A DNA stretch of 64,000 nucleotides from Candidatus Saccharimonadota bacterium. Its GTDB lineage: Bacteria > Patescibacteriota > Saccharimonadia > Saccharimonadales > Saccharimonadaceae. Each line of letters starts with the position of its first letter. Within the stretch, counting starts at the first letter, position 1. The notes beneath the pieces are model-generated. The model worked only from the letters and a program-made list of their open reading frames with translations, searched no databases and was not told the DNA's origin. The DNA lies in NCBI GenBank assembly GCA_003246575.1, contig QJZZ01000001.1:405926-469925 (forward strand), given 5' to 3'. The position numbers and the translations under genes are program-made. Positions 1 through 64,000 of the stretch are shown in pieces.

Positions 1-351
1 TCGTGGCGATGCTTCGAGCTGAGGGCGTACGCGCACATAAACACACGACTGCTCTTTTGCTTGCTGCTTCATGTCGTCGAAGAGCGCCTGGGTTGCAGCG
101 ATATCAGACCAGTTCGTTATCGGTCCGCCGACGATTTGCAGGTGCTTGCCGCGTCGGGCAGGTTCAACGTGCCCAGTATATACACCGACAAGCGTGTTGC
201 CTTCGTAGACACCGCGTCGCAGGACAGTACGACCACGGCTTGTATGGAACTCTCCCCATTGCCATGAGTGGAGGAAATTTGCCTCATCGTGGTCTGTGAC
301 AAATTGGTCCCATTCTGACTGGTCGATGATTGTCCTGACGTCGTGACTCAT
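1..351 (-). CDS. FemX-like peptidoglycan amino acid ligase, partial
   Basis: FemA/FemB/FemX-type protein cut by the window edge. 117 codons are visible from the ATG at 349-351 with no stop before position 1, so roughly the C-terminal two thirds are missing. The family adds amino acids from aminoacyl-tRNA to peptidoglycan precursors in the cytoplasm. The visible part repeats the landmarks of the next gene: SEWDQF, FLHSWQWGEF, ARRGKHLQIVGGPI and SCVYVRVRPQL. Its ATG overlaps the TGA of the upstream gene (ATGA), making it the fifth visible gene of a coupled wall operon. It is a tandem paralogue, with wide divergence outside these motifs. The exact substrate cannot be told. Confidence 0.85.
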   Translation of the reverse strand, partial: MSHDVRTIIDQSEWDQFVTDHDEANFLHSWQWGEFHTSRGRTVLRRGVYEGNTLVGVYTGHVEPARRGKHLQIVGGPITNWSDIAATQALFDDMKQQAKEQSCVYVRVRPQLEASPR

Positions 352-1361
352 AGGTGTCTCCGTTTCTTTCGTGCCGCTTCTACGAGGCGAGTAAATTGAT
401 AGCGCACTGTCTTGAGGGGGATATCGTAGGCGGGCAGGTATGCGACATCCTCGCCACCAAAGCCGCGTTTGAATGTCGTGACACCGCTATAGCGGTGATT
501 CGGCGAGTCTGCCGGCGCCGTTCCCCATAGATTGAAGTGCTGTATACCGAGTGATTTTGCATCCTGCATGGCCTGCCATACGATAGCGTACGCGCCAGGT
601 TCTCTGCGTGCATCGGTCGTCGATGCTGCTTCAAAGTAGGCCGCTTCGGTACCGTGCATGATGACAAGGGCAAGGTTGAGGAGTGTGTCATGTTTTGTTG
701 CTTTATACATATATATCTCATCGCCGAATGCAGTACAGAGCGACTCTAGGTACTGTGATGATGGTGCATAGAAGTTCTGTCGTTTTGCCGTCTCAACTTG
801 CAGCTCGTGGAACATTTCAAGCGCATCGAGTGCGTTGATTTTTTCGACCACAATATCGCGTTTCGGCGCGCGGCGTATTTCGTAGCGAGTTTGTTGGCGC
901 ATGGCTGTCATGAGCTCGTCTCGTTTCGGTGTGAGATCGATGATGGAGGTGTGATCTGCGGTGACGTGCATGAGCGCGGTCTGTCCACTGAGTCCATGCA
1001 TGAGGGTTCGATACTGTGACGTGTCGGGTAGTTGAGTGCGAATGCGCATGAAGACGCAGCTATGATGGCGAGCGATTGTCCTAAGTTCGTTCACGACAAC
1101 ATCTACAAGCGCAGAATTGTTCCAGTTGATGAGCGGTCCACCGGCAACCTCCAGGTAACGTCCCCGACGTGCGTTCTTGACGCTGGCACTGAACAGTCCA
1201 ATGACCGTATCGCCGTCACGAACAATACGTCGCTCAACGGCGAACCCGAGGATGAGCTGTGACTCACCCCATTGCCATGACTGGAGGAGATTCGCTTCTT
1301 CGAAACGTCTATACGCTTCATCCCATTCTGACTGCTGGGTGCACTCACTGATGTTATACAT
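348..1361 (-). CDS. FemX-like peptidoglycan amino acid ligase
   Basis: Complete 337-residue FemAB/FemX-family protein with a twin GNAT-like fold, expected to attach a cross-bridge amino acid to lipid-linked wall precursor using aminoacyl-tRNA. Landmarks are LLQSWQWGES (about 26-35), AGGPLINW (about 73-80), the family block RDELMTAMRQQTRYEIRRA (about 148-166), AYFEAAST, GAYAIVWQAM and the C-terminal TTFKRGFGG. The start overlaps the end of the DegT gene by 8 bases and the stop overlaps the next FemX start by 4, so translation is probably coupled. Two FemX genes in a row suggest a bridge of at least two residues, each enzyme adding one; that is inference. Confidence 0.88.
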   Translation of the reverse strand: MYNISECTQQSEWDEAYRRFEEANLLQSWQWGESQLILGFAVERRIVRDGDTVIGLFSASVKNARRGRYLEVAGGPLINWNNSALVDVVVNELRTIARHHSCVFMRIRTQLPDTSQYRTLMHGLSGQTALMHVTADHTSIIDLTPKRDELMTAMRQQTRYEIRRAPKRDIVVEKINALDALEMFHELQVETAKRQNFYAPSSQYLESLCTAFGDEIYMYKATKHDTLLNLALVIMHGTEAAYFEAASTTDARREPGAYAIVWQAMQDAKSLGIQHFNLWGTAPADSPNHRYSGVTTFKRGFGGEDVAYLPAYDIPLKTVRYQFTRLVEAARKKRRHL

Positions 1362-2520
1362 CGCGCCTCACGATCGCAGATATTCGCTCGATGTCGTCAG
1401 TGGAAATATGGCTGTGGGTAGGGAGGTTGATGAGCTTTGCGGCAAGTTCAACGGCTATGGGTAGGCTATTCGTCGGATAGGCGATTGTCGCGTATTTGCG
1501 CGCAGGGCCGATCGGTGTATCGTACCATGTGTCGCGTAGCTCATAGCCGGCTGCACGGAGTTCTTTGAGCGTTTGGGCGCGATCAGCAACGGCGATTGCT
1601 GCGCGGAGCGTTCCATCCTTGCTCACGAGCTCATCGCCAAAGTATCGTTCGTAGGTAGACATGTGTTCGCGGCGCTGAAGGTTCGTTTGTTCGAGTGAGT
1701 CGAGCCGTTTCAGGACGAGTTTTGCTTGCCAGTGCGGCAGGCGTAGTGATCGATTGATGCCGCCGTCAGCTGATCGTCGCGCTAGACCGAATTTGTACAT
1801 TGCAACCAGCAGCGCTTTGCCGAGCCCGCTCACATAAAAGCTGCGAACCTTCCAAGTGAGGATTGGGTAGATACGATCTTGCCACTGGGTGCGAAGGCGT
1901 GGCCAGCGATTTGGCGCAACAACTGTTTCGGTGAGATGTTGCGAGCGGACGATGAGCGCGCCACCGTTGACGGCGTCGAGTAATTTGTCTCGGCCAAAAG
2001 AAAGCATGACCAGATCACCAACTGTTCCTACCTCGCGACCATCAGGGTATGTTTGCCCAATACTGTGCGCCAAATCTTCGATAAGTAGTGCATCGAACTT
2101 GCGCACAACGGCTTCGATGGCAGCGATATCACACGGACGTCCATAGGTATTCTGGACAATCACCGCACTGATTGCAGGGCGCGCATGGAAGGCTTTTTCG
2201 AGCGCATCGGCAGTGAAGTGAGCCGTGTGTGGGTCGACGTCAATATAGACTGGCGTCGCGGCGGTGTCGTCGATCGCCTCGACGACAACAGAGCAGGTAA
2301 GTGCATTGACGGCAATGAGCGGGGTGTCTGTATGAATACTCACGCGCACGGCTTCGGATAACGCATTGCGGCCCTTGTCGTACAGATACGCTTTACCGCC
2401 ATACCGACGTTCAAGCCGTTGAACGAGCTGCGCACTGTGGCGCTTTGAGCCAGTCGCGAATAGCTGGCGCATAGCCCAGGCGAAATCATAGTGCGAGCCA
2501 AGCGCTTGAAATTTCATCAC
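1354..2520 (-). CDS. DegT/DnrJ/EryC1-family PLP aminotransferase
   Basis: 388-residue sugar-aminotransferase-like protein of the DegT/DnrJ/EryC1/StrS family (PLP fold type I). Visible PLP signatures are IEDLAHSIGQ, with the ring-contacting Asp near residue 149, and SFGRDKLLDAVNGGALI, with the expected Schiff-base Lys near 179. Family members transaminate keto-sugars, usually NDP-linked, for cell-surface glycans; here the setting between a Mur ligase and FemX enzymes points to wall or glycan modification. The N-terminus lacks the usual start of NDP-sugar enzymes and the sequence is divergent, so the substrate is unknown. ATG overlaps the TGA of the hydrolase upstream (ATGA). Confidence 0.82.
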   Translation of the reverse strand: MMKFQALGSHYDFAWAMRQLFATGSKRHSAQLVQRLERRYGGKAYLYDKGRNALSEAVRVSIHTDTPLIAVNALTCSVVVEAIDDTAATPVYIDVDPHTAHFTADALEKAFHARPAISAVIVQNTYGRPCDIAAIEAVVRKFDALLIEDLAHSIGQTYPDGREVGTVGDLVMLSFGRDKLLDAVNGGALIVRSQHLTETVVAPNRWPRLRTQWQDRIYPILTWKVRSFYVSGLGKALLVAMYKFGLARRSADGGINRSLRLPHWQAKLVLKRLDSLEQTNLQRREHMSTYERYFGDELVSKDGTLRAAIAVADRAQTLKELRAAGYELRDTWYDTPIGPARKYATIAYPTNSLPIAVELAAKLINLPTHSHISTDDIERISAIVRRDV

Positions 2521-3209
2521 TGCTCCTCCAGTTGTGTCGCAATTTCTGTCGCCAGTTGCTTTGGGTGGGTCTTGTAGGGCGCATGACCCCAGTCATCGAT
2601 GAGCTTGATAGATGAACCCGTGATAGCCTGATGAAGTTTTTCGCCGACGGCTGGCGGGGTTGTCGTATCGGCTTTGCCGTAGACGAGAGACGTCGGTACG
2701 GTGATGAACGAAGGAGCGAAATTGCGATCACTTGCGAGCATGTTTTTGAGCGTCTGCTGCATATTTGATGGAGCTGCACCATAGTCGCTACCGAGCAAGC
2801 GATAGACGACCTTTTTCGCGAGCGGTATATGCTTGAGGGGTGCAAGGAGCTTGGATGCGTATTTGAATAGACGGCGTTTCATCGATAGCCTGGCGGCTTG
2901 CGTTTCAGCACCTGCGCTGGCGAGCAGGATGAGTTTTGCGAAACGATTTGGGTATTTCTGGAGATAGTGCATCGCGATGCGGCCGCCGTTTGAGTGGCCG
3001 AGCACAAGTGGCGTCTGTGCACCTTCAAGTTGTGTATCGAGCCATTGCACATAGCGGTCGATAGTCCAGACTTCGTCGCTTGGACTCGTCAGGCCAGGAA
3101 CGCGCAACATCGTTGTTTCGATACCGAGATTGCTGAGCTCGATGAGCGTCTGACTCCACGGCTCTACCGAGTATGTCCAGCCGTGGATGATATAGAGGTG
3201 TTTGGTCAT
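2517..3209 (-). CDS. Alpha/beta hydrolase
   Basis: 230-residue single-domain alpha/beta hydrolase. The nucleophile elbow GHSNGGR places the catalytic Ser near residue 73; the N-terminal IIHGWTYS carries the oxyanion-hole HG, and the C-terminal DDWGHAPY supplies the catalytic His. No signal peptide is seen, so it should act in the cytoplasm. It sits between the MurF-like ligase (ATGA overlap upstream) and the DegT gene (ATGA overlap downstream). Such a fixed position suggests a step in the same wall pathway, for example ester or amide trimming, but the substrate cannot be read from sequence. Confidence 0.85.
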   Translation of the reverse strand: MTKHLYIIHGWTYSVEPWSQTLIELSNLGIETTMLRVPGLTSPSDEVWTIDRYVQWLDTQLEGAQTPLVLGHSNGGRIAMHYLQKYPNRFAKLILLASAGAETQAARLSMKRRLFKYASKLLAPLKHIPLAKKVVYRLLGSDYGAAPSNMQQTLKNMLASDRNFAPSFITVPTSLVYGKADTTTPPAVGEKLHQAITGSSIKLIDDWGHAPYKTHPKQLATEIATQLEEQ

Positions 3210-4486
3210 AGTAGTCCTCGTTTTTCACGTCGTTTTCGGGCGGCTGGCTCTTGGCGGGCGAGAAGTACGCGGTCACGTTCAGGATGAGCGAGCAGTTTCT
3301 CGACGAGCCATTCGAGGTACTGGCTGCCCTTGAAGAGCAGTGTTTCGCCGCCACGTAACTCGCTTTGAATATAGTCGAGTGCGCCAATTGGACTATCGAA
3401 TACAGTTGTTTGGAATCGTGATGAAGTTTCGACGATAGGAGCTACGTGTTGCTTCATTCGTCGCCCGATCAAAATGACTCGTTCGACATCAGACTCTAGG
3501 ATGCGCTGAGCAAGCTGATCGTGCTGCTCTTGCTCGCTTTTGCCCTGCTCGATCATGTCACCAAGGACGAGCCATTTGTGCTCGACATCGATTTCATCGA
3601 GCATATCGAGCATGGACTTCATGCTGATAAGGTGTGCATTGTAGCTACTGTCGATAAGTTTTGTATTTTCGATACCGTCGAAATAGCTATTTCGACCAGG
3701 TGGCATTATGAAATCTTCCATCGATTCTTCGCTATCGAGTGAAAGGTATGCGAGCAGTTTGTCGAGAAGACTCAGTTGGAGTGCGTTTTCGCGTGGCATT
3801 GGGTAAGTGAATGCGTAGGTGCGCCCGCTTTTCAGCGTGAAGCTGCTGGTATCGGGCATAACAGTGTAGTCTGTTAAATCATCGAGCGAGACAAAATCCG
3901 TGCGCACACGGATGCGTTCGAGAGATGTTCGGATACGCGCCTCATCACCGTTCGCGATGATGTACGTGCGAGTATGCGCCGGTAAACGTGCAAACTCGTG
4001 GGCGATGGCATCCTCGACGTTCTCAAATGCGCCGGCGGCGACTTGGCGATCAAAGTACACTGCATGGCTATTGCCAAGGCTTACCCATATCGTTACTTCC
4101 GGCCGTAGCCATGAGGCTACGAACTCGACTTCATCAGGACGCTCGCCGTCGACTTCGACAACATAATATTCGCCTTTTCGACGATAGGTGAGTGCGCGAT
4201 AGGGCACGGCAAGAATCAGATAGAACCAGCGAAGCTTGCTGTTTGTAATTCCTCTGAGGCCAACGATATCGAATGCGATTCCGAAGGCGGAGTTGGCATT
4301 GTGTGAGTAATGGGCACGACGACCGAGTTCGTGCTCAATGAGGTGAAGCATGGTTGTTTTGCCGACTGAGCCGGTGACGGCGATAACGCGTGGATGCCAG
4401 CGACGTAGGGCAATGTCTGCCCACCAGCGAAAGTAGCGTGCGACGATAAGGTAGGCTTTACGCTTGAGTGAACCGAGGTGAATCAT
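3206..4486 (-). CDS. Mur ligase family protein (MurF-like)
   Basis: 426-residue ATP-dependent amide ligase of the Mur family, closest in layout to MurF (UDP-MurNAc-tripeptide:D-Ala-D-Ala ligase). The P-loop TGSVGKTT is intact (Lys near 43), followed by the MurF-like SHNANSAFG, EVDGERPDEV, the central IDSSYNAHLISM, VLGDMIEQG and LLFKGSQYLE. The N-terminal uridine-binding domain of normal MurF is replaced by a short basic region with a hydrophobic segment, so the substrate may be lipid-linked. It opens the wall operon. The ATG at 4484-4486 lies 8 bases from a TATAAT on the minus strand, so the mRNA may be leaderless. Confidence 0.85.
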   Translation of the reverse strand: MIHLGSLKRKAYLIVARYFRWWADIALRRWHPRVIAVTGSVGKTTMLHLIEHELGRRAHYSHNANSAFGIAFDIVGLRGITNSKLRWFYLILAVPYRALTYRRKGEYYVVEVDGERPDEVEFVASWLRPEVTIWVSLGNSHAVYFDRQVAAGAFENVEDAIAHEFARLPAHTRTYIIANGDEARIRTSLERIRVRTDFVSLDDLTDYTVMPDTSSFTLKSGRTYAFTYPMPRENALQLSLLDKLLAYLSLDSEESMEDFIMPPGRNSYFDGIENTKLIDSSYNAHLISMKSMLDMLDEIDVEHKWLVLGDMIEQGKSEQEQHDQLAQRILESDVERVILIGRRMKQHVAPIVETSSRFQTTVFDSPIGALDYIQSELRGGETLLFKGSQYLEWLVEKLLAHPERDRVLLARQEPAARKRREKRGLL

Positions 4487-4564
4487 TGCTTAAATTATAC
4501 ACGATATAAGCGGTTTCGTCTTCGAGAATCATGCTATGCTAGAGATAGTAATTCAAGGAGGCGT

Positions 4565-5308
4565 ATGGAATTTCCAATCATTCTTATTATCATGATCATC
4601 ATCTTCGTGCTGGCTGGCATCAAGGTGGTGAATCAATACGAGCGTGGTGTCATCTTGACGCTGGGCCGTTTCACGGGGATCCGCGAACCTGGTTTGCGCA
4701 TCGTTGTACCAATTTTTCAGAAAATCATCCGTGTTGATATCCGTTCAACACCGATTGACGTGCCAAAGCAAGAGATCATCACCAAAGATAACGTTACGGT
4801 TAACGTCGATGCCGTTGTCTACCTTCGCGTTATCGGTGCCGACAAAGCGGTGCTTGAGACGACCAACTACGTCTACGCTACGAGCCAGTTTGCACAGGCA
4901 GCGCTTCGTGACGTCGCCGGTAACGTTGATCTCGACGACCTCCTCGCCAAGCGTGATGAAATTAGCCAGCAGATCAAGGAAATTGTTGATAGCGAAACTG
5001 ACAAATGGGGTATTGATGTTGAGAACGTCAAGATTCAGAACATCGAACTCCCTCAAGACATGAAGCGCGCTATGGCGAAACAGGCTGAGGCCGAGCGTGA
5101 ACGTCGCGCTGTTATTATCGCTGCCGAAGGCGAAAAGTCAGCCGCCCAGGCTGTTGCTGATGCTGCAGCGATGCTGTCAAAGATTCCAGGCGGTATCAAT
5201 ATCCGTACGCTGCAGACACTTGAGAAGATTTCTGTCGAGCCAAGCCAGAAGACGCTCGTCGTCCTGCCAAGCGAACTGACGAACCTCAAGGATATCTTAA
5301 AAGGCTAG
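4565..5308 (+). CDS. Slipin/stomatin-like SPFH membrane protein
   Basis: 247-residue SPFH (band 7) protein of the slipin type. One N-terminal membrane hairpin or helix (about residues 4-18, rich in Ile/Leu) is followed by the band 7 domain with NQYERGVILTLGRF, PGLRIVVP, DVPKQEIITKDNVTVNVDAV and the coiled-coil AEAERERRAVIIAAEGEK. Slipins form oligomeric membrane scaffolds and are often paired with NfeD; no nfeD is adjacent. The start chosen is the ATG at 4565, 3 bases after an AAGGAGG ribosome site; an extended -10 TGcTATGCT (4532-4540) lies upstream. Divergent from the wall operon. Confidence 0.9.
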   Translation: MEFPIILIIMIIIFVLAGIKVVNQYERGVILTLGRFTGIREPGLRIVVPIFQKIIRVDIRSTPIDVPKQEIITKDNVTVNVDAVVYLRVIGADKAVLETTNYVYATSQFAQAALRDVAGNVDLDDLLAKRDEISQQIKEIVDSETDKWGIDVENVKIQNIELPQDMKRAMAKQAEAERERRAVIIAAEGEKSAAQAVADAAAMLSKIPGGINIRTLQTLEKISVEPSQKTLVVLPSELTNLKDILKG

Positions 5309-5314
5309 GTGTAT

Positions 5315-5785
5315 CTAGCGCGCGGCTGGGGTATTTTGGTCGGCCGGATGTTGCTTCGGCTCTGCTTGAATGATTTCAAACACTGTGTTGTTGACCCACG
5401 AACGAATACGAATCATCAAGATCAGAATACTGAAGTGAATCGTAATAAAAGGAAGTGCTGCAAGTGATGTCCAGACATCGTTGCGAAAGAATATCCAAAC
5501 AATAATACTGATCGAAACGGACACTCCGAACCAGCTAATGAACAAATATGTGGATGCGCTCTTAAAATCACCGCGCCTAAGCTCTGTCGCCGACTGTGTT
5601 CCAAATAACGGACCTGCGATGACGCTCATTACTCCGAGCGTTAGTATGTTTGATGTCGTACCATCGAGAGGTCCCGAATCGGATCCGAGAGTTCCGACCA
5701 TAAGGTAAACAAATCCGCTCGGCAGTGCAAGGAGGTAGCTTATGGCCGTGAAGGAGTAAACGAGGACTTTCATTGTTCTTAGCAT
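5315..5785 (-). CDS. Small four-helix membrane protein, unknown
   Basis: 156-residue (or 152 if starting at the ATG ending at 5773) integral membrane protein with four hydrophobic segments: about 8-28, 45-65, 80-100 and 108-130, and a polar C-terminal tail rich in Gln/Pro/Asp. I do not recognise a family. It is convergent with the slipin gene, only 6 bases between stops, with no clear terminator between them. Confidence 0.6.
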   Translation of the reverse strand: MLRTMKVLVYSFTAISYLLALPSGFVYLMVGTLGSDSGPLDGTTSNILTLGVMSVIAGPLFGTQSATELRRGDFKSASTYLFISWFGVSVSISIIVWIFFRNDVWTSLAALPFITIHFSILILMIRIRSWVNNTVFEIIQAEPKQHPADQNTPAAR

Positions 5786-5886
5786 GATCAGGGCCTTTTC
5801 TTTGATGTTATGTCGTCAATGAGCTAAGCATAGCATGCCTATGTCTGATATGCTCGCGGTTGATCGAACGAGACGGCGTCATGCGG

Positions 5887-6354
5887 CTATTTCAGTTGAA
5901 ATGTGCGCAAAATCTTGCGTTGTCGCCAGTCTCCGCCAGGAAACATGTCTATGATCGACAGTGAATCGAGCTGAAAAGTTTGACCCGCGTGTATTTGATC
6001 GGGCGAATCAATCGATATATGTGGCAGAAACCCGTCTTTCGTGAATGCCGGCGTATTGAATTGCGCGCCATTTGATTCGAGCAGTTCAATGAGCGCATCG
6101 TGAAAACTCCGAAGCGCATCTGTTTTATCGACGAGCACTACTGGTGTCGTCCCGAGCGTTGACGTGCCTCCTGTTGCGATCGATAGGGGCGCTTGGTTTG
6201 AGCATACGCTTGCTAGGCTTGAGTAGACGGTATCATTGAGCTCGCAAGCAAAAGTGTCAGCCAGTGTGACATGAAGTGGCCATTCACTCATCAAAAACTC
6301 ACTCCGAGGCGGCTCGATGAATGAGGCGATCGTGTATTTTTGCGAGTACGTCAT
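5887..6354 (-). CDS. 2H phosphoesterase (2'-5' RNA ligase-like)
   Basis: 155-residue protein with the two H-x-[ST] motifs of the 2H phosphoesterase superfamily: WPLHVTLADTF (His near 28) and GFLPHISID (His near 112). Members cleave or make 2'-5' or cyclic phosphodiester bonds in RNA or nucleotides; the specific substrate is unknown. The start chosen is the ATG ending at 6354, because an extended -10 TGtTATCAT on the minus strand puts transcription start on this codon (leaderless). An in-frame ATG six codons upstream overlaps that promoter and is less likely. Confidence 0.75.
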   Translation of the reverse strand: MTYSQKYTIASFIEPPRSEFLMSEWPLHVTLADTFACELNDTVYSSLASVCSNQAPLSIATGGTSTLGTTPVVLVDKTDALRSFHDALIELLESNGAQFNTPAFTKDGFLPHISIDSPDQIHAGQTFQLDSLSIIDMFPGGDWRQRKILRTFQLK

Positions 6355-6419
6355 ATGACTGTATGATAACAAAAAAAAGACACCAGAATGATAGGGCGTC
6401 TCATTGAAAATTTCATCTG

Positions 6420-6494
6420 TGGTGCGGGTGAGGAGAGTCGAACTCCTGTCTCAACCTTGGGAAGGTCACATAATGGCCGTTATACGACACCCGC
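6420..6494 (-). tRNA. tRNA-Gly(CCC), CCA encoded
   Basis: Cloverleaf on the minus strand: acceptor GCGGGTG pairs with CACCCGC, anticodon arm TGACC-TTCCCAA-GGTTG gives anticodon CCC, T-arm AGGAG-TTCGACT-CTCCT. The 3' ACCA is present in the DNA (6420-6423). A TATAAT at 6504-6509 (minus strand, preceded by TGC) lies about 10 bases upstream of the mature 5' end. Confidence 0.93.
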
Positions 6495-6518
6495 GTCGGT
6501 ATGATTATAGCACTAATA

Positions 6519-6548
6519 GAAAACACCCCACGATTGCGAGGTGCTTTC
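6519..6548 (-). other. Hairpin upstream of tRNA-Gly(CCC)
   Basis: On the minus strand GAAAGCACC pairs with GGTGTTTTC (9 pairs, one G-U), with a 12-base loop. It pairs fully only when read on the minus strand. It resembles a terminator stem but the tail is not U-rich and no minus-strand gene lies upstream, so the role is open; it may insulate the tRNA promoter at 6504-6509. Confidence 0.35.
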
Positions 6549-6688
6549 TATAGCGATTTGATTGATTGGCAGACGATAATTTCTTCGAATTTTTCATTGG
6601 CGACACAGCTAGAGGATAGGCTACTGGTTGCATACAGGGATGGTATAGTATAGATAAGTTAAGAACCTAATGCGAAATAGGAGGTAAG

Positions 6689-7093
6689 ATGACAATAATG
6701 AGAGATACCTGTCCATTCTGTATACCAAATGATATTCTTCGTGGGGATATACTTTACGAGGATGACCTATGGTACTTTGTCAGCGCTGAGGATGGAGAGC
6801 TAAAGCACGGGGGTATGATTATCACGAAGCGTCACATTCAGACTCCCTTCGATCTTAGTAAAGAGGAGTGGGTGAGACTACACTCGTTACTGCATAAGTT
6901 CAAATCATTTATTGATGAATTTGCTCCCGACGGCTATAACCTTGGCTGGAATATCCATCCGGTCGGCGGGCAGAATGTTGAGCACGCTCACCTGCACCTA
7001 TTCGGCCGATTCGAAGACGAACCTTTGGCATATAAGGGTATGCGTTACGCGTTTAAGCAGCCGGGCAATAAGCGAAGTGGCGCAGATAGGTAG
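6689..7093 (+). CDS. HIT-family protein
   Basis: 134-residue histidine-triad protein. NVEHAHLHLFGRF gives the H-x-H-x-H active site (His near 99, 101, 103). An N-terminal CPFC pair may bind metal, as in several bacterial HIT proteins. HIT proteins hydrolyse or transfer nucleotide monophosphates (AMP-lysine, dinucleoside polyphosphates and similar). The ATG at 6689 follows AGGAGGT with good spacing. The next gene starts 8 bases downstream, so the two are almost certainly one operon with the PEP-synthase-like fragment. Confidence 0.88.
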   Translation: MTIMRDTCPFCIPNDILRGDILYEDDLWYFVSAEDGELKHGGMIITKRHIQTPFDLSKEEWVRLHSLLHKFKSFIDEFAPDGYNLGWNIHPVGGQNVEHAHLHLFGRFEDEPLAYKGMRYAFKQPGNKRSGADR

Positions 7094-7101
7094 CCGGTCC
7101 G

Positions 7102-7839
7102 ATGATTATTGACTTGCTCGGTGCCGACAGCGCACCAATTGAGTATGTTGGCGGCAAGGGCCACAACTTGCATCGATTACATAAGGCCGGGCTGCCTGTT
7201 CCTAGGGCGCTCGCTGTCCTGCCGTACGCAATGGATATCGATGACTTGTCGGCAGAGATCGAGGCGATAGACTGGGTAGAAAGTGGCAAGCAATTTGCCG
7301 TGAGGTCTTCCGGAGTTGGCGAAGACTCGCAAGACAAGTCATGGGCAGGGATTTTTGATAGCTACCTATTTGTTGAATCTCGAGACATCATTACTTACGT
7401 ACAGAAGGTTATTGACTCAATGTCGACAAGTCGCTATAGGGAGTACTCTAGCGAAAGCGGGCTTGAGGTTGACGCTATGGCGGTCATTGTACAGGAGATG
7501 GTAGACGCGGACTATGCCGGCGTTGCCTTTACTACGAACCCTATCGAGGATGATTATCGGATTGCGCTAATTGAGATCGTCAAGGGCGTCGGGGAGTCAC
7601 TGGTGTCGAGCCAAAAAACGCCAGCTACACTACGTGTCAACAAAATGACGAATATGGTACGAGTTCAGCAGGCCGGTCGTGACGGTATAGATGAGGGTAC
7701 ATTAACAGAGACATGCAACTTACTGATGCCGCATTTGCACGAAATTGAGCGTCTGTATGGCCAGCCGATGGATATCGAGTGGGCAGTTCGTGATAATGAG
7801 GTATTTATATTGCAAGCTCGTCCGATTACGACTATTTAG
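7102..7839 (+). CDS. PEP synthase/PPDK-type ATP-grasp domain, stand-alone
   Basis: 245-residue protein equal to the N-terminal nucleotide-binding (ATP-grasp) half of PEP synthase, pyruvate phosphate dikinase or rifampin phosphotransferase. Motifs: GGKGHNLHRLHKAGLPVP (about 18-35), FAVRSSGVGED (Arg near 68), VQEMVDADYAGVAFTTNP and the terminal DIEWAVRDNEVFILQARPIT. The enzyme class phosphorylates its substrate through a phospho-His relay, and the His domain is missing here; it occurs in the separate gene at 8664-10118. Family enzymes are single chains of 800 or more residues, so this is a split arrangement. The end overlaps the convergent nucleotidyltransferase by 4 bases. Confidence 0.85.
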   Translation: MIIDLLGADSAPIEYVGGKGHNLHRLHKAGLPVPRALAVLPYAMDIDDLSAEIEAIDWVESGKQFAVRSSGVGEDSQDKSWAGIFDSYLFVESRDIITYVQKVIDSMSTSRYREYSSESGLEVDAMAVIVQEMVDADYAGVAFTTNPIEDDYRIALIEIVKGVGESLVSSQKTPATLRVNKMTNMVRVQQAGRDGIDEGTLTETCNLLMPHLHEIERLYGQPMDIEWAVRDNEVFILQARPITTI

Positions 7840-8558
7840 CTGCGATCAGCGGCATCTTGTACCAATGCTGCGTACACCTCTGGATTATTAACGTTATACG
7901 ATGGCGTATCGAGGACGTATGCTGCCATGAGTCCATCTTTGATCATTGTGTCGTTGAAGGGGTCTTCTTTGTGCCATGTTAATTCACGTAATTTACGCAG
8001 CACTAATTTCTCTGGGTCAACGATGTATGCACCAATATTGATGAGGTCATGACTGTCGGTGCGGCTAACACGCTCCCATGATTCAACCTTATTGTCATCG
8101 CTAATCTTAAAACGAGCGCCTTCATAAGTCGGCACGCTTGGTCCTACAAGGATACTAACGGGCAGATCGTGGCCTTCATGAAACTTCGCAAATTCCTGCC
8201 AATGAAAATTAGCCCAAAAATCGCCAGCGCAGGCAAATGAGCGGTCGTGTGTGCGATTAATATCGTTGATCATTGCAGTAAGTGGGCCGTTGAATCCGCG
8301 TGCAATCTGCAGAGAGACGGCATTGTCGATGTCGGGCGATTCACCGATAAAGCGTACGTTGTCATAGTTTGCGTAGACGGCGACGTGTCCAATTTCTTTC
8401 GCCTGTCTGACAATTCGACCGAGCAATGTCTCTGATCCATTACCGGTTGGGAGTAGGTGTTTGGGGAATCCAGGCGCAAAACCTAGGTGCTCCATACCCT
8501 CCTTGATTCGTGTACCATTGCCGCCCGCAGATATATGAACTGTAGGTAACTCTCGCAT
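7836..8558 (-). CDS. Nucleotidyltransferase (NTP_transferase-like)
   Basis: 240-residue protein with the GT-A-like nucleotidyltransferase layout: N-terminal SAGGNGTR (12-17 region, the GGxGTR pyrophosphorylase loop), FPKHLLPTG with the conserved Lys near 33, and CAGDFWANF with a metal-binding Asp. Relatives make NDP-sugars or similar activated compounds. It lacks a clear C-terminal hexapeptide domain. A GGAGA ribosome site precedes the ATG. It lies opposite and between the two halves of the PEP-synthase-like system, which may be functional or chance. Confidence 0.75.
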   Translation of the reverse strand: MRELPTVHISAGGNGTRIKEGMEHLGFAPGFPKHLLPTGNGSETLLGRIVRQAKEIGHVAVYANYDNVRFIGESPDIDNAVSLQIARGFNGPLTAMINDINRTHDRSFACAGDFWANFHWQEFAKFHEGHDLPVSILVGPSVPTYEGARFKISDDNKVESWERVSRTDSHDLINIGAYIVDPEKLVLRKLRELTWHKEDPFNDTMIKDGLMAAYVLDTPSYNVNNPEVYAALVQDAADRS

Positions 8559-8663
8559 AATTCTCCATCACTATTGATTACGTTGAATATGATATAGTTA
8601 TACCATAAATATTAGTAAATACTAAAGGCTTCATTCTACCTTACATGAAAGGATGTCAAGATA

Positions 8664-10118
8664 GTGCTCAACTCCATAGAAAGTGCTCCATTTGATGACA
8701 AACATTGGCAGCGCATTAACATGCGCTCAGTGTCTCATTTGCTCGGGGCTGAAATGTTGCACAATCTCTATAATCGCCATTGGCCACGTATAAACTCATT
8801 ACGTTTTAGGCATACTATCACCACGTATAAACAGGGTGTTGTTGAAGCCTACGCCCCGGTGGCTGAGTGGCGGTATCTGCAGAATTGGGTATCGAAAAAA
8901 TTCATTGATCTTGATCCTGTGTTGATCCGAGAGATTGAAGCCATCATGAATCCCGATTATAAATTTGTCAATGAGATCATAGAGAAAATTAGCGATTCAG
9001 ACTTATCGCTTGTATCTGATGATGAGCTTGCACTGTTTCTTATCGACATCATGGACTATCCACTCGGAGAGATATATAAGCTCAACGTAGTGCAAATAGA
9101 GTATAGCCTAAACTACGCGCTTCACGCGATATTGAAGGAGTATGAGCCGAACCTCGAAGATCGCAATCTATTGCTCGCAAAGTTGATAGCTCCTGGCGAG
9201 CTAACCGTTTCACAGATTGAAGAGGTTGCATTTGCTGATATTGTTCGACGGACACTTGCGTGCAAGGAGGGTCTGCTCGATACGCTAGTGCAGGAAGCGC
9301 TAAGGAAACACTGGGATCTATTCGCGGCAACCCACTGTGCATACGGCGAGAATCCTCCAACACTCGAAGATTACAAAAATAAACTCGAGCTTGCGATTCG
9401 TGTGGACGTAGCGCCAATTGAAGAATCTGAGGCTATCGCTGAGGTTATGCGCCAACGAAAAATGTCTGAAACACTACTGGCAAAGCTAAATGACAACAGA
9501 TTGACTGTCCTTTGTGACCTAATGAGTAGGATAGGTGTCTTTCGTGATAAAAATAAAGCGAAACTTGGCGAAACAGTTATTAAAAGGTTAGACATCCTGA
9601 GAGAGATTAGTCGCCGCAAGGGTGTGGCCATCGAAGACATATATCTTTATTTGATGAGCGAACTTACAGACCTTATTGAAAACAATAGAAAGTTATCCGC
9701 AGACACATTGAGGTCTCGACATGAACACGGTGTCTCGCTTGTTAGAAGTGAGGGTGCAACTGATCCAGTATTCATCTCGACAGACATCAGTAGCACGCAG
9801 TCTACGATACCTGGAATCTGTGCATCTCCTGGAAAAATTGAAGGTGTCGTAAGGATTGTTCATTCAAAGGATGATATTGGCAAGATCGATTCATCGAATA
9901 TCATGGTTGCGATAGGAACCGACTTTGATTTGTTGGAAATTATGAACATCTGCACGGGTATTATCACCGAGGAGGGTGGATTATTATCACATGCTTCTGT
10001 CGTGAGCCGCGAGCTAAAGAAGCCGTGCCTTATTGGGGTTGTGAACGCAACAAAGCTTTTGAAGGACGGTGATCATATTTGTCTCGATGCAACCGAAGGT
10101 AAAATATTTATACGATAA
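8664..10118 (+). CDS. PEP-utilising phospho-His domain protein
   Basis: 484-residue protein whose last 100 residues are the PEP-utilising mobile (swivelling) domain: ASPGKIEGVVRIV, then TEEGGLLSHASVVSRELKK with the catalytic His near 443, and DGDHICLDATEGKIFI. The first 370 residues are helical, acidic and of no family I recognise; by position they match the substrate-binding middle of rifampin-phosphotransferase-like enzymes. It probably works with the ATP-grasp protein at 7102-7839. GTG start at 8664 with AAAGGA upstream. The end overlaps the convergent gene by 11 bases. Confidence 0.78.
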   Translation: MLNSIESAPFDDKHWQRINMRSVSHLLGAEMLHNLYNRHWPRINSLRFRHTITTYKQGVVEAYAPVAEWRYLQNWVSKKFIDLDPVLIREIEAIMNPDYKFVNEIIEKISDSDLSLVSDDELALFLIDIMDYPLGEIYKLNVVQIEYSLNYALHAILKEYEPNLEDRNLLLAKLIAPGELTVSQIEEVAFADIVRRTLACKEGLLDTLVQEALRKHWDLFAATHCAYGENPPTLEDYKNKLELAIRVDVAPIEESEAIAEVMRQRKMSETLLAKLNDNRLTVLCDLMSRIGVFRDKNKAKLGETVIKRLDILREISRRKGVAIEDIYLYLMSELTDLIENNRKLSADTLRSRHEHGVSLVRSEGATDPVFISTDISSTQSTIPGICASPGKIEGVVRIVHSKDDIGKIDSSNIMVAIGTDFDLLEIMNICTGIITEEGGLLSHASVVSRELKKPCLIGVVNATKLLKDGDHICLDATEGKIFIR

Positions 10119-10536
10119 TCTTGTTGCTCACGATATGTCTGATGTGTTTCGCGGCTAGCTGGACTGTTTGCGCGGTTCGAACCTCTAATGTTGCGCCGTT
10201 GAGTTCATCGGCATCGAGCAGCCAAAAATCATTAATCTGATTTCGTCGAAGCGCTTCTGTGACAAGTTCGCCGGGGCATATAAGGCCGGCGCTTTGATCA
10301 ATGTTAACACCGCCAATATCGATTTTATCGCTAGACTCTATGCCTGGAGCTGGTTTTTTCTCCAGGAGCGTATTTATGGCAATGCCGCAAAGTGCAAGGT
10401 GCGCGCAGTCTATGCAGGCCCTCTCCCTTGCGGTTTCCGCGCCCAATTCTAGCAGGTTCTCAAAGTGACTGATTATTGCGGGGGCTAATACGGCTGACTG
10501 TTCGGTCACTACGACCCTCTCTATCCGCTCGGTCAT
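10108..10536 (-). CDS. Small cysteine-containing protein, unknown
   Basis: 142 residues. The notable segment is CIDCAHLALCG (three Cys near 41-50) with a fourth Cys in GLICPGELV, a plausible zinc or iron-sulfur site. The rest is mixed alpha/beta with no recognised domain. Its ATG overlaps the TGA of the FBP gene (ATGA), so the two are coupled and may act together. Confidence 0.55.
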   Translation of the reverse strand: MTERIERVVVTEQSAVLAPAIISHFENLLELGAETARERACIDCAHLALCGIAINTLLEKKPAPGIESSDKIDIGGVNIDQSAGLICPGELVTEALRRNQINDFWLLDADELNGATLEVRTAQTVQLAAKHIRHIVSNKIIV

Positions 10537-11105
10537 TTAGTATTCTCCTTGTTGCTTACGATGATTGGTTTCAGTTTTATTCGATAGGCCAGCATATTTA
10601 TACTATTTTTGAGTCGCTCTATGCGATGTTCTTCAGATATATCTTCTCGCAGCTGTGATCTCGATATTTTTCCGGTTTGTGTCATGTTGCGTATATGGAG
10701 GCTGCACCTGAGGTCGAGGCAGCACAGGAAGCTTACGGAGCTCAGCGAGTGACGTTCGGTGCTAAAAGTAATATTGCCGGCACGGTTGCCAGACTGCCAG
10801 GTTTTGCAGAAATCACAGATTACTGGTTTTGCGCGGCCAGTCGAGTCCCTGCTCACCATGTGTAGTTCATAGCTTGTGGCGTACAGGGTGTCTCCGCTCT
10901 CTAAGATTAGCACTCCGGCCGTACCGTCTTTTGTGGGAAGCGCAATCATTTCCAGATTCTCCCAAAGTGCTTTTGGCATATCTCTAAGCGAAGACATGTT
11001 AAGTCGCTTTCGCAACTTCGTATTGATCTGAAGGCTGGCAAGGAGCCTATTCGCAAATTCTAAGTCTATTATTTTCAAGAAATAACTCACGTAAACTATT
11101 GACAA
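10533..11105 (-). CDS. FBP/FusB-like treble-clef zinc-finger protein
   Basis: Up to 190 residues. The C-terminal half matches the FBP (EF-G-binding, FusB-like) zinc finger: ICDFCKTW, then SFLCCLDLRCSLHIR, the Cys pairs and the C-x(4)-CS-x-x-x-R pattern typical of the family. FusB proteins bind elongation factor G and release it from stalled ribosomes; actinobacterial FBP proteins share the finger. The first codon is uncertain: TTG at 11103-11105 gives 190 residues, GTG ending at 11090 gives 185. ATGA overlap with the Cys protein downstream. Confidence 0.65.
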   Translation of the reverse strand: MSIVYVSYFLKIIDLEFANRLLASLQINTKLRKRLNMSSLRDMPKALWENLEMIALPTKDGTAGVLILESGDTLYATSYELHMVSRDSTGRAKPVICDFCKTWQSGNRAGNITFSTERHSLSSVSFLCCLDLRCSLHIRNMTQTGKISRSQLREDISEEHRIERLKNSINMLAYRIKLKPIIVSNKENTK

Positions 11106-11164
11106 ATTAGTATCGAAATTCTATTTTATACAAAAAGTAACAATTAGCCAAGAAAGTGAGCACT

Positions 11165-11677
11165 ATGAGTCACATAGGACAGCACCATCACCATTCGAGC
11201 GAGCATGTAAAGATTGAGCCGATTAATTTTCTGGCGGCATCGGATGACGTGCAAGTTACGCCGAACGTTACGGGCGTTGAGCTCAATGAGCCAGGGCAAT
11301 TTGCCGAGGGCACAAATCCAATATCTATCTCAAGGTTGACGATGGAACCTAATACCGGTTTCGAACGACATACGCATCCACATAATCACGTTCTCGTCAT
11401 TCTTGAGGGCGGCGGTTTCCTTGTCTATGATAGGGGCGACCGAGTCGATGTACGACTTGATTTTACGGCTGGCGACGTATTTAATGTCCCTGGTACAAAT
11501 GAGCATGCGGTGTCTGCTGGCGATAAAGGTATTACAATGCTCTCTATCGGATCGCCCGCAATGCGCCTGATCGACCCTGAGCGCATGGTGTTTATTGAAA
11601 AGCAGCATCGTTGGATGATTCCAAAGATTATAGAGCAAATCAACAAAAATAAGTCCGAATCAGATATGGACGAATAA
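11165..11677 (+). CDS. Cupin-domain protein
   Basis: 170 residues with one cupin barrel: FERHTHPHNHVLVILEGGGFL (cupin motif 1, three metal-binding His) and FTAGDVFNVPGTNEHAVSA (motif 2). A His-rich start (GQHHHHSSEH) may also bind metal. Such small cupins are metal-dependent sugar or small-molecule enzymes or sensors; no substrate is evident. I prefer the ATG at 11165 over the in-frame GTG three codons upstream. A strong terminator follows at 11744-11779. Confidence 0.82.
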   Translation: MSHIGQHHHHSSEHVKIEPINFLAASDDVQVTPNVTGVELNEPGQFAEGTNPISISRLTMEPNTGFERHTHPHNHVLVILEGGGFLVYDRGDRVDVRLDFTAGDVFNVPGTNEHAVSAGDKGITMLSIGSPAMRLIDPERMVFIEKQHRWMIPKIIEQINKNKSESDMDE

Positions 11678-11743
11678 AGTACATCCACCGCCCATCCCGT
11701 TTACTCAAAATCGGTTTCTTTGTTGGTGGCGTATCGTATCATA

Positions 11744-11779
11744 GAAAATCCCCCTGACAGTGTGCCAGGGGGATTTTCT
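11744..11779. terminator. Bidirectional terminator, cupin gene / tRNA-Phe
   Basis: GAAAATCCCCCTG pairs with CAGGGGGATTTTC (13 pairs) around a 10-base loop, with U-rich tails on both strands. It ends the cupin transcript and, read leftwards, the tRNA-Phe transcript. Confidence 0.85.
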
Positions 11780-11780
11780 T

Positions 11781-11857
11781 TGGTGGCGCCACCTAGATTT
11801 GAACTAGGGACACAAGGCTCTTCAGGCCTCTGCTCTACCGGGCTGAGCTATAGCGCC
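11781..11857 (-). tRNA. tRNA-Phe(GAA), CCA encoded
   Basis: Minus-strand cloverleaf: acceptor GGCGCTA with TGGCGCC, D-loop AGCCCGGTAGA, anticodon arm GAGGC-CTGAAGA-GCCTT (GAA), T-loop TTCAAAT. CCA lies at 11781-11783. A near-perfect promoter precedes it on the minus strand: TTGATA (11900-11905), 17-base spacer, TATAAT (11877-11882). Confidence 0.95.
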
Positions 11858-11908
11858 AAGTGCGGATGCTCAGACCATTATAGAGGAACCGGGGCGATTT
11901 ATCAATCG

Positions 11909-12442
11909 TTAGGCAGCAAATGCGTCAAGAGTTGCATTGATCTGCGACGTAGCGTACTCTTCATCGATGATTGAGCCGTCCGGCTGGATGTGCTTCATGA
12001 AGTACAGCTTTGTGGTTGGCTCAACATGAACCGGCTTCAGTGTTTCGTACACTTGCTTGATAGCAATCTGCGCATTCTCGCCGCCAAACCAGCCATAGCT
12101 GATGATACCAATAGGCTTGTTTTCCCATTCGCCGTAGATCCAGTCGATTGCGTTCTTGAGAACAGCGCTTGTGCTGTGGTTATATTCTGGTGAGATGAGC
12201 ACAACGCCATCTGCTTCACCGACGAGCTTGGTCCATGCTTTGACATTCTCGGCTTCAGGAGCGAAGTCTGGGTTTGACGGAGTGATTTCGCCATCAAAAA
12301 ATGGGAGATCGAGCTCACGTAAGTCTGCGACACTCGCAGTGATATCGTCGCGACCTTCGATGATTGTTTGGATGTGGGCGAGAACTTTTTCTGAAACTCG
12401 GCCTGGTCGGGTGCTACCGACAACGAACAGGATGTTTGACAT
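11909..12442 (-). CDS. NADPH-dependent FMN reductase family protein
   Basis: 177-residue flavodoxin-like reductase. GSTRPGR (9-15) binds the FMN phosphate; VVLISPEYNHSTSAVLKNAIDW is the family signature; a WFGG loop follows. It reduces flavin or quinones/azo compounds with NAD(P)H in the cytoplasm. AAGGAGG ribosome site precedes the ATG. It is divergent from the HxlR regulator, and the shared 106-base intergenic region carries two perfect palindromes (12461-12470, 12496-12507); HxlR-type control of a flavin reductase by redox or electrophile stress is a common pairing (YodB/azoreductase type). Confidence 0.9.
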   Translation of the reverse strand: MSNILFVVGSTRPGRVSEKVLAHIQTIIEGRDDITASVADLRELDLPFFDGEITPSNPDFAPEAENVKAWTKLVGEADGVVLISPEYNHSTSAVLKNAIDWIYGEWENKPIGIISYGWFGGENAQIAIKQVYETLKPVHVEPTTKLYFMKHIQPDGSIIDEEYATSQINATLDAFAA

Positions 12443-12460
12443 AGATGCCTCCTTTTTGGT

Positions 12461-12549
12461 GCAACGTTGCCGACAAATTCTCGGGAGGTTGAGGTTTTGC
12501 CGGCAAAGTGCTATAATTTGTGTAGTACATCATCTATAATAAAGTACTA
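12461..12549. promoter_or_regulatory. Divergent promoter region with HxlR operator candidates
   Basis: For the HxlR gene: TTGAGG (12489-12494), 17-base spacer, TATAAT (12512-12517); a second TATAAT lies at 12535-12540. A perfect 12-base palindrome TTTGCCGGCAAA (12496-12507) fills the spacer, a perfect GCAACGTTGC (12461-12470) lies near the reductase ribosome site, and TAGTAC...GTACTA (12523-12528, 12544-12549) brackets the second TATAAT and the start codon. A possible leftward promoter is TTGCCG-N18-GAGAAT. Three symmetric sites in under 90 bases point to autoregulation and co-control of the reductase. Confidence 0.65.
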
Positions 12550-12890
12550 TGGAAATTATAGCAATGGCTACAGCAAAGAAAACTATTACGAAACCAACGT
12601 GCGAAGCAACGATGAAATTACTCGGTGATTTTTGGACACTTCGTATTATCGACGTTCTTCGCGATCAGCCACTTCGTTTTTGTGATCTTCAGCGTAACCT
12701 TGGCGGACTCAATCCTGCGACTTTGACCAATCGCCTCAAGGTGCTCGAAGAGGCGCGACTGGTTAGCCGTGCCGAAGAAACCTTCGACAAGATATCTGTT
12801 GCGTATTCTCTGACTGACCTCGGTGAAGAGGCCCTACCTGTGATCAGTGCCCTCGATCGTTTCGCCGAAAAATCAAAACAAACCGCCTAG
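12549..12890 (+). CDS. HxlR-family transcriptional regulator
   Basis: 113 residues (108 from the second ATG at 12564). Winged helix-turn-helix of the HxlR/MarR-like type: CEATMKLLGDFWTLRIIDVL, LRFCDLQRNLGGLNPATLTNRLKVLEEARLV and SLTDLGEEALPV. The N-terminal Cys near residue 18 is at the position of the redox-sensing Cys of YodB/HypR-like members. Divergent from the FMN reductase. No ribosome site is seen before the ATG at 12549, so the start is less certain. Confidence 0.9.
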   Translation: MEIIAMATAKKTITKPTCEATMKLLGDFWTLRIIDVLRDQPLRFCDLQRNLGGLNPATLTNRLKVLEEARLVSRAEETFDKISVAYSLTDLGEEALPVISALDRFAEKSKQTA

Positions 12891-13219
12891 GCGACTAGTA
12901 GAATAACCAGTACGGTCAGCAGTGTTGCCGCAAGAAGTGTCGCAGCACTCCATCCGACGATAGCGATAGCTCGTCGGATGTTTTTGTTGAATACCAAGAT
13001 GAGCGGATAGCCGAGCACCATGGTGCCACACGCAAGTGCTGAGGTGATGAAGAGTAACAAAAATAGTATGATTGCGAGCGGTGGCTCTGGATCTGGCAGA
13101 CACTGTAGATACATCATGATTGCTGCGAACACAAGTATGTATAGTGTGACGCCTAGGCCTTGGAGGAGGCCAACGGTTGATGTGGATGATTGATCGAGTT
13201 GCTTGATAAATCGTTTCAT
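12887..13219 (-). CDS. Small membrane protein, unknown
   Basis: 110 residues with three hydrophobic segments (about 19-40, 51-75 and 82-108), a short basic N-terminus and almost no C-terminal tail. Start chosen at the ATG ending at 13219, because the minus-strand -10 TATAGT (13226-13231) places transcription start exactly there. The stop overlaps the convergent HxlR gene by 4 bases. No family recognised. Confidence 0.6.
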   Translation of the reverse strand: MKRFIKQLDQSSTSTVGLLQGLGVTLYILVFAAIMMYLQCLPDPEPPLAIILFLLLFITSALACGTMVLGYPLILVFNKNIRRAIAIVGWSAATLLAATLLTVLVILLVA

Positions 13220-13234
13220 ACCACTACTATACAC

Positions 13235-14797
13235 CTAGGCGTGTGCAAGCGTGCTTGGTCGGGCGTACGAGAGGCGAATTTCGCTGCGAGCAACGCGTGC
13301 TGAGTGGCGGGCGACTGAATACTCTCGCATGAAACGCTCGCGTGCAGCAGCGGCGTACTGTGAGTAGCTTTGCGCACGAGATGGATGTGCGGTAGCAACG
13401 AGCGGGATGACCGGCGCCGGTAGATCCATCGGCTGCGGTACGGGGATGAAGCCGGTTGGAATTGCCTGCATGACGACCTGCGTATCTTCGACGACCTGAC
13501 GGGTTCCCCATCCGGAACGGAAGCAGGTGACGCTTGCATAGACGCGAAGCGGGCGCAATATGAAGTAGCTCCACAGAACGGCAAGTGGCGTCAGGGCGAA
13601 GGTGAGGAGCTGAGAGTAGATCGACTCATCTGAGCGCGAAACCGACAAGTAGCGAAGCGCCTGCGCATACCCGAGCAATATAGGCGTTAACACCATGTAC
13701 GGGATGGTTGACGCCGGGATGTGTGGGCTCGCGATGAGAACAACGGCGAGCAGGGTGGTCGTCACTGTGAACTGTATCCAGCCAGATGCTTGGCGCATGA
13801 AGCCGAACGAAAGTAGTGGTAGGTATTTGAGGCGCCACCATGAACGGATGAATGAACCTTTCATCCAGCGAGTTTGCTGGCGGAGGTGGTGCGACATCTT
13901 GGCGGGCATTTCGGTGAAAACGAAGGCTGTTGGCTGCTGGATCGTCTTGCCTTGATCGAGCGAATACAGTGTCAGCATCGAGTCATCCGAGAATTCGACG
14001 TGATGACCAAAGAATGTTTCATTCAGATACGCATCGAGATTGTTACGAATATTCGACGCGCGGTAGGCGGCCAAACCACCCGAATTAACGAGGACAGAGC
14101 CGAGGTTTGACATCATAGAGCGGTCGATGAGCTGTCCGGTTACAAATAGCAGGTCTGTGATGCGCGCTAGAAGGTTCACGCGGTTATTGCGCGCCAGCAC
14201 GACACCAGCAACAGATTGGATGGTCGGGTCAGAAAATGGTCGAACAACTTCACGCACGGCATGTTCATCGAGTACCGAGTCTGAGTCGACGGTGATGAAG
14301 ATGTCAGTATCGGTTGCAAGTTCGAACGCGCGAGACTGGGCATGGCGTTTGCCGCCATTGTCTTGGCGAATCCAGTGAGTCTCGACTCCACGACGTGGCG
14401 CCTCGTATTCGAACCATTCCTTGACTGTGCCATAGTCTGACGAGTTTGAGCCGTCGTCGATGACGTAGATGTCGGTGACCGGACGTGACTGAGTGAGGAT
14501 CGAATCCAGGCAATTGTAGAGCAAAGTAGGATCTTCGTTGTATGCTGGCACGACTACTGTCGTACGAAGGTTTGCTGTCGCAGAGACGCTACCAACTGCG
14601 CGTTCGCGGTTCGCAATGGTGAGAGACAATGTCAAGAGCAGGAAGGATCCGATAAAGATCCAGTGGGAATAGAAATACTCCGCAATAGACCCGACTGCAA
14701 TCATCGCAAAGACGTGCAGCCCGGTCCATATTGCGAGCGCGATCAACACCAAAGTGACCACGTAGCGCGCGCGGCTATACGAAAGCGAGGCTTTCAT
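13235..14797 (-). CDS. Membrane glycosyltransferase family 2 (hyaluronan/cellulose synthase-like)
   Basis: 520-residue processive-type GT2. Two N-terminal helices (about 13-35 and 45-62), then the GT-A catalytic domain: VVPAYNED, VIDDGSN (near 113-118), TVDSDSV (metal-binding DSD near 171-173), VNSGGLAAYR, EFSDDSM and QQTRW (QxxRW, near 307-311), then about five membrane helices and a basic cytoplasmic tail of about 85 residues with several Arg. The family extrudes beta-linked polysaccharide from UDP-sugars through its own channel. The long tail is unusual and may bind a partner. Start by ATG ending at 14797; the small gene upstream ends 7 bases before. Confidence 0.9.
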   Translation of the reverse strand: MKASLSYSRARYVVTLVLIALAIWTGLHVFAMIAVGSIAEYFYSHWIFIGSFLLLTLSLTIANRERAVGSVSATANLRTTVVVPAYNEDPTLLYNCLDSILTQSRPVTDIYVIDDGSNSSDYGTVKEWFEYEAPRRGVETHWIRQDNGGKRHAQSRAFELATDTDIFITVDSDSVLDEHAVREVVRPFSDPTIQSVAGVVLARNNRVNLLARITDLLFVTGQLIDRSMMSNLGSVLVNSGGLAAYRASNIRNNLDAYLNETFFGHHVEFSDDSMLTLYSLDQGKTIQQPTAFVFTEMPAKMSHHLRQQTRWMKGSFIRSWWRLKYLPLLSFGFMRQASGWIQFTVTTTLLAVVLIASPHIPASTIPYMVLTPILLGYAQALRYLSVSRSDESIYSQLLTFALTPLAVLWSYFILRPLRVYASVTCFRSGWGTRQVVEDTQVVMQAIPTGFIPVPQPMDLPAPVIPLVATAHPSRAQSYSQYAAAARERFMREYSVARHSARVARSEIRLSYARPSTLAHA

Positions 14798-14804
14798 GGC
14801 GTGT

Positions 14805-14972
14805 CTACTTTCCGCCTAGCGATCGATTTCGTCGGAAAAAGTAACGGATTGCCACGATAGTGACGACCGTACCGATGATGCCACCGAGAACGAACCAGCC
14901 GAACCCGACACTTGCACCGAAGAGCGCAACACCACCAGTGGTGCCTACGCCAAACGCTTTACCATACTCCAT
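14805..14972 (-). CDS. Small single-span membrane protein
   Basis: 55 residues: a glycine-rich hydrophobic core (about 12-42) and a basic tail RYFFRRNRSLGGK. The start is the ATG ending at 14972, 9 bases after GGAGG; upstream in-frame codons lie in the leader. It is directly upstream of the GT2 synthase on the same strand, so it may be an accessory subunit of that synthase; this is inference from position only. Confidence 0.65.
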   Translation of the reverse strand: MEYGKAFGVGTTGGVALFGASVGFGWFVLGGIIGTVVTIVAIRYFFRRNRSLGGK

Positions 14973-15201
14973 GGTAAACTTCCTCCCGTCCCACAAAAGG
15001 GGACACTCCACAGTTATATTGACAAATAGTTTGGTGTAGGTGGTATTGATTACCCGGTTTCACTATTGACTCCTCTATGCTCAAGTGACCATATACAAGC
15101 ATAAATTCATAGTCTATAACCAACTATTATGCTTATATTTTAGCATAGATTAGCATAAAAAGCAATACGAATATATCATAAATATGAATATGTCAAGCCG
15201 C
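14973..15201 (-). promoter_or_regulatory. AT-rich promoter region of the GT2 operon
   Basis: 229 bases with no gene. On the minus strand TTGCTT-N17-TAAAAT (near 15163-15135) is a good promoter, and a TTGACA (15191-15196) starts a second candidate. Between promoter and gene lie AAGCATAA and TTATGCTT, an 8-base inverted repeat about 30 bases apart (near 15105-15140), a possible operator. Confidence 0.5.
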
Positions 15202-15885
15202 TTATGTTCTATCGAATTGAATCGAGATGGCGCTCAGAAGTTTGCTCGCTCTTTCGACTTTTTTGTCTTTGTCCGGCTCGTCAATAATGATACGATGCGG
15301 GTGATTTCTCCAGGCGTAGAGGGTCTTGCGCTCGAGCAGGAGGGCTTCATCGGCGTTTTCGAATCGATGTAAGTTACTTGCCTTGTTGTACGCGCCGTAG
15401 CAGGCAGATGACGGCAGGTGTAACACTAGGTCGTATCGAGAGAGGCTATCGCTCAATGTCTCGCCAGTTACTTTCGTGAAACGTTCGAGGTCGGAAGGCC
15501 AGCTATCCTCGTTTCCCCCCAAGAGATACGCTGCTCCATCGAGCATGCCACGGTCGTATACGATAACCCGCCTGGATTGTTCTTCGGCTTGGCGCATTCC
15601 CTCGAGCTCAAGCTCAATTTGTCCGTGGGCGATTGCTTGCTGAAATGATCGTTGCCATTGCTCGCGATTATTAGGTGGTGGCGCCGGAAAGCCAGAGGCG
15701 AGTAGTGTCGTGGCTACCTCGGGCATGCAAAGCACGTCATTCATCGTCGATTCGATGAAGGTGATGAGGGTACTCTTGCCGGCAGACGGTCCGCCCGTCA
15801 GCGCTATCCTGTATGGTTTTTTGGCAAAAAAATAACTCGCTGAGCGAGTCGACCGTGGTTCTGATGCTGATACCGATTCTTGCAT
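15202..15885 (-). CDS. P-loop NTPase/kinase-like protein (AAA_28 type)
   Basis: 227 residues. Walker A GGPSAGKST (near 31-39) follows a 28-residue Ser-rich N-terminus. VIVYDRGMLDGAAYL resembles the lid/DR motif of nucleoside-kinase-like proteins, and LVLHLPS is a Walker B-like strand. The AAA_28 group (NadR C-terminal-like) phosphorylates small substrates, but the substrate is unknown here. AAAGGA lies before the ATG. It ends 230 bases before the next minus-strand gene and seems monocistronic. Confidence 0.75.
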   Translation of the reverse strand: MQESVSASEPRSTRSASYFFAKKPYRIALTGGPSAGKSTLITFIESTMNDVLCMPEVATTLLASGFPAPPPNNREQWQRSFQQAIAHGQIELELEGMRQAEEQSRRVIVYDRGMLDGAAYLLGGNEDSWPSDLERFTKVTGETLSDSLSRYDLVLHLPSSACYGAYNKASNLHRFENADEALLLERKTLYAWRNHPHRIIIDEPDKDKKVERASKLLSAISIQFDRT

Positions 15886-15991
15886 TTTATCCTTTGCGTT
15901 AGTGGTTCAGGAGGCACAGAGCCTTATATAAAATGCCACACCTTGTTCGTAATGTCAACTGCCTCAGTTGTGCCGTATAATACGAGGTGAA

Positions 15992-16732
15992 ATGAAGAAG
16001 ACACAAAGCAGCCAAATCGACAAACAGCAGACTATCATCTCGATGTTTGATGCCATCGCGCCTACCTATGATCTGACTAATCGCGTGATGAGCTTTGGAG
16101 TTGATAAACGCTGGCGCCGGATCGCTTGCGATGTCGCTCTCGCTACGTATGATCGGCCAAGCGCAGATATCCTCGATGTTGCATGTGGGACGGGCGATAT
16201 GCTGTTGTACTGGAAAAAGCGTGCGGAGAAGCGTGACGTCGCAGTTGACTCGTACCTGGGCGTTGATCCTTCTCGAGAGATGCTAGAACGGGCTCGGCAA
16301 CGCGTGCTATTCGCCGAGTTTGTACAGGGTAAGGCGCAACAATTGACGGTAGCCGATGCTAGTCGTGATATTATCTCTATTTCCTATGGCATTCGAAACG
16401 TTGTCGACCGAGGGGAAGCGTTCGCGGAATTCTATCGTGCGCTCCGTCCTGGCGGTTTGGCGGTGATTGTTGAATTCACGCGGCGCCCGAAAGCCGGTGT
16501 TGTGTCTCGATTCGTTGACTTCTATATGCATCACATCATTCCCGCTATTGGCGGCATGCTGTCGCGCAACAGAGCTGCCTACCAGTATTTACCAGATTCA
16601 ATTGATGAATTTCTGACCAAAGCGAAGCTCGAAGAAGAGCTTACAGAGGCCGGATTTACGCTCGCGCACTCCAAGAGCTATTCGTTCGGTGTGTCTTCAC
16701 TTCTTATCGCCAAAAAACCTCACGGCCGTTAG
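15992..16732 (+). CDS. UbiE/COQ5-family methyltransferase
   Basis: 246-residue class I SAM methyltransferase of the UbiE/MenG family: MFDAIAPTYDLTNRVMSFG, DKRWRR, ILDVACGTGDML (motif I), GVDPSREMLERAR, ISYGIRNVVDR and GGLAVIVEFTRP-like GLAVIVEFTRRP. Canonical UbiE methylates the quinone ring; no other quinone genes are seen here, so the substrate in a fermentative organism is open. Start at ATG 15992: the TATAAT at 15976-15981 leaves a leader of only about 4 bases, so the upstream in-frame TTG is rejected. Convergent with Idi (4-base overlap). Confidence 0.85.
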   Translation: MKKTQSSQIDKQQTIISMFDAIAPTYDLTNRVMSFGVDKRWRRIACDVALATYDRPSADILDVACGTGDMLLYWKKRAEKRDVAVDSYLGVDPSREMLERARQRVLFAEFVQGKAQQLTVADASRDIISISYGIRNVVDRGEAFAEFYRALRPGGLAVIVEFTRRPKAGVVSRFVDFYMHHIIPAIGGMLSRNRAAYQYLPDSIDEFLTKAKLEEELTEAGFTLAHSKSYSFGVSSLLIAKKPHGR

Positions 16733-17295
16733 CTGGCTGTACTGTAGCGATCAATCGCATCCTGGTGCTTGAGAAGCTCGGCGTACTGGTCTTTTGCCCA
16801 GTAGGAATACGCATTGCTCTCTGCCGTGAGCGCATCACGATATTCTTGCCAGCTCATCCATTGGTAGGCTTCAACCTCTTCGGGGTTGATACGCACATCC
16901 GCTGCGAGGCGAGCAAAATATACGGGGCAAAGTTCGTTTTCGATGACACCCTGAAAGGGCGGGGTAACGTATCGGTAGTCAGGCAGCACAATACTGACGT
17001 CTGACACTTTGGCACCGACTTCATCGAAGGCACGGCGTGCGATAGCGTCTATGTCTGATTCGTTCGGCCCAGGGTGTCCACAGACACTATTGGTCCAGAC
17101 GCCTGGCCAGACCTTTTTGCTAAGTGCGCGCTGAGTGACGAGCAGCTGGCCTTTGTCGTTGAATATATAGCACGAGAATGCTTTGTGGAGGGGTGTGTTC
17201 AGGTGGTGCGAAGCGAGTTTTGGCGCTGCACCAAGCTCGTTGCCGTTATCGTCGACAAGTACAATGAGCTCATTCGGCTGTTCTATTTGGGTCAC
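16729..17295 (-). CDS. idi: Isopentenyl-diphosphate delta-isomerase (type I, NUDIX)
   Basis: 188 residues. LHKAFSCYIFN, LLVTQRALSKKVWPGVWTNSVCGHP (catalytic Cys near 72, metal His near 74), ARRAFDEVG (NUDIX box remnant) and ENELCPVYFA (catalytic Glu) identify type I Idi, which interconverts IPP and DMAPP for isoprenoid (undecaprenyl) synthesis. GTG start ending at 17295 with GAGGAAA upstream; a minus-strand extended -10 TGcTATAGT lies about 30 bases further. The only isoprenoid gene in the window. Confidence 0.93.
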   Translation of the reverse strand: MTQIEQPNELIVLVDDNGNELGAAPKLASHHLNTPLHKAFSCYIFNDKGQLLVTQRALSKKVWPGVWTNSVCGHPGPNESDIDAIARRAFDEVGAKVSDVSIVLPDYRYVTPPFQGVIENELCPVYFARLAADVRINPEEVEAYQWMSWQEYRDALTAESNAYSYWAKDQYAELLKHQDAIDRYSTAS

Positions 17296-17465
17296 GAGAG
17301 TTTCCTCGGTTAGCGTAGTTCACCTGTGACTATAGCACACTGCTGACAGTGTACCCACACATCCTCATGCCTACGTTGGTGCATTTCAGCTCTCGTCCAC
17401 TCAGGGGTATTCTTTCTTAGCAGGGTCGGACCCTCAGATGTGATAAAGTATGGTATAAGTATAGT

Positions 17466-18080
17466 ATGCCAGGAAGAAATATTGTCAGAATTGATATCGC
17501 TGAAAGTTTCTACCATGTTTATATTAGCGCGCGACCACGAGCTCGATTGTTCCGTGATGATGCGGATTATGAGTATTTCACGCAGCTTTTCGCACGACAT
17601 TTGTCATCCAAGCAAGCGGCCGACAAATACGGCAAGCGCTATCCGCATTTACGTGACGACGTGGCGCTGCTCGCTTATGTACTGATGCCGAATCACGTGC
17701 ATCTTCTGCTGTACCAAGAAACGGTTGGCGGCATGGCGCGTTTCATGAAGGCTGTGCTGACGAGCTACAGCATGTACTATAACCACAAATATCACGCGTC
17801 AGGTCCGCTCTATGCATCGCGCTATCGGGCCTCACGTTTGTCATGTGACGAAGTGGTTATGCAGGCGAGTCGGTATATTCATCTCGATCCAAGCGACTGG
17901 ATGGCCTATCCGCACTCGAGCATTCACTCGTATTATCTTGGCGCGCCTAGTTGGCTGCAGCCGAGTCTTATTATCGATCTGTTCGGCACCTTGCCCGAGT
18001 ATGCGGACTATCTTGATGACGAGGCCGCGTATCGTCGTGATCTCGATGAGCTACGCTCAGAGCTCGCGTCACCGCGTTAG
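17466..18080 (+). CDS. RayT/REP-associated HUH tyrosine transposase-like protein
   Basis: 204-residue Y1 (HUH) protein: ESFYHVYISA, YVLMPNHVHLLLY (H-x-H near 77-79) and the helix TSYSMYYNHKY with the presumed catalytic Tyr near 101, then GPLYASRYRA. Such proteins nick single-stranded DNA hairpins and are usually domesticated, single-copy RAYTs linked to REP hairpins. I saw no REP array nearby. TGgTATAAG (17451-17459) places transcription start on the ATG (leaderless). The end overlaps the convergent gene by 12 bases. Confidence 0.9.
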   Translation: MPGRNIVRIDIAESFYHVYISARPRARLFRDDADYEYFTQLFARHLSSKQAADKYGKRYPHLRDDVALLAYVLMPNHVHLLLYQETVGGMARFMKAVLTSYSMYYNHKYHASGPLYASRYRASRLSCDEVVMQASRYIHLDPSDWMAYPHSSIHSYYLGAPSWLQPSLIIDLFGTLPEYADYLDDEAAYRRDLDELRSELASPR

Positions 18081-18662
18081 ATAGGCTGTATCGATAGCGC
18101 CGTCTGACGTTGTGACGAAATCGTCGTCGCGATCGATGAGGCCCGCAAGTAGGGTATAGAGCATCGCTGGTAACTCGCTCGTGTAGCGCTCTTCGATTGA
18201 CGCACCGTCTTCGTTCTCCCTTGCGCACGCACGCACGAGATCTTCTATGAGACTGCCAAATGCTACTATTGCGCGTCCGACGCACTCTTTCGGTAGATGG
18301 GACATTATCATGATTGGATAGTTCTCGCGCAGTTCGTTGCCTGATCCCATATGCTCGATAATGCCCTTGCCAGTACCGGCGAGAGGGAGGTATTTTTCTG
18401 CATCGTCAAATGCCTTTTGGAGCGCGATGGCAAAAGGGAGGAAGTTATTCATTTCCCGAACGTCACCAGATTTCCAGGGAAGTATCTTAGGAGTCTTTTG
18501 ATCGGATAGCAAGAGGTCCTCGCGCCCTTGTTCGCTGACGGCCGCGTTGATGAATTCGTGTTTATCGGGGGAGTTAAGAATCTCCATCGCAGCCTCGTAG
18601 CGCTCGGCGAGGTCCGCCGGTGGCGTGTAGTGGTCTCCTGGCGTTGATCCTGAGTATTCCAT
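18069..18662 (-). CDS. Hypothetical protein, acidic, helical
   Basis: 197 residues, soluble, largely helical and acidic, starting MEYSGSTPGDHYTPP; no motif or family recognised. The start is fixed by its promoter at 18670-18698, which puts transcription start on the ATG ending at 18662; an in-frame ATG 12 codons upstream lies inside the promoter and cannot be used from it. Confidence 0.65.
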   Translation of the reverse strand: MEYSGSTPGDHYTPPADLAERYEAAMEILNSPDKHEFINAAVSEQGREDLLLSDQKTPKILPWKSGDVREMNNFLPFAIALQKAFDDAEKYLPLAGTGKGIIEHMGSGNELRENYPIMIMSHLPKECVGRAIVAFGSLIEDLVRACARENEDGASIEERYTSELPAMLYTLLAGLIDRDDDFVTTSDGAIDTAYLTR

Positions 18663-18669
18663 AATATAT

Positions 18670-18698
18670 ATTATATCACAGTTATGAATATTTTTCAA
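18670..18698 (-). promoter_or_regulatory. Consensus promoter, leaderless
   Basis: Minus strand TTGAAA (18693-18698), 17-base spacer, TATAAT (18670-18675). The predicted start site is at 18662-18663, the first base of the ATG. Confidence 0.8.
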
Positions 18699-18772
18699 GG
18701 TTTTGCGTTCGTCAGGCCAGTTGCGTGCTTTTGGTATACTGAGTGGGTAATATATAACAAAGAAAGTTTCCT

Positions 18773-18910
18773 ATGATTGAAATTCTCAGTTGGGGTTCAC
18801 CGATCGGTATTGGCGCATTTATGGTACTCATAACCGCATCGTTTTACCTGTTTTCGCTCGCTATCAAAAATCTTGTAGCGGTCGAACAGCAGATGAACAA
18901 GAAAAAATAG
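18773..18910 (+). CDS. Small single-span membrane protein
   Basis: 45 residues from ATG 18773 to TAG 18908-18910: MIEILSWG, a hydrophobic span (about 11-32) and a charged tail EQQMNKKK. TGgTATACT (18732-18740) gives a 26-base leader with a weak AAAG ribosome site, and a clear terminator follows at 18927, so a dedicated single-gene transcript is likely. Function unknown. Confidence 0.6.
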   Translation: MIEILSWGSPIGIGAFMVLITASFYLFSLAIKNLVAVEQQMNKKK

Positions 18911-18926
18911 TTCAGATGCTGAACGC

Positions 18927-18955
18927 AAAATACACCCAGAATGGGTGTATTTTTG
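18927..18955 (+). terminator. Rho-independent terminator
   Basis: AAAATACACCC (18927-18937) pairs with GGGTGTATTTT (18943-18953) over a 5-base loop, followed by TTTTG. Ends the small membrane protein transcript. Confidence 0.85.
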
Positions 18956-18977
18956 TTGATACTGTTCATTGAATGTA

Positions 18978-18988
18978 CAGTGGATTGG
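18978..18988 (+). repeat. Inverted repeat arm flanking the 19040-19450 gene
   Basis: CAGTGGATTGG at 18978-18988 recurs inverted at 19461-19471 (CCAATCCACTG). Similarity continues imperfectly inward (AAATGATGA against GGAATAATAATGA on the other strand). The pair brackets one complete gene and its hairpin. Confidence 0.6.
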
Positions 18989-19003
18989 AAATGATGAGCC
19001 ATC

Positions 19004-19033
19004 CCGGGCGCCACCACTGAGGGTGGCGCCCGG
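19004..19033 (-). terminator. GC-rich hairpin after the 19040-19450 gene
   Basis: CCGGGCGCCACC pairs perfectly with GGTGGCGCCCGG (12 pairs, 6-base loop), 7 bases after the stop codon of the minus-strand gene. It lacks a U-run, so it may act as an intrinsic terminator of the GC-rich type or as an mRNA 3' stabiliser. Confidence 0.55.
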
Positions 19034-19039
19034 CGTTGA

Positions 19040-19450
19040 CTACTTCTTCTCTACGAGGAGGGTCTGCGGATTCCGCCTGTAGGCGTTGTCCTTCTCGCCA
19101 ACGATCTTGATCAACTTGGCCTTGACGTTCATCTCGGCGGTGGACAGGTCGTTGCGCGAAATGCCATCCGCGTAGAACACCATGGCAACCCGCGGCGACT
19201 GGATGACCCATCCGCTGTTCGGGATGTGGCTCTCGCAGCCCGCGACGATGTCGGTCGCCTGCACGCTGGTGACGTCCTCGACGAAGATCTGAGTTGTTTC
19301 CTTGCGGTCCACATGCATGAACCTCAGGGGGATGTAGTCAGACCCCTTGTCTACCTCGTTCAGTGTGACAGTCACGGCAAACATCATGCGCCCATCGAGC
19401 GCATCGCCGAGTCCGGATGGCCCAGATGTCACAAAGAAACGGTCGTTCAT
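19040..19450 (-). CDS. Hypothetical protein in GC-rich cassette
   Basis: 136 residues from the ATG ending at 19450, beginning MNDRFFVTSGPSG; mixed beta-strand pattern, no family recognised. Third codon positions are strongly G/C, unlike neighbouring genes, suggesting recent transfer. It has its own promoter on the minus strand (TTGTAT-N16-TATAGT, about 19537-19510), a 50-base leader with a weak GGGGA site, and a 12-pair hairpin right after the stop. An 11-base inverted repeat flanks the whole unit. Confidence 0.6.
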   Translation of the reverse strand: MNDRFFVTSGPSGLGDALDGRMMFAVTVTLNEVDKGSDYIPLRFMHVDRKETTQIFVEDVTSVQATDIVAGCESHIPNSGWVIQSPRVAMVFYADGISRNDLSTAEMNVKAKLIKIVGEKDNAYRRNPQTLLVEKK

Positions 19451-19460
19451 TATTATTCCC

Positions 19461-19471
19461 CAATCCACTGT
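19461..19471 (-). repeat. Inverted repeat arm, partner of 18978-18988
   Basis: CCAATCCACTG on the plus strand, the exact reverse complement of 18978-18988. It lies in the leader of the minus-strand gene, just upstream of its start. Confidence 0.6.
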
Positions 19472-19552
19472 GTGCTACAGGAAATGCAGCTTAAATACTA
19501 TATCACATTTGTATTGATATACAAGATAGGCGAGGCGGTTTTTGATAGGCTA

Positions 19553-19621
19553 CGGGCAAGAGTTCCTGGCGCATATTTTCGGGTGGAGGTCAGGAGTTGA
19601 GAGCATTTCCGATTTCAAACC
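19553..19621 (+). repeat. 70-bp hairpin repeat, copy 1
   Basis: Shares about 85 percent of positions, by eye, with 20714-20778. The core is a hairpin: AGTTCCTGGC pairs with GTCAGGAGTT across an 18-base loop. The one stem difference between copies (GTCAG versus GCCAG) keeps pairing (G-U for G-C), which suggests the structure matters. Each copy lies just upstream of the promoter of a GC-rich minus-strand gene and next to a terminator-like hairpin. Confidence 0.65.
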
Positions 19622-19624
19622 AAA

Positions 19625-19648
19625 CAAAAAATCACCACGAGGGTGATT
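19625..19648 (-). terminator. Rho-independent terminator, minus strand
   Basis: On the minus strand AATCACC pairs with GGTGATT around a 5-base loop, followed by TTTTTG. It is downstream of the 19810-20460 gene and separates it from the next cassette. Confidence 0.7.
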
Positions 19649-19716
19649 CTTGTGCTTTGGGTTGAATATGGAATACGTAGCGAGCTTTGTGGCGGGACGA
19701 TTCGCACAAAAGGAGA

Positions 19717-19736
19717 ACCCTCGCCGAGGCGAGGGT
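19717..19736 (-). terminator. GC-rich hairpin after the 19810-20460 gene
   Basis: ACCCTCGC pairs perfectly with GCGAGGGT around CGAG (8 pairs), about 75 bases after the stop. On the minus strand it is followed by TTCTCCTTTT, a weak U-tail. Confidence 0.5.
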
Positions 19737-19809
19737 ATCCATATTGAATTATATACAGCTGTACGACGGAGCCGAAGCTCCTTGGGGTCCTGTTGTGTCG
19801 GTAAGTTGC

Positions 19810-20460
19810 CTACGGCTTCTTGGACTGTTCCACTGAGATCACGCGACCATCTTCTCCTACATGGAAGTTCAGGTACTCTACAACCACGTGGTCGTAGTCT
19901 GCCTTCCCGATAGCCACATCCAGTGCAACCCACAGGTTGCGCACCATATAGCCGTGGTGCAGCTTTTGGACGGTGGGCGTGCGATCTTCGTCGTAGAACG
20001 CGGTTGCGTCTAGCTTGAGGAAGACTGGGTCGCGGAGATCCACCTCGCCCCATTGAGATCGATAGAGGTTCCAGTCAGCCCGGTACCCCACTTGCATCAA
20101 GTAGCCGACACCGAGGTCGTCGGCTTCGTAGCAGTAGCCATCGTTCTCCCGGATTGCCGCCTGGAGGCGAGAGGTGTCGAAGCGAATCACCTCCGTGCAT
20201 GCCATCAGGTTCTCGGATGTGACGTCGTTGGGGTGGCCAAGCTCTGATGTCCGGCAGCCCAGCTCTGCGATTGCGCCCTCGAGCGGTTCGCCGAACCGCG
20301 GGTTGCCGTCCCATTGAGCCAAATGCATGCCTTCGAGAAGCGCATGCTGCTGTTCAGTGGTCAGGTGGTCGTGCGCCTGCAGCATGGTAGCTGCACGCTG
20401 CCAGCCATGGGTCTGCAGTGCGTTGGTGATGGCCGTCATCGAGGCCGGTGTGCCTATCAT
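19810..20460 (-). CDS. Hypothetical protein in GC-rich cassette
   Basis: 216 residues, soluble, rich in Asp/Glu/Tyr/Trp; no family recognised. High G/C in third codon positions marks it as foreign, like 19040-19450. Its promoter is strong (20635-20658) and the 5' leader is about 170 bases, long for this window, ending in AGATGGAGAAAAA before the ATG. The long leader could hold a regulatory structure, but I see no known riboswitch in it. Confidence 0.6.
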   Translation of the reverse strand: MIGTPASMTAITNALQTHGWQRAATMLQAHDHLTTEQQHALLEGMHLAQWDGNPRFGEPLEGAIAELGCRTSELGHPNDVTSENLMACTEVIRFDTSRLQAAIRENDGYCYEADDLGVGYLMQVGYRADWNLYRSQWGEVDLRDPVFLKLDATAFYDEDRTPTVQKLHHGYMVRNLWVALDVAIGKADYDHVVVEYLNFHVGEDGRVISVEQSKKP

Positions 20461-20634
20461 TTTTTCTCCATCTTTGAGTTCTGATGTAAGGAAAACTCTG
20501 TTTGAGCCCTTCCGGTATCGCTATGGATTTAGCAACACAGTAAGAGCCCAAAGCATATCGAGGAAGAAAGAATGGTGCTGTATTTCAATATGCAAGTGGC
20601 CGATTTTCGTCTAGGACACTATGTTATTAATAAT

Positions 20635-20658
20635 AGCATAAATATTATAAAAAGTCAA
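20635..20658 (-). promoter_or_regulatory. Promoter of the 19810-20460 gene
   Basis: Minus strand TTGACT (20653-20658), 17-base spacer ending TGC, TATTAT. The region 20461-20634 between it and the ATG is leader with no gene. Confidence 0.75.
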
Positions 20659-20679
20659 TCTATTTGCGAGGATTAGGTA

Positions 20680-20696
20680 CGGGTAAGGAGACTCTA
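20680..20696 (+). repeat. Left attachment site core (displaced tRNA-Gly 3' end)
   Basis: 17 bases identical to 31166-31182. Directly right of it ACTCTTG (20698-20704) and CAAGAGT (20717-20723) form a perfect 7-base inverted repeat, which may be part of the recombinase-binding arm. Confidence 0.8.
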
Positions 20697-20713
20697 GACT
20701 CTTGACCCCCCAG

Positions 20714-20778
20714 GGCAGGCAAGAGTTCCTGGCGCATGTTTTCGGGTCGAGGCCAGGAGTTAGGCATTCTCCGATTCA
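20714..20778 (+). repeat. 70-bp hairpin repeat, copy 2
   Basis: Second copy of the repeat at 19553, inside the left end of the integrative element. Stem AGTTCCTGGC / GCCAGGAGTT. Part of it (GAGGCCAGGAGTTAG) also resembles the T-arm side of the tRNA-Gly(GCC) gene, in the opposite orientation to the left att core. Confidence 0.65.
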
Positions 20779-20779
20779 A

Positions 20780-20821
20780 ACCAATAAAGAAACCCCGGCA
20801 AGCCGAGGTGTCTTTATTGGT
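20780..20821. terminator. Long hairpin at element left end
   Basis: ACCAATAAAGA pairs with TCTTTATTGGT (11 pairs) and the inner CCCCGGC with GCCGAGG, with one or two mismatches. Read on the minus strand it ends in TTTCTTTATTGGTTTG and may terminate transcripts from the ATPase gene. 20822-20937 holds no convincing gene. Confidence 0.55.
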
Positions 20822-20937
20822 GCGGAGCTACAGAATCTACTTAAACTTTTTTCAGCACTGATTGACGGTCAATTGCCAGACCTACCAGCTATAACTTCAG
20901 GCACAAAGATTGAAGAGCTAATTATTTACTAACGAGG

Positions 20938-22362
20938 TTATGATGAGAGCTTATCTCTAAAGAATCTGATCGCTTCATCTATCGCTGCGTAGCTAATATC
21001 TATATTTGCATCATTTCTTCTATTGGCTGGGTGATGGAACTTATTTCTAATACAAGAATACTTTGAGAGTCTCTGTATGTCGCCATTCTCACGCTCCCAG
21101 TCTATTTTCTCTGCATCAGGGACGCCAATGGCACGATCAATACCGGCTATACTGTCTTGACCATTTGCCTCACCAAATTGGTTATACAGTTCGATAAAGT
21201 ACTCCATCGATGCGAGACCGAAAGCTACATAATTTGTCTCACTAACTGTAGGCATTGGAAGAACGAATTCTTCTATGGGATTGATGCTTATTACTTCATT
21301 ATTACGAATAATGGCGTTAATCTTGTGATGTTTATTTTTTTGTAAATCCTTCAAAAGTTCTGGAGAGTGAGACGTAATAATAACCTGACTATCTTTTGAA
21401 ATCTCAAGCAATAAGTCAACTAATGATTTCTGAAGACGAGGATGTAAGTTTAGCTCAACCTCATCAATAAAGATTATCAATTTCTTGCCAGACTGTTCGC
21501 TAATCTTGTGCTGACATATAAGTGCAAGAAACATTTGATAGCCACTGCCTATTCGCTCGATTGGTATTTGACTGCGGTTTAAGTCTTTAAAGCCAAGAAA
21601 CGCTTTTTTGAAGGGCTGCTGGTTATCCATGACACTGAGACTGACTTCGTAGCCGGTTATTTCCCTGAAATATGCGAAAGCCTCATTAAGCTGCTCGTTA
21701 GTGACATTTGTCTCGCCCACATTAATCGCGGCATCAACTGCAGCATGAAGGTCTAGAGGCTCGTTATTGTAAGCTTTTAGATACTGGAAGTTTAAGTTAT
21801 CTAATATTCTGTCAAATCGCGTTTGTGAATATGTACCCGACTCAAGCGTTTTGACGCGATTTTTGTCAATAAATACATAGTCATTTTCTTTGAACCTTGG
21901 TCCGGCAAATGGATTATTAACAGCTGTGCGTAGATCTGGGCTATTTTCGTCAGGAGCGCCGGTGCCGGTAGCAATAAAGTGCGTGTCACTTACAATCGTT
22001 CCTACTGCATATTGTGCAGAGTTCTGAGTACGCAACTTTGCAGTATATTTAAATCCACTCGCTTGAAAATCACCTCTAATAGTCTTTTTAACTGAAAAAG
22101 GCGCGCTAGAACTCAGTGTAATATCAATAGGTTCTTTAATATCTGTAAAGTCAAGCATGCTCGCTGCTTCGGCTTTGTAGGAAACGAGTGGTATAGATAT
22201 GGCTTCTAAAATACTACTCTTGCCCACACCATTTTCTCCTACGATAACCGTTAGTCCTGAGCCATCATTGATACCATCAGGGACAGCAAGATGAGTAGAA
22301 TTCAGCGTGAAGGGTGTTTTAAACACTCTGTAATTTGTTATCTTCGCTGTGCTAATAAACAT
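20938..22362 (-). CDS. ABC/SMC-type AAA ATPase with HEPN-like C-terminus
   Basis: 474 residues. An OLD/AAA_15-like ATPase: N-terminal ITNYRVFK, Walker A VGENGVGKSS (Lys near 48), the signature-like GSGYQMFLAL, Walker B KKLIIFIDEVELNLHP and the H-loop ITSHSPELL. In place of a TOPRIM nuclease the last 110 residues are helical and contain CIRNKFHHPANR, where R439-N-K-F-H-H444 fits the R-x4-6-H motif of HEPN ribonucleases. Comparable ATPase-nuclease fusions act in abortive phage defence. Divergent from the zinc-finger gene by 64 bases; ends near the element's left edge. The HEPN call rests on the motif alone. Confidence 0.8.
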   Translation of the reverse strand: MFISTAKITNYRVFKTPFTLNSTHLAVPDGINDGSGLTVIVGENGVGKSSILEAISIPLVSYKAEAASMLDFTDIKEPIDITLSSSAPFSVKKTIRGDFQASGFKYTAKLRTQNSAQYAVGTIVSDTHFIATGTGAPDENSPDLRTAVNNPFAGPRFKENDYVFIDKNRVKTLESGTYSQTRFDRILDNLNFQYLKAYNNEPLDLHAAVDAAINVGETNVTNEQLNEAFAYFREITGYEVSLSVMDNQQPFKKAFLGFKDLNRSQIPIERIGSGYQMFLALICQHKISEQSGKKLIIFIDEVELNLHPRLQKSLVDLLLEISKDSQVIITSHSPELLKDLQKNKHHKINAIIRNNEVISINPIEEFVLPMPTVSETNYVAFGLASMEYFIELYNQFGEANGQDSIAGIDRAIGVPDAEKIDWERENGDIQRLSKYSCIRNKFHHPANRRNDANIDISYAAIDEAIRFFRDKLSS

Positions 22363-22426
22363 ACTAGTACCATAATAACGTAGCAGATGTTATTGCGGTG
22401 CATAATAAAGACAGGAGTAACATTTT

Positions 22427-22972
22427 ATGCACGAACTAACCGAAAAAGAATTCAATTCATTTAAGCGAATATGCGAGAAAGACGGCATCAAATATGATAC
22501 CGAGGAAGAATACAGAGAGGCTGCTCGTAATCTATTTGAATATGTGAAGCTTACATATGAAATGGCTCGAGAGCATCACGGGTGGGAGCAGCGCCTAAAA
22601 GACGAGCCAAGAGGATTCTGGCTAGATAGCGCAGGTCGCACATGCTATGTATGTCATACAAATGTCCATGGTCAGATTTGGTTCGATAAGTGGGGTTTAA
22701 AGTGCGCAAATTGCCAGGAAGCTTTTGAAAAGAAAGTATTCCCAGGTTACGTATTAAAAGATAGAGATAATGAAAAGCACGTAACAGACTCACAGTTGAA
22801 TTGGAAGTACGGCGTATGTCCTCGGACGATCAAAAAACTTACAAGAACGGGTTTACTCAAGGCGAGACAGATACCCAATGGTCCAGCGATATTCTTAAGG
22901 AAAGAAAATCCAGATCTGCCTCAAATCATACGAGACTATAAAAAGCCTGCACCCTCATCCTCTAATAAATAA
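22427..22972 (+). CDS. Zinc-finger and HTH-like protein, unknown
   Basis: 181 residues. The N-terminal 60 residues are helical (KEFNSFKRICEKDGIKYD); the middle has CYVC...CANC, a four-Cys zinc ribbon; the end (YGVCPRTIKKLTRTGLLKAR) looks like a helix-turn-helix of the MerR/excisionase kind. It may regulate the element or act as a directionality factor. AGGAG lies before the ATG. The stop overlaps the end of the methyltransferase gene by 11 bases. Confidence 0.6.
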   Translation: MHELTEKEFNSFKRICEKDGIKYDTEEEYREAARNLFEYVKLTYEMAREHHGWEQRLKDEPRGFWLDSAGRTCYVCHTNVHGQIWFDKWGLKCANCQEAFEKKVFPGYVLKDRDNEKHVTDSQLNWKYGVCPRTIKKLTRTGLLKARQIPNGPAIFLRKENPDLPQIIRDYKKPAPSSSNK

Positions 22973-24620
22973 AGCTCTGCTTTTTAAGTCTTCTCGTAAG
23001 AAGCTTCAAATATATTCCACTCAACATGTCTATTTCTTGATCACTTAAACCATAGTGGTCTTTCAGGATGATGCTATTCGTAAATGAAAGTACCTCACTT
23101 ATCTTTGCGTTCCTTCTCAGCAACTTGTCCAGGCGATTTAACTGTGTCTTGCTTATACCTTTTACAAATGGGACCGGGAGATTCTTGTATTCATTAGGCA
23201 TAAGCTCGAGAACGCCGCCGCCATAGTACCTACCTTCAAGCTCCGCATATATGAAAGACAGGGTATTGTGAAATGAAAAGACCAAATCTCTAATTTTATA
23301 CCCCTCGTTCATTTTTATTCTGTAGAATGAGTCGGTCACTAATGCATCTGCTGAATTTATATACATGCGAGGAAACAGCCCAGAGCGCTTGGTAAAAAAG
23401 CCTTCCGATACCCATACAGAAGGCACATAGTACCAGTTATTGCGTAGCAGCATCTTATACCTTGTATGTAGTCCTCTATTTTCGCCTTCGTTGATGTAGC
23501 TTTTTAACGCTAATGGGAAGTCTCGTTGAGATGTGTCTTCAAACGCAAGAAAGTTTGTGGCTATACCCAACTCACCGACACTGTTCAAGTCATTTTTGGT
23601 TAGCTCGATGCCGGAAGCCTTATGTAGACCTTTCTGTAGCATAGGCTTGCTTATGTCGGATAATGATTTCTCCCTAACGACGTCATCGTTAACAATAAAG
23701 AAATCATTTGCAGCAGTAACAACACCGACAACTGCACTGCAGTAACTTTTAACTGGCTCAAGTTTAAGGTTCTGCCTTAGATCATCCAAAAATCGTAGCT
23801 CGTTGTCGGACAAGATGTAATTAGTCCATTTATCCAAAGTCTTTCGATGCACATTACTATGATCGGGAACATAAGACGGCTCCTCTAGTTGCTGTAGCTT
23901 ATCGACATGGTAAAATGAAACGCCTTTCTTACCTTTCTTGGAACAGAATAGAATAATCGCGTCTTGCTCAATATCTGGGAAAATAAGTTCGTTAAAAGTG
24001 AATATTTCAATTCTCTCAAACTCATCTTTAAGATAATCTCTGAGTTCTTTTGCGTAAATTACCTGGAGTAACTCAGCAGGTAGGACAAAACACAAAACCC
24101 CTTCATCACTTAGTGACTGGACGCCACCTACCAAGAAGCTTGTCCAGATGTTCTTTATTTTCTTCGAACTCAAATTAGAAGCCTTGTGTATACGCTCGCA
24201 TCCCTCTATCTGTTCCTTCGTTAAAGAGGTACTTCTGATGTAAGGAGGATTGCCAATAATAAGGTCGTATTTCTGTTCATTCTTTTCGTGAAATTTCAAA
24301 TAGTCTTCATGTAGATACTTTATTTCGTTTGACTTTGTTTGAAAGCGGCTCGTTTTTTCTTTTAATGCGTTATACGCATCGAGACTATATTCGACCGCTG
24401 TGAGGTGTATCTTTGGTAGTTTTTTAAATCTATCCTTAAAGAATTGATTGTCAAAGATTGAATTGAAGAATATACCGTCTCCCGCGCTAGGCTCCAGGAC
24501 TCTGATGGACTTGGCAAACTTATATTCGCTCATATCGCCAAACAAGTGGTATGCAATAAAATCCGCCAAAAGGGGTGGCGTATAGTAGGAGCCTGTTTCT
24601 TTTCGATCGCTATTCTTCAT
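22962..24620 (-). CDS. N6-adenine DNA methyltransferase (Eco57I-like)
   Basis: 552 residues. TGSYYTPPLLADF (X motif) , VLEPSAGDGIF (motif I, SAM binding, near 42-51), a motif II acidic turn after LTAVEYS, and IIGNPPYIRS (motif IV, NPPY near 124-127) define a class gamma N6-adenine methyltransferase. The C-terminal 250 residues form a target-recognition-like region (SYCSAVVGVVTAANDFF, YVPSVWVSEGFF). Last gene of the coupled kinase-receiver-HNH-methyltransferase operon (4-base overlap with HNH), so it likely marks self DNA. Confidence 0.9.
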   Translation of the reverse strand: MKNSDRKETGSYYTPPLLADFIAYHLFGDMSEYKFAKSIRVLEPSAGDGIFFNSIFDNQFFKDRFKKLPKIHLTAVEYSLDAYNALKEKTSRFQTKSNEIKYLHEDYLKFHEKNEQKYDLIIGNPPYIRSTSLTKEQIEGCERIHKASNLSSKKIKNIWTSFLVGGVQSLSDEGVLCFVLPAELLQVIYAKELRDYLKDEFERIEIFTFNELIFPDIEQDAIILFCSKKGKKGVSFYHVDKLQQLEEPSYVPDHSNVHRKTLDKWTNYILSDNELRFLDDLRQNLKLEPVKSYCSAVVGVVTAANDFFIVNDDVVREKSLSDISKPMLQKGLHKASGIELTKNDLNSVGELGIATNFLAFEDTSQRDFPLALKSYINEGENRGLHTRYKMLLRNNWYYVPSVWVSEGFFTKRSGLFPRMYINSADALVTDSFYRIKMNEGYKIRDLVFSFHNTLSFIYAELEGRYYGGGVLELMPNEYKNLPVPFVKGISKTQLNRLDKLLRRNAKISEVLSFTNSIILKDHYGLSDQEIDMLSGIYLKLLTRRLKKQSFIY

Positions 24621-25255
24621 CGTACGATCTGACTATAATTCCCTGAAAGATACTGCAGGTAACTAGTGAATTCATCATCTAGATCAACAATAGCCTGCAC
24701 AATATCCCTCCTATCTGCGTCTGGGATATTGGGTAGATTACGAAGCCGGTGGAGTTCTACCTTGCGATCATGAAGCTGATCAAGCCTCCAGAAGAACTCG
24801 TAGCGCCTGAGATATAGTTTTAGTTTGCGCCACATATATTCGGCGATTGGGTCGGCTTTAGGTACAATCCCTCCACTATCGGTTCTTTCAAAATACTCGT
24901 TAAAGTCCATGCATGGGTCATAGTAGCCCATGTCCTCTGTCGTAGGCTCTTCCGGGTCATCTGTAGCCCAGTCATTGCTTTTCGCTCGGTTGATCTGAGG
25001 GCATGCATATACGAGATTTCCGTATACCGTTTCTAGTGCTGTAAATTTTGCAAGCTTTACAGCATCAGTAATTTTAGGCTTTTGGGGAGCAAAATGATCA
25101 ATTTGAAAGCCGCCTGCCCACCACATATCTCGGCAGTCAGTATAGCCACACCTATGATTGAAATCTTGCGCTAGCTGTTCACGATAATCTTGGTAGTTGG
25201 TCTTTTGTAGCCCTGTGTATGTTCTTTGCGGACTACTGTTGCGAAATGTCTTCAT
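24617..25255 (-). CDS. HNH endonuclease-like protein
   Basis: 212 residues. Core NHRCGYTDC, GGFQIDHFAPQKP, YGNLVYACPQINRAKSN: D53-H54, N80 and N89/N94 fit a beta-beta-alpha-metal HNH site, and the four Cys/His surrounding it a structural zinc. The C-terminal 100 residues are helical with many charged residues. Its start lies 23 bases inside the receiver gene and its stop overlaps the methyltransferase by 4, so the four proteins are made together. Likely the DNA-cutting arm of the system. Confidence 0.8.
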   Translation of the reverse strand: MKTFRNSSPQRTYTGLQKTNYQDYREQLAQDFNHRCGYTDCRDMWWAGGFQIDHFAPQKPKITDAVKLAKFTALETVYGNLVYACPQINRAKSNDWATDDPEEPTTEDMGYYDPCMDFNEYFERTDSGGIVPKADPIAEYMWRKLKLYLRRYEFFWRLDQLHDRKVELHRLRNLPNIPDADRRDIVQAIVDLDDEFTSYLQYLSGNYSQIVR

Positions 25256-25895
25256 ATGCTTTGAGCCTATTAATTAAGTCGTCCGTTTTTGTTAGCAATT
25301 CTCCTAGTCTTGTATCATTGGTGCTGGTGAGAACCTCTTTGGGTATACCCCTAGCGTCAGCATCCAAAATTTCATCAAGAAAATCGTCGAGTCGAATTGA
25401 CTCATCTTCTTCATCTGCAGAGAGTCCTATGTCGGTTGCTCGCTTCTGCGCTAACTGCTCAAGCTTCTCCTCGGCTTCTTTAATATCATTCTGATACTGC
25501 TCGACCTTAGCGATAATTCTGGCGCTAAACGCAGGTCGTAGTTCATCACTTAAGTACTCTTTCTTACTACGAACCTTTTCGATATCAAGCCCCTTAACAC
25601 TTTCGATAGCTCCCTGATCTTGATTGGTAAGGAGCATTGTCGGAAAATGAGGAAATCTCCTTAGGAAGTCGATTAAAACAGCATCTCCATCGAAGCCGCA
25701 GCCACTCTTTTCGTTAAGGTGATAGTCGACGATAAGATAATCAAATTCTTTTTCACTTAACTTATCAATGAGATTGGAAAACTGGATATCGCTAAAATCG
25801 ACAGTTTCAACCTCAAAAACGTCTATGAACTTTCGCTTAAACTGACGAATTTCACCCTCGTCTTCATCGATGTACATTACTTTAAGCGGATTCAT
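25233..25895 (-). CDS. Receiver-domain protein without DNA-binding output
   Basis: 220 residues. The receiver (REC) domain covers 1-120: acidic pocket D10-E11-D12, phospho-acceptor LIVDYHL (Asp near 57), LLTNQD (Thr near 90) and SKK (Lys near 111). An insert after the acceptor (NEKSGCGFDGDAV) is longer than usual. The remainder is acidic coiled coil (KVEQYQNDIKEAEEKLEQL) with no DNA-binding domain, so output is by protein contact, plausibly with the HNH protein. ATG overlaps the end of the kinase gene (4 bases). Confidence 0.85.
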   Translation of the reverse strand: MNPLKVMYIDEDEGEIRQFKRKFIDVFEVETVDFSDIQFSNLIDKLSEKEFDYLIVDYHLNEKSGCGFDGDAVLIDFLRRFPHFPTMLLTNQDQGAIESVKGLDIEKVRSKKEYLSDELRPAFSARIIAKVEQYQNDIKEAEEKLEQLAQKRATDIGLSADEEDESIRLDDFLDEILDADARGIPKEVLTSTNDTRLGELLTKTDDLINRLKAYEDISQQ

Positions 25896-28219
25896 GACTT
25901 TGCTCCTCGCGGCAATGCAATTGTAAGGGTAAACCCATCCGGGTTTTCGATAATATTTATTTCGCCCTTACTCTCATCAACGATACTTTTAACCAAATAC
26001 ATACCCATGCCGGTGCCGATTGCTTTACCCGTGCTATCCCTCTTGGTTGTTTTTTGAGGTAGGAATATTTGACTTGGATTCGTCTTAAAGCTTTCATCTA
26101 GCCCAGCCCCATTGTCTTTGTAGGTAATAAGATATCTCTTTTGCGACGACTTGCAGGTAATTTCTATGCTTCTACTATCACGGTTCTTCTTTCTGGCAAA
26201 GGACTCAACCGAATTGATTATCAGATTGTTAAAAATAGTGTCCAGGTCAATTGGAAATAATCTTACTAACGCGTCATCTTCACTTTGGATGTTTAGAGCA
26301 ATTCGACGCTCTTTCAGTAGATTTGACCAGTTCTGCTTTAGACCGTCAAAGTAGTCGTTAAGATATATGGATGAGAGTTTTCGACGATCTCTTTTTAGCG
26401 GCATAAGGGCATAGTTCAACCACTCTTTAATGCTGTAGTCCGTCTTTTCCATATCATCTAGTAGAATGAAGGGATTCTGCTCTTCTTTTAAGAGCCTTAG
26501 CTGCTCATCTTTAATGAGTGGCTGTACTAACTCGCGAAGGTCTTTAGTCCTTGTAGATAGATTATTTTCCAGCGCTCTTAGCTCATGTGCGGCAGCTGCG
26601 GTTATCAAACCGGCACTCGCAAGACTACGAAGAATCTTAATTTCTTCATTCTTATCCTCGATCTCTTCTTCTTGGACGGCATACGCTGCGGCCAAGTCCT
26701 GCGCATCTGCGGCGGCATTTGCGCCATTTGTAGAAGTTGCAGTCGGCTGGGTGTCTGGATCGTCACTCTGCTTCTTATTTAATCGGTCCGCAACCTCTTT
26801 GCCGCGCTGCTTCTTACTCTCGTTCTCATTTTCAACTTTGTATAGTTCAGCAAGAGGATAAAACGTATGGTTTCTGTCCTCTTCAAGCAAAGCAATAATT
26901 TCCAAGACGACGTTTTTAAATAGACGAAACGTATCATTTTCTTTAATACCTTCTCGGCTCGACTTGTCCTCAAGCTGAAGGTTCTTGATCCGAGAGATAT
27001 TAATACCACCCGAAAGCTGGTTTGGTCCGAAACGGAAGCCAGTAGGCGCTTGACCAGCACCGCCAGGACTTCTGGCTTTTCGCTCACCGAGCCTTAGCCA
27101 ATCATCGCCGGTTTCTCCGTATGGTCTAACTCTGAAGTTATCTCGAAATACTTTAATGCCGCCAAAGCGACTAAGCCATTCTTTGCGTCTTGAGTAGTCA
27201 GAATTTTTATAAGGGAACTTTTTCGAATCGTTACTGCCAGGCGGCTGATTTTTCATGAAGATTATTGTCATCGAGAAATCGCCTAATTTTTCGACATCTT
27301 CAGAAAAGTCTTTTAGCCCAGGAATTATATCGTATAGGCTATATTCCCTCGTATAGCTACCTTTTTGAAATGTTTCCAGATCGTAAGGGAACTCTTTCAT
27401 AGCAGGATTATTAAAGACTGCAGAATATTGCTTACTAAGAGCAGCCACATCCAACTCATTCCTGTAGATTGTTGCATGTATCTTGTTTGTCTTACTGTCG
27501 TAGGTTGCAAACATCTTTGAGTCGAAGTCGTCTTCCGTTATCGGGCTAACTTCGCCGAATTGACCTGGAAACTCAGATGCAAATAGGCTAATTGTAAACC
27601 CATCCTCCTCAGTATTCGGGACTAGCGTTTCGAGATTTTCATATAGCTTCGTGATGTCATCCTTGGACCAGCTATCTCTTAATCTGGAAATGCGAAGCAC
27701 CGTACCATGATCAGAAAGGGCGCTACCAACCTCCTTTTTATATTGTTCAGGCAAGATTGAGGCTAGTTTAAGGTTCGAGACTTCGTCATATTCGGCAGTG
27801 ATTTCACTGATTGACTTTGCAGCTGCCTCGAACGACTCCCACTCTACTTCCCATTGAAATCCACTATTTGAATTTTCTGGAACTGTATACATCAGCGCGC
27901 CGCCGCCTAGACGATCCATAGCAAAGCGACCGATGCCTTTTGCTCCTGTTTTTACACGCTTTTTCTTGGTATACGGATTTACTTCTTTATTGTCCGTACC
28001 TATCGTCATCCATTCATTTTCTATGACACTACTTGTCATACCGCTTCCATTATCAATAATGAAGAGATCTTGCTCATGGAAGATGATAAACGCGTTTGTC
28101 GCGTCTGCATCGTGGGCATTTTTAACAAGTTCAATAAGTGCGCCTTCGGCGTTGCTAACATTCTCTCGTCCGATTAGCCGCGCGGTACGTGATGATACTT
28201 TGAATGGAATTTTAGTCAT
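25892..28219 (-). CDS. Dual-GHKL histidine kinase
   Basis: 775 residues from the ATG ending at 28219 (AGGGGA upstream; an in-frame TTG eight codons earlier is less likely). Domains: N-terminal MORC/Hsp90-like GHKL ATPase (ALIELVKNAHDADA, IIDNGSGM, GAKGIGRFAMDRLG, near 27-104) with its transducer region (GGIKVFRDNFRVRPYG); an Ala-rich linker and coiled coil near 490-535; a DHp helix TAAAAHELRALENNL with phospho-acceptor His near 545; and a second, kinase-type HATPase (NNLIINSVESF, YKDNGAGL, IFLPQKTTK, GTGMGMYLVKSI, 660-745). No membrane segment, so it senses something in the cytoplasm. First gene of the operon. Confidence 0.9.
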   Translation of the reverse strand: MTKIPFKVSSRTARLIGRENVSNAEGALIELVKNAHDADATNAFIIFHEQDLFIIDNGSGMTSSVIENEWMTIGTDNKEVNPYTKKKRVKTGAKGIGRFAMDRLGGGALMYTVPENSNSGFQWEVEWESFEAAAKSISEITAEYDEVSNLKLASILPEQYKKEVGSALSDHGTVLRISRLRDSWSKDDITKLYENLETLVPNTEEDGFTISLFASEFPGQFGEVSPITEDDFDSKMFATYDSKTNKIHATIYRNELDVAALSKQYSAVFNNPAMKEFPYDLETFQKGSYTREYSLYDIIPGLKDFSEDVEKLGDFSMTIIFMKNQPPGSNDSKKFPYKNSDYSRRKEWLSRFGGIKVFRDNFRVRPYGETGDDWLRLGERKARSPGGAGQAPTGFRFGPNQLSGGINISRIKNLQLEDKSSREGIKENDTFRLFKNVVLEIIALLEEDRNHTFYPLAELYKVENENESKKQRGKEVADRLNKKQSDDPDTQPTATSTNGANAAADAQDLAAAYAVQEEEIEDKNEEIKILRSLASAGLITAAAAHELRALENNLSTRTKDLRELVQPLIKDEQLRLLKEEQNPFILLDDMEKTDYSIKEWLNYALMPLKRDRRKLSSIYLNDYFDGLKQNWSNLLKERRIALNIQSEDDALVRLFPIDLDTIFNNLIINSVESFARKKNRDSRSIEITCKSSQKRYLITYKDNGAGLDESFKTNPSQIFLPQKTTKRDSTGKAIGTGMGMYLVKSIVDESKGEINIIENPDGFTLTIALPRGAKS

Positions 28220-28567
28220 TAAAGTTATTTCCCCTGCAGACAAAATATATTGCTTACTCTCATCATATCACCTCTGATGTATATATGAGTAAAACTGCAG
28301 TAGTATATTCATACCATTGGGGAATCTGAGAGCGTTTTTACCAATTTCAACTACTTTTGATTGCTTTTGAGCCTAATATTCATAGCAATATTAATCAAAA
28401 TATTACTCAAATATAGGCGGGGTGGTCGCCCTTTGTCTCTGTTAACTAGACTCCGCAGTATAAATACCGAATTTATGGGGGCAACTTTTTCAAGTATTTT
28501 TTCTGTACGCATTTTACATATGCAGCACCTCTATCATGCGCGTATGGCATATATAGGTCAGAAACTA
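28220..28567. other. Intergenic region upstream of the kinase operon
   Basis: 348 bases without a convincing gene. It holds the leftward promoter of the kinase operon (a minus-strand extended -10, TGaTATGAT, near 28264-28272) and AT-rich sequence beyond it. Confidence 0.4.
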
Positions 28568-28702
28568 TATAATAAACACTGTCTAAAACCAGTATCAATT
28601 CATCGCATTTTGCGTGTTTATGCCAAAAAATGGGCGACTCGCGTAAAAGTATTCGGCGTAAGCTGATACTGGTTTTAGACGACCTGCGGGTCGTCCTTTT
28701 TT
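28568..28702 (+). ncRNA. Candidate structured RNA with 17-bp closing stem
   Basis: TATAAT (28568-28573) predicts an RNA starting near 28580. GTCTAAAACCAGTATCA (28581-28597) pairs perfectly with TGATACTGGTTTTAGAC (28664-28680), enclosing 66 bases that can fold further (TTTATGCC with GGCGTAAG). A terminator GACGACC-TGC-GGTCGTC plus TTTTTT (28678-28702) overlaps the last three stem bases. No open reading frame fits. The -35 is weak. Confidence 0.6.
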
Positions 28703-28738
28703 ATGGACACCGCTAAAAACTAAACGGAGGTCCATGAC

Positions 28739-29152
28739 ATGAAAGACAAGACAATATTTAAGAAGTGGTGGTTTTGGGCAATAGCCGTAGTCATCATACT
28801 TGGAGCTGTTGGCTCATTAGGTCAAAGCGATAAAGATGATACAGCCAACACTGCAAACAACTCTCCAAGCGCTAGTATCAACCCTTCTACGCTGCCAAAG
28901 CTTAACGCAGATGACTACAAAGGCAAGGAAGGTCTGGTTGTTTACAAAGAGCTGCAGACTAAAGGCTATAAAGTAGATGCTGCGTTTGAAAACCAAGCAC
29001 TAACCGATATTAACGGTAAAGCATCCGACTTGTTCGAGCCACTTGATCCAAACAAGGCTGATGATAAGCAATCGGTGGACGCATTTGTGGTCGGTAGTTT
29101 AGTGCAGGACGGTGACAGCGTAATGCTGACTATTGCTAAGTCATCCAACTAA
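28739..29152 (+). CDS. Small membrane-anchored extracellular protein
   Basis: 137 residues. N-terminal WWFWAIAVVIILGAVGSLG is a membrane anchor after KDKTIFKK; a Ser/Asn/Pro-rich linker (35-55) leads to a small outer domain with YKGKEGLVVYKELQTKGY, reminiscent of PASTA-like repeats (not certain). CGGAGG precedes the ATG. It is cargo of the integrative element, between two RNA candidates, and could alter the surface. No Cys lipobox. Confidence 0.65.
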   Translation: MKDKTIFKKWWFWAIAVVIILGAVGSLGQSDKDDTANTANNSPSASINPSTLPKLNADDYKGKEGLVVYKELQTKGYKVDAAFENQALTDINGKASDLFEPLDPNKADDKQSVDAFVVGSLVQDGDSVMLTIAKSSN

Positions 29153-29159
29153 AATGCGA

Positions 29160-29349
29160 TATACTAGAAATACAATTAACTACCGTATTTCATGTAGTAG
29201 CTAAGAAGCGGAGACGAGCCGCTTAAAATACAACGGGGCTACACTAATACTTGAAATGTAAGTAACGAGAACGACTCGGTAAAAACGGGCTTACTACGCG
29301 GACTAACTGAAGTGTTTCACTTCACGGAGTCACGAAATGCCCGTTTTTT
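29160..29349 (+). ncRNA. Candidate structured RNA upstream of the integrase
   Basis: TATACT (29160-29165) predicts an RNA from about 29172. Nested pairing: TAC+ATTTCA (29181-29192) with TGAAAT+GTA (29252-29260); GTAGC (29197-29201) with GCTAC (29238-29242); AAGCGG (29206-29211) with CCGCTT (29219-29224). Then CGAG/CTCG (29266-29278) and a terminator AAAACGGGC (29282-29290) with GCCCGTTTT (29339-29347) and a T6 run, whose long loop carries GAAGTG/CACTTC (29309-29323). It matches no RNA class I know (not tmRNA, 6S, RNase P or SRP). Confidence 0.6.
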
Positions 29350-29471
29350 CGTTACAAAATAATATTGATTTAGAGTTAGTATCTCTTCTTCATTTGCTCG
29401 CAATTTTCACCGAAGCCGAAGAGCAAGCAAAGCCCTATTTAATCAAGGATGGCTACAAAATCGTATTTTAA
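29337..29471 (+). CDS. Possible 44-residue protein upstream of the integrase
   Basis: ATG 29337 to TAA 29469-29471: MPVFSLQNNIDLELVSL, then LLHLLAIFTEAEEQAK and LIKDGYKIVF. Amphipathic helix plus a short strand; looks protein-like, but the ATG lies inside the terminator stem of the RNA candidate and there is no ribosome site. It might be an excision factor, or not a gene. Confidence 0.3.
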   Translation: MPVFSLQNNIDLELVSLLHLLAIFTEAEEQAKPYLIKDGYKIVF

Positions 29472-29523
29472 ACCCATAGCCTAAAGAAGCTCTAACTTTG
29501 AACATGAATTATATAATGGTGAC

Positions 29524-31218
29524 ATGTCTGAACTAGCCAACACCCAAGACTTACTAAAACTTCTTCAGTCGAGTCAAGCTAAAGCACCTAAAGACGTTGA
29601 TACGGCTACAGTTCGGTATGCCCTCTATACTAGAAAGTCTACGACAAGTGAGGACCGACAGGCTTCTTCTATCGAGGATCAGATAGATGATTGTTATGAG
29701 AAAGTTATAATCCCAAACAATCTCAACGTAGTGAAGACCTATCAAGAGAGTTATTCCGCGAAGGTCGCCGATCTGCGAGAACAGTTCAATGCAATGATTA
29801 AGGAAATCGAGAGCGGTAACATCGACGGTATCATAGCTTGGCATCCCGACAGGCTTTCTCGAAATATGAAAGAAGCGGGGGCTATCATTGACCTTGTTGA
29901 CAGAGGTGCGGTAAAAGACCTCCAATTCGCAACATTTACATTTGAAAATACACCTGCAGGAAAAATGCTCTTGGGCATTACATTTGTTATGGCAAAGCAA
30001 TATTCAGAACACCTTGCGGAAAGTGTTGATAGGGGTAACAAACGTGCAGTTGAGGATGGTGAGTTCATCGGTAAATTTAAACATGGCTACATCGTGGATA
30101 TTAACCGGTACTTTACACCAGACCCATTGAGTTTCGAGAAGGTTCAGCATATGTTCGAGATGGCGCTAAACGGCAAGTCGCAGAAAGATATTCGTCTTTG
30201 GATAAATGAGCAAAACTACACTGTTCAGAAGCGTCAAGGCGGACCTCACGAACCACATAAATGGGATAAGGACGATGTATCAAAACTTCTCCGCGATCCC
30301 CATTACGTCGGCGTTCATAAATGGGGTAAGACATTTACCGATCTAACCAGCCTATATGACTTCAAGCCGATGCTTACCGTCAGTGAATTCCTATCAATCA
30401 ACAAAATCGACAGTCTAGATGACGCTAAGGTCTTGGCGATTCATAGACCTAAGGGAGGTAATATACAGGCCGACTTACTACGAGGCTTAGTTTATTGCGG
30501 AAGGTGTAATAAGACACTTACATCGATGCTTGTGCCGAAGAAAAATGAGCTTACGGGCGAGATCATTGAGAAGCGTTACTATTACAAATGCGAGACAACG
30601 GCTTGCCCTATGCGTAATAAGTCCGCACGAGGAGGATTTGTAGTAAACACAGCCCAAGAATTCTTTAGGCAATATTTGTTTATAACTAAGAGTAACTATG
30701 CGGAGTATCTCAAGCAGGCAAATATAGAAGTGAAGCGAAAAACTACAGAACTTGATTCTACTATAGCGAAATTAAAGACGCTCGTAGCCAATAAAGAGCA
30801 GATTTATGAAAAGACAAAGGATTTAGTTAGGGATAACCCGGAGTTTAAAGACCATTACGACCTCGATAAGCATGTTAAGCAAATCAATAAGTTGAGTACT
30901 GATTATAAACGCGCAATCAAGCAAAAAGACAATATTAAAGCTACGATTCCAACTTTTCAAGAATATCTCAAACTTTTGGAAACCACCCCCGTTATTCTTG
31001 GCAAAATACGGGACATGGAGACCATGGATGCATTGCTCCGAATTTTCTTCTCTAACTTTATTATTCACCCGGCAAAAGATGGTACTTTTCGGGGGTCGAC
31101 AGTGTCTTATAAACTAAACGAACCCTGGAAAGGGTTCGTAGATACCAATGATTTCGTTCTTGGTGCGGGTAAGGAGACTCTAACTCCTGGCCTCTTCCAT
31201 GGCAAGGAAGCGCTCTAA
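29524..31218 (+). CDS. Large serine recombinase (integrase)
   Basis: 564 residues. Resolvase domain RYALYTRKSTTSEDRQASS (catalytic Ser near 39), GIIAWHPDRLSRN (catalytic Arg), then the recombinase domain, a zinc ribbon CGRC...CETTAC and a coiled coil (about 400-485). TATAAT at 29512-29517 puts transcription start on the ATG (leaderless). The reading frame runs through the right att core into the tRNA-Gly gene: the last 12 residues after GKETL (TPGLFHGKEAL) come from chromosomal tRNA sequence. In the excised circle the frame would instead end GKETLDS-stop. Confidence 0.92.
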   Translation: MSELANTQDLLKLLQSSQAKAPKDVDTATVRYALYTRKSTTSEDRQASSIEDQIDDCYEKVIIPNNLNVVKTYQESYSAKVADLREQFNAMIKEIESGNIDGIIAWHPDRLSRNMKEAGAIIDLVDRGAVKDLQFATFTFENTPAGKMLLGITFVMAKQYSEHLAESVDRGNKRAVEDGEFIGKFKHGYIVDINRYFTPDPLSFEKVQHMFEMALNGKSQKDIRLWINEQNYTVQKRQGGPHEPHKWDKDDVSKLLRDPHYVGVHKWGKTFTDLTSLYDFKPMLTVSEFLSINKIDSLDDAKVLAIHRPKGGNIQADLLRGLVYCGRCNKTLTSMLVPKKNELTGEIIEKRYYYKCETTACPMRNKSARGGFVVNTAQEFFRQYLFITKSNYAEYLKQANIEVKRKTTELDSTIAKLKTLVANKEQIYEKTKDLVRDNPEFKDHYDLDKHVKQINKLSTDYKRAIKQKDNIKATIPTFQEYLKLLETTPVILGKIRDMETMDALLRIFFSNFIIHPAKDGTFRGSTVSYKLNEPWKGFVDTNDFVLGAGKETLTPGLFHGKEAL

Positions 31219-31236
31219 CAACTGAGCTATACCCGC
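31161..31236 (-). tRNA. tRNA-Gly(GCC), CCA encoded, integration target
   Basis: Minus-strand cloverleaf: acceptor GCGGGTA with TACCCGC, D-arm GCTCAGTTGTTAGAGC, anticodon arm CTTCC-TTGCCAT-GGAAG (GCC), T-arm with loop TTAGAGT; CCA at 31161-31163. Its 3' part contains the right att core 31166-31182, so the intact tRNA is rebuilt by the element. Confidence 0.95.
31166..31182 (+). repeat. Right attachment site core
   Basis: CGGGTAAGGAGACTCTA, identical to 20680-20696. It lies within the tRNA-Gly acceptor and T-arm and within the integrase reading frame at once. Confidence 0.85.
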
Positions 31237-31339
31237 ATACGGTGATAGCATGAGAGATTATAGGCGAGTGCGCGGCAAATTTCAAGGGCTATCTACCGAT
31301 ATTTCGCCAAATACGCTACGATAAAGGCAAAGGATAAGC

Positions 31340-32620
31340 ATGTTCGACGCGTATATATACAAAAAACTCACTGATTACGTTATCAAATACCAGCAGGCGC
31401 ACCCAGAAGTGAAGCTGATTGCTGTCGTTGGGAGTAATGACAAGGCGATGACGCGCCAGGCGATCGGTACGGTGCTTGCCCAGACTAAGCGTGTGCGACT
31501 GCATGAGCACGCGCCCCATTCACGGTTTGCGACGCCTCTGGCGGTACTGGGTATCGCGTTGCCAGAGAATCCAGGCAACATTCTCCAATGGCGTGCAGTA
31601 TTCGAGGCGGCCAAGCGACGTATCGCCGATGCGCCATCTGTCGATGTTATAGTCCAAGAATTGACCGTGCGCAAACCAGGCGACATGGCGGAATTCGCTC
31701 GCTACCTCAGGCCATCGGTGGCAGTTATCACATCCGTTGCACCAGAGAACATGGAGGCATTCGGCACGATGGACGCACTGGCACAGGAGTATCTCGCCGT
31801 CGGCGACATGAGCGAGCTCGTCATCGTCAACCGCGAAACTGTCGATAGTCGCTACGCTGAGTATGAGCACAATCCGAATATCACGACGTATGGCGGTAGC
31901 AATTTGGCTGAGTACTGGATCGAAGCGGACGATATCTATGGTCCGAATGGCACACCTGTCGAGATCAACGGCCCAGAATTTGCGACGCCTATCGCAACGA
32001 CCGTCCAACTCGTTGGTCGTCCCGCGCTGCTGCCTGCGCTTGCGGGTGCAGTCGTTGGCGCTAAGCTCTCATCAACCCCGGAATTCATCGCGGCAGGACT
32101 CAGTTCGCTTCGCACGCTGCCGGGACGAATGAATCCGCTCCATGGCATGGCGCAAACGCTCGTCCTTGACGACACCTATCGCGCACATCCGGTGACTGCA
32201 ACGGCAAGTTTACAGACGCTCTATGACTTCGACGCAGCTGCGCAACGAATCGCCATCTTTAGTTCGATTCCTGATCTCGGCACGATGTCGCAAGCCGAGC
32301 ACCAGGCGATAGGGCAGATGTGTAATCCTGACTTACTATCATGGGTGGTGACTGTTGGTGATGAAGCGAACCGATATTTGGCGAGTGCAGCACGCGGCAA
32401 GGGGTGTCAGGTCAAGCAGTGCAAGACAGCGATCGAAGCTGGTGAATTCGTGCGCACGGTTGCCGAGCAGGGTGCAGTTATCCTCGTCGAGGGTTCGAGC
32501 CCAGCAACTTACCTCGAAGAAACGACCAAAATACTCTGCGTTGTATCCGAGGAACAGAAGATCGTTCGCTCGACACCTGAATGGCTCGAAAAAAAGCGCG
32601 TATTTTTCGACAACATTTAG
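31340..32620 (+). CDS. Mur ligase-like protein with degenerate P-loop
   Basis: 426 residues with MurF-like layout but a broken ATP site: the P-loop reads VVGSNDKAMTRQ where active Mur ligases have GTNGKTT (compare GSVGKTT in 3206-4486). The central block LPGRMNPLHGMAQTLVLDDTYRAHP is well kept (MurF DDSYNANP). The carbamoylated-Lys and EVG regions are replaced (VIVQELTVRKPGDM). It is the same length as the MurF-like ligase of the wall operon, so it may be a non-catalytic partner or have a new role. AAAGGAT before the ATG. Monocistronic, directly beside the integration target tRNA. Confidence 0.75.
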   Translation: MFDAYIYKKLTDYVIKYQQAHPEVKLIAVVGSNDKAMTRQAIGTVLAQTKRVRLHEHAPHSRFATPLAVLGIALPENPGNILQWRAVFEAAKRRIADAPSVDVIVQELTVRKPGDMAEFARYLRPSVAVITSVAPENMEAFGTMDALAQEYLAVGDMSELVIVNRETVDSRYAEYEHNPNITTYGGSNLAEYWIEADDIYGPNGTPVEINGPEFATPIATTVQLVGRPALLPALAGAVVGAKLSSTPEFIAAGLSSLRTLPGRMNPLHGMAQTLVLDDTYRAHPVTATASLQTLYDFDAAAQRIAIFSSIPDLGTMSQAEHQAIGQMCNPDLLSWVVTVGDEANRYLASAARGKGCQVKQCKTAIEAGEFVRTVAEQGAVILVEGSSPATYLEETTKILCVVSEEQKIVRSTPEWLEKKRVFFDNI

Positions 32621-32673
32621 CGTAAGTGCTATCATACAAGCAATGTTCATGAATTAATAAGGGGATAATGATC

Positions 32674-33939
32674 ATGCCAGAAGATAAACCGCTAAACGAG
32701 CAGCCAGCTGAGCAGGTGCCACAGGATGAGGTTCAACCGAGTGAGCCGCTAGTAGAATCGGCTCCAGCCATGCCAGTTAATCCATCTAGTCAGCCACAGC
32801 AGTCGGCGCCAGTCATGCCCGTACAGCAGCCGATTGGCTCTGCGCAGCCTATGATGGGGGCTCCGGCCATGACGCCGGTGCAAAAGCCAAAGAAGAAGTG
32901 GCTTTTGCCGGTTATCATTCTGTCAATCGTCGTCTTGGTACTTTCTGGTGGCGGTATCGGTGCATATGCGTGGTATCAGAGTCCACAAAAGATTGTTGAT
33001 GATGGGCTCATGTCAATGATGTCAGCAAAGTCGGGTAAGCTTGACGGGCAGGCAACTATCAGTATGGATGATGCCAAAATCACCATGACGTTCAAGTCTC
33101 AGTCAAATGATACTGCTGGGCAACAGTCGGTAACGATTAAGATCGAAGCGCCATCTGATTCGCCATATTCTGTTGTAGATGGGCTCGAGACCTCAGTAGA
33201 TGTAGTTCTTGATCAGCAAGACATGACGTTCTATCTGCGCGTAAATGACTTGCAGGCAGCCTACGAGATGTATCGTGACGCCATGATTGAAACACTTCAA
33301 TCCTTGTATACTGGCTACGGGTACGACATCGGAGACGCAGAGATTGCTGCCTTCCGCGATCAGATAGATGAGATGATGATGCCAACAGTTAAGAAGCTTG
33401 ACGGACAATGGCTCAAGCTTAATGCGAGCGATATCGACCAGACAACGAGCACTGATGTAATGAGCTGTGTGTCGGACGCGCTCAAGAAAGCTAGCGACGA
33501 CAGCGCTGTTCAGGAAATCATTGACACCTACAAGGCAAATGCTTTCGTGAATCCAGGCGAAAGCCTCGGTACGAAGAACGGCTCGGTCGGCTATGTGCTC
33601 GATTTTGATCAGAATAAGGCAGCCGCATTCCGTGACGCGCTCAAAGAAACAGCGATTGGCAAGGATATTGCTGCGTGTGATATTCCCGATGAAGATACAG
33701 TCGAAAGTGAAAATGTAGCAGCTGAAGCAACTGCTGAGCTTTGGGTTGACCAGTGGTCGCACCAGGTCCGCCACATCACAGTCAAGGGCAGTAATGACGA
33801 TAAGTCTGTCAATGTCACGATGGACCTCAACGTAGAGCTCAATACTGATGTCACGGTTGAAATCCCATCGGACGCCAAGACGTTTGATGAAATCCAGTCT
33901 GACATTGAAAACCTTCTGTCTGCAACTGGTTCGATCTAA
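32674..33939 (+). CDS. Single-span protein with large extracellular domain
   Basis: 421 residues. Cytoplasmic Pro/Gln-rich N-terminus (about 1-72, with repeated QSAPVMPV-like units), basic KKPKKKW, one membrane span (about 74-97) and a 320-residue outer domain rich in Asp/Ser, reminiscent in layout of LppX/LprG-type or DUF lipoproteins but unassigned. Start at ATG 32674, 9 bases after AAGGGG; an ATG two codons earlier is too close to it. TGcTATCAT gives a leader of about 35 bases. Confidence 0.65.
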   Translation: MPEDKPLNEQPAEQVPQDEVQPSEPLVESAPAMPVNPSSQPQQSAPVMPVQQPIGSAQPMMGAPAMTPVQKPKKKWLLPVIILSIVVLVLSGGGIGAYAWYQSPQKIVDDGLMSMMSAKSGKLDGQATISMDDAKITMTFKSQSNDTAGQQSVTIKIEAPSDSPYSVVDGLETSVDVVLDQQDMTFYLRVNDLQAAYEMYRDAMIETLQSLYTGYGYDIGDAEIAAFRDQIDEMMMPTVKKLDGQWLKLNASDIDQTTSTDVMSCVSDALKKASDDSAVQEIIDTYKANAFVNPGESLGTKNGSVGYVLDFDQNKAAAFRDALKETAIGKDIAACDIPDEDTVESENVAAEATAELWVDQWSHQVRHITVKGSNDDKSVNVTMDLNVELNTDVTVEIPSDAKTFDEIQSDIENLLSATGSI

Positions 33940-33983
33940 GCACCTCGCCTCTCGGCTCTATCCGTGGTATACTTCATCAGTAT

Positions 33984-36404
33984 ATGAAGCGCTACAACCC
34001 CAGTGAGATAGAGCCGAAATGGCAGGCCGTATGGGCCGACGAAAAACGCTATGAAGTCAGTGAAGATTCTGACAAACGAAAATATTATGTCTCGTGTATG
34101 TTCCCGTACCCTTCTGGTGCGGGAATGCACGTTGGTCACACCTTTGAACACGCCATCGTCGATGCCGTCGCTCGCTATCAGCGTGCCAATGGCGCTAATG
34201 TCCTGAACCCGATGGGATGGGACTCGTTTGGATTGCCGGCAGAAAACTACGCTATCAAGACCGGCACGCCGCCTGCCCAGAGTACGGCCACGAACATTGC
34301 CAACTTCACCAATCAACTCAAGCGTCTCGGTGCCAGTATTGATTGGTCGCGCGAAATCAACACGTCGAGCCCAGAGTACTACCGCTGGACGCAGTGGATT
34401 TTCACGCAACTCTTCGAGCGCGGGTTGGCGTATCAAAAAGAGGCCAACCAATGGTGGTGCCCTGTCGATATGACTGTGCTTGCCAACGAGCAAGTCGAAG
34501 GTGGCAAATGTTGGCGCTGCGGTTCTGAGGTCGTCAAAAAGTCGATGAAGCAATGGTTCTTCAAGATTACTGATTACGCAGACCAACTCCTCGAAGAAAT
34601 CCCTGGCCTCGATTGGCCAGAAAAGATTAAAACCGCTCAGACCAACTGGATCGGCCGCTCAGAGGGTGCCGAGATCGAATTCACTGTCGACGGCCATGAC
34701 GATATCATCACGGTATTCACGACGCGTCCGGACACTATCTTTGGCGCAACCTTCCTCGTGCTCGCACCAGAGCATCCACTCGTCCGCACGATTGTGAGTG
34801 ACGCGCAGCGAGCGAACGTCGAAGGATACGTCGCGACTGCACTCAAGCGCTCTGAGATTGAGCGTATGGCTGAAGGTAAAGAAAAGACAGGTGTCGCCAC
34901 AGGCGCATTTGTCATCAATCCCGCAACGGGCGAGAAAATGCCGATCTGGGTCGCCGACTACGTCCTTGGCGGCTATGGCACGGGTGCGATTATGGCGGTC
35001 CCAGCACATGACGAACGTGACAACGAATTCGCAACCAAATTTGAACTGCAAATTATCGAAGTGGTTACTCGCCCAGAGGGTGAGACCGAAACCTGCTATC
35101 ACGGCGAAGGTGCTTTGCAAAACTCTGGTGACTTCGACGGTATGTCATCGAGTGATGCGCGCGAAGAAATCGTCGCCTGGCTCGAGCAGCAAGGCGTTGG
35201 TCGTAGCAAAGTGACCTACCGTATGCGCGACTGGCTCGTCAGTCGTCAGCGCTACTGGGGCGCACCGATCCCGATTGTTCACTGCGAAACACACGGTGCC
35301 GTCGCTGTTCCGGAATCTGAATTGCCGGTATTACTTCCTGAAGTCGACGATTTTGTACCGAAGGGCCAGAGCGTTCTGGCGACAGTTGAAGACTGGGTCA
35401 ATACGACCTGTCCAACCTGTGGCGGTCCTGCACTGCGCGAAACCGACACCATGGACGGATATGCGTGTAGCTCATGGTACCTTCTTCGTTATACCGATCC
35501 GCAGAATGCCGAGCAAGCCTGGAGTCGTGAAGCCGCTGACTACTGGACGCCAATCGACATGTACGTTGGTGGTGACCACGCGGTTGCGCACCTTCTGTAC
35601 GTTCGCTTCTGGAACCACGTCTTCCACGATATGGGCCTCGTCCCAAGTCGCGAGCCAGTCAAGAAGCTGGTCTATCATGGACTAATCGGTGCCGAAGATG
35701 GTCGCAAGATGAGCAAATCACTCGGAAACGTCATCGATCCGCTCGAAATTGTCGACCAGGGCTATGGTGCTGACGCGCTTCGTACCTTCGAGCTCTTCCT
35801 TGGTCCGATCAACGAAAACTCCAACTGGTCGAGCCGCGGTATCGCTGGCGTCTACCGTTTCTTGAATCGCGCCTGGACGCTGACGCAGGAATTTGTTGAA
35901 GCAGGCGAACTCGCCGAAGGTGAGAACGCTGAGCTAACTGCGCTTCGCCACCGCACAGTCAAGAAGGTGACGAGTGACATTCACCGTCTGAGCTTCAATA
36001 CCGCCATCGCTTCGCTGATGGAGTACGTCAACGAACTCTACAAGATAAAGACAAATGGATTCACCACCGCATGGCGTGAGCCGATCGAATCTCTCGTGCA
36101 GCTTTTGGCTGTCTTCGCACCGCATATGAGTGCTGAACTTTGGCAGCAATTGGGGCATGATGAGCCACTCGACTTCGTACAGTGGCCAACATGGGATGAC
36201 AGCCTGACGATTGCCGAGACCATGACGATTGTGATTCAAGTGAATGGCAAGGTCCGTGGTAAGCTCAATGTTGCCAAAGAGGCAAGTGATGACGAAATCA
36301 AGACAGCTGCGCTGGCAGATGAAAATGTCGCCAAACATCTCGGCGACAAAAAACCGACCAAGGTGATTTATATTCCTGGTCGGCTGGTAAGTATCGTCGT
36401 CTAA
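33984..36404 (+). CDS. leuS: Leucyl-tRNA synthetase
   Basis: 806 residues, class Ia synthetase. MFPYPSGAGMHVGHTFEHA carries the HIGH motif (HVGH); a CP1 editing domain follows (TFGATFLVLAPEHPL, GTGAIMAVPAHDERD with the conserved Asp); RKMSKSLGNVIDP is KMSKS. A zinc site CPTCGG is present. The C-terminal anticodon and extension domains end with QVNGKVRGKLNV. Charges tRNA-Leu. TGgTATACT (33965-33973) leaves only a 4-base leader and no ribosome site, so the start relies on a nearly leaderless mRNA. Confidence 0.97.
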   Translation: MKRYNPSEIEPKWQAVWADEKRYEVSEDSDKRKYYVSCMFPYPSGAGMHVGHTFEHAIVDAVARYQRANGANVLNPMGWDSFGLPAENYAIKTGTPPAQSTATNIANFTNQLKRLGASIDWSREINTSSPEYYRWTQWIFTQLFERGLAYQKEANQWWCPVDMTVLANEQVEGGKCWRCGSEVVKKSMKQWFFKITDYADQLLEEIPGLDWPEKIKTAQTNWIGRSEGAEIEFTVDGHDDIITVFTTRPDTIFGATFLVLAPEHPLVRTIVSDAQRANVEGYVATALKRSEIERMAEGKEKTGVATGAFVINPATGEKMPIWVADYVLGGYGTGAIMAVPAHDERDNEFATKFELQIIEVVTRPEGETETCYHGEGALQNSGDFDGMSSSDAREEIVAWLEQQGVGRSKVTYRMRDWLVSRQRYWGAPIPIVHCETHGAVAVPESELPVLLPEVDDFVPKGQSVLATVEDWVNTTCPTCGGPALRETDTMDGYACSSWYLLRYTDPQNAEQAWSREAADYWTPIDMYVGGDHAVAHLLYVRFWNHVFHDMGLVPSREPVKKLVYHGLIGAEDGRKMSKSLGNVIDPLEIVDQGYGADALRTFELFLGPINENSNWSSRGIAGVYRFLNRAWTLTQEFVEAGELAEGENAELTALRHRTVKKVTSDIHRLSFNTAIASLMEYVNELYKIKTNGFTTAWREPIESLVQLLAVFAPHMSAELWQQLGHDEPLDFVQWPTWDDSLTIAETMTIVIQVNGKVRGKLNVAKEASDDEIKTAALADENVAKHLGDKKPTKVIYIPGRLVSIVV

Positions 36405-36929
36405 CTAGCTACTAGAACCTGAGACGGGAAGTATAACTTGCTCGCCTACTTCCAGGTTGCCGGCTGAAACACTTCCGTTGCTACCCGTGAAGGTCTCCGC
36501 ATTCGCAGGGTCATTGACGACATGTTCGATAACATCGCGAATATCTACTTCGTCGAGCACGACATTTTGTTCGACCATGCGCCATACAGTGTCACCCTCA
36601 CCGGCCACTACGGCCTGTTCGCCTTCGTAGGTCGTCTCATGGCGTAAGCTGTCGATTGCATGGTCGATGGTGTCGCTATACGCATGTCCAGCTGCTATAC
36701 CACTAGCTAGAAGTAGGACTGCTACACCGGTACGATGTTTGCGTTCCTTTTTGGTGCGTCGAGAATCGAGTGCATCTTGGTCAGCCTCGGCAGGAACCGT
36801 AGGGATACGGTAGGTGTCAGCAACAGTTCGTGTGCTGCTTGCAATGTCTACAGCAATATCTAACTGATCGCGGACGCGAGGTTGTGCGTCTTGGTCAAAG
36901 GGTATGTCAGTGGTTCGTTCTAAAGTCAT
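36405..36929 (-). CDS. Single-span protein with LysM-like domain
   Basis: 174 residues. A 65-residue cytoplasmic N-terminus, basic TKKERKHRTG, one membrane span (about 68-84), then a LysM-like outer domain: GEGDTVWRMVEQNV, RDVIEHVVNDPANAETF and LEVGEQVILPVSG. LysM binds peptidoglycan or chitin sugars, so the protein probably tethers membrane to wall. The promoter is excellent: minus-strand TTGACA (36959-36964), 17 bases, TAGTAT (36936-36941), with the start site at the ATG (36929). Convergent with leuS, stops adjacent. Confidence 0.75.
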   Translation of the reverse strand: MTLERTTDIPFDQDAQPRVRDQLDIAVDIASSTRTVADTYRIPTVPAEADQDALDSRRTKKERKHRTGVAVLLLASGIAAGHAYSDTIDHAIDSLRHETTYEGEQAVVAGEGDTVWRMVEQNVVLDEVDIRDVIEHVVNDPANAETFTGSNGSVSAGNLEVGEQVILPVSGSSS

Positions 36930-36935
36930 GTATAT

Positions 36936-37031
36936 ATACTATCATAAGCACAATGATTTGTCAATATATTTATGCTTATTTTTCACAAAAAATGCAAACC
37001 TCTTGAGTAAAGTGCAACTTTTTCGTATAAT
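36936..37031. promoter_or_regulatory. Divergent promoters of the LysM gene and rpmF
   Basis: Leftward: TTGACA-N17-TAGTAT (36964-36936), leaderless. Rightward: TTGAGT (37003-37008), 17 bases, TATAAT (37026-37031), giving rpmF a leader of about 38 bases with AAAGGAG. Confidence 0.85.
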
Positions 37032-37075
37032 AGCAAACAAGTTTAATCACCTGAGAAAAAAGGAGTACATACCAT

Positions 37076-37225
37076 ATGGCACAACCTAAGAAGCAGTCGA
37101 GTGCCCGCAAAACGGGTCTGCGACGTAGCCACCTACGCCTCAAATTGGCGCGAGCAGTGAACGGTACATCACCGGTCAAGGTTCACACAACCAAGCGCGA
37201 AACTGGCGCAAAAAAAGCTGCGTAA
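37076..37225 (+). CDS. rpmF: 50S ribosomal protein L32
   Basis: 49 residues: MAQPKKQSSARKTGLRRSHL, then a basic tail ending RETGAKKAA. This matches the L32 N-terminal signature (MA-x-PK-x-x-x-S-x-x-R-x-x-x-RRSH). The zinc-binding Cys pairs of many L32 proteins are absent, so it is the Cys-less type. AAAAAGGAG lies 11 bases before the ATG. It heads the rpmF-nusB-NUDIX-rnc run. Confidence 0.9.
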   Translation: MAQPKKQSSARKTGLRRSHLRLKLARAVNGTSPVKVHTTKRETGAKKAA

Positions 37226-37287
37226 CAGTAGTTTTTTAGTCGAACTTTACACATTTTACAAAACGAAAGAACCACAGAAAAACGCTT

Positions 37288-37749
37288 ATGGCATCTAATC
37301 GTCACCTCGGTCGCATCGTCGCACTTCAGTCACTCTACGAATACGAGTTTCGTCTCTCTGCAGGCGATGTTGATCTTGATATCGATGAAATCCTGACCAG
37401 GAACCTCGACCGTTACAGAGATGAAATCGAAGACACTCCGTTTGTCAAAGAGCTCGTCACCGGCGTTCTCGAGAAAATCCCTGAACTCGATGAAGCACTG
37501 CAGCCGATTGCACCTGAATGGCCGCTCAACCAGATTAGCCGTGTTGACCACGGCATCCTTCGCATAGGACTCTATGAGTTGCTCCACAGGGGCGAGAAAG
37601 TACCACCAAAGGTGGCAATCAACGAAGCTGTCGAGCTCGCCAAAGCGTTTGGTTCTGATAATTCGAGCAAGTTCGTGAACGGTGTACTCGGTACCGCGTT
37701 CCGTACTCTGATCGAAGGAGGAACTGACGATGCAGACGTCAAGGCTTGA
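37288..37749 (+). CDS. nusB: Transcription antitermination factor NusB
   Basis: 153 residues, all-helical NusB fold: RHLGRIVALQSLYEYEF at the start (family ARxxALQxLYxxE), WPLNQISRVDHGILRIGLYEL and KVAINEAVELAKAFGSDNSSKFVNGVLG. Binds NusE and boxA RNA for rRNA antitermination. 62 bases downstream of rpmF; its end overlaps the NUDIX gene by 20 bases. Confidence 0.95.
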   Translation: MASNRHLGRIVALQSLYEYEFRLSAGDVDLDIDEILTRNLDRYRDEIEDTPFVKELVTGVLEKIPELDEALQPIAPEWPLNQISRVDHGILRIGLYELLHRGEKVPPKVAINEAVELAKAFGSDNSSKFVNGVLGTAFRTLIEGGTDDADVKA

Positions 37750-38224
37750 TAAATTCAAGAAATACCTCGGTGGCCGCAAGTCGTCGATTCAGGAAATTGT
37801 TCGTGAACCGACCTCTGGTGGCGTCGTGTTTCGCCGTGACGAAAAAGGCGAAATTGAAATCCTATTGATCCAGGACGCCAAGGACCGCTGGACCATCCCA
37901 AAGGGTCACATCGAAGAAGGTGAGACCGCCAGTCAGACGGCACGTCGTGAAATCGGCGAAGAAGCAGGCCTTCATGATGTCGATATGCTCGGCTGGCTAG
38001 GCAAGATCCACTTCCGTTACCGACGCATGGATCGCCTCGTACTGATGACGACACAAATCTATCTCGTGCGCGCCAAGGGCGATACCAATGCGATTCAAAA
38101 AGAAGAGTGGATGAACGGCATCAAGTGGTTTCCATTCAACGAAGCGCTCGATCTCATCGAGTATGAAGATATCGGAAAACTAATGTTGCTTGCGCGTAAG
38201 CGTATCCGACAGGAGAATCTCTAA
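37730..38224 (+). CDS. NUDIX hydrolase
   Basis: 164 residues. NUDIX box GHIEEGETASQTARREIGEEAG (metal-binding Glu residues), preceded by GGVVFRRDEKGEIEILLIQ and DRWTIPKGH. Layout matches the small Ap4A/diadenosine-type or general housecleaning NUDIX group. ATG at 37730 with GGAGGA upstream inside nusB. TAATG overlap with rnc. Confidence 0.93.
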   Translation: MQTSRLDKFKKYLGGRKSSIQEIVREPTSGGVVFRRDEKGEIEILLIQDAKDRWTIPKGHIEEGETASQTARREIGEEAGLHDVDMLGWLGKIHFRYRRMDRLVLMTTQIYLVRAKGDTNAIQKEEWMNGIKWFPFNEALDLIEYEDIGKLMLLARKRIRQENL

Positions 38225-38949
38225 TGACTGGCATGTTGACCGCCCCTTATCAAGAATTTGCTCGAGAGAAACTCGGGTTTGAATACGACAATATCGACCT
38301 ACTCGTGACGGCGTTGACTCACCGTAGTTACGTCAATGAGCACAAAAAATCAGTCTCTGAGCACAATGAACGCCTCGAATTCCTCGGTGACGCCGTGCTC
38401 GAACTCGTTGTCACAGACTTTTTGTTTAACACCTACGACGAAGCTGAAGGTATCCTGACGAGCTGGCGTGCCGCCCTAGTGCGTACCGAAAGTATCTCTG
38501 ATGCCGGGCGTTTGCTCGGCTATGAGCCGCTCATTCGTATGAGTCGTGGTGAAAAGAAGGGCTCTGAGCGCGCCCGTCAGCAGATATTGGCAAATGCCTT
38601 TGAAGCCGTGATTGGTTCGATTTATCTCGAGAAGGGCTACGCTGAAGCCGAAAAATTTATCCAAAAGCACATCACGAGCAAACTCGAGAGCATTCTCGAT
38701 GAAGGCTCATGGCGTGACCCGAAGTCTCACCTGCAAGAAGTCTCGCAGCGTATCGATGGTGCAACGCCGGTCTACAAAGTCATGAGCGAAGAAGGTCCAG
38801 ATCACGAAAAGATCTTCACACTTGGCGCTTATGTTGGTGGCACGCTGATGGGGCAGGGCGTTGGTCCGTCCAAACAGTATGCGCAGCAGCAGGCCGCGCG
38901 TGCCGCTCTCAAGGCGTATGACAAGCGCACCTCGAGTGAAAGCAATTGA
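38224..38949 (+). CDS. rnc: Ribonuclease III
   Basis: 241 residues. NERLEFLGDAVLELVVTDFLF is the RNase III signature with catalytic Glu/Asp; ILANAFEAVIGSIYLEKG supplies the second metal-binding pair. C-terminal dsRNA-binding domain: DPKSHLQEVSQ...GVGPSKQYAQQQAARAALKAY. Processes rRNA precursors and structured RNA, so it may act on the hairpin RNAs in this window. Its ATG shares the last A of the NUDIX stop. Confidence 0.97.
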   Translation: MTGMLTAPYQEFAREKLGFEYDNIDLLVTALTHRSYVNEHKKSVSEHNERLEFLGDAVLELVVTDFLFNTYDEAEGILTSWRAALVRTESISDAGRLLGYEPLIRMSRGEKKGSERARQQILANAFEAVIGSIYLEKGYAEAEKFIQKHITSKLESILDEGSWRDPKSHLQEVSQRIDGATPVYKVMSEEGPDHEKIFTLGAYVGGTLMGQGVGPSKQYAQQQAARAALKAYDKRTSSESN

Positions 38950-39003
38950 CGCTGAGAGCAAAACAGTGTACAATCTAACCTTGAAGTAAAAAATCGAAGG
39001 TTA
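38946..39003 (+). promoter_or_regulatory. rpsP promoter and leader hairpin
   Basis: TTGACG (38946-38951, overlapping the rnc stop), 17 bases, TACAAT (38969-38974). The leader begins with TAACCTT (38976-38982) pairing with AAGGTTA (38997-39003), a 7-bp hairpin between transcription start and the ribosome site; a candidate site for feedback or RNase III. Confidence 0.7.
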
Positions 39004-39028
39004 ATAAGAGAGAAGGATTCAGTTACTC

Positions 39029-39391
39029 ATGCTCGTAATTCGTTTGCAACGAATCGGTCGCAAGGCTTACCCTGTGTACCGTCTGGCTGTCCAAGAATCG
39101 CAGCGCCACCCATCTAGCGGTCGTGTTGTTGCGTACGTTGGTAGCTACAACCCACACACAAAAGACGCAACAGTCCAAGTTGAAGTTGCGCAAAAGTACC
39201 TCGACAACGGTGCTCAGCCAACCCCACGTGTTGTTAAGCTCCTCAAGGATGCAGGCGTCAAGCTTCCATCATGGGTCAAAGAACACGATGGTTCAAAGAG
39301 CAAGACGGTTCGTCACGCTGACAAGCTTCGCAAGAACCAGCCAAAAGAAGAGCCAGTCGAAGAAGCACCAGCTGAAGAATCAGCAGAGTAA
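39029..39391 (+). CDS. rpsP: 30S ribosomal protein S16
   Basis: 120 residues: MLVIRLQRIGRKAYPVYRLAV, SGRVVAYVGSYNPHTK and PTPRVVKLLKDAGV are S16 landmarks. About 35 extra C-terminal residues (NQPKEEPVEEAPAEESAE) form an acidic tail, seen in other long S16 proteins. AGAGAAGGA lies before the ATG. A terminator follows. Confidence 0.97.
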   Translation: MLVIRLQRIGRKAYPVYRLAVQESQRHPSSGRVVAYVGSYNPHTKDATVQVEVAQKYLDNGAQPTPRVVKLLKDAGVKLPSWVKEHDGSKSKTVRHADKLRKNQPKEEPVEEAPAEESAE

Positions 39392-39409
39392 CCCCTTCCG
39401 ATTCACCTC

Positions 39410-39439
39410 ACCACCCGTTCCATGGAGCGGGTGGTTTTG
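39410..39439 (+). terminator. Terminator after rpsP
   Basis: ACCACCCG (39410-39417) pairs with CGGGTGGT (39428-39435); TCCATGGA in the loop can extend the stem. Tail TTTTGTG. An extended -10 TGtTATACT (39440-39448) for khpA begins right after it. Confidence 0.8.
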
Positions 39440-39491
39440 TGTTATACTGGCTGCAGAATAGCGTAATGACCGAGAAGGAGACAGGGGGCAT

Positions 39492-39920
39492 ATGTCGACC
39501 ATAGACCAGCAATTCGTAGAGTATATCGTGAAAACGTTAGTAGAGAAGCCCGTCGATGTGATCGTCGATCGTATCGTTGACGAAAAAGGTGTTCTTCTCA
39601 GCCTAACTGTCAATCCAGAAGACCTTGGCCGCGTGATCGGTCGTCGTGGTGCGACAGCGCAGAGCTTGCGTACGCTCCTGCGTGCACTTGGCACCAAGAA
39701 TTCAGCTCGCTACAACCTCAAGATCGTTAACAATGATAACCCTGATGAGTCGGTCACAATTAGCTCAGACGACGACGTTACGACGACATCAGACGACACA
39801 ACTGACGAGTCTGTGGAAAACCTAGCAGATGAGTCTGTGGAAAACGATCGCGACCAGAGTTCAGATTACGCAAAAAAGTCTCGTGCAGAGCTTGCAGAAC
39901 TCGACGACCTGGATATATAA
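39492..39920 (+). CDS. khpA: KH-domain RNA-binding protein
   Basis: 142 residues. Residues 1-80 are KhpA: YIVKTLVEKPVDV, LSLTVNPEDLGRVIGRRGATAQSLRTLL with the GxxG loop (GRRG). It binds RNA with KhpB and affects cell growth and division in other bacteria. The family is usually about 75-80 residues; here an extra 60-residue Ser/Thr/Asp/Glu tail holds a near-duplicate ESVENLADESVEND. GAGAAGGAG lies before the ATG. Confidence 0.9.
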   Translation: MSTIDQQFVEYIVKTLVEKPVDVIVDRIVDEKGVLLSLTVNPEDLGRVIGRRGATAQSLRTLLRALGTKNSARYNLKIVNNDNPDESVTISSDDDVTTTSDDTTDESVENLADESVENDRDQSSDYAKKSRAELAELDDLDI

Positions 39921-40028
39921 TCATAAACAGTTCAAACAACTGCGAGAACTAAAAAAGCTCTATGCGAGCAAACCTACAGGTTTGAGAGCCTTATATGTCT
40001 AAGAAACCGTCCGAAGGGGCGGTTTTTT
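39892..40028 (+). ncRNA. Candidate small RNA or leader between khpA and trmD
   Basis: TTGCAG (39892-39897), 18 bases, TATAAT (39916-39921) overlap the khpA end and predict an RNA from about 39928. It can form CAGTT/AACTG, then GCTCT (39957-39961) with AGAGC (39985-39989) around AAACCT/AGGTTT; GCTC can alternatively pair with GAGC (39966-39969). It ends in a terminator AACCGTCC/GGGCGGTT with T6 (40005-40028), before trmD's own promoter. Confidence 0.5.
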
Positions 40029-40085
40029 GGTTGTATATAGCGCAACCGATAGACAAAAATGTCAACATCTGCCATACTATAACAG

Positions 40086-40739
40086 ATGAAAAAGTTCCAA
40101 GTTGTCACTTTGTTTCCGAGCATGTTCACTGGCGTGTTCAGCAATTCCATGATGTGGAAGGCACAGGATCGTGATATCGTGTCGCTCGAGACGATTGATT
40201 TGCGTGAATTTGGTCAGGGTCCACGACGTCAGGTAGACGACACCCCGTATGGTGGCGGTGATGGCATGTTGTTGATGGTGGAGCCGCTTTGGAAGGCGAT
40301 TACGCTCGCGAAAGAGAATGATCCGACGGCGAAAGTACTCTTGATGACGCCGCGTGGCGCTCGCTGGAAGCAATCGATGGCGCAGGAATACTCAGAAGCG
40401 GATCACGGCTACATCTTCGTGTGTGGGCGCTATGAGGGCTATGACGAGCGTATCCTGACACTGGTGGACCAAGAGGTGAGCGTGGGTGACTACGTACTGA
40501 CGGGTGGTGAACTGCCGGCCATGACGATTATTGACAGCATCGTTCGGCTTCTGCCCGGTGTGCTTGGTGGTGAAACCAGTGCGGCGATTGAAAGCTTTTC
40601 TGACGGCGAAACGCTCGAATTTCCGCAGTATACGCGCCCAGAAGAGTTCAATGGCATGCGCGTGCCTGACGTCCTGCTCAGTGGCAATCATGCAAAAATC
40701 GCCGAATGGCGATCTGAAAATTCTCTCAAAGCTGAATAA
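40086..40739 (+). CDS. trmD: tRNA (guanine-N1)-methyltransferase
   Basis: 217 residues, SPOUT-class knotted methyltransferase for m1G37: FQVVTLFPSMFTGVF, DDTPYGGGDGMLLMVEPL, FVCGRYEGYDERIL, EVSVGDYVLTGGELPAM and RLLPGVLG. Slightly short at the C-terminus. TGcCATACT (40070-40078) puts transcription start on the ATG (leaderless). Confidence 0.97.
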   Translation: MKKFQVVTLFPSMFTGVFSNSMMWKAQDRDIVSLETIDLREFGQGPRRQVDDTPYGGGDGMLLMVEPLWKAITLAKENDPTAKVLLMTPRGARWKQSMAQEYSEADHGYIFVCGRYEGYDERILTLVDQEVSVGDYVLTGGELPAMTIIDSIVRLLPGVLGGETSAAIESFSDGETLEFPQYTRPEEFNGMRVPDVLLSGNHAKIAEWRSENSLKAE

Positions 40740-40753
40740 TTTCGTGGGGTAGG

Positions 40754-40784
40754 CCTCCCCGGATGCGCGTGGCACCCGGGGAGG
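40754..40784 (-). terminator. GC-rich hairpin after the 40810-41076 gene
   Basis: CCTCCCCGG pairs with CCGGGGAGG (9 pairs, 13-base loop), 26 bases after the minus-strand stop; no U-run. Lies 15 bases after the convergent trmD stop and may serve both. Confidence 0.5.
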
Positions 40785-40809
40785 GGGGCTAGTAGCGGGG
40801 CCGAGTCGA

Positions 40810-41076
40810 CTAGCGTCGAAGCCAGCCGCGCTTGCGACCGGTCTCGGCCTTCGGCTGGGCGACAGTGTCGCTCTCCGTGACGACCGTGATCGTGGTGATC
40901 TTGACCTTGTTGATGGCCTTGTTGCCGCCGGTAACCATGGGTACGACGACAAGCATGTGCTTGGCGTTGTTGATGAGCTCTACGAGCTCGTTCAGGGGCA
41001 TCGCAACGTGTTCGCCGCGATAGCTGAGGCCTCGGCCCCAGATAAGACACGTCTCCGTGTCGACCGTAGTGGTCAT
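40810..41076 (-). CDS. Hypothetical protein in GC-rich cassette
   Basis: 88 residues, beta-rich with a basic end (GRKRGWLRR). Nearly every codon ends in G or C, in sharp contrast to flanking genes, so transfer from a GC-rich donor is likely. GGAGGAG lies 5 bases before the ATG ending at 41076. Own promoter at 41115-41143 and a GC hairpin at the 3' end: the same layout as the genes at 19040, 19810 and 56440. No family recognised. Confidence 0.6.
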   Translation of the reverse strand: MTTTVDTETCLIWGRGLSYRGEHVAMPLNELVELINNAKHMLVVVPMVTGGNKAINKVKITTITVVTESDTVAQPKAETGRKRGWLRR

Positions 41077-41114
41077 TATCTCCTCCAATGATAGGTACGT
41101 TCTAGCCGCAGGTG

Positions 41115-41143
41115 ATTATATAACAAAAATGCGTAAAAAGCAA
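41115..41143 (-). promoter_or_regulatory. Promoter of the 40810-41076 gene
   Basis: Minus strand TTGCTT (41138-41143), 17-base spacer, TATAAT (41115-41120); leader of about 30 bases. Confidence 0.8.
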
Positions 41144-41398
41144 AACACTCCGATAGAGATCGAAGCGTTTCACCTGTTGTGGTGGATTATCGTATAGCGA
41201 AAGTAAAAATAGTTTTTGTTTTTGTAACGTTCGCTGTCAGTACTGTAGCTCAATCGACGGAAAAACACAAGGGGTTTGGTTGAAAAATACAACAAACGTG
41301 GTCGCATAGTGTTTTGAATGTAGGATAAACGCTATATATAGTTATCCTTGAGATTTTCATCTGTTTTTCATATAATGATACAGCCTAGTAAATAGTAT
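41144..41398. other. Intergenic region before tRNA-Gln
   Basis: AT-rich, no convincing gene. A minus-strand hairpin AAACGCTTCGAT / ATCGGAGTGTTT (41143-41170; pairs fully, with two G-U, only on this strand) ends in TTGCTTTTT, so it looks like a terminator for a leftward transcript. A 45-codon leftward frame (41170-41307) ends right at it but lacks a ribosome site. The tRNA-Gln promoter is TTGAGA (41348-41353), 17 bases, TATAAT (41371-41376). Confidence 0.5.
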
Positions 41399-41473
41399 TG
41401 GGGTGTCGCCAAGTGGTAAGGCACATGGTTTTGGTCCATGCATTCGGGGGTTCGAATCCCTCCACCCCAGCCA
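41399..41473 (+). tRNA. tRNA-Gln(TTG), CCA encoded
   Basis: Acceptor TGGGGTG with CACCCCA, anticodon arm CATGG-TTTTGGT-CCATG (TTG), T-loop TTCGAAT, discriminator G and CCA at 41471-41473. Confidence 0.96.
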
Positions 41474-41481
41474 CGAAAACT

Positions 41482-41506
41482 CCCGACCATTTGGTCGGGT
41501 TTTTTC
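41482..41506 (+). terminator. Terminator after tRNA-Gln
   Basis: CCCGACC (41482-41488) pairs with GGTCGGG (41493-41499) around ATTT, then T7. Confidence 0.92.
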
Positions 41507-41579
41507 GTGCCGTGATCGGAATCCGAGTACAGCGATATCCCTCTATCTCTCCACCTCTATAAATGCTAGTATAGTACTC

Positions 41580-43217
41580 GTGATTGCTGACGTTTCTATC
41601 TCTGAAAAGTCCTTTGGGCCGAAGTCTCTCATGACGAATGTTCGGTTCACTATTGATGATGGCGAAAAAATCGGTGTTATCGGACGCAACGGCGTCGGTA
41701 AATCGACGCTATTTGGTATTTTGAGCGGGAGCGATACAGACTTTAGCGGTGACATCAGCTATAAGCCCGGCGCAGTTATCGTGGCGACACAGCAAGATTA
41801 TCATGACGTTGGCGACATGACGGTGCTCCAGTATGTACTGCAAGGGCTTCCTGAGTACGCCGACTTGAGTCACATTATTGAGACCTATCCTATGACGATG
41901 GGCGACGACATGAAGATGATCGAGGAATACACCGAGGCGCTCCAGCGATTTGACGATAAGGGATTTTATACGATCGAACAGCAAATCGAGACGGAACTTG
42001 AACGGTTTCAGCTACCCAATATTGCTCATCGCGCATTTACGACACTGTCTGGTGGACAGAAGCGCCTCGTCGAAATGGTCAAAGTCATGCACTCGCAGGC
42101 GCACTTGGCGCTCATTGACGAGCCAACGAACCACATGGACTATGTCGCCAAAGGTCAATTCATCGACTGGCTCAAAGGTGCCCGTGAATCGGTTCTCGTC
42201 ATCACCCACGACCGTGACGTATTGCGCGAAGTCGATCGTATTGTCGAGCTCAAAGATGGTGGGTCGGTCAGTTTCAAAGGAAATTATGATGCCTATCTGA
42301 AGCAAAATGCCGTATCGACCGGCACGCAGATGAACGAGTTCGAGATGGTTGAGAAGCGTATCAAGAATCTCAAAGCCAAAGTCATCGAATACCAACGCTT
42401 CAAAGAGAAGTCACGCAATCCGAGTACAATTCAGCGGTTCAAGCGTCTCGAAGAAACTTCACGCAAAGAACTGGCTGAACTCGAAAGTTTGCAAAAGCCA
42501 ACCTTCTGGATCGATAAGGATTCTGTCGACTCGCTCAGCTACAAGACAGCAGGACAGTACGAGAAATTCAAAGCAAAAAACGTGCGCATCAACCTCAAAG
42601 ATGCAGCTTCGCGTTCGAAGCACGTACTGGTTTCGGCGCGTAATCTCAGCCTCGGCTATGATGCGATTCTGTTCGAGGGCCTCAATATCGACCTGCGTGA
42701 AGGCGAAGCACTCGAATTCCGTGGTCGTAACGGTGCCGGCAAGACCACGCTCATCAAGGCAATCCTGGGCGATGATTCAGTCACGCAGTACGATGGTGAG
42801 CTGACGATTGACCACCAAGTCCGCATCGGTATCTATGAACAGGAAGTGTCGCAGGAGTATTTCGATATGACGCTTCAGGTGGCAATCGAGGCAATGTACC
42901 TGTCGCGTGATTTGCCGATATCGGAGACAAAAATTCGTTCACTGATGAGTGACTATCTCTTCAGCGAAGGCGATGGCAAAATCCCGATTCGTAACCTGAG
43001 CGGTGGTCAGAAAGCGCGTTTCCAGCTCATCGCGATGCTCGCGAACGATCCGCAACTATTGATTCTCGATGAACCGACCAATCACCTGGACCTCCCTAGT
43101 ATCGAGGAGCTCGAGACGGCGCTCGGCAAATACACTGGCGCGGTCATTTATGTTAGTCACGATAACTACTTCCGCGAGAAGCTCGCGTCTGAAACGCTCA
43201 AAATCGGTGCACAATAA
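41580..43217 (+). CDS. ABC-F family ATPase
   Basis: 545 residues with two ABC cassettes in one soluble chain: IGVIGRNGVGKSTLF and FRGRNGAGKTTLI (Walker A), LSGGQKRLVEM and LSGGQKARFQL (signatures), LALIDEPTNHMD and LLILDEPTNHLD (Walker B), joined by a charged coiled linker (KNLKAKVIEYQRFKEKSRNP). ABC-F proteins act on the ribosome E-site in translation rescue or antibiotic protection. Start taken as GTG 41580, where TGcTAGTAT (41564-41572) gives a leaderless mRNA; the longer frame into the tRNA is not coding. Confidence 0.93.
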   Translation: MIADVSISEKSFGPKSLMTNVRFTIDDGEKIGVIGRNGVGKSTLFGILSGSDTDFSGDISYKPGAVIVATQQDYHDVGDMTVLQYVLQGLPEYADLSHIIETYPMTMGDDMKMIEEYTEALQRFDDKGFYTIEQQIETELERFQLPNIAHRAFTTLSGGQKRLVEMVKVMHSQAHLALIDEPTNHMDYVAKGQFIDWLKGARESVLVITHDRDVLREVDRIVELKDGGSVSFKGNYDAYLKQNAVSTGTQMNEFEMVEKRIKNLKAKVIEYQRFKEKSRNPSTIQRFKRLEETSRKELAELESLQKPTFWIDKDSVDSLSYKTAGQYEKFKAKNVRINLKDAASRSKHVLVSARNLSLGYDAILFEGLNIDLREGEALEFRGRNGAGKTTLIKAILGDDSVTQYDGELTIDHQVRIGIYEQEVSQEYFDMTLQVAIEAMYLSRDLPISETKIRSLMSDYLFSEGDGKIPIRNLSGGQKARFQLIAMLANDPQLLILDEPTNHLDLPSIEELETALGKYTGAVIYVSHDNYFREKLASETLKIGAQ

Positions 43218-43242
43218 CGCTTGTGGTACAATTACCACCAAG

Positions 43243-43761
43243 ATGGAACAGCAAGATATACGTACACAGCCACGCTCGAACGATATCATCTATAACGTTG
43301 GTTGGCTGACGAAAAACAAGAGGGGTACTCTGCAATATAACCCTTCAACGCAGCAGATAACCCTCACTGACAAGGCTACGCTACAGATGGTTTTTACACG
43401 CTCGGTTACTTCATTTACCTCGATTCAGCGCGCCGAAAATGCATTGTATTTTCGCTTTGACAGTAAGACGGTCGGGGTTAGCTTCGGGAATTTGATGGAA
43501 TATATGCTCAGGGCTGGCGCATCAATGAATCTTGGTGCTGCAGGTACGGCGGTCACGCAACATGAAGCGAACAGTCTTAATCAAAAAAGCGGTATCGATG
43601 ATTGGGTGGCGCTCCTTCAGCAACTCAACGTCAGTATGACGAATTTTTCACCGAATAGATCGATGAAACTCGCCTTTATCATTGCCGCGATCGTCATCGG
43701 ACTAGTAGGGGTTGTGCTGATTGCGATTAGCATTGGAGCAGTTAGTTTCGGTGGACTATAG
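43243..43761 (+). CDS. C-terminally anchored protein, unknown
   Basis: 172 residues: a beta-rich PH-like domain (YNVGWLTKNKRGTLQYN...FRFDSKTVGVSFG) and one C-terminal membrane span (about 146-168), so the domain faces the cytoplasm. TGgTACAAT (43224-43232) leaves a 4-base leader before the ATG at 43243. No family assigned. Confidence 0.6.
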   Translation: MEQQDIRTQPRSNDIIYNVGWLTKNKRGTLQYNPSTQQITLTDKATLQMVFTRSVTSFTSIQRAENALYFRFDSKTVGVSFGNLMEYMLRAGASMNLGAAGTAVTQHEANSLNQKSGIDDWVALLQQLNVSMTNFSPNRSMKLAFIIAAIVIGLVGVVLIAISIGAVSFGGL

Positions 43762-43766
43762 CGTAT

Positions 43767-44234
43767 CTAGGGCCTGCGCGTCCGGGCGGGTCCAGTTTGG
43801 CGCCCTGATTTCGCATCTTCAATTATAGAAATGAGCATTTCGTCGGGCATATCGCGGACATATCGTTGAGTAGGGACACCCCTCTTATCGTAGGTGAACT
43901 GTTTTTCCAGTATGTGCAGACCGGTCTCCGATGCTACAACATCAAAATGCTTCAGGTCACCGCTGAGCACTTGCGATGGAAGCTTGTGTTCCACGACTAC
44001 CTTCATGAGAGTCCTCTCGTCGTCGCGGGGCACAAAAAGTATGTAACGAGATCGTAGCCCCTCGGGTGCTGTTGACAACGTCAGTGTCTCGTATAGCGAA
44101 TGTCCGGTATCGAATGTGCATCCATCTGCTGGATTGCCAGACTCGTGCAATGTGAGTAATGCATCGAATGTTCGATCCTCGAGCGTAAAAGGCTGCTGGG
44201 TATGTTCGGGTGTTGCGATTTCGCCAGTTGTCAT
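43767..44234 (-). CDS. Hypothetical protein, soluble
   Basis: 155 residues, mixed alpha/beta (FDALLTLHESGNPADG, SRYILFVPRDDERTLMKVVVEHKL) with a basic C-terminus TGPARTRRP. Start fixed by an ideal promoter (44241-44269) whose start site is the ATG ending at 44234; upstream in-frame codons are inside the promoter. No family recognised. Confidence 0.65.
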   Translation of the reverse strand: MTTGEIATPEHTQQPFTLEDRTFDALLTLHESGNPADGCTFDTGHSLYETLTLSTAPEGLRSRYILFVPRDDERTLMKVVVEHKLPSQVLSGDLKHFDVVASETGLHILEKQFTYDKRGVPTQRYVRDMPDEMLISIIEDAKSGRQTGPARTRRP

Positions 44235-44240
44235 ACGTAT

Positions 44241-44269
44241 ATTATAAAACTCTACAGTATTGTTGTCAA
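44241..44269 (-). promoter_or_regulatory. Perfect consensus promoter, leaderless
   Basis: Minus strand TTGACA (44264-44269), exactly 17 bases, TATAAT (44241-44246), then 6 bases and ATG. The full sigma-70 consensus directly on a start codon is the clearest leaderless case in the window. Confidence 0.9.
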
Positions 44270-44340
44270 AACGCGGATGAAATGTTCGCTGCGCCGAAGA
44301 TGGGTGTGTGTCGGTGGTCATGCCATTTTAGTCTGTGTTT

Positions 44341-44450
44341 TTGCGACAATAGCCAAAAATGGTATGATATGCGCACGCTTACTGCACAGGCATAAGAGCG
44401 TGACCTCAAAGAATGATCTAGACCGAGCAAGAAGGTCGAGATGGTTTTTT
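44341..44450 (+). ncRNA. Candidate small RNA, about 76 nt
   Basis: TTGCGA (44341-44346) and extended TGgTATGAT (44360-44368) predict an RNA from about 44374. CACGCT (44374-44379) pairs with AGCGTG (44397-44402); a second hairpin ATCT-GACC (44416-44424) with GGTC-AGAT (44434-44442) is followed by T6 (44445-44450). The next gene has its own -10 at 44485, so this unit is separate. Confidence 0.55.
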
Positions 44451-44497
44451 GAGTGTTAGTTTATTTGTTTTGGAACTTATCATTTACAATACAAAAC

Positions 44498-44953
44498 ATG
44501 AATACGACAAAAGCACACGGTGTAATTAGCTTGCCTGACGACGATCGAAGGGCGGATTTTCTTTTTCGGGTTTCGCTCAAGGCTATCATTAGAAACGACA
44601 AAGGCCAGGTGCTCGTCGTCAAGGAAACGGCTCGCTCGTGGTGGGATTTGCCGGGCGGCGGCATGGACCACGATGAAGATATTAAAACCGCACTTGCTCG
44701 TGAGCTATACGAAGAAGTTGGCCTCACTGGTGAGTTTCGTCATCGGATCGTCGCTGTCGAAGATCCACATTTTCTTCCGCACGCACGTATGTACCAGATG
44801 CGTCTAATCTTCGAGGTTATTCCTGAGACACTTCCGACGCAGCCTGGCAGTGAAGCGGACGAAATCGACTATATCGATCATGAGACGCTGCGGGACTCTG
44901 ACAATACCGCCGAAAAGTTTGCATATCGGCACGTCTCAGCGCTGAATACATAG
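44498..44953 (+). CDS. NUDIX hydrolase
   Basis: 151 residues. Box GGGMDHDEDIKTALARELYEEVG with the catalytic Glu cluster, preceded by SWWDLPGG. ADP-ribose/NTP-type housecleaning enzyme; substrate unknown. Start at ATG 44498, because TACAAT (44485-44490) puts transcription start there; a longer frame upstream overlaps the promoter. Confidence 0.9.
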   Translation: MNTTKAHGVISLPDDDRRADFLFRVSLKAIIRNDKGQVLVVKETARSWWDLPGGGMDHDEDIKTALARELYEEVGLTGEFRHRIVAVEDPHFLPHARMYQMRLIFEVIPETLPTQPGSEADEIDYIDHETLRDSDNTAEKFAYRHVSALNT

Positions 44954-44992
44954 TGCTATAAAAACTATAGTAACTATGTTATACTGCATACT

Positions 44993-45844
44993 ATGAACAA
45001 AATAACGCCATCTATCCTTGCGAAAAGCCTGTTGATCGAGCCTTCGCAACTCTATGTGCGTGATCTCCAGAAGGTCACCGAGTACTATGAATCAATCGTT
45101 GGACTCGACGTGCTCGAGCGTGGCTCGGGTCAGGTGGTGCTTGGGCATGACGAGCTGCCAGTTCTGAAGCTGATAGCGCGACCAGAGTTTCCGAATAGCA
45201 GTGTCAAAAACGCTGGACTCTTTCATAATGCGATTCTATATCAATCGCGCTCGGCGCTGGCTCGTGCCGTCTATCGAATTTTGCAGCAGGCAGCGTGGTC
45301 CTTCGAAGGTTCGGCAGACCATTTAGTCAGTGAGGCATTTTATTTCCATGATCCAGAAAATAATGGACTGGAGCTCTATTTTGATCGTCCGCGTAGCGAA
45401 TGGAAATGGAGTAATGGTTCAGTCGCCATGGATACACTCTACCTCAGCCCACAGCAGTATTTGTCCGCTCATCTCGAGTCCGAAGGCGTGACGGACAAAA
45501 AGCTTGGTCATGTGCATTTACGGGTCGGTGACGTCGGCATGGCACGCGAATTTTATGTCAATGCGCTCGGGTTCGATGCGACGCTCGACCTTGGTAGCGC
45601 GCTCTTCGTGTCGGTTGGTGGATACCATCACCACATGGCGATGAACACGTGGTTTAGTCAGGGGGCGAGCCGGCGCGATCCCGCACTCGGGCTAGGAGAA
45701 GTGCGATTGGCGCTCCCCAACGATGGAAGTATAGAGCGGCTGATTGCTCGCCTCGACGGGAAGGGTATCGTCTACGAAATGACTCCACGTGGGCTCGTCG
45801 TTAATGACCCATGGAATAACCAGCTACTCCTCGCCGTCGACTAG
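44993..45844 (+). CDS. VOC (glyoxalase/dioxygenase-like) protein
   Basis: 283 residues with two vicinal-oxygen-chelate modules: LYVRDLQKVTEYYESIVGLDVLER and HVHLRVGDVGMAREFYVNALGFD, with metal-type residues in HHHMAMNTW and a C-terminal NDPWNNQLLLA. Resembles CatE/catechol-2,3-dioxygenase-like proteins (YfiE group). TGtTATACT (44978-44985) makes it leaderless. Confidence 0.88.
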   Translation: MNKITPSILAKSLLIEPSQLYVRDLQKVTEYYESIVGLDVLERGSGQVVLGHDELPVLKLIARPEFPNSSVKNAGLFHNAILYQSRSALARAVYRILQQAAWSFEGSADHLVSEAFYFHDPENNGLELYFDRPRSEWKWSNGSVAMDTLYLSPQQYLSAHLESEGVTDKKLGHVHLRVGDVGMAREFYVNALGFDATLDLGSALFVSVGGYHHHMAMNTWFSQGASRRDPALGLGEVRLALPNDGSIERLIARLDGKGIVYEMTPRGLVVNDPWNNQLLLAVD

Positions 45845-45866
45845 ACAGCCTTGATATACTAGATAC

Positions 45867-46337
45867 ATGTATGAATTCTTGATTCGTGTTCTCGCCGATG
45901 GCCTTGTGATTGCAATTTTTGTGATCAGTATGTTGGCGTTTGCCTTCAAGATACCGCGCAAGCTGTGGCTCTCGTGGAGTATTCGGATTGTGCTCGCCGG
46001 CCTCACTGCGTATGTGTTCGCGAAAATCGCCGGACACTTCATGCCGGAATCGCAACGTCCATTCCAGGAGCTCGGCGTCGCCGCTGGAGCCGCATATTTG
46101 CCGAACCCAGGATTTCCAAGTGACCACATGCTGTTCGCGACATTCTTGACGATATCGGTCTGGTTCTCGACGCGTAGCAAGGCATTGTTTTATGCCCTCG
46201 CAGTCATGACGCTTGTTATGGGTGTTGCGCGGGTGTTAGCGCTCGTTCACACGCCACTCGATATCATCGGGGGGCTATTAATTGGGTGCACAAGTATCTT
46301 GTGGTATAGACGAAAGCCGTCAGTCGTAGTAGGCTAG
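45867..46337 (+). CDS. PAP2-family membrane phosphatase
   Basis: 156 residues with four to five membrane helices. The three PAP2 signatures are present though loose: ESQRPF (KxxxxxxRP region), FPSDH (PSGH) and ARVLALVHTPLDIIGG (SRxxxxxHxxxD). Likely undecaprenyl-diphosphate phosphatase of the BcrC/YbjG type, recycling the wall lipid carrier. TGaTATACT (45852-45860) makes it leaderless. Confidence 0.8.
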   Translation: MYEFLIRVLADGLVIAIFVISMLAFAFKIPRKLWLSWSIRIVLAGLTAYVFAKIAGHFMPESQRPFQELGVAAGAAYLPNPGFPSDHMLFATFLTISVWFSTRSKALFYALAVMTLVMGVARVLALVHTPLDIIGGLLIGCTSILWYRRKPSVVVG

Positions 46338-46360
46338 TACTAATGAAAGAGGAGTAGGGA

Positions 46361-46861
46361 ATGGAAACGCATGACAGGGTGGTGTCAGAACGAATCGACA
46401 AAATGCCACCAGTTGTGGGGACGACTTCACGTGAGGTTGTAGGTATTCTCGTCGTCGGAGCTATTGTTGGTGCAGCTGTCGCGGCTGCGTATTATTTGCT
46501 CGGAAAGTATATTTTCGCCGCAGTGCTATGTCGTGAAGGGGCAGATGCGACGTGTGCGCAAGCGCCTGAATACGCCATGGTGGTATCGATGGTAATCGGT
46601 GCCGTGATCGGCTTACTCGGCCTTGTGCAGGGACGAGTCTATCGCCCGCTCCTCGCAGTGACTGGCGTCGTCGTCACACTGTGGGGATTCATGCCGCTCA
46701 TCATCGACATGTCATGGTACTGGGGAAGTCTCACGCTTGTCGTTACCTTTGCCCTAACCTACCTGCTCTACGCGTGGGTCGCGCGTATCCGCTCGTTCAT
46801 ACTGGCGAGTGTCATCACGATCATTCTGTTCGTCATCGCGCGGCTCCTGGCAATGAGCTAG
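46361..46861 (+). CDS. Four-helix membrane protein, unknown
   Basis: 166 residues with helices at about 24-50, 67-88, 95-112 and 118-165 (the last probably two). A loop between the first two helices holds CREGADATCAQ, a possible disulfide. GAGGAG precedes the ATG. Short gaps to the PAP2 gene upstream and rmuC downstream. No family recognised. Confidence 0.65.
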   Translation: METHDRVVSERIDKMPPVVGTTSREVVGILVVGAIVGAAVAAAYYLLGKYIFAAVLCREGADATCAQAPEYAMVVSMVIGAVIGLLGLVQGRVYRPLLAVTGVVVTLWGFMPLIIDMSWYWGSLTLVVTFALTYLLYAWVARIRSFILASVITIILFVIARLLAMS

Positions 46862-46876
46862 TGCTATACTAGTCAC

Positions 46877-47953
46877 ATGGATTCATTTGTCTTAGGAATT
46901 GTGTTGATTGCCGTCGTGCTTGGTTTCGGCGTTGTGATCGCAGTATTGAATGCTCGTATGCGTGAGCTCAAAAATCAATCGGCAGCTGAAATGGTGAAGG
47001 GCGATGTCGTTGAACTGACGCGCACGATTGCCAAGCTGCAAGAATCAATGGGCGACAAAATTGATCGCAATAATGCAACAGTGCAACACTCATTGCAGCA
47101 GCAGCTCACTCAAAGTAACAAAATTATTGCTGACATTACACGCGATTTGACGGAGCTTAAGGCATCGAATAAACAGGTGGTTGATGTCGCTGACGGACTC
47201 AAGAGCCTACAGAATATTCTGCAAAACCCAAAACAACGGGGCGGGGTCGGGGAATACTATCTCGAAACAGTGCTTGGCAATGTATTGCCGCCAAACGTCT
47301 ATCAGATGCAATACAAGTTCAAGGATGGTGAAATCGTTGATGCCGTCATTAAACTCGATAAGGGCCGCTTGATTCCGATTGATAGCAAGTTCAGCCTCGA
47401 AAACTACAACCGTTTGATCGAAGAAAAAGACAAAACGGCTCGTGAGAGTTTGGTTCGTGCGTTCAAGACTGACCTCAAGAATCGCATCGACGAGACCAGT
47501 AAGTACATCCGACCGCGCGAAGATACGCTCGATTACGCCTTCATGTTCATCCCGTCTGAAGCTATCTACTATGACCTGCTCGTCAACAACATCGGTGCGA
47601 CCGGCACCAACTCACGCGACCTCATCGAGTATGCCTTCATCGACAAAAAGGTTATCATCGTGAGTCCGACGACTCTCCTTGCCTATTTGCAGACGGTGCT
47701 TCAGGGGCTGAGGAGCCTGCAAATTGAAGAGACAGCCAAAGATATTCAGAAGCGTGTCGGTGAACTCGGCAAACACATCACCGCGCATGAGACCTATATG
47801 CAAAAGCTTGGTGCTAGTCTCGGTACGTCAGTCAACCATTTCAATAGCGCACACAAATCGCTCGCACAAATGGATAAAGATGTACTGAAGATTGCCGACG
47901 AGAGCCCTGGTGTCGAGCCGGTGCTACTCGAGCGCCCATCGCAAGACGACTAA
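46877..47953 (+). CDS. rmuC: RmuC-family DNA recombination protein
   Basis: 358 residues. One N-terminal membrane span (about 4-22), coiled coil to 115, then the RmuC nuclease-like core: PKQRGGVGEYYLETVL, YQMQYKFKDGEIVDAVI, LIPIDSKFSLENY (PD-(D/E)XK-type residues), YAFMFIPSEAIYYDLL and IIVSPTTLLAYLQTV. Limits DNA inversions in E. coli. TGcTATACT (46862-46870) places the start on the ATG. Confidence 0.93.
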   Translation: MDSFVLGIVLIAVVLGFGVVIAVLNARMRELKNQSAAEMVKGDVVELTRTIAKLQESMGDKIDRNNATVQHSLQQQLTQSNKIIADITRDLTELKASNKQVVDVADGLKSLQNILQNPKQRGGVGEYYLETVLGNVLPPNVYQMQYKFKDGEIVDAVIKLDKGRLIPIDSKFSLENYNRLIEEKDKTARESLVRAFKTDLKNRIDETSKYIRPREDTLDYAFMFIPSEAIYYDLLVNNIGATGTNSRDLIEYAFIDKKVIIVSPTTLLAYLQTVLQGLRSLQIEETAKDIQKRVGELGKHITAHETYMQKLGASLGTSVNHFNSAHKSLAQMDKDVLKIADESPGVEPVLLERPSQDD

Positions 47954-47959
47954 TCACTA

Positions 47960-47997
47960 CAACCAAATACCCGCTCGTGTGAGCGGGTATTTGGTTG
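47960..47997. terminator. Bidirectional terminator, rmuC / aquaporin
   Basis: CAACCAAATACCCGCTC pairs perfectly with GAGCGGGTATTTGGTTG (17 pairs, loop GTGT) between convergent stops. Confidence 0.9.
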
Positions 47998-48011
47998 CTT
48001 CGTGGAACTGA

Positions 48012-48998
48012 TTAGTTCTTGAAGCGGTAGCCGATGAGGCGGGTGAGGTTCGCACCAAGTGCAGCACCAATCAATGTCGCCAAGACAACTTCGAGTGTCA
48101 GGCGTGAGTAGGTAGCTGGCTTGTCTGAAGTAGCAGCGTCGTTGATACCGTAGTTTGTGTAGATATCTTGGGCAGTCTTTGACTCAGTAGCTGCGAGTGC
48201 AACAGCTGGGTTAAGGACTGGGTTGCCGACAAGTGATGCTTCTGGGACGGTGACGTCACGAAGCTGTGCGTAGTCAACTGAGCCGCTGGTTGATTGACCT
48301 GCGATATCCTGAAGACTCTTGAGGTAATCAGCGTCAGCCTTGGTGACAGCAGGAGCGAAGAGGCTACCCGCAACGATCAAACCGACGAAGAGTGAAAAAC
48401 CAACGCCGACGGCTTTGCCGTTTGCTGAAAGGTCAGTGCGAGCGAGCACGCTTGTCAGGACGAACAAGAACAGTGCGGTACCAACAAGCTCAGCCCAGAA
48501 TACTGGCATGCTGAAGTTGAGGAAGTGACCGAAGTCAAGTCCGAGTTGTTTGCCTGATACGAGGCTGATGACAACGACGGCTGCCATTGCACCGAGGAAT
48601 TGTGATGCCATGTAGAATGGCACGAGAATACCCTTGAGCTTGCGGGCGCTCCACAGACCGAACGTGACGGCTGGGTTGACGTGTGCACCGGATACGAGGC
48701 CGATAGTCATGACGAGTGCCATGAGTGTGAGGCCGATGTACAGTGGTGTGACGTCGGTTGCAGTCATGACCGCAACAGCTGACAGTACGAAAGTACCGAT
48801 AAGCTCTGCGAGCACGATGTTGACGATGTTACCAGGCAGTTTACTGGTCTTCTTTTTGTTGGTTACTTCTTTTGAAGCAACTTCTTTGGCGCTTACCGTA
48901 CGTACGGTAGTTTCTGCTTTTGCCGGAGCGGCTTTTTTGGCAGTCGTTTTACGCGCAGTCTTCGAAGCAGACTTTGACGTGGCTTTTGTTGTAGCCAT
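48012..48998 (-). CDS. Aquaporin/MIP channel with histone-like N-terminal tail
   Basis: 328 residues. Six-helix MIP channel with both NPA boxes: SGAHVNPAVTFG and GNPVLNPAVALA. Two oddities: residues 1-55 are a Lys/Ala/Thr-rich, helix-poor tail (KTARKTTAKKAAPAKAE) like histone H1 or AlgP tails, facing the cytoplasm, and the loop before the second NPA has an insert of about 40 residues (KADADYLKSLQDIAGQ). Passes water or small solutes; the filter residues were not resolved. AAAGGAGG before the ATG. Confidence 0.9.
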   Translation of the reverse strand: MATTKATSKSASKTARKTTAKKAAPAKAETTVRTVSAKEVASKEVTNKKKTSKLPGNIVNIVLAELIGTFVLSAVAVMTATDVTPLYIGLTLMALVMTIGLVSGAHVNPAVTFGLWSARKLKGILVPFYMASQFLGAMAAVVVISLVSGKQLGLDFGHFLNFSMPVFWAELVGTALFLFVLTSVLARTDLSANGKAVGVGFSLFVGLIVAGSLFAPAVTKADADYLKSLQDIAGQSTSGSVDYAQLRDVTVPEASLVGNPVLNPAVALAATESKTAQDIYTNYGINDAATSDKPATYSRLTLEVVLATLIGAALGANLTRLIGYRFKN

Positions 48999-49056
48999 AG
49001 GTATATTCCCTCCTTTACACTAGAATATACGGCTAGTATAGCATATACTTGATTGC

Positions 49057-49296
49057 ATGGGACAATACCTCAATCAGCGAGATAATCGCTCAGAATTACA
49101 GCAACGACTCGACGCTGAGCTACGTGCGAAAGCAGCTGCCAAATCCAAGGTCGAAGCCGATCGTCCTGATGGTGTCGAAGATAGCGCATATATCGAAGGT
49201 ACCAAGCAGACGACAACACTTGACTGGGTGTGGGTGCTCGTAGGCTTTATGGCGCTCGGGGTATTCATATATTTTATTTATTTGGTGAATAGTTAA
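49057..49296 (+). CDS. Small tail-anchored protein
   Basis: 79 residues: charged helical N-terminus (RSELQQRLDAELRAKAAAKSK) and a C-terminal membrane span (about 55-77). TATACT (49044-49049) puts transcription start beside the ATG. It is 1 base from pheS, so it leads the pheST operon. Unknown function. Confidence 0.65.
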   Translation: MGQYLNQRDNRSELQQRLDAELRAKAAAKSKVEADRPDGVEDSAYIEGTKQTTTLDWVWVLVGFMALGVFIYFIYLVNS

Positions 49297-49297
49297 T

Positions 49298-50335
49298 ATG
49301 ATAGATTTTCAAGACATCCAGACAGATTTGCTGGCGCGTATTGCCGCGTCTGACCAGCCGCGCACAATACTGAAGACTCCTGAACTGCGCGAAGTGTATG
49401 CGGGCATTCGTAACGCTGAAGACAAAGCCGTCTACGGTGCGCAGGTAAACACACTGAAGTCGGCTCTCGAAGCAGCAATTGCTACTCGTGAAGCAGAACT
49501 TACGGCAGCGGATATCGCGCCGATTGATGTGACGGCGCCGATGGACGTGAACGCTCCGATTCCGGCACTCCTGCCAAGCGAGCGCGGTACGACACACCCA
49601 TTGACGCAAGAGATCGCTCGCGTCATCGAAATTTTCGGACGTATGGGATTTGCCAGTGAAGAGTCGCGCGAAATAGATGACCAGTATCATATGTTTGAAA
49701 CGCTCAATTTCCCGAAAGGTCACCCGGCGCGTGACGATTACGATACATTCATGACGGTCGAAAAAGATGGTGATGGTGATCCGCTGATTGCGCCCGCTCA
49801 CACCAGCACGATGCAAAATCGCGTTATGCGAAAGTATCGCGATCAGCTCGAAGCTGGCGAAGCGATTGCGGCAGTTGTGCCGGACCGTGTCTTCCGCAAC
49901 GAAGATCTCGACGCGCGTCACGAACACACCTTCTACCAAGTCGAGGGTGTCTATGTCGCCAAGGGCGTGCATGCTGGCATGTTGATCGCAACCCTCAAAG
50001 AATTTTTGCAAGAATATTATGGTCGTGAGCTACAGGTTCGGGTGAATCCATTCTACTTTCCGTTCACCGAGCCAAGCTTTGAGTTTGCACTGAGCTGTCC
50101 ATTCTGTGGCGGTGAAGATCCTGCGTGCAAAGTCTGTTCGGGTGAGGGTTGGATTGAGTTGCTTGGCTGCGGTATGGTGCATCCAAATGTTCTTCGTGCC
50201 GCTGATATCGATCCGAACGAATACACCGGGTTTGCCTTTGGCTGTGGCATCGATCGCCTTGTTATGATGAAATACCAGATTGAAGATATTCGCCATTTAG
50301 AGAGCGCAAAACTAGATTTCTTGGAGCAGTTTTAG
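49298..50335 (+). CDS. pheS: Phenylalanyl-tRNA synthetase alpha subunit
   Basis: 345 residues, class II. Motif 2 region LDARHEHTFYQVEGVYVAKG, FPFTEPSFEFALSCPFCGG (Phe-binding FPFTEPS), a Cys-x2-Cys pair insert ACKVCSGEGWIELLGCGMVHPNVL and motif 3 GFAFGCGIDRLVMMKYQI. Forms the alpha2beta2 enzyme with PheT, whose ATG follows its stop directly. Sits on the same chromosome arm as tRNA-Phe but is not linked to it. Confidence 0.97.
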   Translation: MIDFQDIQTDLLARIAASDQPRTILKTPELREVYAGIRNAEDKAVYGAQVNTLKSALEAAIATREAELTAADIAPIDVTAPMDVNAPIPALLPSERGTTHPLTQEIARVIEIFGRMGFASEESREIDDQYHMFETLNFPKGHPARDDYDTFMTVEKDGDGDPLIAPAHTSTMQNRVMRKYRDQLEAGEAIAAVVPDRVFRNEDLDARHEHTFYQVEGVYVAKGVHAGMLIATLKEFLQEYYGRELQVRVNPFYFPFTEPSFEFALSCPFCGGEDPACKVCSGEGWIELLGCGMVHPNVLRAADIDPNEYTGFAFGCGIDRLVMMKYQIEDIRHLESAKLDFLEQF

Positions 50336-52855
50336 ATGAAAGTTAGTCTCAATACAGTTAAACAATACGTTCCGGTCGACCTGGGCGTCGATGAGCTCGT
50401 GGAGCGCATCAACCAACGTCTCGGTGGTGTCGAGGAAGTTATCGATCTCGCCGATAAGTACAAAGATGTCGTCATCGTCAAAGTCCTGAGTGCAGTCAAG
50501 CACGAAAATGCCGACAAGCTGAGCGTTTGTGTTGTCGATGATGGCGGCGTGGTCCCAGATATCGAACGTGACGAAAACGGTCATGTGCAAGTTGTCTGTG
50601 GTGCACCAAATGTTCACGGCGATATGTATGCTGCGTGGCTGCCGCCACGAGCAACGGTGCCGGCAACCTACGATGACACTGAGCCATTTGTCCTCGAAGC
50701 CCGCAACCTGCGTGGCGTCATGAGCAACGGCATGCTCGCTGCAGCTGACGAACTCGCTATCGGTACCGAGCACTCGGGTATCATCGAGATCGATCCGAGC
50801 GAATGGCGTCCGTACGACGTCGAAATCAAGCCGGGTGCGAGCTTTGCCGCTGCCTACGGTCTCGACGACACGGTTATCGAAATAGAAAACAAGATGTTCA
50901 CTCACCGACCTGATTGCTTCGGCCAACTTGGCGTTGCGCGCGAAATCGCTGGTATCACCGGCAAGGCGTTCGAAGATCCTGAATGGTATTGGAAAATCCC
51001 GCAGCTACAAAGCGCGAGTGATATATCGCTCGACGTTTTCAACGAAGCGCCCGAAAAAGTTCCTCGTTTCACGACTGTCGTTATGAAGGATGTCGAAATC
51101 AAGCGCAGCCCGCTCTGGCTCCAGTGCGCACTCGTCGCGATGGGCTCGAAGCCGATCAACAACGTCGTCGACGTCACAAACTACGCTATGCTTCTGACGG
51201 CGCAGCCAACCCACGCCTACGACTACAATAAGCTTCGCGGTCACAAACTTGGCGCTCGTATGGCGCGTGCTGGCGAAACGGTTCGCTTGCTCAATGACAA
51301 AACCTACGAATTGACCACAGACGATATCGTGATTGCTGACGGCGAAGGCGCGGTAGGTCTCGCTGGCATCATGGGCGGTGGTGATAGTGAAGTGTCCGAC
51401 ATGACCACGACGGTTGCGCTCGAAGTTGCAACCTTCGATATGTACACACTGCGCAAATCAAGCATGCGTCACGGCGTCTTTACCGACGCATTGGCTCGTT
51501 TCAATAAGGGCCAGTCGCCACTACAAAATGACCGCGTCATCGACTTGCTCATCAAGACAATCAACGATGTATCAGGTGCTGTACAGGCAAGTGATGTCAT
51601 CGACCTGCGCTCTGACTCGATCGCTACCGCGTACGATGAGCAATCACTGAGCGGCACACTCAAAGTCCAGCGAAGCTTCATCAATGAACGTCTCGGCCTC
51701 GATCTCGCTGAAGATGATATCCAGACGCTACTTCGCAACGTTCACTTCGCGTGTTTTATCGACGAAGGCGACACGGCAACGAGCTATGTCGCACCGTTCT
51801 GGCGCACCGACATCGAACTTGCCGAGGATATCGTTGAAGAAGTTGGTCGTCTATATGGATTCGACAAATTGCCCCTCGAACTGCCATGTCGTAGTATCCG
51901 TCCTGCATCGCCAAACGCGCGTGTTGCGCTCAAGCAGCGTATCCGTAATAGTCTCGCGAATGCCGGCGCCAACGAAGTCCTGACCTATAGTTTCGTCCAC
52001 GAAAAGATATTGAAGAACGCTGGGCAAAATCCTGAAGCTGCATTCCAATTGTCGAATGCACTCAGTCCAGACCTGCAGTATTATCGTCTGAGTGTTTTGC
52101 CAAGCCTGCTTGATCGTGTTCGCATGAATATCAAGGCCGGTCACGATGAGTTCGTGCTGTTCGAGATTGGCAAGAGCCACCGAAAAGACGCCATCGACGA
52201 GGACGGTTTGCCACTCGAAGCCAGCTTGATCGACGCTGTCTACGCGAACAAAAAGCCTAGCCAAGGTGCTGCGTATTACCAAATGCGCCGTCTTGTGCAG
52301 CAGCTCTGCCTTGATCTTGGATTCACACTGCGCTACAAACCGATGACGGGCGAATACTCTGATCCGTTCACCGCGCCATTTGATCCGAAGCGTACAGCAC
52401 TGCTCGAAACCTACGATGGCACTTTCATCGGAATCGTTGGTGAACTCAAGCAGACGGTCGTGCAGGCATTCAAATTGCCACAAGCGACCGCAGCCATGAG
52501 CCTTGATTTTGACCGTTTGCTCACCGTGGCCAACCAGCCACGTACTACCTACGCGCCACTGAGTCGCTTCCCGTCTGTCACTCAGGATATTTCCCTGAAA
52601 GTCGCCAGCGATGTCACGTACGAAGATGTATTCCGTAGCGTCTACGATGGGCTGCGGTCATCGGCGAGCGACGTCGACTTCACCGTATCTCCTGTGACGA
52701 TCTATCAGGCCGAAGATGACGACACGACGAAAACTATTTCACTTCGCGTCGAGGTCACTAGCTACGAACGTACACTTCGCGAAGATGAAGTAACGGCATT
52801 CGTCGATGCTGCAGCTGCGTCGGCGAACAGCGCAGTTTCAGCAACTCGTATCTAA
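50336..52855 (+). CDS. pheT: Phenylalanyl-tRNA synthetase beta subunit
   Basis: 839 residues. Domains in order: tRNA-binding EMAP-like fold (VVIVKVLSAVKHENADKLSVC, near 40-150), B3/B4 editing (MKDVEIKRSPLWLQCAL, NNVVDVTNYAM, IMGGGDSEV), B5 DNA-binding-like, catalytic-like core (AEDIVEEVGRLYGFDKL) and the C-terminal ferredoxin-like anticodon-binding domain (PLSRFPSVTQDISL). Immediately follows pheS. Confidence 0.97.
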   Translation: MKVSLNTVKQYVPVDLGVDELVERINQRLGGVEEVIDLADKYKDVVIVKVLSAVKHENADKLSVCVVDDGGVVPDIERDENGHVQVVCGAPNVHGDMYAAWLPPRATVPATYDDTEPFVLEARNLRGVMSNGMLAAADELAIGTEHSGIIEIDPSEWRPYDVEIKPGASFAAAYGLDDTVIEIENKMFTHRPDCFGQLGVAREIAGITGKAFEDPEWYWKIPQLQSASDISLDVFNEAPEKVPRFTTVVMKDVEIKRSPLWLQCALVAMGSKPINNVVDVTNYAMLLTAQPTHAYDYNKLRGHKLGARMARAGETVRLLNDKTYELTTDDIVIADGEGAVGLAGIMGGGDSEVSDMTTTVALEVATFDMYTLRKSSMRHGVFTDALARFNKGQSPLQNDRVIDLLIKTINDVSGAVQASDVIDLRSDSIATAYDEQSLSGTLKVQRSFINERLGLDLAEDDIQTLLRNVHFACFIDEGDTATSYVAPFWRTDIELAEDIVEEVGRLYGFDKLPLELPCRSIRPASPNARVALKQRIRNSLANAGANEVLTYSFVHEKILKNAGQNPEAAFQLSNALSPDLQYYRLSVLPSLLDRVRMNIKAGHDEFVLFEIGKSHRKDAIDEDGLPLEASLIDAVYANKKPSQGAAYYQMRRLVQQLCLDLGFTLRYKPMTGEYSDPFTAPFDPKRTALLETYDGTFIGIVGELKQTVVQAFKLPQATAAMSLDFDRLLTVANQPRTTYAPLSRFPSVTQDISLKVASDVTYEDVFRSVYDGLRSSASDVDFTVSPVTIYQAEDDDTTKTISLRVEVTSYERTLREDEVTAFVDAAAASANSAVSATRI

Positions 52856-52896
52856 TTTTTCAGCCAAATACCAGCGCTATCCCGTATAGTGAGAGT

Positions 52897-53763
52897 ATGA
52901 AGCATATCAAGAATCACTGGATCAAGTACGTGGTACAGGTTGTGCTGGTGATGCTTGGAAGCGCCGTGACAGCGCTTGGTCTGCAATTCTTCTTGCTCCC
53001 GAATCATCTGCTCGATGGCGGCGTGACAGGACTATCTATCATCGCGAGTGTGACAACCGGGTGGCCGGTTGGTGTATTTTTGCTACTACTCAATGCGCCA
53101 TTTGTGATGTATGGCTATAAAAAGTTCGGACGCGTATTCGCAGCGTTGTCGGTCGTCGGTATCGTCACACTGGCGCTACTCACCATGTCGCATGTGCATG
53201 AAGGATTCACTGATGTGCCGATCCTGGCTGCGGTATTTGGCGGACTGTTCGTCGGCGTCGGTATCGGTGTTGTCTTGCGGTATGGCGGCATCATCGATGG
53301 CGCTGACACGATTGCGGTCCTGATCGACCGTGTGACGATCTTTTCAGTCAGTGAGGCAATCATGGCCATTAACGTGGTCATTATCAGTATCGCGGGATTC
53401 GTGTTCGACTGGGAGCATGCCTTCTATTCACTGATTGCGTACTATGTTGCTCACCGTGCAATTGATGTGATGGTTGAAGGACTCGACGAGTCGCGTTCGC
53501 TTTGGGTTGTCAGTATGCACGTGCGCGAACTCGGCAAGCTTGTAAATGAACTCATCGAAGAACCGGTGACGTACATCAAAGAAAGTAACCCCAAAGATCG
53601 AGAACCACATGGTGTCATGCTCGTGGTGATCACACGCTTCCAGGAGCAAAAGGTCAAGACGGCGATTCGCGATGTCGATCCACGCGCCTTCATGGTTGTC
53701 GGCAAGGCGCACGAGGTGATCGGAAAAGTGTCGGAAGACTCAATACATAGCAATCGCGGCTAA
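52897..53763 (+). CDS. YitT-family membrane protein (DUF161/DUF2179)
   Basis: 288 residues. Five to six membrane helices (GLQFFLLPNHLLDGGVTGLSII is the family block, then GVGIGVVLRYGGIIDGADTIA) and a soluble C-terminal DUF2179 domain (about 205-285, with ITRFQEQKVKTAIRDVDPRAF). Likely a transporter. TATAGT (52885-52890) puts transcription start on the ATG. Confidence 0.9.
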   Translation: MKHIKNHWIKYVVQVVLVMLGSAVTALGLQFFLLPNHLLDGGVTGLSIIASVTTGWPVGVFLLLLNAPFVMYGYKKFGRVFAALSVVGIVTLALLTMSHVHEGFTDVPILAAVFGGLFVGVGIGVVLRYGGIIDGADTIAVLIDRVTIFSVSEAIMAINVVIISIAGFVFDWEHAFYSLIAYYVAHRAIDVMVEGLDESRSLWVVSMHVRELGKLVNELIEEPVTYIKESNPKDREPHGVMLVVITRFQEQKVKTAIRDVDPRAFMVVGKAHEVIGKVSEDSIHSNRG

Positions 53764-53796
53764 TATGCTATAGTGAATAGGCTTTAACAATTTTTA

Positions 53797-53907
53797 ATAT
53801 CACGAAGCAGACGAGAGACCTGACTCTATGACCCTGCTAGCAACCACCGCACATTTCTGATGTGTGACAGGTGCTCCATTCAGCCCCGGAAAGGAGGGGA
53901 AAGATAT
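53797..53907 (+). promoter_or_regulatory. SAM-I (S-box) riboswitch controlling metK
   Basis: All S-box parts fit. P1: ATATC (53797-53801) with GATAT (53903-53907, covering the AU of the start codon). P2: AGCAG (53806-53810) with CTGCT (53834-53838), inner AGAG/CTCT (53814-53827), kink-turn ATGA. AGCAACC follows. P3: CGCACAT (53848-53854) with ATGTGTG (53860-53866). Pseudoknot CCTG (53819-53822) with CAGG (53868-53871). GGTGCT follows. P4: CCCC (53884-53887) with GGGG (53896-53899), overlapping the AAGGAGG ribosome site. SAM binding should hide ribosome site and start codon. The promoter is TGcTATAGT (53766-53774). Confidence 0.88.
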
Positions 53908-54877
53908 GACCACATATCGTACGGCGGAATCGGTTTCGCCAAAACACCCAGACAAACTATGCGACCAGATTTCGGACGCAATACTCGACGCGTACCTCGC
54001 GGACGATCACGATGCGCGCGTGGCGGTTGAGACGGTCGGCGGACACGGACGAGTATTCATCACGGGTGAAGTGACGAGTACGGTGCATCCTGATATTGAG
54101 CCAATTGTTCGTCGTATCGCCGGTGATGTCGCCATAGATATCCATCTGGTGCGCCAAAGTCCAGAGATTGCGAATGGCGTTGATACCGGTGGTGCCGGTG
54201 ACCAAGGCATCATGGTTGGCTATGCCTGTGATGAAACAGACGAATTTTTGCCGCTCGAAGTAGTGCTGTCGCGCGAATTGAATCAGTTTTTGTATGCGCA
54301 GTGGCCATTCGATGGCAAGACGCAAGTGACGCTCCAAGACGGCACGATCACTGCGATTGTGGCGAGTTTTCAGAACGCGCCGCACGACGACCTGGTGTCG
54401 AAAATAGGTGCATGGATCGAGCAGGAGCCGCGGGCCGACGTCGCGGGCGACGTTGCCATACACGCCAATCCAGCGGGCGACTGGAATCAAGGCGGCTTTG
54501 ATGCAGATGCCGGCCTGACAGGACGCAAGCTTGTCGTCGACAATTACGGCCCGCGCATACCGATTGGTGGCGGCTGTTTCAGCGGCAAGGACGCGTCCAA
54601 AGTTGACCGCAGCGCGGCCTACATGGCGCGCAAGATTGCACTCGACTATCTACGGGCACGTGGAGCACACGAGGTATTTTGCCACCTCGCCTATGCGATT
54701 GGCTACGATCAGCCACTCGAAGCAACCGTGACGATTGACGGTGTCGCCGAACAGGTCGAAGGCTATGATTTGTCGCCACGCGGTATCATCGCAGCGCTCG
54801 ATCTCAAACGTCCGATATACGAAGTGACCGCACAGTACGGTCACTTCGGGCATGATGAATTCTCCTGGGAGCAGTAG
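53906..54877 (+). CDS. metK: S-adenosylmethionine synthetase, short form
   Basis: 323 residues; most bacterial MetK have about 380-400. Kept: SVSPKHPDKLCDQISDAILD, GGHGRVFITGE, GAGDQGIMVGYACDE (methionine/ATP loop), RKLVVDNYGP, GGGCFSGKDASKVDRSAAYMAR and the C-terminal domain. The missing 60 residues fall in the outer parts of domains 2 and 3. Makes SAM from Met and ATP. Start at ATG 53906 inside the riboswitch P1; a longer frame upstream runs through the riboswitch and is not coding. Confidence 0.95.
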   Translation: MTTYRTAESVSPKHPDKLCDQISDAILDAYLADDHDARVAVETVGGHGRVFITGEVTSTVHPDIEPIVRRIAGDVAIDIHLVRQSPEIANGVDTGGAGDQGIMVGYACDETDEFLPLEVVLSRELNQFLYAQWPFDGKTQVTLQDGTITAIVASFQNAPHDDLVSKIGAWIEQEPRADVAGDVAIHANPAGDWNQGGFDADAGLTGRKLVVDNYGPRIPIGGGCFSGKDASKVDRSAAYMARKIALDYLRARGAHEVFCHLAYAIGYDQPLEATVTIDGVAEQVEGYDLSPRGIIAALDLKRPIYEVTAQYGHFGHDEFSWEQ

Positions 54878-55684
54878 TTACTTTAGAAGAGATTGCATCT
54901 GTTTGGTGATGAGCTTGGTTGCCCGCACGGGACTAAGTCGGTAGAGCTTGTTCATCAAGTTGCTGTCACGGCCAGTGAAGATTTGTGGTTTGTCGCGCTC
55001 CATGCCGTCGATGATGATTTCAGCAGCTTTGCTAGCAGGGAGCATAGGGAATTTCTTGGCTGCTTCGTCTGCTTCGGCACTGGCTGGCGCGTTGACGCCT
55101 GAGTTTTTGGTGATGTCGGTGGCGGTTGCTCCCGGGAAGACGACCGATACGCGAACGTTGGTGTTGAGGAGTTCGGCGTAGAGTCCTTCGGTCAAGAGCT
55201 TGACGGCAGCCTTGCTGGCGCCATAGACGCTCTGGCCCGGTACCGGCAGGAAGCCACCCATGCTCGAGACATTGACGAGGTGTGCCTCATCGCGTTCGAG
55301 CAGGCCAGGTAAGAATGCTTTGGTCATGTTGAGTGTGCCGTAGAAGTTGACGTTCATGACGCGTTCGATGGCGTCAAAGTCGAGGTCGTTGACTTTGACG
55401 AATGGTTGAACGATACCAGCACAGTTGATGAGTCCATCGACGCCGCCGTGAGCAGCGCGGACGCTCTCGGGTAGCGCTTCGACAGCCGAGCGATCTGCGA
55501 TGTTGACGGCGTGAAGTGAAAATTCTTCGCCCGCCGCGAGTTTGACCTTGAGTGCGTCGAGTGCTTCTTGACGAAGATCGACAGCGGCGACTTTTGCACC
55601 ACGCTTCAATAGTTCGGCGACGAGTTCTCCGCCGATTCCGCCACCTGCGCCGGTGACAATGATGACCTTGTTTTGTACCTTCAT
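54878..55684 (-). CDS. Short-chain dehydrogenase/reductase
   Basis: 268 residues, classical SDR: VTGAGGGIGGEL (TGxxxGxG), LINCAGIV (NNAG), LVNVSSMGG with catalytic Ser, VYGASKAAVK (YxxxK). C-terminal PVRATKLI resembles the membrane-associated acylglycerone-reductase-like SDR subgroup. NAD(P)H-linked; substrate unknown. Its stop directly abuts that of metK. Confidence 0.9.
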   Translation of the reverse strand: MKVQNKVIIVTGAGGGIGGELVAELLKRGAKVAAVDLRQEALDALKVKLAAGEEFSLHAVNIADRSAVEALPESVRAAHGGVDGLINCAGIVQPFVKVNDLDFDAIERVMNVNFYGTLNMTKAFLPGLLERDEAHLVNVSSMGGFLPVPGQSVYGASKAAVKLLTEGLYAELLNTNVRVSVVFPGATATDITKNSGVNAPASAEADEAAKKFPMLPASKAAEIIIDGMERDKPQIFTGRDSNLMNKLYRLSPVRATKLITKQMQSLLK

Positions 55685-55793
55685 GGTATTCTTTCTGGTT
55701 AAGGTTTACTGTCGTCATTGTATGACCGAGGTGTGATTTTCGTCAAATATAGTTACGCTTTCAAAGGCGTGCAGTGTTTGCTACCATACCGCT

Positions 55794-56381
55794 ATGGCAG
55801 AATTTTTACCCGCTCGGCAATTCAATGACGAGCCCGATGATGATGACAAAAAGGCACAACAACTGCTAGCTCAGTTGCAGGTGCGAATTGATCAGCACAC
55901 ACTGAGCGATAGTGTACCGATTCACGCGCACACTCCAGAAGAGCAGCAGGCAATTGTTGATAAGGTGAATGGACATATAAAATTCGAAGCAGGAATGCTC
56001 GGGGACTTGATCGCAGGTATGCCGGTGGCATTTACGGGACCAGGGCTATTTCTGGCGGCTTTCGACGGTGAAGTATGTGGGGCTGAGCATCTTCGTCCGG
56101 ACGACGTATTGGTCGGTGAAGTAGATGGCGTGGCATCATTGCCCGTACCGACGCGAGACGTCGTAAGCCAGGGTGAGGATGTTGAATCGGATGAGATTCC
56201 TATGGATGAGAAAGTACTTTCTGTGATCGTCGAGCTAGAAGAGGCTCGACTCTATCGCGGTGTTATGCCTGATGGAGGCTATAAAGAGGCGTTCAACCTG
56301 TCGAATATGACTATCATAGCCCCCGCGGTATATGATATGCCGTTTCGTATACTCGACATGACGCCTGTACATGAGCAGTAA
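55794..56381 (+). CDS. Hypothetical protein
   Basis: 195 residues, acidic, with an Asp-rich stretch DEPDDDDKK near the start, a helical part (HTPEEQQAIVDKVNGHIKF) and beta-rich rest. No family recognised. TGcTACCAT (55779-55787) makes the mRNA leaderless at ATG 55794. Terminated by the hairpin at 56391. Confidence 0.6.
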   Translation: MAEFLPARQFNDEPDDDDKKAQQLLAQLQVRIDQHTLSDSVPIHAHTPEEQQAIVDKVNGHIKFEAGMLGDLIAGMPVAFTGPGLFLAAFDGEVCGAEHLRPDDVLVGEVDGVASLPVPTRDVVSQGEDVESDEIPMDEKVLSVIVELEEARLYRGVMPDGGYKEAFNLSNMTIIAPAVYDMPFRILDMTPVHEQ

Positions 56382-56390
56382 ATAGAGAAA

Positions 56391-56437
56391 ACCCCCGAAG
56401 GGGTCTCTCTCGTTGCCCGAGGAAACCCCTTGCGGGG
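56391..56437. terminator. Two terminator hairpins between convergent genes
   Basis: ACCCC-CGAA-GGGGT (56391-56404), extended by AGAGA/TCTCT, follows the plus-strand gene; CCCC-TTGC-GGGG (56426-56437) follows the stop of the minus-strand XRE gene, with TTTCC after it on that strand. Confidence 0.75.
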
Positions 56438-56439
56438 GA

Positions 56440-56811
56440 TTATGCGACCGCCCGTAGGTGTCGCTGCTTAGACGCTGCCCATGGGTAGGGGCGGCGACAG
56501 CGAGCCGGTCGGTGGGTGAGCCCATCCTCTTCGAAAATCTTGCGCGAAATGCGCTCGATATCCTTGAAGGTATAGCTTCGTCCGTACTCAACATATCCGA
56601 GAACGGACAGGATCCGCATTGCCACCTCAAGGGTGGTGAGCGACGGGTCGATCTTGCACTTGGCAAGCGCGGCGCGCCAGTCGGGGTTCCTGAGGCGCTC
56701 GATCGCACTAATCGTGCTAGGGCTCAAGCCCGTCAATACAGCAAGCTGCTTCTGGGTCAATCCTAGTGCACGTCGGGCGCGACGGAGCGGTGAACTCTCG
56801 GAGAAGGGCAC
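56440..56811 (-). CDS. XRE-family helix-turn-helix regulator
   Basis: 123 residues. HTH_3 domain near 10-40: RRARRALGLTQKQLAVLTG, LSPSTISAIERL. A second region (LEVAMRILSVLGYVEYGR, ISRKIFEEDG) and a basic C-terminus follow. GC-rich codons; GTG start ending at 56811 with AAAGGAGGG upstream. Minus-strand TTGACT (56906-56911), 17 bases, TAATAT (56883-56888) drives it, with a 70-base leader that holds a CACCTC/GAGGTG hairpin. Could repress itself and the divergent gene. Confidence 0.8.
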   Translation of the reverse strand: MPFSESSPLRRARRALGLTQKQLAVLTGLSPSTISAIERLRNPDWRAALAKCKIDPSLTTLEVAMRILSVLGYVEYGRSYTFKDIERISRKIFEEDGLTHRPARCRRPYPWAASKQRHLRAVA

Positions 56812-56882
56812 AGGGCCCTCCTTTCTAGTTGGAGGCGGACAGGTTCATGTACACCTCGTTTTACAGAGGTGACATGGATAGT

Positions 56883-56961
56883 ATATTAGCACAAAATGAC
56901 ACAAAAGTCAATACCGCGAAAATGCATACTGCTTGTATTTTAGTGCAAAATATGATAAAAT
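56883..56961. promoter_or_regulatory. Divergent promoters with repeated TTAG-xx-CAAAAT
   Basis: Leftward TTGACT-N17-TAATAT for the XRE gene; rightward TTGTAT (56933-56938), 17 bases, TAAAAT (56956-56961) for 56968, leaderless. ATTAGCACAAAATGA (56885-56899) and TTTAGTGCAAAATATGA (near 56938-56955) are related direct repeats, one in each promoter, and so candidate operators. Confidence 0.6.
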
Positions 56962-56967
56962 ATAAAT

Positions 56968-57552
56968 ATGATTGAGAAGCCAACTACCTCTGGCGACTAT
57001 GACTCATCGCGCGAATGGGAGGATGTTTCATCTGCGTTGATTGGGGCGCAGATGAACCTGAGGGAATGGCAGAAGCAGAATTATCCGCTTGGCTCGCATC
57101 CTGATGCCGAGCAGCAACTTGGGTTAATGCGAGCGTACGCTCCGCATTTGCAGGACTGGCTTGCTCAATATCCCGAACTGGCGTCTGGCAATGAAGTGCG
57201 GGTCAGCGGTCATGGGTATGTAATCATCAAGAGTCCAGCGAGCGAGGGAATCGTCGACCTGGCGCCATCGGGACGCTGGATCCAGGGAACGATTGGCGAG
57301 GTCCTGGTTGGCTTTGCGCCGACGCCAGACTTCGGTGAGCTGTCAATGCCTGATGGGCAGGTGAGTTTCACGGATGAAATCCAACCATCACTCATGGTTC
57401 GTCTGGAGCGCGGTATCCTCCTCGGTGTCGAAGGTGAAACCATCGAAGATGCCATGCAGCGCCAGCCGGCTATTTTCCAGGTAGCTGCACCGATTATCTA
57501 TGGTGCGACGGTACAGACCCGCCCCGCCGAAGACCCGAGCGATTGGGTGTAA
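56968..57552 (+). CDS. Hypothetical protein
   Basis: 194 residues, soluble; helical first half (SREWEDVSSALIGAQMNLREWQK) and beta-rich second half (GHGYVIIKSPASEGIVDLAP, LMVRLERGILLGVEG). No family recognised. Leaderless from TAAAAT at 56956. Terminator follows at 57573. Confidence 0.6.
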   Translation: MIEKPTTSGDYDSSREWEDVSSALIGAQMNLREWQKQNYPLGSHPDAEQQLGLMRAYAPHLQDWLAQYPELASGNEVRVSGHGYVIIKSPASEGIVDLAPSGRWIQGTIGEVLVGFAPTPDFGELSMPDGQVSFTDEIQPSLMVRLERGILLGVEGETIEDAMQRQPAIFQVAAPIIYGATVQTRPAEDPSDWV

Positions 57553-57572
57553 GAGTTACTTCCTGATGGCCC

Positions 57573-57597
57573 AAAAGCAGCTGAATGGCTGCTTTTT
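57573..57597 (+). terminator. Rho-independent terminator
   Basis: AAAAGCAGC (57573-57581) pairs with GCTGCTTTT (57588-57596), tail TTAAGTTTT. Confidence 0.85.
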
Positions 57598-57642
57598 AAG
57601 TTTTGGTAGAAAAACAGAGGCGAGAGGGGTATACTACTGATA

Positions 57643-58290
57643 ATGGCTAAGATTAAAGATATGCGAGAGGATAGCAGGCCGCGCGAGAAGCTGGCCAAGT
57701 ATGGATCTGAAAAACTTAGCGACCTTGAACTCCTGATGGCGATTATCGGAAGCGGCAATGCGCAGGCCGATGTGATGAAAATATCTCGTGATGTCAAAAA
57801 GTTAATTGCCGAAAAGGGTAGCGAGCTCTCGTATGAGGATTTACTCGGCGTCAAAAGCCTTGGTCCGGCAAAAGCTACGCAAATCATGGCGGGTTTCGAA
57901 CTCTGGCGCAGGCAGTTCGAGGTATCTGAGCGACCAATTATTGATAGCCCAGAAAAAGCTGTTGGCCAGCTCTCGGATATCCGTGACAAAAAGCAAGAAT
58001 ACTTCGTATGCCTCACGCTCGATGGTGCGAATCGCTTGATCGCCAAGCGTGTCATTACTATCGGCACACTCACGAGTTCACTTGTTCACCCTCGCGAAGT
58101 CTTCGCTGATGCCATCACTGACCGCGCCGCTAGCATCATTGTTGCGCACAACCATCCAAGTGGTAGTCTGGAGGTGTCCAGGGCAGACAAAGAGGTAACA
58201 GGGATACTGAAGAAGTCGGGCGAACTTCTGGATATCGAACTTGTGGACCATATCGTTGTTACGGCAGATAAAAGCACGACTGTATTATAG
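57643..58290 (+). CDS. radC: RadC-family JAB-domain protein
   Basis: 215 residues. N-terminal helix-hairpin-helix (LLGVKSLGPAKATQI), then JAB/MPN domain with EYFVCLTLDGANRLI, the metalloprotease-like HNHPSGSLEVSRAD and LVDHIVV. RadC proteins occur often beside mobile and defence DNA, as here next to the restriction island; true function unsettled. TATACT (57630-57635) puts transcription start beside the ATG. Confidence 0.93.
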   Translation: MAKIKDMREDSRPREKLAKYGSEKLSDLELLMAIIGSGNAQADVMKISRDVKKLIAEKGSELSYEDLLGVKSLGPAKATQIMAGFELWRRQFEVSERPIIDSPEKAVGQLSDIRDKKQEYFVCLTLDGANRLIAKRVITIGTLTSSLVHPREVFADAITDRAASIIVAHNHPSGSLEVSRADKEVTGILKKSGELLDIELVDHIVVTADKSTTVL

Positions 58291-58313
58291 AATCAGTAAC
58301 TCAGCGTTTGTAC

Positions 58314-58342
58314 TTGACTCGAACGTTAAACGGCCATATAAT
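58314..58342 (+). promoter_or_regulatory. Promoter of the restriction-modification operon
   Basis: TTGACT (58314-58319), 17 bases, TATAAT (58337-58342); start site 58349-58350 on the ATG of the first hsdS. Confidence 0.85.
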
Positions 58343-58349
58343 TGGCAAC

Positions 58350-58904
58350 ATGAGAGAATTGCAACAATTATTTACTATCTCCAGCGGCTACACATTTCGT
58401 GAGGCCATTGCAGCCATGCAGTCTGGCGATGTAGCGGTTGTGCAGGCGGGCGATGTAGTTGCAGCTCGCCTGGCGACAGTTCCGCGTATTGAGTTTGCTA
58501 ATCCTCGGCATATGTTACAAGCTGGCGACATCCTGATAAGCGCTCGCGGCAGTGCTGTCGCGCGTACAGTTACCAAAGACTTACTGCCGGCGATTGCCGC
58601 GTCTTCGGTTTTCGTTCTGCGTCCGGTGTCAAGAGATTTTAACTCTCGATTTGTGGCCCGATACCTCAATTCAGCTCGTGGACAAGAAGCATTGCGGCAA
58701 ATTGCGAGCGGCGCGTATATCAAGTCACTGCGTAAATCGGATCTAGCTTTGCTCCAGGTTCCGCAGCCTCCTACGGCCGCACAGGAAACTATAGTGAAAC
58801 TTCATGACAACCTAGATCGGCAACAAACAATGCTGCAGCGTAAGTGCGATTTGCTCAAGCAACTCGATAATTCCGTCATAAATCAACTACAAGGAGAGAA
58901 CTAA
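58350..58904 (+). CDS. Half-size type I specificity subunit (HsdS-like)
   Basis: 184 residues, one target-recognition domain instead of the usual two: LQQLFTISSGYTFREAI, LQAGDILISARGSA, FNSRFVARYLNSARGQEALRQIASGAYIKSLRKSDLALLQVPQPP and the spacer helix QETIVKLHDNLDRQQTML. Half-S subunits can dimerise to recognise a palindrome. ATG 58350 is chosen by the leaderless promoter; the frame opens 14 codons earlier but inside it. TAATG overlap with hsdM. Confidence 0.85.
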   Translation: MRELQQLFTISSGYTFREAIAAMQSGDVAVVQAGDVVAARLATVPRIEFANPRHMLQAGDILISARGSAVARTVTKDLLPAIAASSVFVLRPVSRDFNSRFVARYLNSARGQEALRQIASGAYIKSLRKSDLALLQVPQPPTAAQETIVKLHDNLDRQQTMLQRKCDLLKQLDNSVINQLQGEN

Positions 58905-60409
58905 TGACTCAAATAACGCAAGACGATCTCAATAAGGTACTCTGGTCAGCGGCGGATTCATCGCGCATGTCAGTCGGAGCTGATGTCTACAAGGACTATG
59001 CGCTCACAATGCTCTTTTTTAAGTACCTCAGTGACAAGTCAAAGGCCGAGCACGAAAAACTGATCGAGCGTTTTGCCGGTGACGAGGCTCGCGTTGATGC
59101 CAAAATGAAGACCTCACGTTTTTATCTGCCGCCAGATAGTTCGTTCGACGATGTGTACAAGAGGAAAGAAAGTGACAATATCGGTGAGATTATCAATGTG
59201 GCTTTGCGAGCTATCGAGGATCATAACAAGGACAAGCTTGCCGGTGTCTTTAGCGTCGATTTCAACTCCGAATCAGTACTCGGTAAGCCGCAGCAGCGCA
59301 ACAAAATGATGCGGCACCTGCTGGATGACTTTAATAAGATTGACCTGCGCGATGTCACCGAAGACATCATTGGTAATTCGTACATGTACATGATCGAAAA
59401 ATTCGGCGCTGATGCCGGCAAAAAAGCTGGTGAGTTCTTCACGGTTCGGTCGGTCGCTGAGCTTGTAGCTCGTCTGGCGCGACCAAAGCCAGGTGATCGA
59501 ATCGCTGACCCAGCCGTTGGTTCCGGTGGGCTATTGCTCCTTGCTGGCGAACAAGTACAAAAGCAAGGTAGTGACAATTTCGCCCTCTACGGCCAAGAGG
59601 CAACGGGCAGCACCTATCAGCTCGCGCGTATGAACATGTTCCTGCATGGCATGGACACGGCTCACATTGAATGGGGCGACACGCTGAACAATCCACTGCT
59701 AGTTGAAAACGACGGGCTGATGAAGTTCGATGTGACCGTAGCAAATCCGCCGTTTTCACTTAAAAAGTGGGGCGCCGAAAGTGCCGACGCTGATCCGTAT
59801 AAACGTTTCTGGCGCGGTATCCCGCCCAAAGACAAAGGTGATTATGCGTTCATCACGCACATGATTGAAACGCTCAAACCACAAACAGGCCGCATGGCGG
59901 TGATTGTACCACACGGCGTATTGTTCCGTGGCGGCGCCGAAGGCAAAATTCGTCAGCAGCTGATCGAGGAAAATATTATCGATGCAGTCATCGGCCTCGC
60001 GCCAGGGCTTTTTCAAACAACCGGCATACCTGTTGCGGTACTTGTGATTGACCGATCTCGTGAAAAGGGTGGCGCTCGCGAAAATGACAAAGATATACTG
60101 TTCATCGAAGCGTCGAAGCAATTCAAGCCGGGCAAGGCGCAGAATACGCTTACGCAGGAAAACGCAGACAAGATATTCGATGCCTTCGTGGCGCGTCAAG
60201 ATGTCGACAAGTTTGCTCACCTCGCCACTCCGGATGAGATCAAGGAGAACGACTACAACCTCAACATCACTCGCTACGTTGACACATTCGAAGAGGAAGA
60301 GGAGATCGATATTGCCGCAACCATCAAAGCCATCGATGAGCTCAATCCGCAACTTGAAAAGCTCGAGGAGCAGATGAAGCACTATCTCAGGGAGCTGGGG
60401 ATTAAGTAG
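58904..60409 (+). CDS. hsdM: Type I restriction-modification methyltransferase
   Basis: 501 residues. N-terminal HsdM helical domain (LWSAADSSRMSVGADVYKDYALTMLFFKYLSDK), AGEFFTVRSVAELVARL, motif I IADPAVGSGGLL and motif IV VTVANPPFSLKKW (NPPF). Adds m6A using HsdS for recognition. AAGGAGAG before the ATG. The C-terminal coiled end (LEKLEEQMKHYLREL) contacts HsdS. Confidence 0.96.
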   Translation: MTQITQDDLNKVLWSAADSSRMSVGADVYKDYALTMLFFKYLSDKSKAEHEKLIERFAGDEARVDAKMKTSRFYLPPDSSFDDVYKRKESDNIGEIINVALRAIEDHNKDKLAGVFSVDFNSESVLGKPQQRNKMMRHLLDDFNKIDLRDVTEDIIGNSYMYMIEKFGADAGKKAGEFFTVRSVAELVARLARPKPGDRIADPAVGSGGLLLLAGEQVQKQGSDNFALYGQEATGSTYQLARMNMFLHGMDTAHIEWGDTLNNPLLVENDGLMKFDVTVANPPFSLKKWGAESADADPYKRFWRGIPPKDKGDYAFITHMIETLKPQTGRMAVIVPHGVLFRGGAEGKIRQQLIEENIIDAVIGLAPGLFQTTGIPVAVLVIDRSREKGGARENDKDILFIEASKQFKPGKAQNTLTQENADKIFDAFVARQDVDKFAHLATPDEIKENDYNLNITRYVDTFEEEEEIDIAATIKAIDELNPQLEKLEEQMKHYLRELGIK

Positions 60410-60410
60410 T

Positions 60411-60800
60411 ATGGCAAAGGCGTCGAAGTTTCAGGTGACTATACCGGCTGACGTGAACCACGTACCTGAGACGCATGAGGTGTCTGCTGCGCAAATCGTC
60501 GGGCGTTTTCTTCAGGCCAACGTACACTTCGTGGCGCGCAGTAACTACAAAAGCCCGGATCTAAAAATCGGCAACGAACTATGGGAAATAAAAAGCCCCA
60601 CAGGCGCTGGTAAACGAAATATCGAGCGTCAGCTCCAGCTTGCTATGAAACAGTCAAACTGCATTATATTAGATGCGCGACGATCAAAGATTCATATGTC
60701 TAAAATACGGAGCAGATTAGCGCATCAGGCGGGCATGACCAAGAGTCTCAAAAAATTACTGCTTATCACCAAGTCTGGAAATGTCGAGGTAGTCAAATGA
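60411..60800 (+). CDS. PD-(D/E)XK nuclease-like protein (CdiA-CT-like)
   Basis: 129 residues. SPDLKIGNELWEIKSPTGAGK gives D50, E59-x-K61, a PD-(D/E)XK core as in contact-dependent tRNA-nuclease toxin domains (CdiA C-terminal type); helix RNIERQLQLAMKQSNCIILDARR and strand LLLITKSGNVEV follow. No signal peptide. Starts 1 base after hsdM and overlaps a 44-residue gene by ATGA. It may be a toxin or a guard effector of the island. Confidence 0.7.
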   Translation: MAKASKFQVTIPADVNHVPETHEVSAAQIVGRFLQANVHFVARSNYKSPDLKIGNELWEIKSPTGAGKRNIERQLQLAMKQSNCIILDARRSKIHMSKIRSRLAHQAGMTKSLKKLLLITKSGNVEVVK

Positions 60801-60931
60801 AACGAATAAATAGGCTAAAAAATGAAAAGAACTCGACTTGTGTAATCCAACACTGCCGAGATCTTTATGGATTCATAGTATCAAACCATGACGATTTTGT
60901 CAATATTATTTTACGCCAGAGAAGGAGGTGA
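60797..60931 (+). CDS. 44-residue basic protein, possible nuclease partner
   Basis: ATG 60797 overlaps the nuclease stop (ATGA) and runs to TGA 60929-60931: MKRINRLKNEKNSTCVIQHC...NIILRQRRR. Basic at both ends. The tight coupling suggests an antitoxin-like or regulatory partner; size and context are the only evidence. Confidence 0.45.
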   Translation: MKRINRLKNEKNSTCVIQHCRDLYGFIVSNHDDFVNIILRQRRR

Positions 60932-60937
60932 GTTGTA

Positions 60938-61423
60938 GTGGGATTACTTACAGACATACTCAAAAGCCTAGCATCTCGTTTCGTAGATCTCTCTGTCAAT
61001 GAACGCATCAACGACTATCGTTCGCAGTTCTTTCGCTACCAAGACATGATGACACAAGTGACGATCGAGACCGACAAAGCACTCATGACGTTTTCTATTG
61101 CGGCACTTGCAGCACTAGCGGCACTGAACGACAACGTATTCAAGCCCTATGGATGGCTTTCATTTCTGACGCTCGCCAGCTTCATATTGGTGGTCGTGAC
61201 GGTCATGGTGGGATATTACGTATCAAAGGAGCTGATAAAAGATGCCCAGCGAATCGTCAGCGATAACTTCAAAAGATCGCTCACCACGCCACTCGGCCAA
61301 GGGCTCGAAAATGTCAAGTTCGCTCATCTCAGCAAATGGTTGAACCGTATCAGCCTGAGCTTGTTTGTCGTGGGGATGATTTTATTTATCGTATTAATGG
61401 GATGTTATATAAAGGGAGTGTAG
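60938..61423 (+). CDS. Membrane protein with two helix pairs
   Basis: 161 residues. Amphipathic N-terminus, then helices at about 49-66 and 72-95, a 40-residue cytoplasmic loop (SKELIKDAQRIVSDNFKRS) and a last helix at about 138-158. GTG start at 60938 after AAGGAGG. The layout recalls membrane effectors of defence systems (S-4TM-like), but no family is certain. Confidence 0.6.
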   Translation: MGLLTDILKSLASRFVDLSVNERINDYRSQFFRYQDMMTQVTIETDKALMTFSIAALAALAALNDNVFKPYGWLSFLTLASFILVVVTVMVGYYVSKELIKDAQRIVSDNFKRSLTTPLGQGLENVKFAHLSKWLNRISLSLFVVGMILFIVLMGCYIKGV

Positions 61424-61425
61424 AG

Positions 61426-61644
61426 ATGAGTAATGACAGTCAATCAGACCAGCACCATGTAATCGGGGAGATGTTCGACGCTGCCAATATAGCGCAGCCG
61501 TCACCATCGCCAACACAGAGCATTCCGGGCAGCATAACAGTTGATAATATCCAGCCACCGTCAGAGCAACGTGGCTTTACCGTCGATAACATTCAGCAGC
61601 CAGCGCCACAGCCAGATTTGCCCCAGGAGGATAATGATGAGTAA
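61426..61644 (+). CDS. Small Pro/Gln-rich disordered protein
   Basis: 72 residues from ATG 61426: low complexity, acidic end (QEDNDE), with a repeated (F/I)TVDNIQ-x-P unit at about 40 and 54. Possibly a linker or adaptor. Overlaps the next gene by 8 bases. Confidence 0.5.
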   Translation: MSNDSQSDQHHVIGEMFDAANIAQPSPSPTQSIPGSITVDNIQPPSEQRGFTVDNIQQPAPQPDLPQEDNDE

Positions 61645-63427
61645 GAGGCAAAATAATGCTATCTGGAAGATTAGTGATCGCAATGGTTATACGCCGCAGC
61701 AACTTATCGAGCATATCATTGAACAGTATAAAAAACGCATCGAAGAAGAGCCCGGTAAGTACGCAAACTTACGGCCGGTGCAACTGAACGACGCCGCTCT
61801 AGCATCGGGCCTTAGTCTTTACGTCCGCACAAGAACAATGCCGGGAATATTTGACTTTACCGAAGAGGTGCTGGCTTCGAATGTGATGAGAACTGAGTTT
61901 TCATATTTTTCAAAAGATACATGCTTGTTTATTAAAACCGATACGAACTTGTACGTTGTTACGTCAGGCTCTGGCTATCATATAATAGAAGATTTTGTAG
62001 ATTACGCGTATCCTTTTGATGTCGCCAAGAAGCTGATAGCGAACAGCTTTAAGGCAACACAAAAACGACAACTTGCAGGTTCCGCTATGAGTGTGGATGA
62101 AAAATATCGTCGTGATATTGTGATTGATAAAACAAAAAATATACAGAATATATGGAAAACGCTGATTGGAAAGATCGACATAAAACAATTGCCGAACGGC
62201 ACCTTCCTCAGTGAAATAATTGATGTAGAAAAACCACCAACAGCAGAGGTTAAATCATCGTTCTCATTAAAAAAGCGTCTTTCCCTTGATGATACCGTGC
62301 GACTCATTAAGGCAATAGAACTATTGCCGGAACCATCTGATGAGCATAAGAAAAATATGGAATTTCTTGATTGTCTACAGCCCGTTAAGCAATCAAGCCT
62401 CAAGCGAAGCCTCAATAGTCACTTAAAATCTGAGCTTCTATCGGCAATACGTGGAGATAAAGCTCTTGATTTTGATGTATGTGACCCAGTTGATATCGAA
62501 CGTTATATCGCCGGTTCAGTATTTGAAGTTGGTAAACTTGAAATTGGCGATGAGCGGCCCGATATCGAAGACGTCGTCGATGCACTGGGTGCCCAGCTGC
62601 AGGAGGTTGTTGAAGATGATGAACAGTTTGTAAATAAACTGCGCAACATTCGCTTCAAGTACAAAGTCGGTGAGGACGGTGAAACCATTTCTAGGCCAAT
62701 ATTACATATGCTGCACGGGCAAATAGTATTTGAAGGCGAGACGTACTTCTTGCTAGACAAAAGCTGGTATCTTGGACAAGGGGACTATCTCCAAAACCTT
62801 GTAGATGATTTTGTTGAGTGTGTATTCGGCGGTCAAAATCCGCTTTTCGCTGAGACTATTGGAGGTGTGCGGCTTATAAATTGGGGTAAAGATGGGAATA
62901 AATGGTGGGATGAAGACGCATATAATAAAAAACAGGCTGAGCAAGCAAACTTTTACCTTGGCGATAAAATACACATTCAGCGCGGATATGGAAAGATTGA
63001 GTTATTTGACCTGTTGTATATTGATGAAGCCAACAAGACGATTCACTTCATTCATGTTAAGGACGATTTCGATGCAAAAATTCGTGACGTGTGTTCTCAA
63101 ATAGAAACTGCACGTGATGTTATCGGTAGCTTCAATCAAAACGTCGATGACTTCAAGAAATATTATAGAAACTGGTCAACAAATCCGCTAAATAGCGGCA
63201 TAGATGAAACTACTTTTCTAAGCTGGTTTGATAGAGAAAAGTATGCACACGTGTATGACATTGCTTGCTCTACACCACATGACTTCACTAACGAAGTTTT
63301 TGTTCAAAATACGAAGATCCAGTCGTATGTTGCTAAACGTGAGATTATTATCGCCAAAGAGGAATTTCGAGGAAAAGACAAGACGTTAAGACTGATGCAT
63401 GCAAAGAAAGTGGGTATTGATGAATAG
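61637..63427 (+). CDS. TIGR04141/DUF6119-like sporadic island protein
   Basis: 596 residues. The C-terminal half has the pattern I associate with the TIGR04141 sporadically distributed family: GQIVFEGETYFLLDKSWYL, GYGKIELFDLLYIDEANKTIHFIHVKD, then QIETARDVIGSF. These proteins turn up in restriction and defence islands; the function is unknown. The start is ATG 61637, 6 bases after CAGGAGG. AT-richer than core genes. Its end overlaps the second hsdS by 8 bases. Confidence 0.6.
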   Translation: MSKRQNNAIWKISDRNGYTPQQLIEHIIEQYKKRIEEEPGKYANLRPVQLNDAALASGLSLYVRTRTMPGIFDFTEEVLASNVMRTEFSYFSKDTCLFIKTDTNLYVVTSGSGYHIIEDFVDYAYPFDVAKKLIANSFKATQKRQLAGSAMSVDEKYRRDIVIDKTKNIQNIWKTLIGKIDIKQLPNGTFLSEIIDVEKPPTAEVKSSFSLKKRLSLDDTVRLIKAIELLPEPSDEHKKNMEFLDCLQPVKQSSLKRSLNSHLKSELLSAIRGDKALDFDVCDPVDIERYIAGSVFEVGKLEIGDERPDIEDVVDALGAQLQEVVEDDEQFVNKLRNIRFKYKVGEDGETISRPILHMLHGQIVFEGETYFLLDKSWYLGQGDYLQNLVDDFVECVFGGQNPLFAETIGGVRLINWGKDGNKWWDEDAYNKKQAEQANFYLGDKIHIQRGYGKIELFDLLYIDEANKTIHFIHVKDDFDAKIRDVCSQIETARDVIGSFNQNVDDFKKYYRNWSTNPLNSGIDETTFLSWFDREKYAHVYDIACSTPHDFTNEVFVQNTKIQSYVAKREIIIAKEEFRGKDKTLRLMHAKKVGIDE

Positions 63428-64000
63428 CTGGCAGACAAAAAAACTTGGTGAGCTTTCAAAGGTACAGACGGGCCCCTTTGGTGCACAGTTGCATGAAAAA
63501 GACTACGTGAAGACTAATGGTACCCCAATTATTACCGTCGAAAATCTTTCTGGTGGAATTGTGAAGCTGCTACCGAGTACACCACTCGTTTCTGGCGAAG
63601 ACAAGGCCAGGCTACATCGCTATGTACTTAGAGAGGGCGATATTGTGTTCAGCCGTGTAGGATCCGTCGATAGGTCGGCATATGTTACGGCGAATGCTGA
63701 TGGCTGGATGTTTTCGGGACGGCTGTTGCGCGTACATCCTAGTGAAAAACTAGATGCAAAGTACTTAAATTATCACCTGAACGACGAGCGAACTAAAAAC
63801 CTCATCCGTAATCTTGCAGTCGGCGGTACCATGCCCTCACTAAATACAGAGATTTTGAACTTCGTCCCCATACATTTTCCGGAAAAGGCGGAGCAGGAGC
63901 GGATTGTTGGGGTTTTGGAGGTTTGGGATGAGTATATTAAGAAGCTGGAACAGAAGATTGCGCTGAGCGAACAGCTACAAAAAGGACTCATACAAATAAT
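63420..64000 (+). CDS. hsdS: Type I specificity subunit HsdS, partial
   Basis: 193 codons visible, running past the window end. First target-recognition domain: WQTKKLGELSKVQTGPFGAQLHEKD, GTPIITVENLSGG, LREGDIVFSRVGSVDR, LNYHLNDERTKNLIRNLAVGGTMPSLNTEIL and the spacer EQERIVGVLEVWDEYIKKLEQKI. The gene overlaps the TIGR04141-like gene by 8 bases, so the island is one long transcript. With 58350-58904 it makes two specificity genes for one hsdM in the window. Confidence 0.92.
   Translation, partial: MNSWQTKKLGELSKVQTGPFGAQLHEKDYVKTNGTPIITVENLSGGIVKLLPSTPLVSGEDKARLHRYVLREGDIVFSRVGSVDRSAYVTANADGWMFSGRLLRVHPSEKLDAKYLNYHLNDERTKNLIRNLAVGGTMPSLNTEILNFVPIHFPEKAEQERIVGVLEVWDEYIKKLEQKIALSEQLQKGLIQI

Follow-up and report, generated by a model that had tools for sequence, protein, structure and literature searches.

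A putatively mobile four-gene operon of a dual-GHKL histidine kinase, a receiver, a PtuB-type HNH nuclease and an adenine methyltransferase: a candidate phosphorelay restriction system

Introduction

The nearest published system to the locus described here is the HEF_HK/Response_reg_2 two-component-like pair, located beside restriction-modification genes; in the sections concerned, the pair is described as soluble, and its authors suggest that it forms a two-component system linked to restriction-modification (Bellieny-Rabelo et al. 2021, PMC8011034). In common with our locus, its kinase is composed of HATPase_c_3, a phospho-His helix and HATPase_c, and adjoins receiver-like and DNA methyltransferase genes. 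In the same sections (PMC8011034) the query regulator is of 600 aa and cytosine methyltransferases dominate, whereas our receiver is of 220 aa and, unlike in the published pair, its gene lies in one operon with those for an adenine methyltransferase and a separate PtuB-type HNH protein. HEF_HK (PF19191) was absent from our kinase at E<=0.1, from the whole genome at E<=10 and from all 33 aligned kinases at 0.001; Response_reg_2 (PF19192) was absent from the receiver at E<=0.1 and from the genome at E<=10. For the viral relatives that have large regulators, membership of the HEF_HK/Response_reg_2 family was considered and rejected (Pfam): none of 30 such kinases matched, and seven regulators of other layouts lacked Response_reg_2.

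GHKL ATPases of the MORC/paraMORC group are encoded with nucleases and methylases, and paraMORC1 co-occurs with HNH endonucleases in some operons (Iyer et al. 2008, PMC2292703). Our kinase resembles these proteins in having a GHKL ATPase at its N-terminus, the nucleotide motifs of which are intact, and differs in that a second GHKL domain and a His helix make it a kinase; the words 'receiver' and 'two-component' occur nowhere in the text of that paper as available to us (PMC2292703). As in BbrUII/HgiDII (NCBIfam) and VcSduA (PMC12137116), a GHKL ATPase is tied to a nuclease. For defence by VcSduA, the ATPase and the nuclease residues are both required; ATPase and nuclease lie in one chain there, and the relevant part of that report describes no phosphorelay, whereas separate genes are used here (PMC12137116).

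The PtuB-type HNH nuclease is shared with the Septu PtuAB and retron Ec78/Ec83 effector pairs, from which our locus differs in having no conserved PtuA ATPase, its place being taken by kinase, receiver and methyltransferase. In Detocs, a histidine kinase and receivers act directly on an immune effector, an ATP-cleaving enzyme carried on a receiver. Our locus is like Detocs in its histidine kinase and receiver and in the direct effector control proposed below, and unlike it in the PtuB-type nuclease encoded by its own gene, the GHL domain and the methyltransferase.

Results

Organization of the operon and its proteins

The DNA analysed, hereafter the window, is a stretch of 64,000 nucleotides from a Candidatus Saccharimonadota genome. 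Four intact ORFs, aligned in the order kinase, receiver, HNH nuclease and methyltransferase, form a minus-strand operon at 22962-28219:

25892..28219 (-), cytosolic histidine kinase, dual GHKL, 775 aa from ATG
26585..26587 (-), His545 codon, located by counting from the ORF start; His545 is the presumed phospho-acceptor
25233..25895 (-), receiver protein, 220 aa, receiver domain and C-terminal helical extension
25725..25727 (-), codon of receiver Asp57
24617..25255 (-), PtuB-type HNH nuclease, 212 aa
22962..24620 (-), Eco57I-type N6-adenine DNA methyltransferase, 552 aa, NPPY at 124-127

The overlaps are 4 bases between kinase and receiver, 23 between receiver and HNH and 4 between HNH and methyltransferase. 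An earlier note, made from the sequence of the window, had described the same genes and overlaps, and had also read an intact His near 545, an Asp near 57, the HNH residues and NPPY; both descriptions hold, and H545, D57, the HNH residues and NPP are present in all 83 sets compared. An alternative TTG start of the kinase is possible at 28243 in the open frame. The promoter scan placed a promoter-like site at 28598-28569, upstream of the operon, such sites being no commoner than in shuffled sequence (17 against a shuffle mean of 20.3).

The kinase carries HATPase_c_3 at 24-150 (Pfam, 2.3e-19) and HATPase_c at 657-771 (6.7e-15), an architecture found in 33 of 33 aligned kinases. Its N-terminus (24-150) is a GHL/MORC-like ATPase, in which the nucleotide motifs E30, N34, D56, G58, G60, G92, K94, G95 and G97 are invariant in the aligned kinases, N34 being kept in 82 of the 83 sets. 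Against the BbrUII/HgiDII restriction-enzyme model of NCBIfam, the GHL domain (16-192) gave 2.3e-15 and 56 bits, the model cut-off of 550 lying far above; in PADLOC the kinase matched REase_II weakly (7.3e-8). The middle part contains a conserved RDxFxVxPYG...DWL stretch. His545 is also invariant in the 33 aligned kinases, of which 30 belong to other layouts. N665 and N669 are kept in 83/83 sets.

The receiver sequence by itself gave no Pfam receiver match, the best being DUF4848 (0.082), and no match in PADLOC. In its AlphaFold2 model (mean pLDDT 81.3) the chain shows the receiver topology, and Asp57 ends a central strand; a Foldseek search with this model returned response regulators at the top (best E 9.1e-6), and a profile of 78 receiver rows matched solved receivers (best 1.1e-7). 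Asp57 is invariant in these 78 rows. Acidic residues at positions 10 and 11 and T/S90 were found in 83/83 sets and K/R111 in 76/83. No DNA-binding domain was seen in the model, the helical extension running from residue 120 on, with 180-197 at low confidence. Kinase and receiver thus carry the His, Asp, ATP-domain and acidic-pocket residues of two-component systems, and phosphotransfer between them is predicted.

The HNH protein was identified as PtuB-like by PADLOC (PtuB/HNH_I-A, 5.7e-9), by a PDB profile search (E 4.9e-9) and by structure comparison, in which the ten best rows were all PtuB-type. It fell under the curated cut-offs of both NCBIfam TIGR02646 and PtuB; its Pfam match was weak (GmrSD_C, 9.1e-4, under the cut-off of that model), and the first Foldseek search gave weak hits only (best E 0.091), with endonuclease I, Cap5 and SspE among the first. 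The protein is small, without visible recognition domain. H54, N80, N89 and K92 are kept in 83/83 sets; in the window, positions 39 and 88, each normally a Cys of the usual pairs, are Thr and Ile, and 8 others of the 83 lack these Cys as well. The methyltransferase matched Eco57I and M_Eco57I_C in Pfam (2.4e-35) and MTase_II in PADLOC (1.4e-148).

The PADLOC comparison suggested in the earlier note yielded no single named system covering all four proteins (PADLOC 2.0.0). Its claim that no described system has this set is upheld by PADLOC 2023, which contains none, and is qualified by the analogous pair of 2021 (PMC8011034) and by a 2026 figure legend, the part of that paper considered here, in which HATPase and REC domains are named among predicted defence systems (PMC13092281).

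The integrative element

The operon appears to sit in a 10.5-kb low-GC integrative element between att-like repeats, with tRNA-Gly and a serine recombinase. Its further components are:

20676..20696 (+), left att-like direct repeat, 20/21 bases identical to the right copy
20938..22362 (-), cargo ATPase, AAA_15/AAA_21, OLD/PtuA-like
22427..22972 (+), 181-aa protein, function not assigned, between cargo ATPase and operon, on the opposite strand
28739..29152 (+), 137-aa protein, function not assigned, with an N-terminal hydrophobic stretch
29524..31218 (+), large serine recombinase, Resolvase and Recombinase domains, PHROG integrase 2.1e-59
31161..31236 (-), tRNA-Gly (GCC), presumed integration target
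31162..31182 (+), right att-like direct repeat, within the 3' end of tRNA-Gly (GCC)

The GC content is 0.415 within the element; elsewhere in the window it is 0.505. The integrative element of the earlier note is in agreement with the 21-base direct repeats, the tRNA-Gly copy and the low GC. No empty site was detected in the loci of 7 relatives scanned (11 fetched), with at most about 1.5 kb of upstream sequence in each, so that the element is called from the repeat and the base composition; tRNA-Gly was present in 0/7 of these loci and tRNA-Phe in one. The right-flank gene was present in 20 of 21 genomes examined, our own genome counted. The cargo ATPase was considered as a PtuA partner and rejected: it lies outside the operon, and one weak relative (2.8e-6) was found near 1 of 165 other loci.

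Recurrence of the gene set in other genomes

Using the kinase alone, 80 genome loci were fetched, and 80 viral contigs were likewise scored by script. The complete four-gene set was present in 66/80 genome loci by script and in 69/80 after three were read by hand (L064; L076, under code 25; and L084, whose divergent receiver was recognized by eye); 8 of the 11 loci without the full set are located at contig ends. Among the viral contigs, 17/80 carried the complete set. The sets span about ten phyla, L076 belonging to a lineage in which TGA encodes glycine (code 25). The earlier note would have been refuted by homologues not co-occurring elsewhere; instead, the set recurs in most genome loci found by the kinase.

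Wherever receiver and HNH were both present (87 loci), the order was kinase, receiver, HNH, with overlaps or very short gaps between the genes, and a methyltransferase gene was present in 83 of these 87, three of the four exceptions lying at the ends of short contigs. Among 577 genes of >=120 aa located >4 places from the kinase, profile matches numbered 0 for the receiver, 1 for the HNH protein and 2 for the methyltransferase. These counts over relatives indicate that the grouping is beyond chance. In the reverse test from the HNH protein, 10/10 viral loci found adjoined a receiver gene or a kinase locus, the queries being HNHs of such sets, which favours close kin. At one contig end (L049), a receiver-like gene is located instead upstream of methyltransferase and kinase.

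The kinase is rare in named mobile DNA: more than 80% of it was matched by 5 of 72,556 plasmid records and by 0 of 50,697 phage records, the latter including 2 partial matches. Within the host's phylum it was found (E<=1e-40) in 1 of 379 sampled genomes, the source itself. Both this scarcity and the rarity in mobile DNA, together with the L049 arrangement and the missing Cys residues of the HNH protein, are counted against our best explanation. In E. coli, blastn gave no match to the kinase-receiver-HNH stretch of Pantoea.

Co-variation of the genes and exchange of parts

Over all sets, distances co-varied with rho 0.81 for kinase-HNH, 0.66 for kinase-receiver and 0.47 for kinase-methyltransferase; kinase, receiver and nuclease co-vary as a core. 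Where the methyltransferase lies 3' (43 sets), rho fell to 0.19 for kinase-methyltransferase and to -0.01 for HNH-methyltransferase; where it lies 5' (40 sets), it co-varied with kinase (0.69) and HNH (0.57). Exchange of the methyltransferase is therefore not general. Sequence identities show that it was replaced at least once: between the L012 locus and four relatives, the kinase is 61-63%, HNH 59-62% and methyltransferase 15-19% identical, one exchange seen in four pairs and not four events. Unrelated methyltransferases can share a target.

The effector slot also varies. An MBL-fold protein occupies the HNH slot in three relatives (L106, L108 and L135), and in L131 the slot holds a 221-aa gene without assigned identity; its reading by eye as caspase-like was dropped, Pfam support being absent. 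No direct fusion of receiver and HNH was found among the ORFs of 168 neighbourhoods.

Predicted mode of action

We propose, giving the model about an even chance, that the set provides mobile, restriction-like defence: the kinase would sense unmodified DNA, relay phosphate and free the PtuB-type nuclease, with methylation as the mark of self. The soluble dual-GHKL kinase would detect invading, unmodified DNA through the N-terminal GHL ATPase as DNA sensor or clamp, a role suggested by analogy, because HgiDII/BbrUII and a Shedu-like nuclease carry GHKL and nuclease in one chain. Phosphate would move from His545 of the kinase to Asp57 of the receiver, the phosphorylated receiver would release the HNH nuclease, and the freed nuclease would cut the invading DNA, the cell's own DNA being marked by the adenine methyltransferase. 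Since no DNA-binding domain was seen in the receiver and its gene is located directly before the nuclease gene, the receiver may act on the nuclease by contact and not on a promoter. As a change of methyltransferase can leave the core of kinase, receiver and nuclease unaltered, the target could be set by the methyltransferase or its mark: either the methyltransferase would read a target sequence, or nothing but the presence of the mark would be read. We infer both the phosphate gate on the nuclease and methylation as the self mark.

The PtuB-type nuclease need not cut invading DNA, because PtuB nucleases of retron systems are reported to attack tRNA, and the PtuB effectors of Septu and retron Ec78, with which it groups, are abortive. 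The kinase might watch for infection or for lost self-methylation and the receiver free the HNH protein to attack the DNA or tRNA of the host, which would kill the cell; the methyltransferase would be bait or guard and not an enzyme of self-protection. A separate release switch fits such a dangerous, non-specific nuclease, the 3'-group core does not track its methyltransferase, and an MBL-fold enzyme can occupy the effector slot; the methyltransferase in 83 of the 87 receiver and HNH loci, however, fits restriction-modification, and we regard abortive action as unlikely, though a serious contender.

An operon of methyltransferase and separate nuclease is also what type II restriction-modification, which encodes the two together, would present, and all genes co-vary in the 5' group, as if a site-specific HNH were matched to the methyltransferase and kinase and receiver were accessories for timing or expression. 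Against this regulated type II system, which we consider improbable, are an HNH that does not track the methyltransferase in the 3' group or in L012, a receiver without visible DNA-binding domain and a small PtuB-like nuclease without visible recognition domain. The sign of control is not given by the sequence, and the same genes and residues would serve if the kinase kept the receiver phosphorylated and the nuclease off until infection stopped the kinase or made it a phosphatase; this inverse logic seems to us the least probable.

Returning to phosphate-released restriction, the loci possibly represent, on an estimate somewhat below even, an uncatalogued immunity class, phosphorelay restriction, combining a MORC-like sensor-kinase, an aspartyl-phosphate alarm, interchangeable effectors (PtuB-type HNH, MBL-fold enzyme or, in the same joint reading, receiver-fused domains) and exchangeable methyltransferases, across about ten phyla including the TGA-glycine lineage. 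If this is true, bacteria use for restriction the His-Asp relay known from gene regulation, its output being a nuclease where regulation would act on a promoter. The presence of dual-GHKL kinases beside methyltransferases would be explained, and a second, PtuA-free trigger for the PtuB nuclease would be recognized. The question of how MORC-type ATPases tell self from foreign DNA could then be addressed by experiment in an operon of four genes, where single residues, H545 and D57, would serve as switches.

Flanking genes of the relatives

Proteins flanking the loci were sampled at random without a control set and are not counted as evidence: from 209 proteins, 139 were drawn at random and 100 of these analysed (the first 101 less one repeat). 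Among 25 of 88 families were type I specificity and methyltransferase proteins, SoFic, MAD5 and SpbK.

Distribution of the four-gene set

Neighbourhoods of the kinase were collected from genome contigs and viral contigs with an alignment of 30 kinases as the query, and their genes were called by script. The genome loci are the best 80 of at least 548 relatives, a selection by similarity that favours close relatives; the viral loci are 80 relatives. The complete set of dual-GHKL histidine kinase, receiver, PtuB-type HNH nuclease and Eco57I-type N6-adenine methyltransferase was counted by script at 66 of the 80 genome loci and at 17 of the 80 viral ones, the methyltransferase of the 66 genome sets being located 3' in 35, 5' in 29 and on both sides in 2. 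Reading of the misses by hand added L064, whose intact receiver frame was lost by the script, L084, whose divergent receiver was recognised by eye, and L076 (3827-9034), where all four genes are present once TGA is read as glycine, a code that we chose from the record title Patescibacteria. The total is thus 69 of 80 genome loci found via the kinase alone, an outcome in favour of the earlier note, which would have taken a lack of co-occurrence elsewhere as a refutation. The L076 genes carry in-frame TGA codons, as if the set had long resided in a recoded lineage.

Five of the 11 remaining genome loci were flagged as contig ends (L010, L022, L049, L062 and L068), three carry kinase, receiver and HNH genes at the ends of short contigs (L060, L073 and L085), two have a broken or cut kinase (L050 and L052), and L089 has a 405-aa regulator instead. 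At L049, a receiver-like gene lies upstream of the methyltransferase and kinase, an order unseen at other loci.

The 66 complete genome loci span ten named phyla, as assigned by hand from record titles with two uncultured records excluded, and four plasmid loci add Bacteroides, Salipiger, Ensifer and Deinococcus. The kinase is little represented in annotated mobile DNA, matching 109 of 72,556 plasmid records (at least 80% of its length in 5) and 2 of 50,697 phage records, both partially. On a Klebsiella variicola plasmid (L006), the kinase gene is broken up over three annotated ORFs; genes for a methyltransferase, a receiver-like protein and an HNH lie next to it, and the annotated anti-phage gene ppl is nearby. 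Of 379 genomes sampled from the phylum, that of the host (0.93 Mb) alone has the kinase at E<=1e-40, and it is again the only one at 1e-20 among 61 genomes of the host and its near kin.

As controls on linkage, the 577 genes of at least 120 aa lying more than four places from the kinase gave profile matches to the receiver, HNH and methyltransferase in 0, 1 and 2 cases, respectively. The reverse search, using two small alignments of HNHs from such sets only, found ten viral loci, nine of them on contigs already known via the kinase; at the tenth, a receiver gene lies upstream, followed by the contig end.

Conserved core and exchangeable parts

After exclusion of sets in which a gene was short or missing, residues were compared in 83 complete sets: that of the window, 62 from genome loci, 16 from viral loci and 4 from plasmids. 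Kinase H545, N665 and N669, receiver D57, nuclease C36, H54, N80, C85, N89 and K92, and methyltransferase NPP are invariant in all 83. The receiver acidic pair is D/E in 83/83, position 90 is T/S in 83/83, and position 111 is K/R in 76/83. Nuclease Cys39 and Cys88 are jointly absent from the same 9 of 83 sets:

24992-25141, window HNH gene: Cys39/Cys88 replaced by Thr and Val/Ile, as in L018, L024, L028, L031, L034, L041, L059 and L092

The change of these zinc-type Cys pairs is apparently concerted, and as we read it, the loss would represent a second consistent nuclease form rather than decay.

Distance-matrix co-variation over the 83 sets gave rho of 0.81 for kinase-HNH, 0.66 for kinase-receiver and 0.47 for kinase-methyltransferase, the highest of 200 permutations being 0.15. 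Where the methyltransferase lies 3' (43 sets), rho was 0.19 for kinase-methyltransferase and -0.01 for HNH-methyltransferase; where it lies 5' (40 sets), the values were 0.69 and 0.57, which argues against a general exchange of the methyltransferase. L012 shares 61-63% identity in the kinase and 59-62% in the HNH with L013, L014, L019 and L032, and 15-19% in the methyltransferase, clearly pointing to one replacement visible in four pairs.

The effector position also varies. In L106, L108 and L135, an MBL-fold protein (above the cut-off of Pfam PF00753 in L135) directly follows the receiver, as second gene after the kinase, where the HNH is expected. L044, which has all four genes, also encodes a weaker MBL relative, three genes upstream of them. 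A family of 244-316-aa proteins, perhaps another effector type, follows a 339-410-aa regulator as second gene from the kinase in L110, L115, L126, L128, L141, L150 and L169. In L131, the kinase and receiver genes are followed by a 221-aa gene (10235-10900) without Pfam match, and a cytosine methyltransferase gene lies upstream.

The receiver-HNH pair is lacking in 62 viral relatives. In 53 of these, a 300-650-aa gene immediately follows the kinase; a methyltransferase was seen in 34, and 29 have both. This layout resembles the HEF_HK/Response_reg_2 pair beside restriction-modification genes (PMC8011034); membership in that pair is disfavoured, as none of 30 scanned kinases of this layout matched the HEF_HK domain.

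Predicted mode of action

Gene control is the commonest reading of a histidine kinase with a receiver. In Detocs, the kinase and receivers act directly on an immune effector. No DNA-binding output was seen on the present receiver, and the gene following it encodes an effector that differs in kind between loci. The best NCBIfam match of the GHL domain is to HgiDII-type restriction enzymes, far below cut-off, and VcSduA is a GHKL-driven nuclease whose defence requires both ATPase and nuclease residues (PMC12137116). On these grounds, we read the set as a nuclease that the GHL sensor is predicted to place under phosphate control, and the methyltransferase would supply the self mark. 

Retron PtuB is reported to attack tRNA. 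For the present nuclease, we give about an even chance to an invader as the target, against the host as the main alternative, which we consider rather unlikely.

The claim that no described system has exactly this set held within the open-licence literature as far as its texts were accessible, most subscription papers and all bioRxiv preprints lying outside the search; it is less secure for PMC13092281, where a figure legend lists HATPase + REC among predicted systems and the figure may include the set. The accessible parts of PMC12839542, PMC7824862, PMC7159879 and PMC12421847 do not describe it, and the nearest accounts are PMC8011034 and PMC2292703 (MORC/paraMORC GHKL ATPases).

The integrative element

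The earlier placement of the four genes in an integrative element is supported by a flanking repeat at tRNA-Gly and low GC:

20676 and 31162: 21-base repeat, 20 bases identical, bracketing 10.5 kb
20938-22362: stand-alone OLD/PtuA-like ATPase, C-terminus RNKFHH (residue 439)
19555-19598 and 20718-20761: pair of 44-base direct repeats (93%) at the left element edge, offset by 1.16 kb

The right copy of the 21-base repeat is the 3' end of tRNA-Gly and is overlapped by the end of the large serine recombinase gene. GC is 0.415 within the element and 0.505 in the remaining window, the lowest value of other sampled 10.5-kb windows being 0.480. Other cargo includes a 181-aa unknown, a 137-aa protein and the ATPase, possibly a second defence gene; its RNKFHH end resembles the motif of HEPN RNases. 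One copy of the 44-base repeat lies outside the element, and the repeat could be the trace of a second or an earlier insertion.
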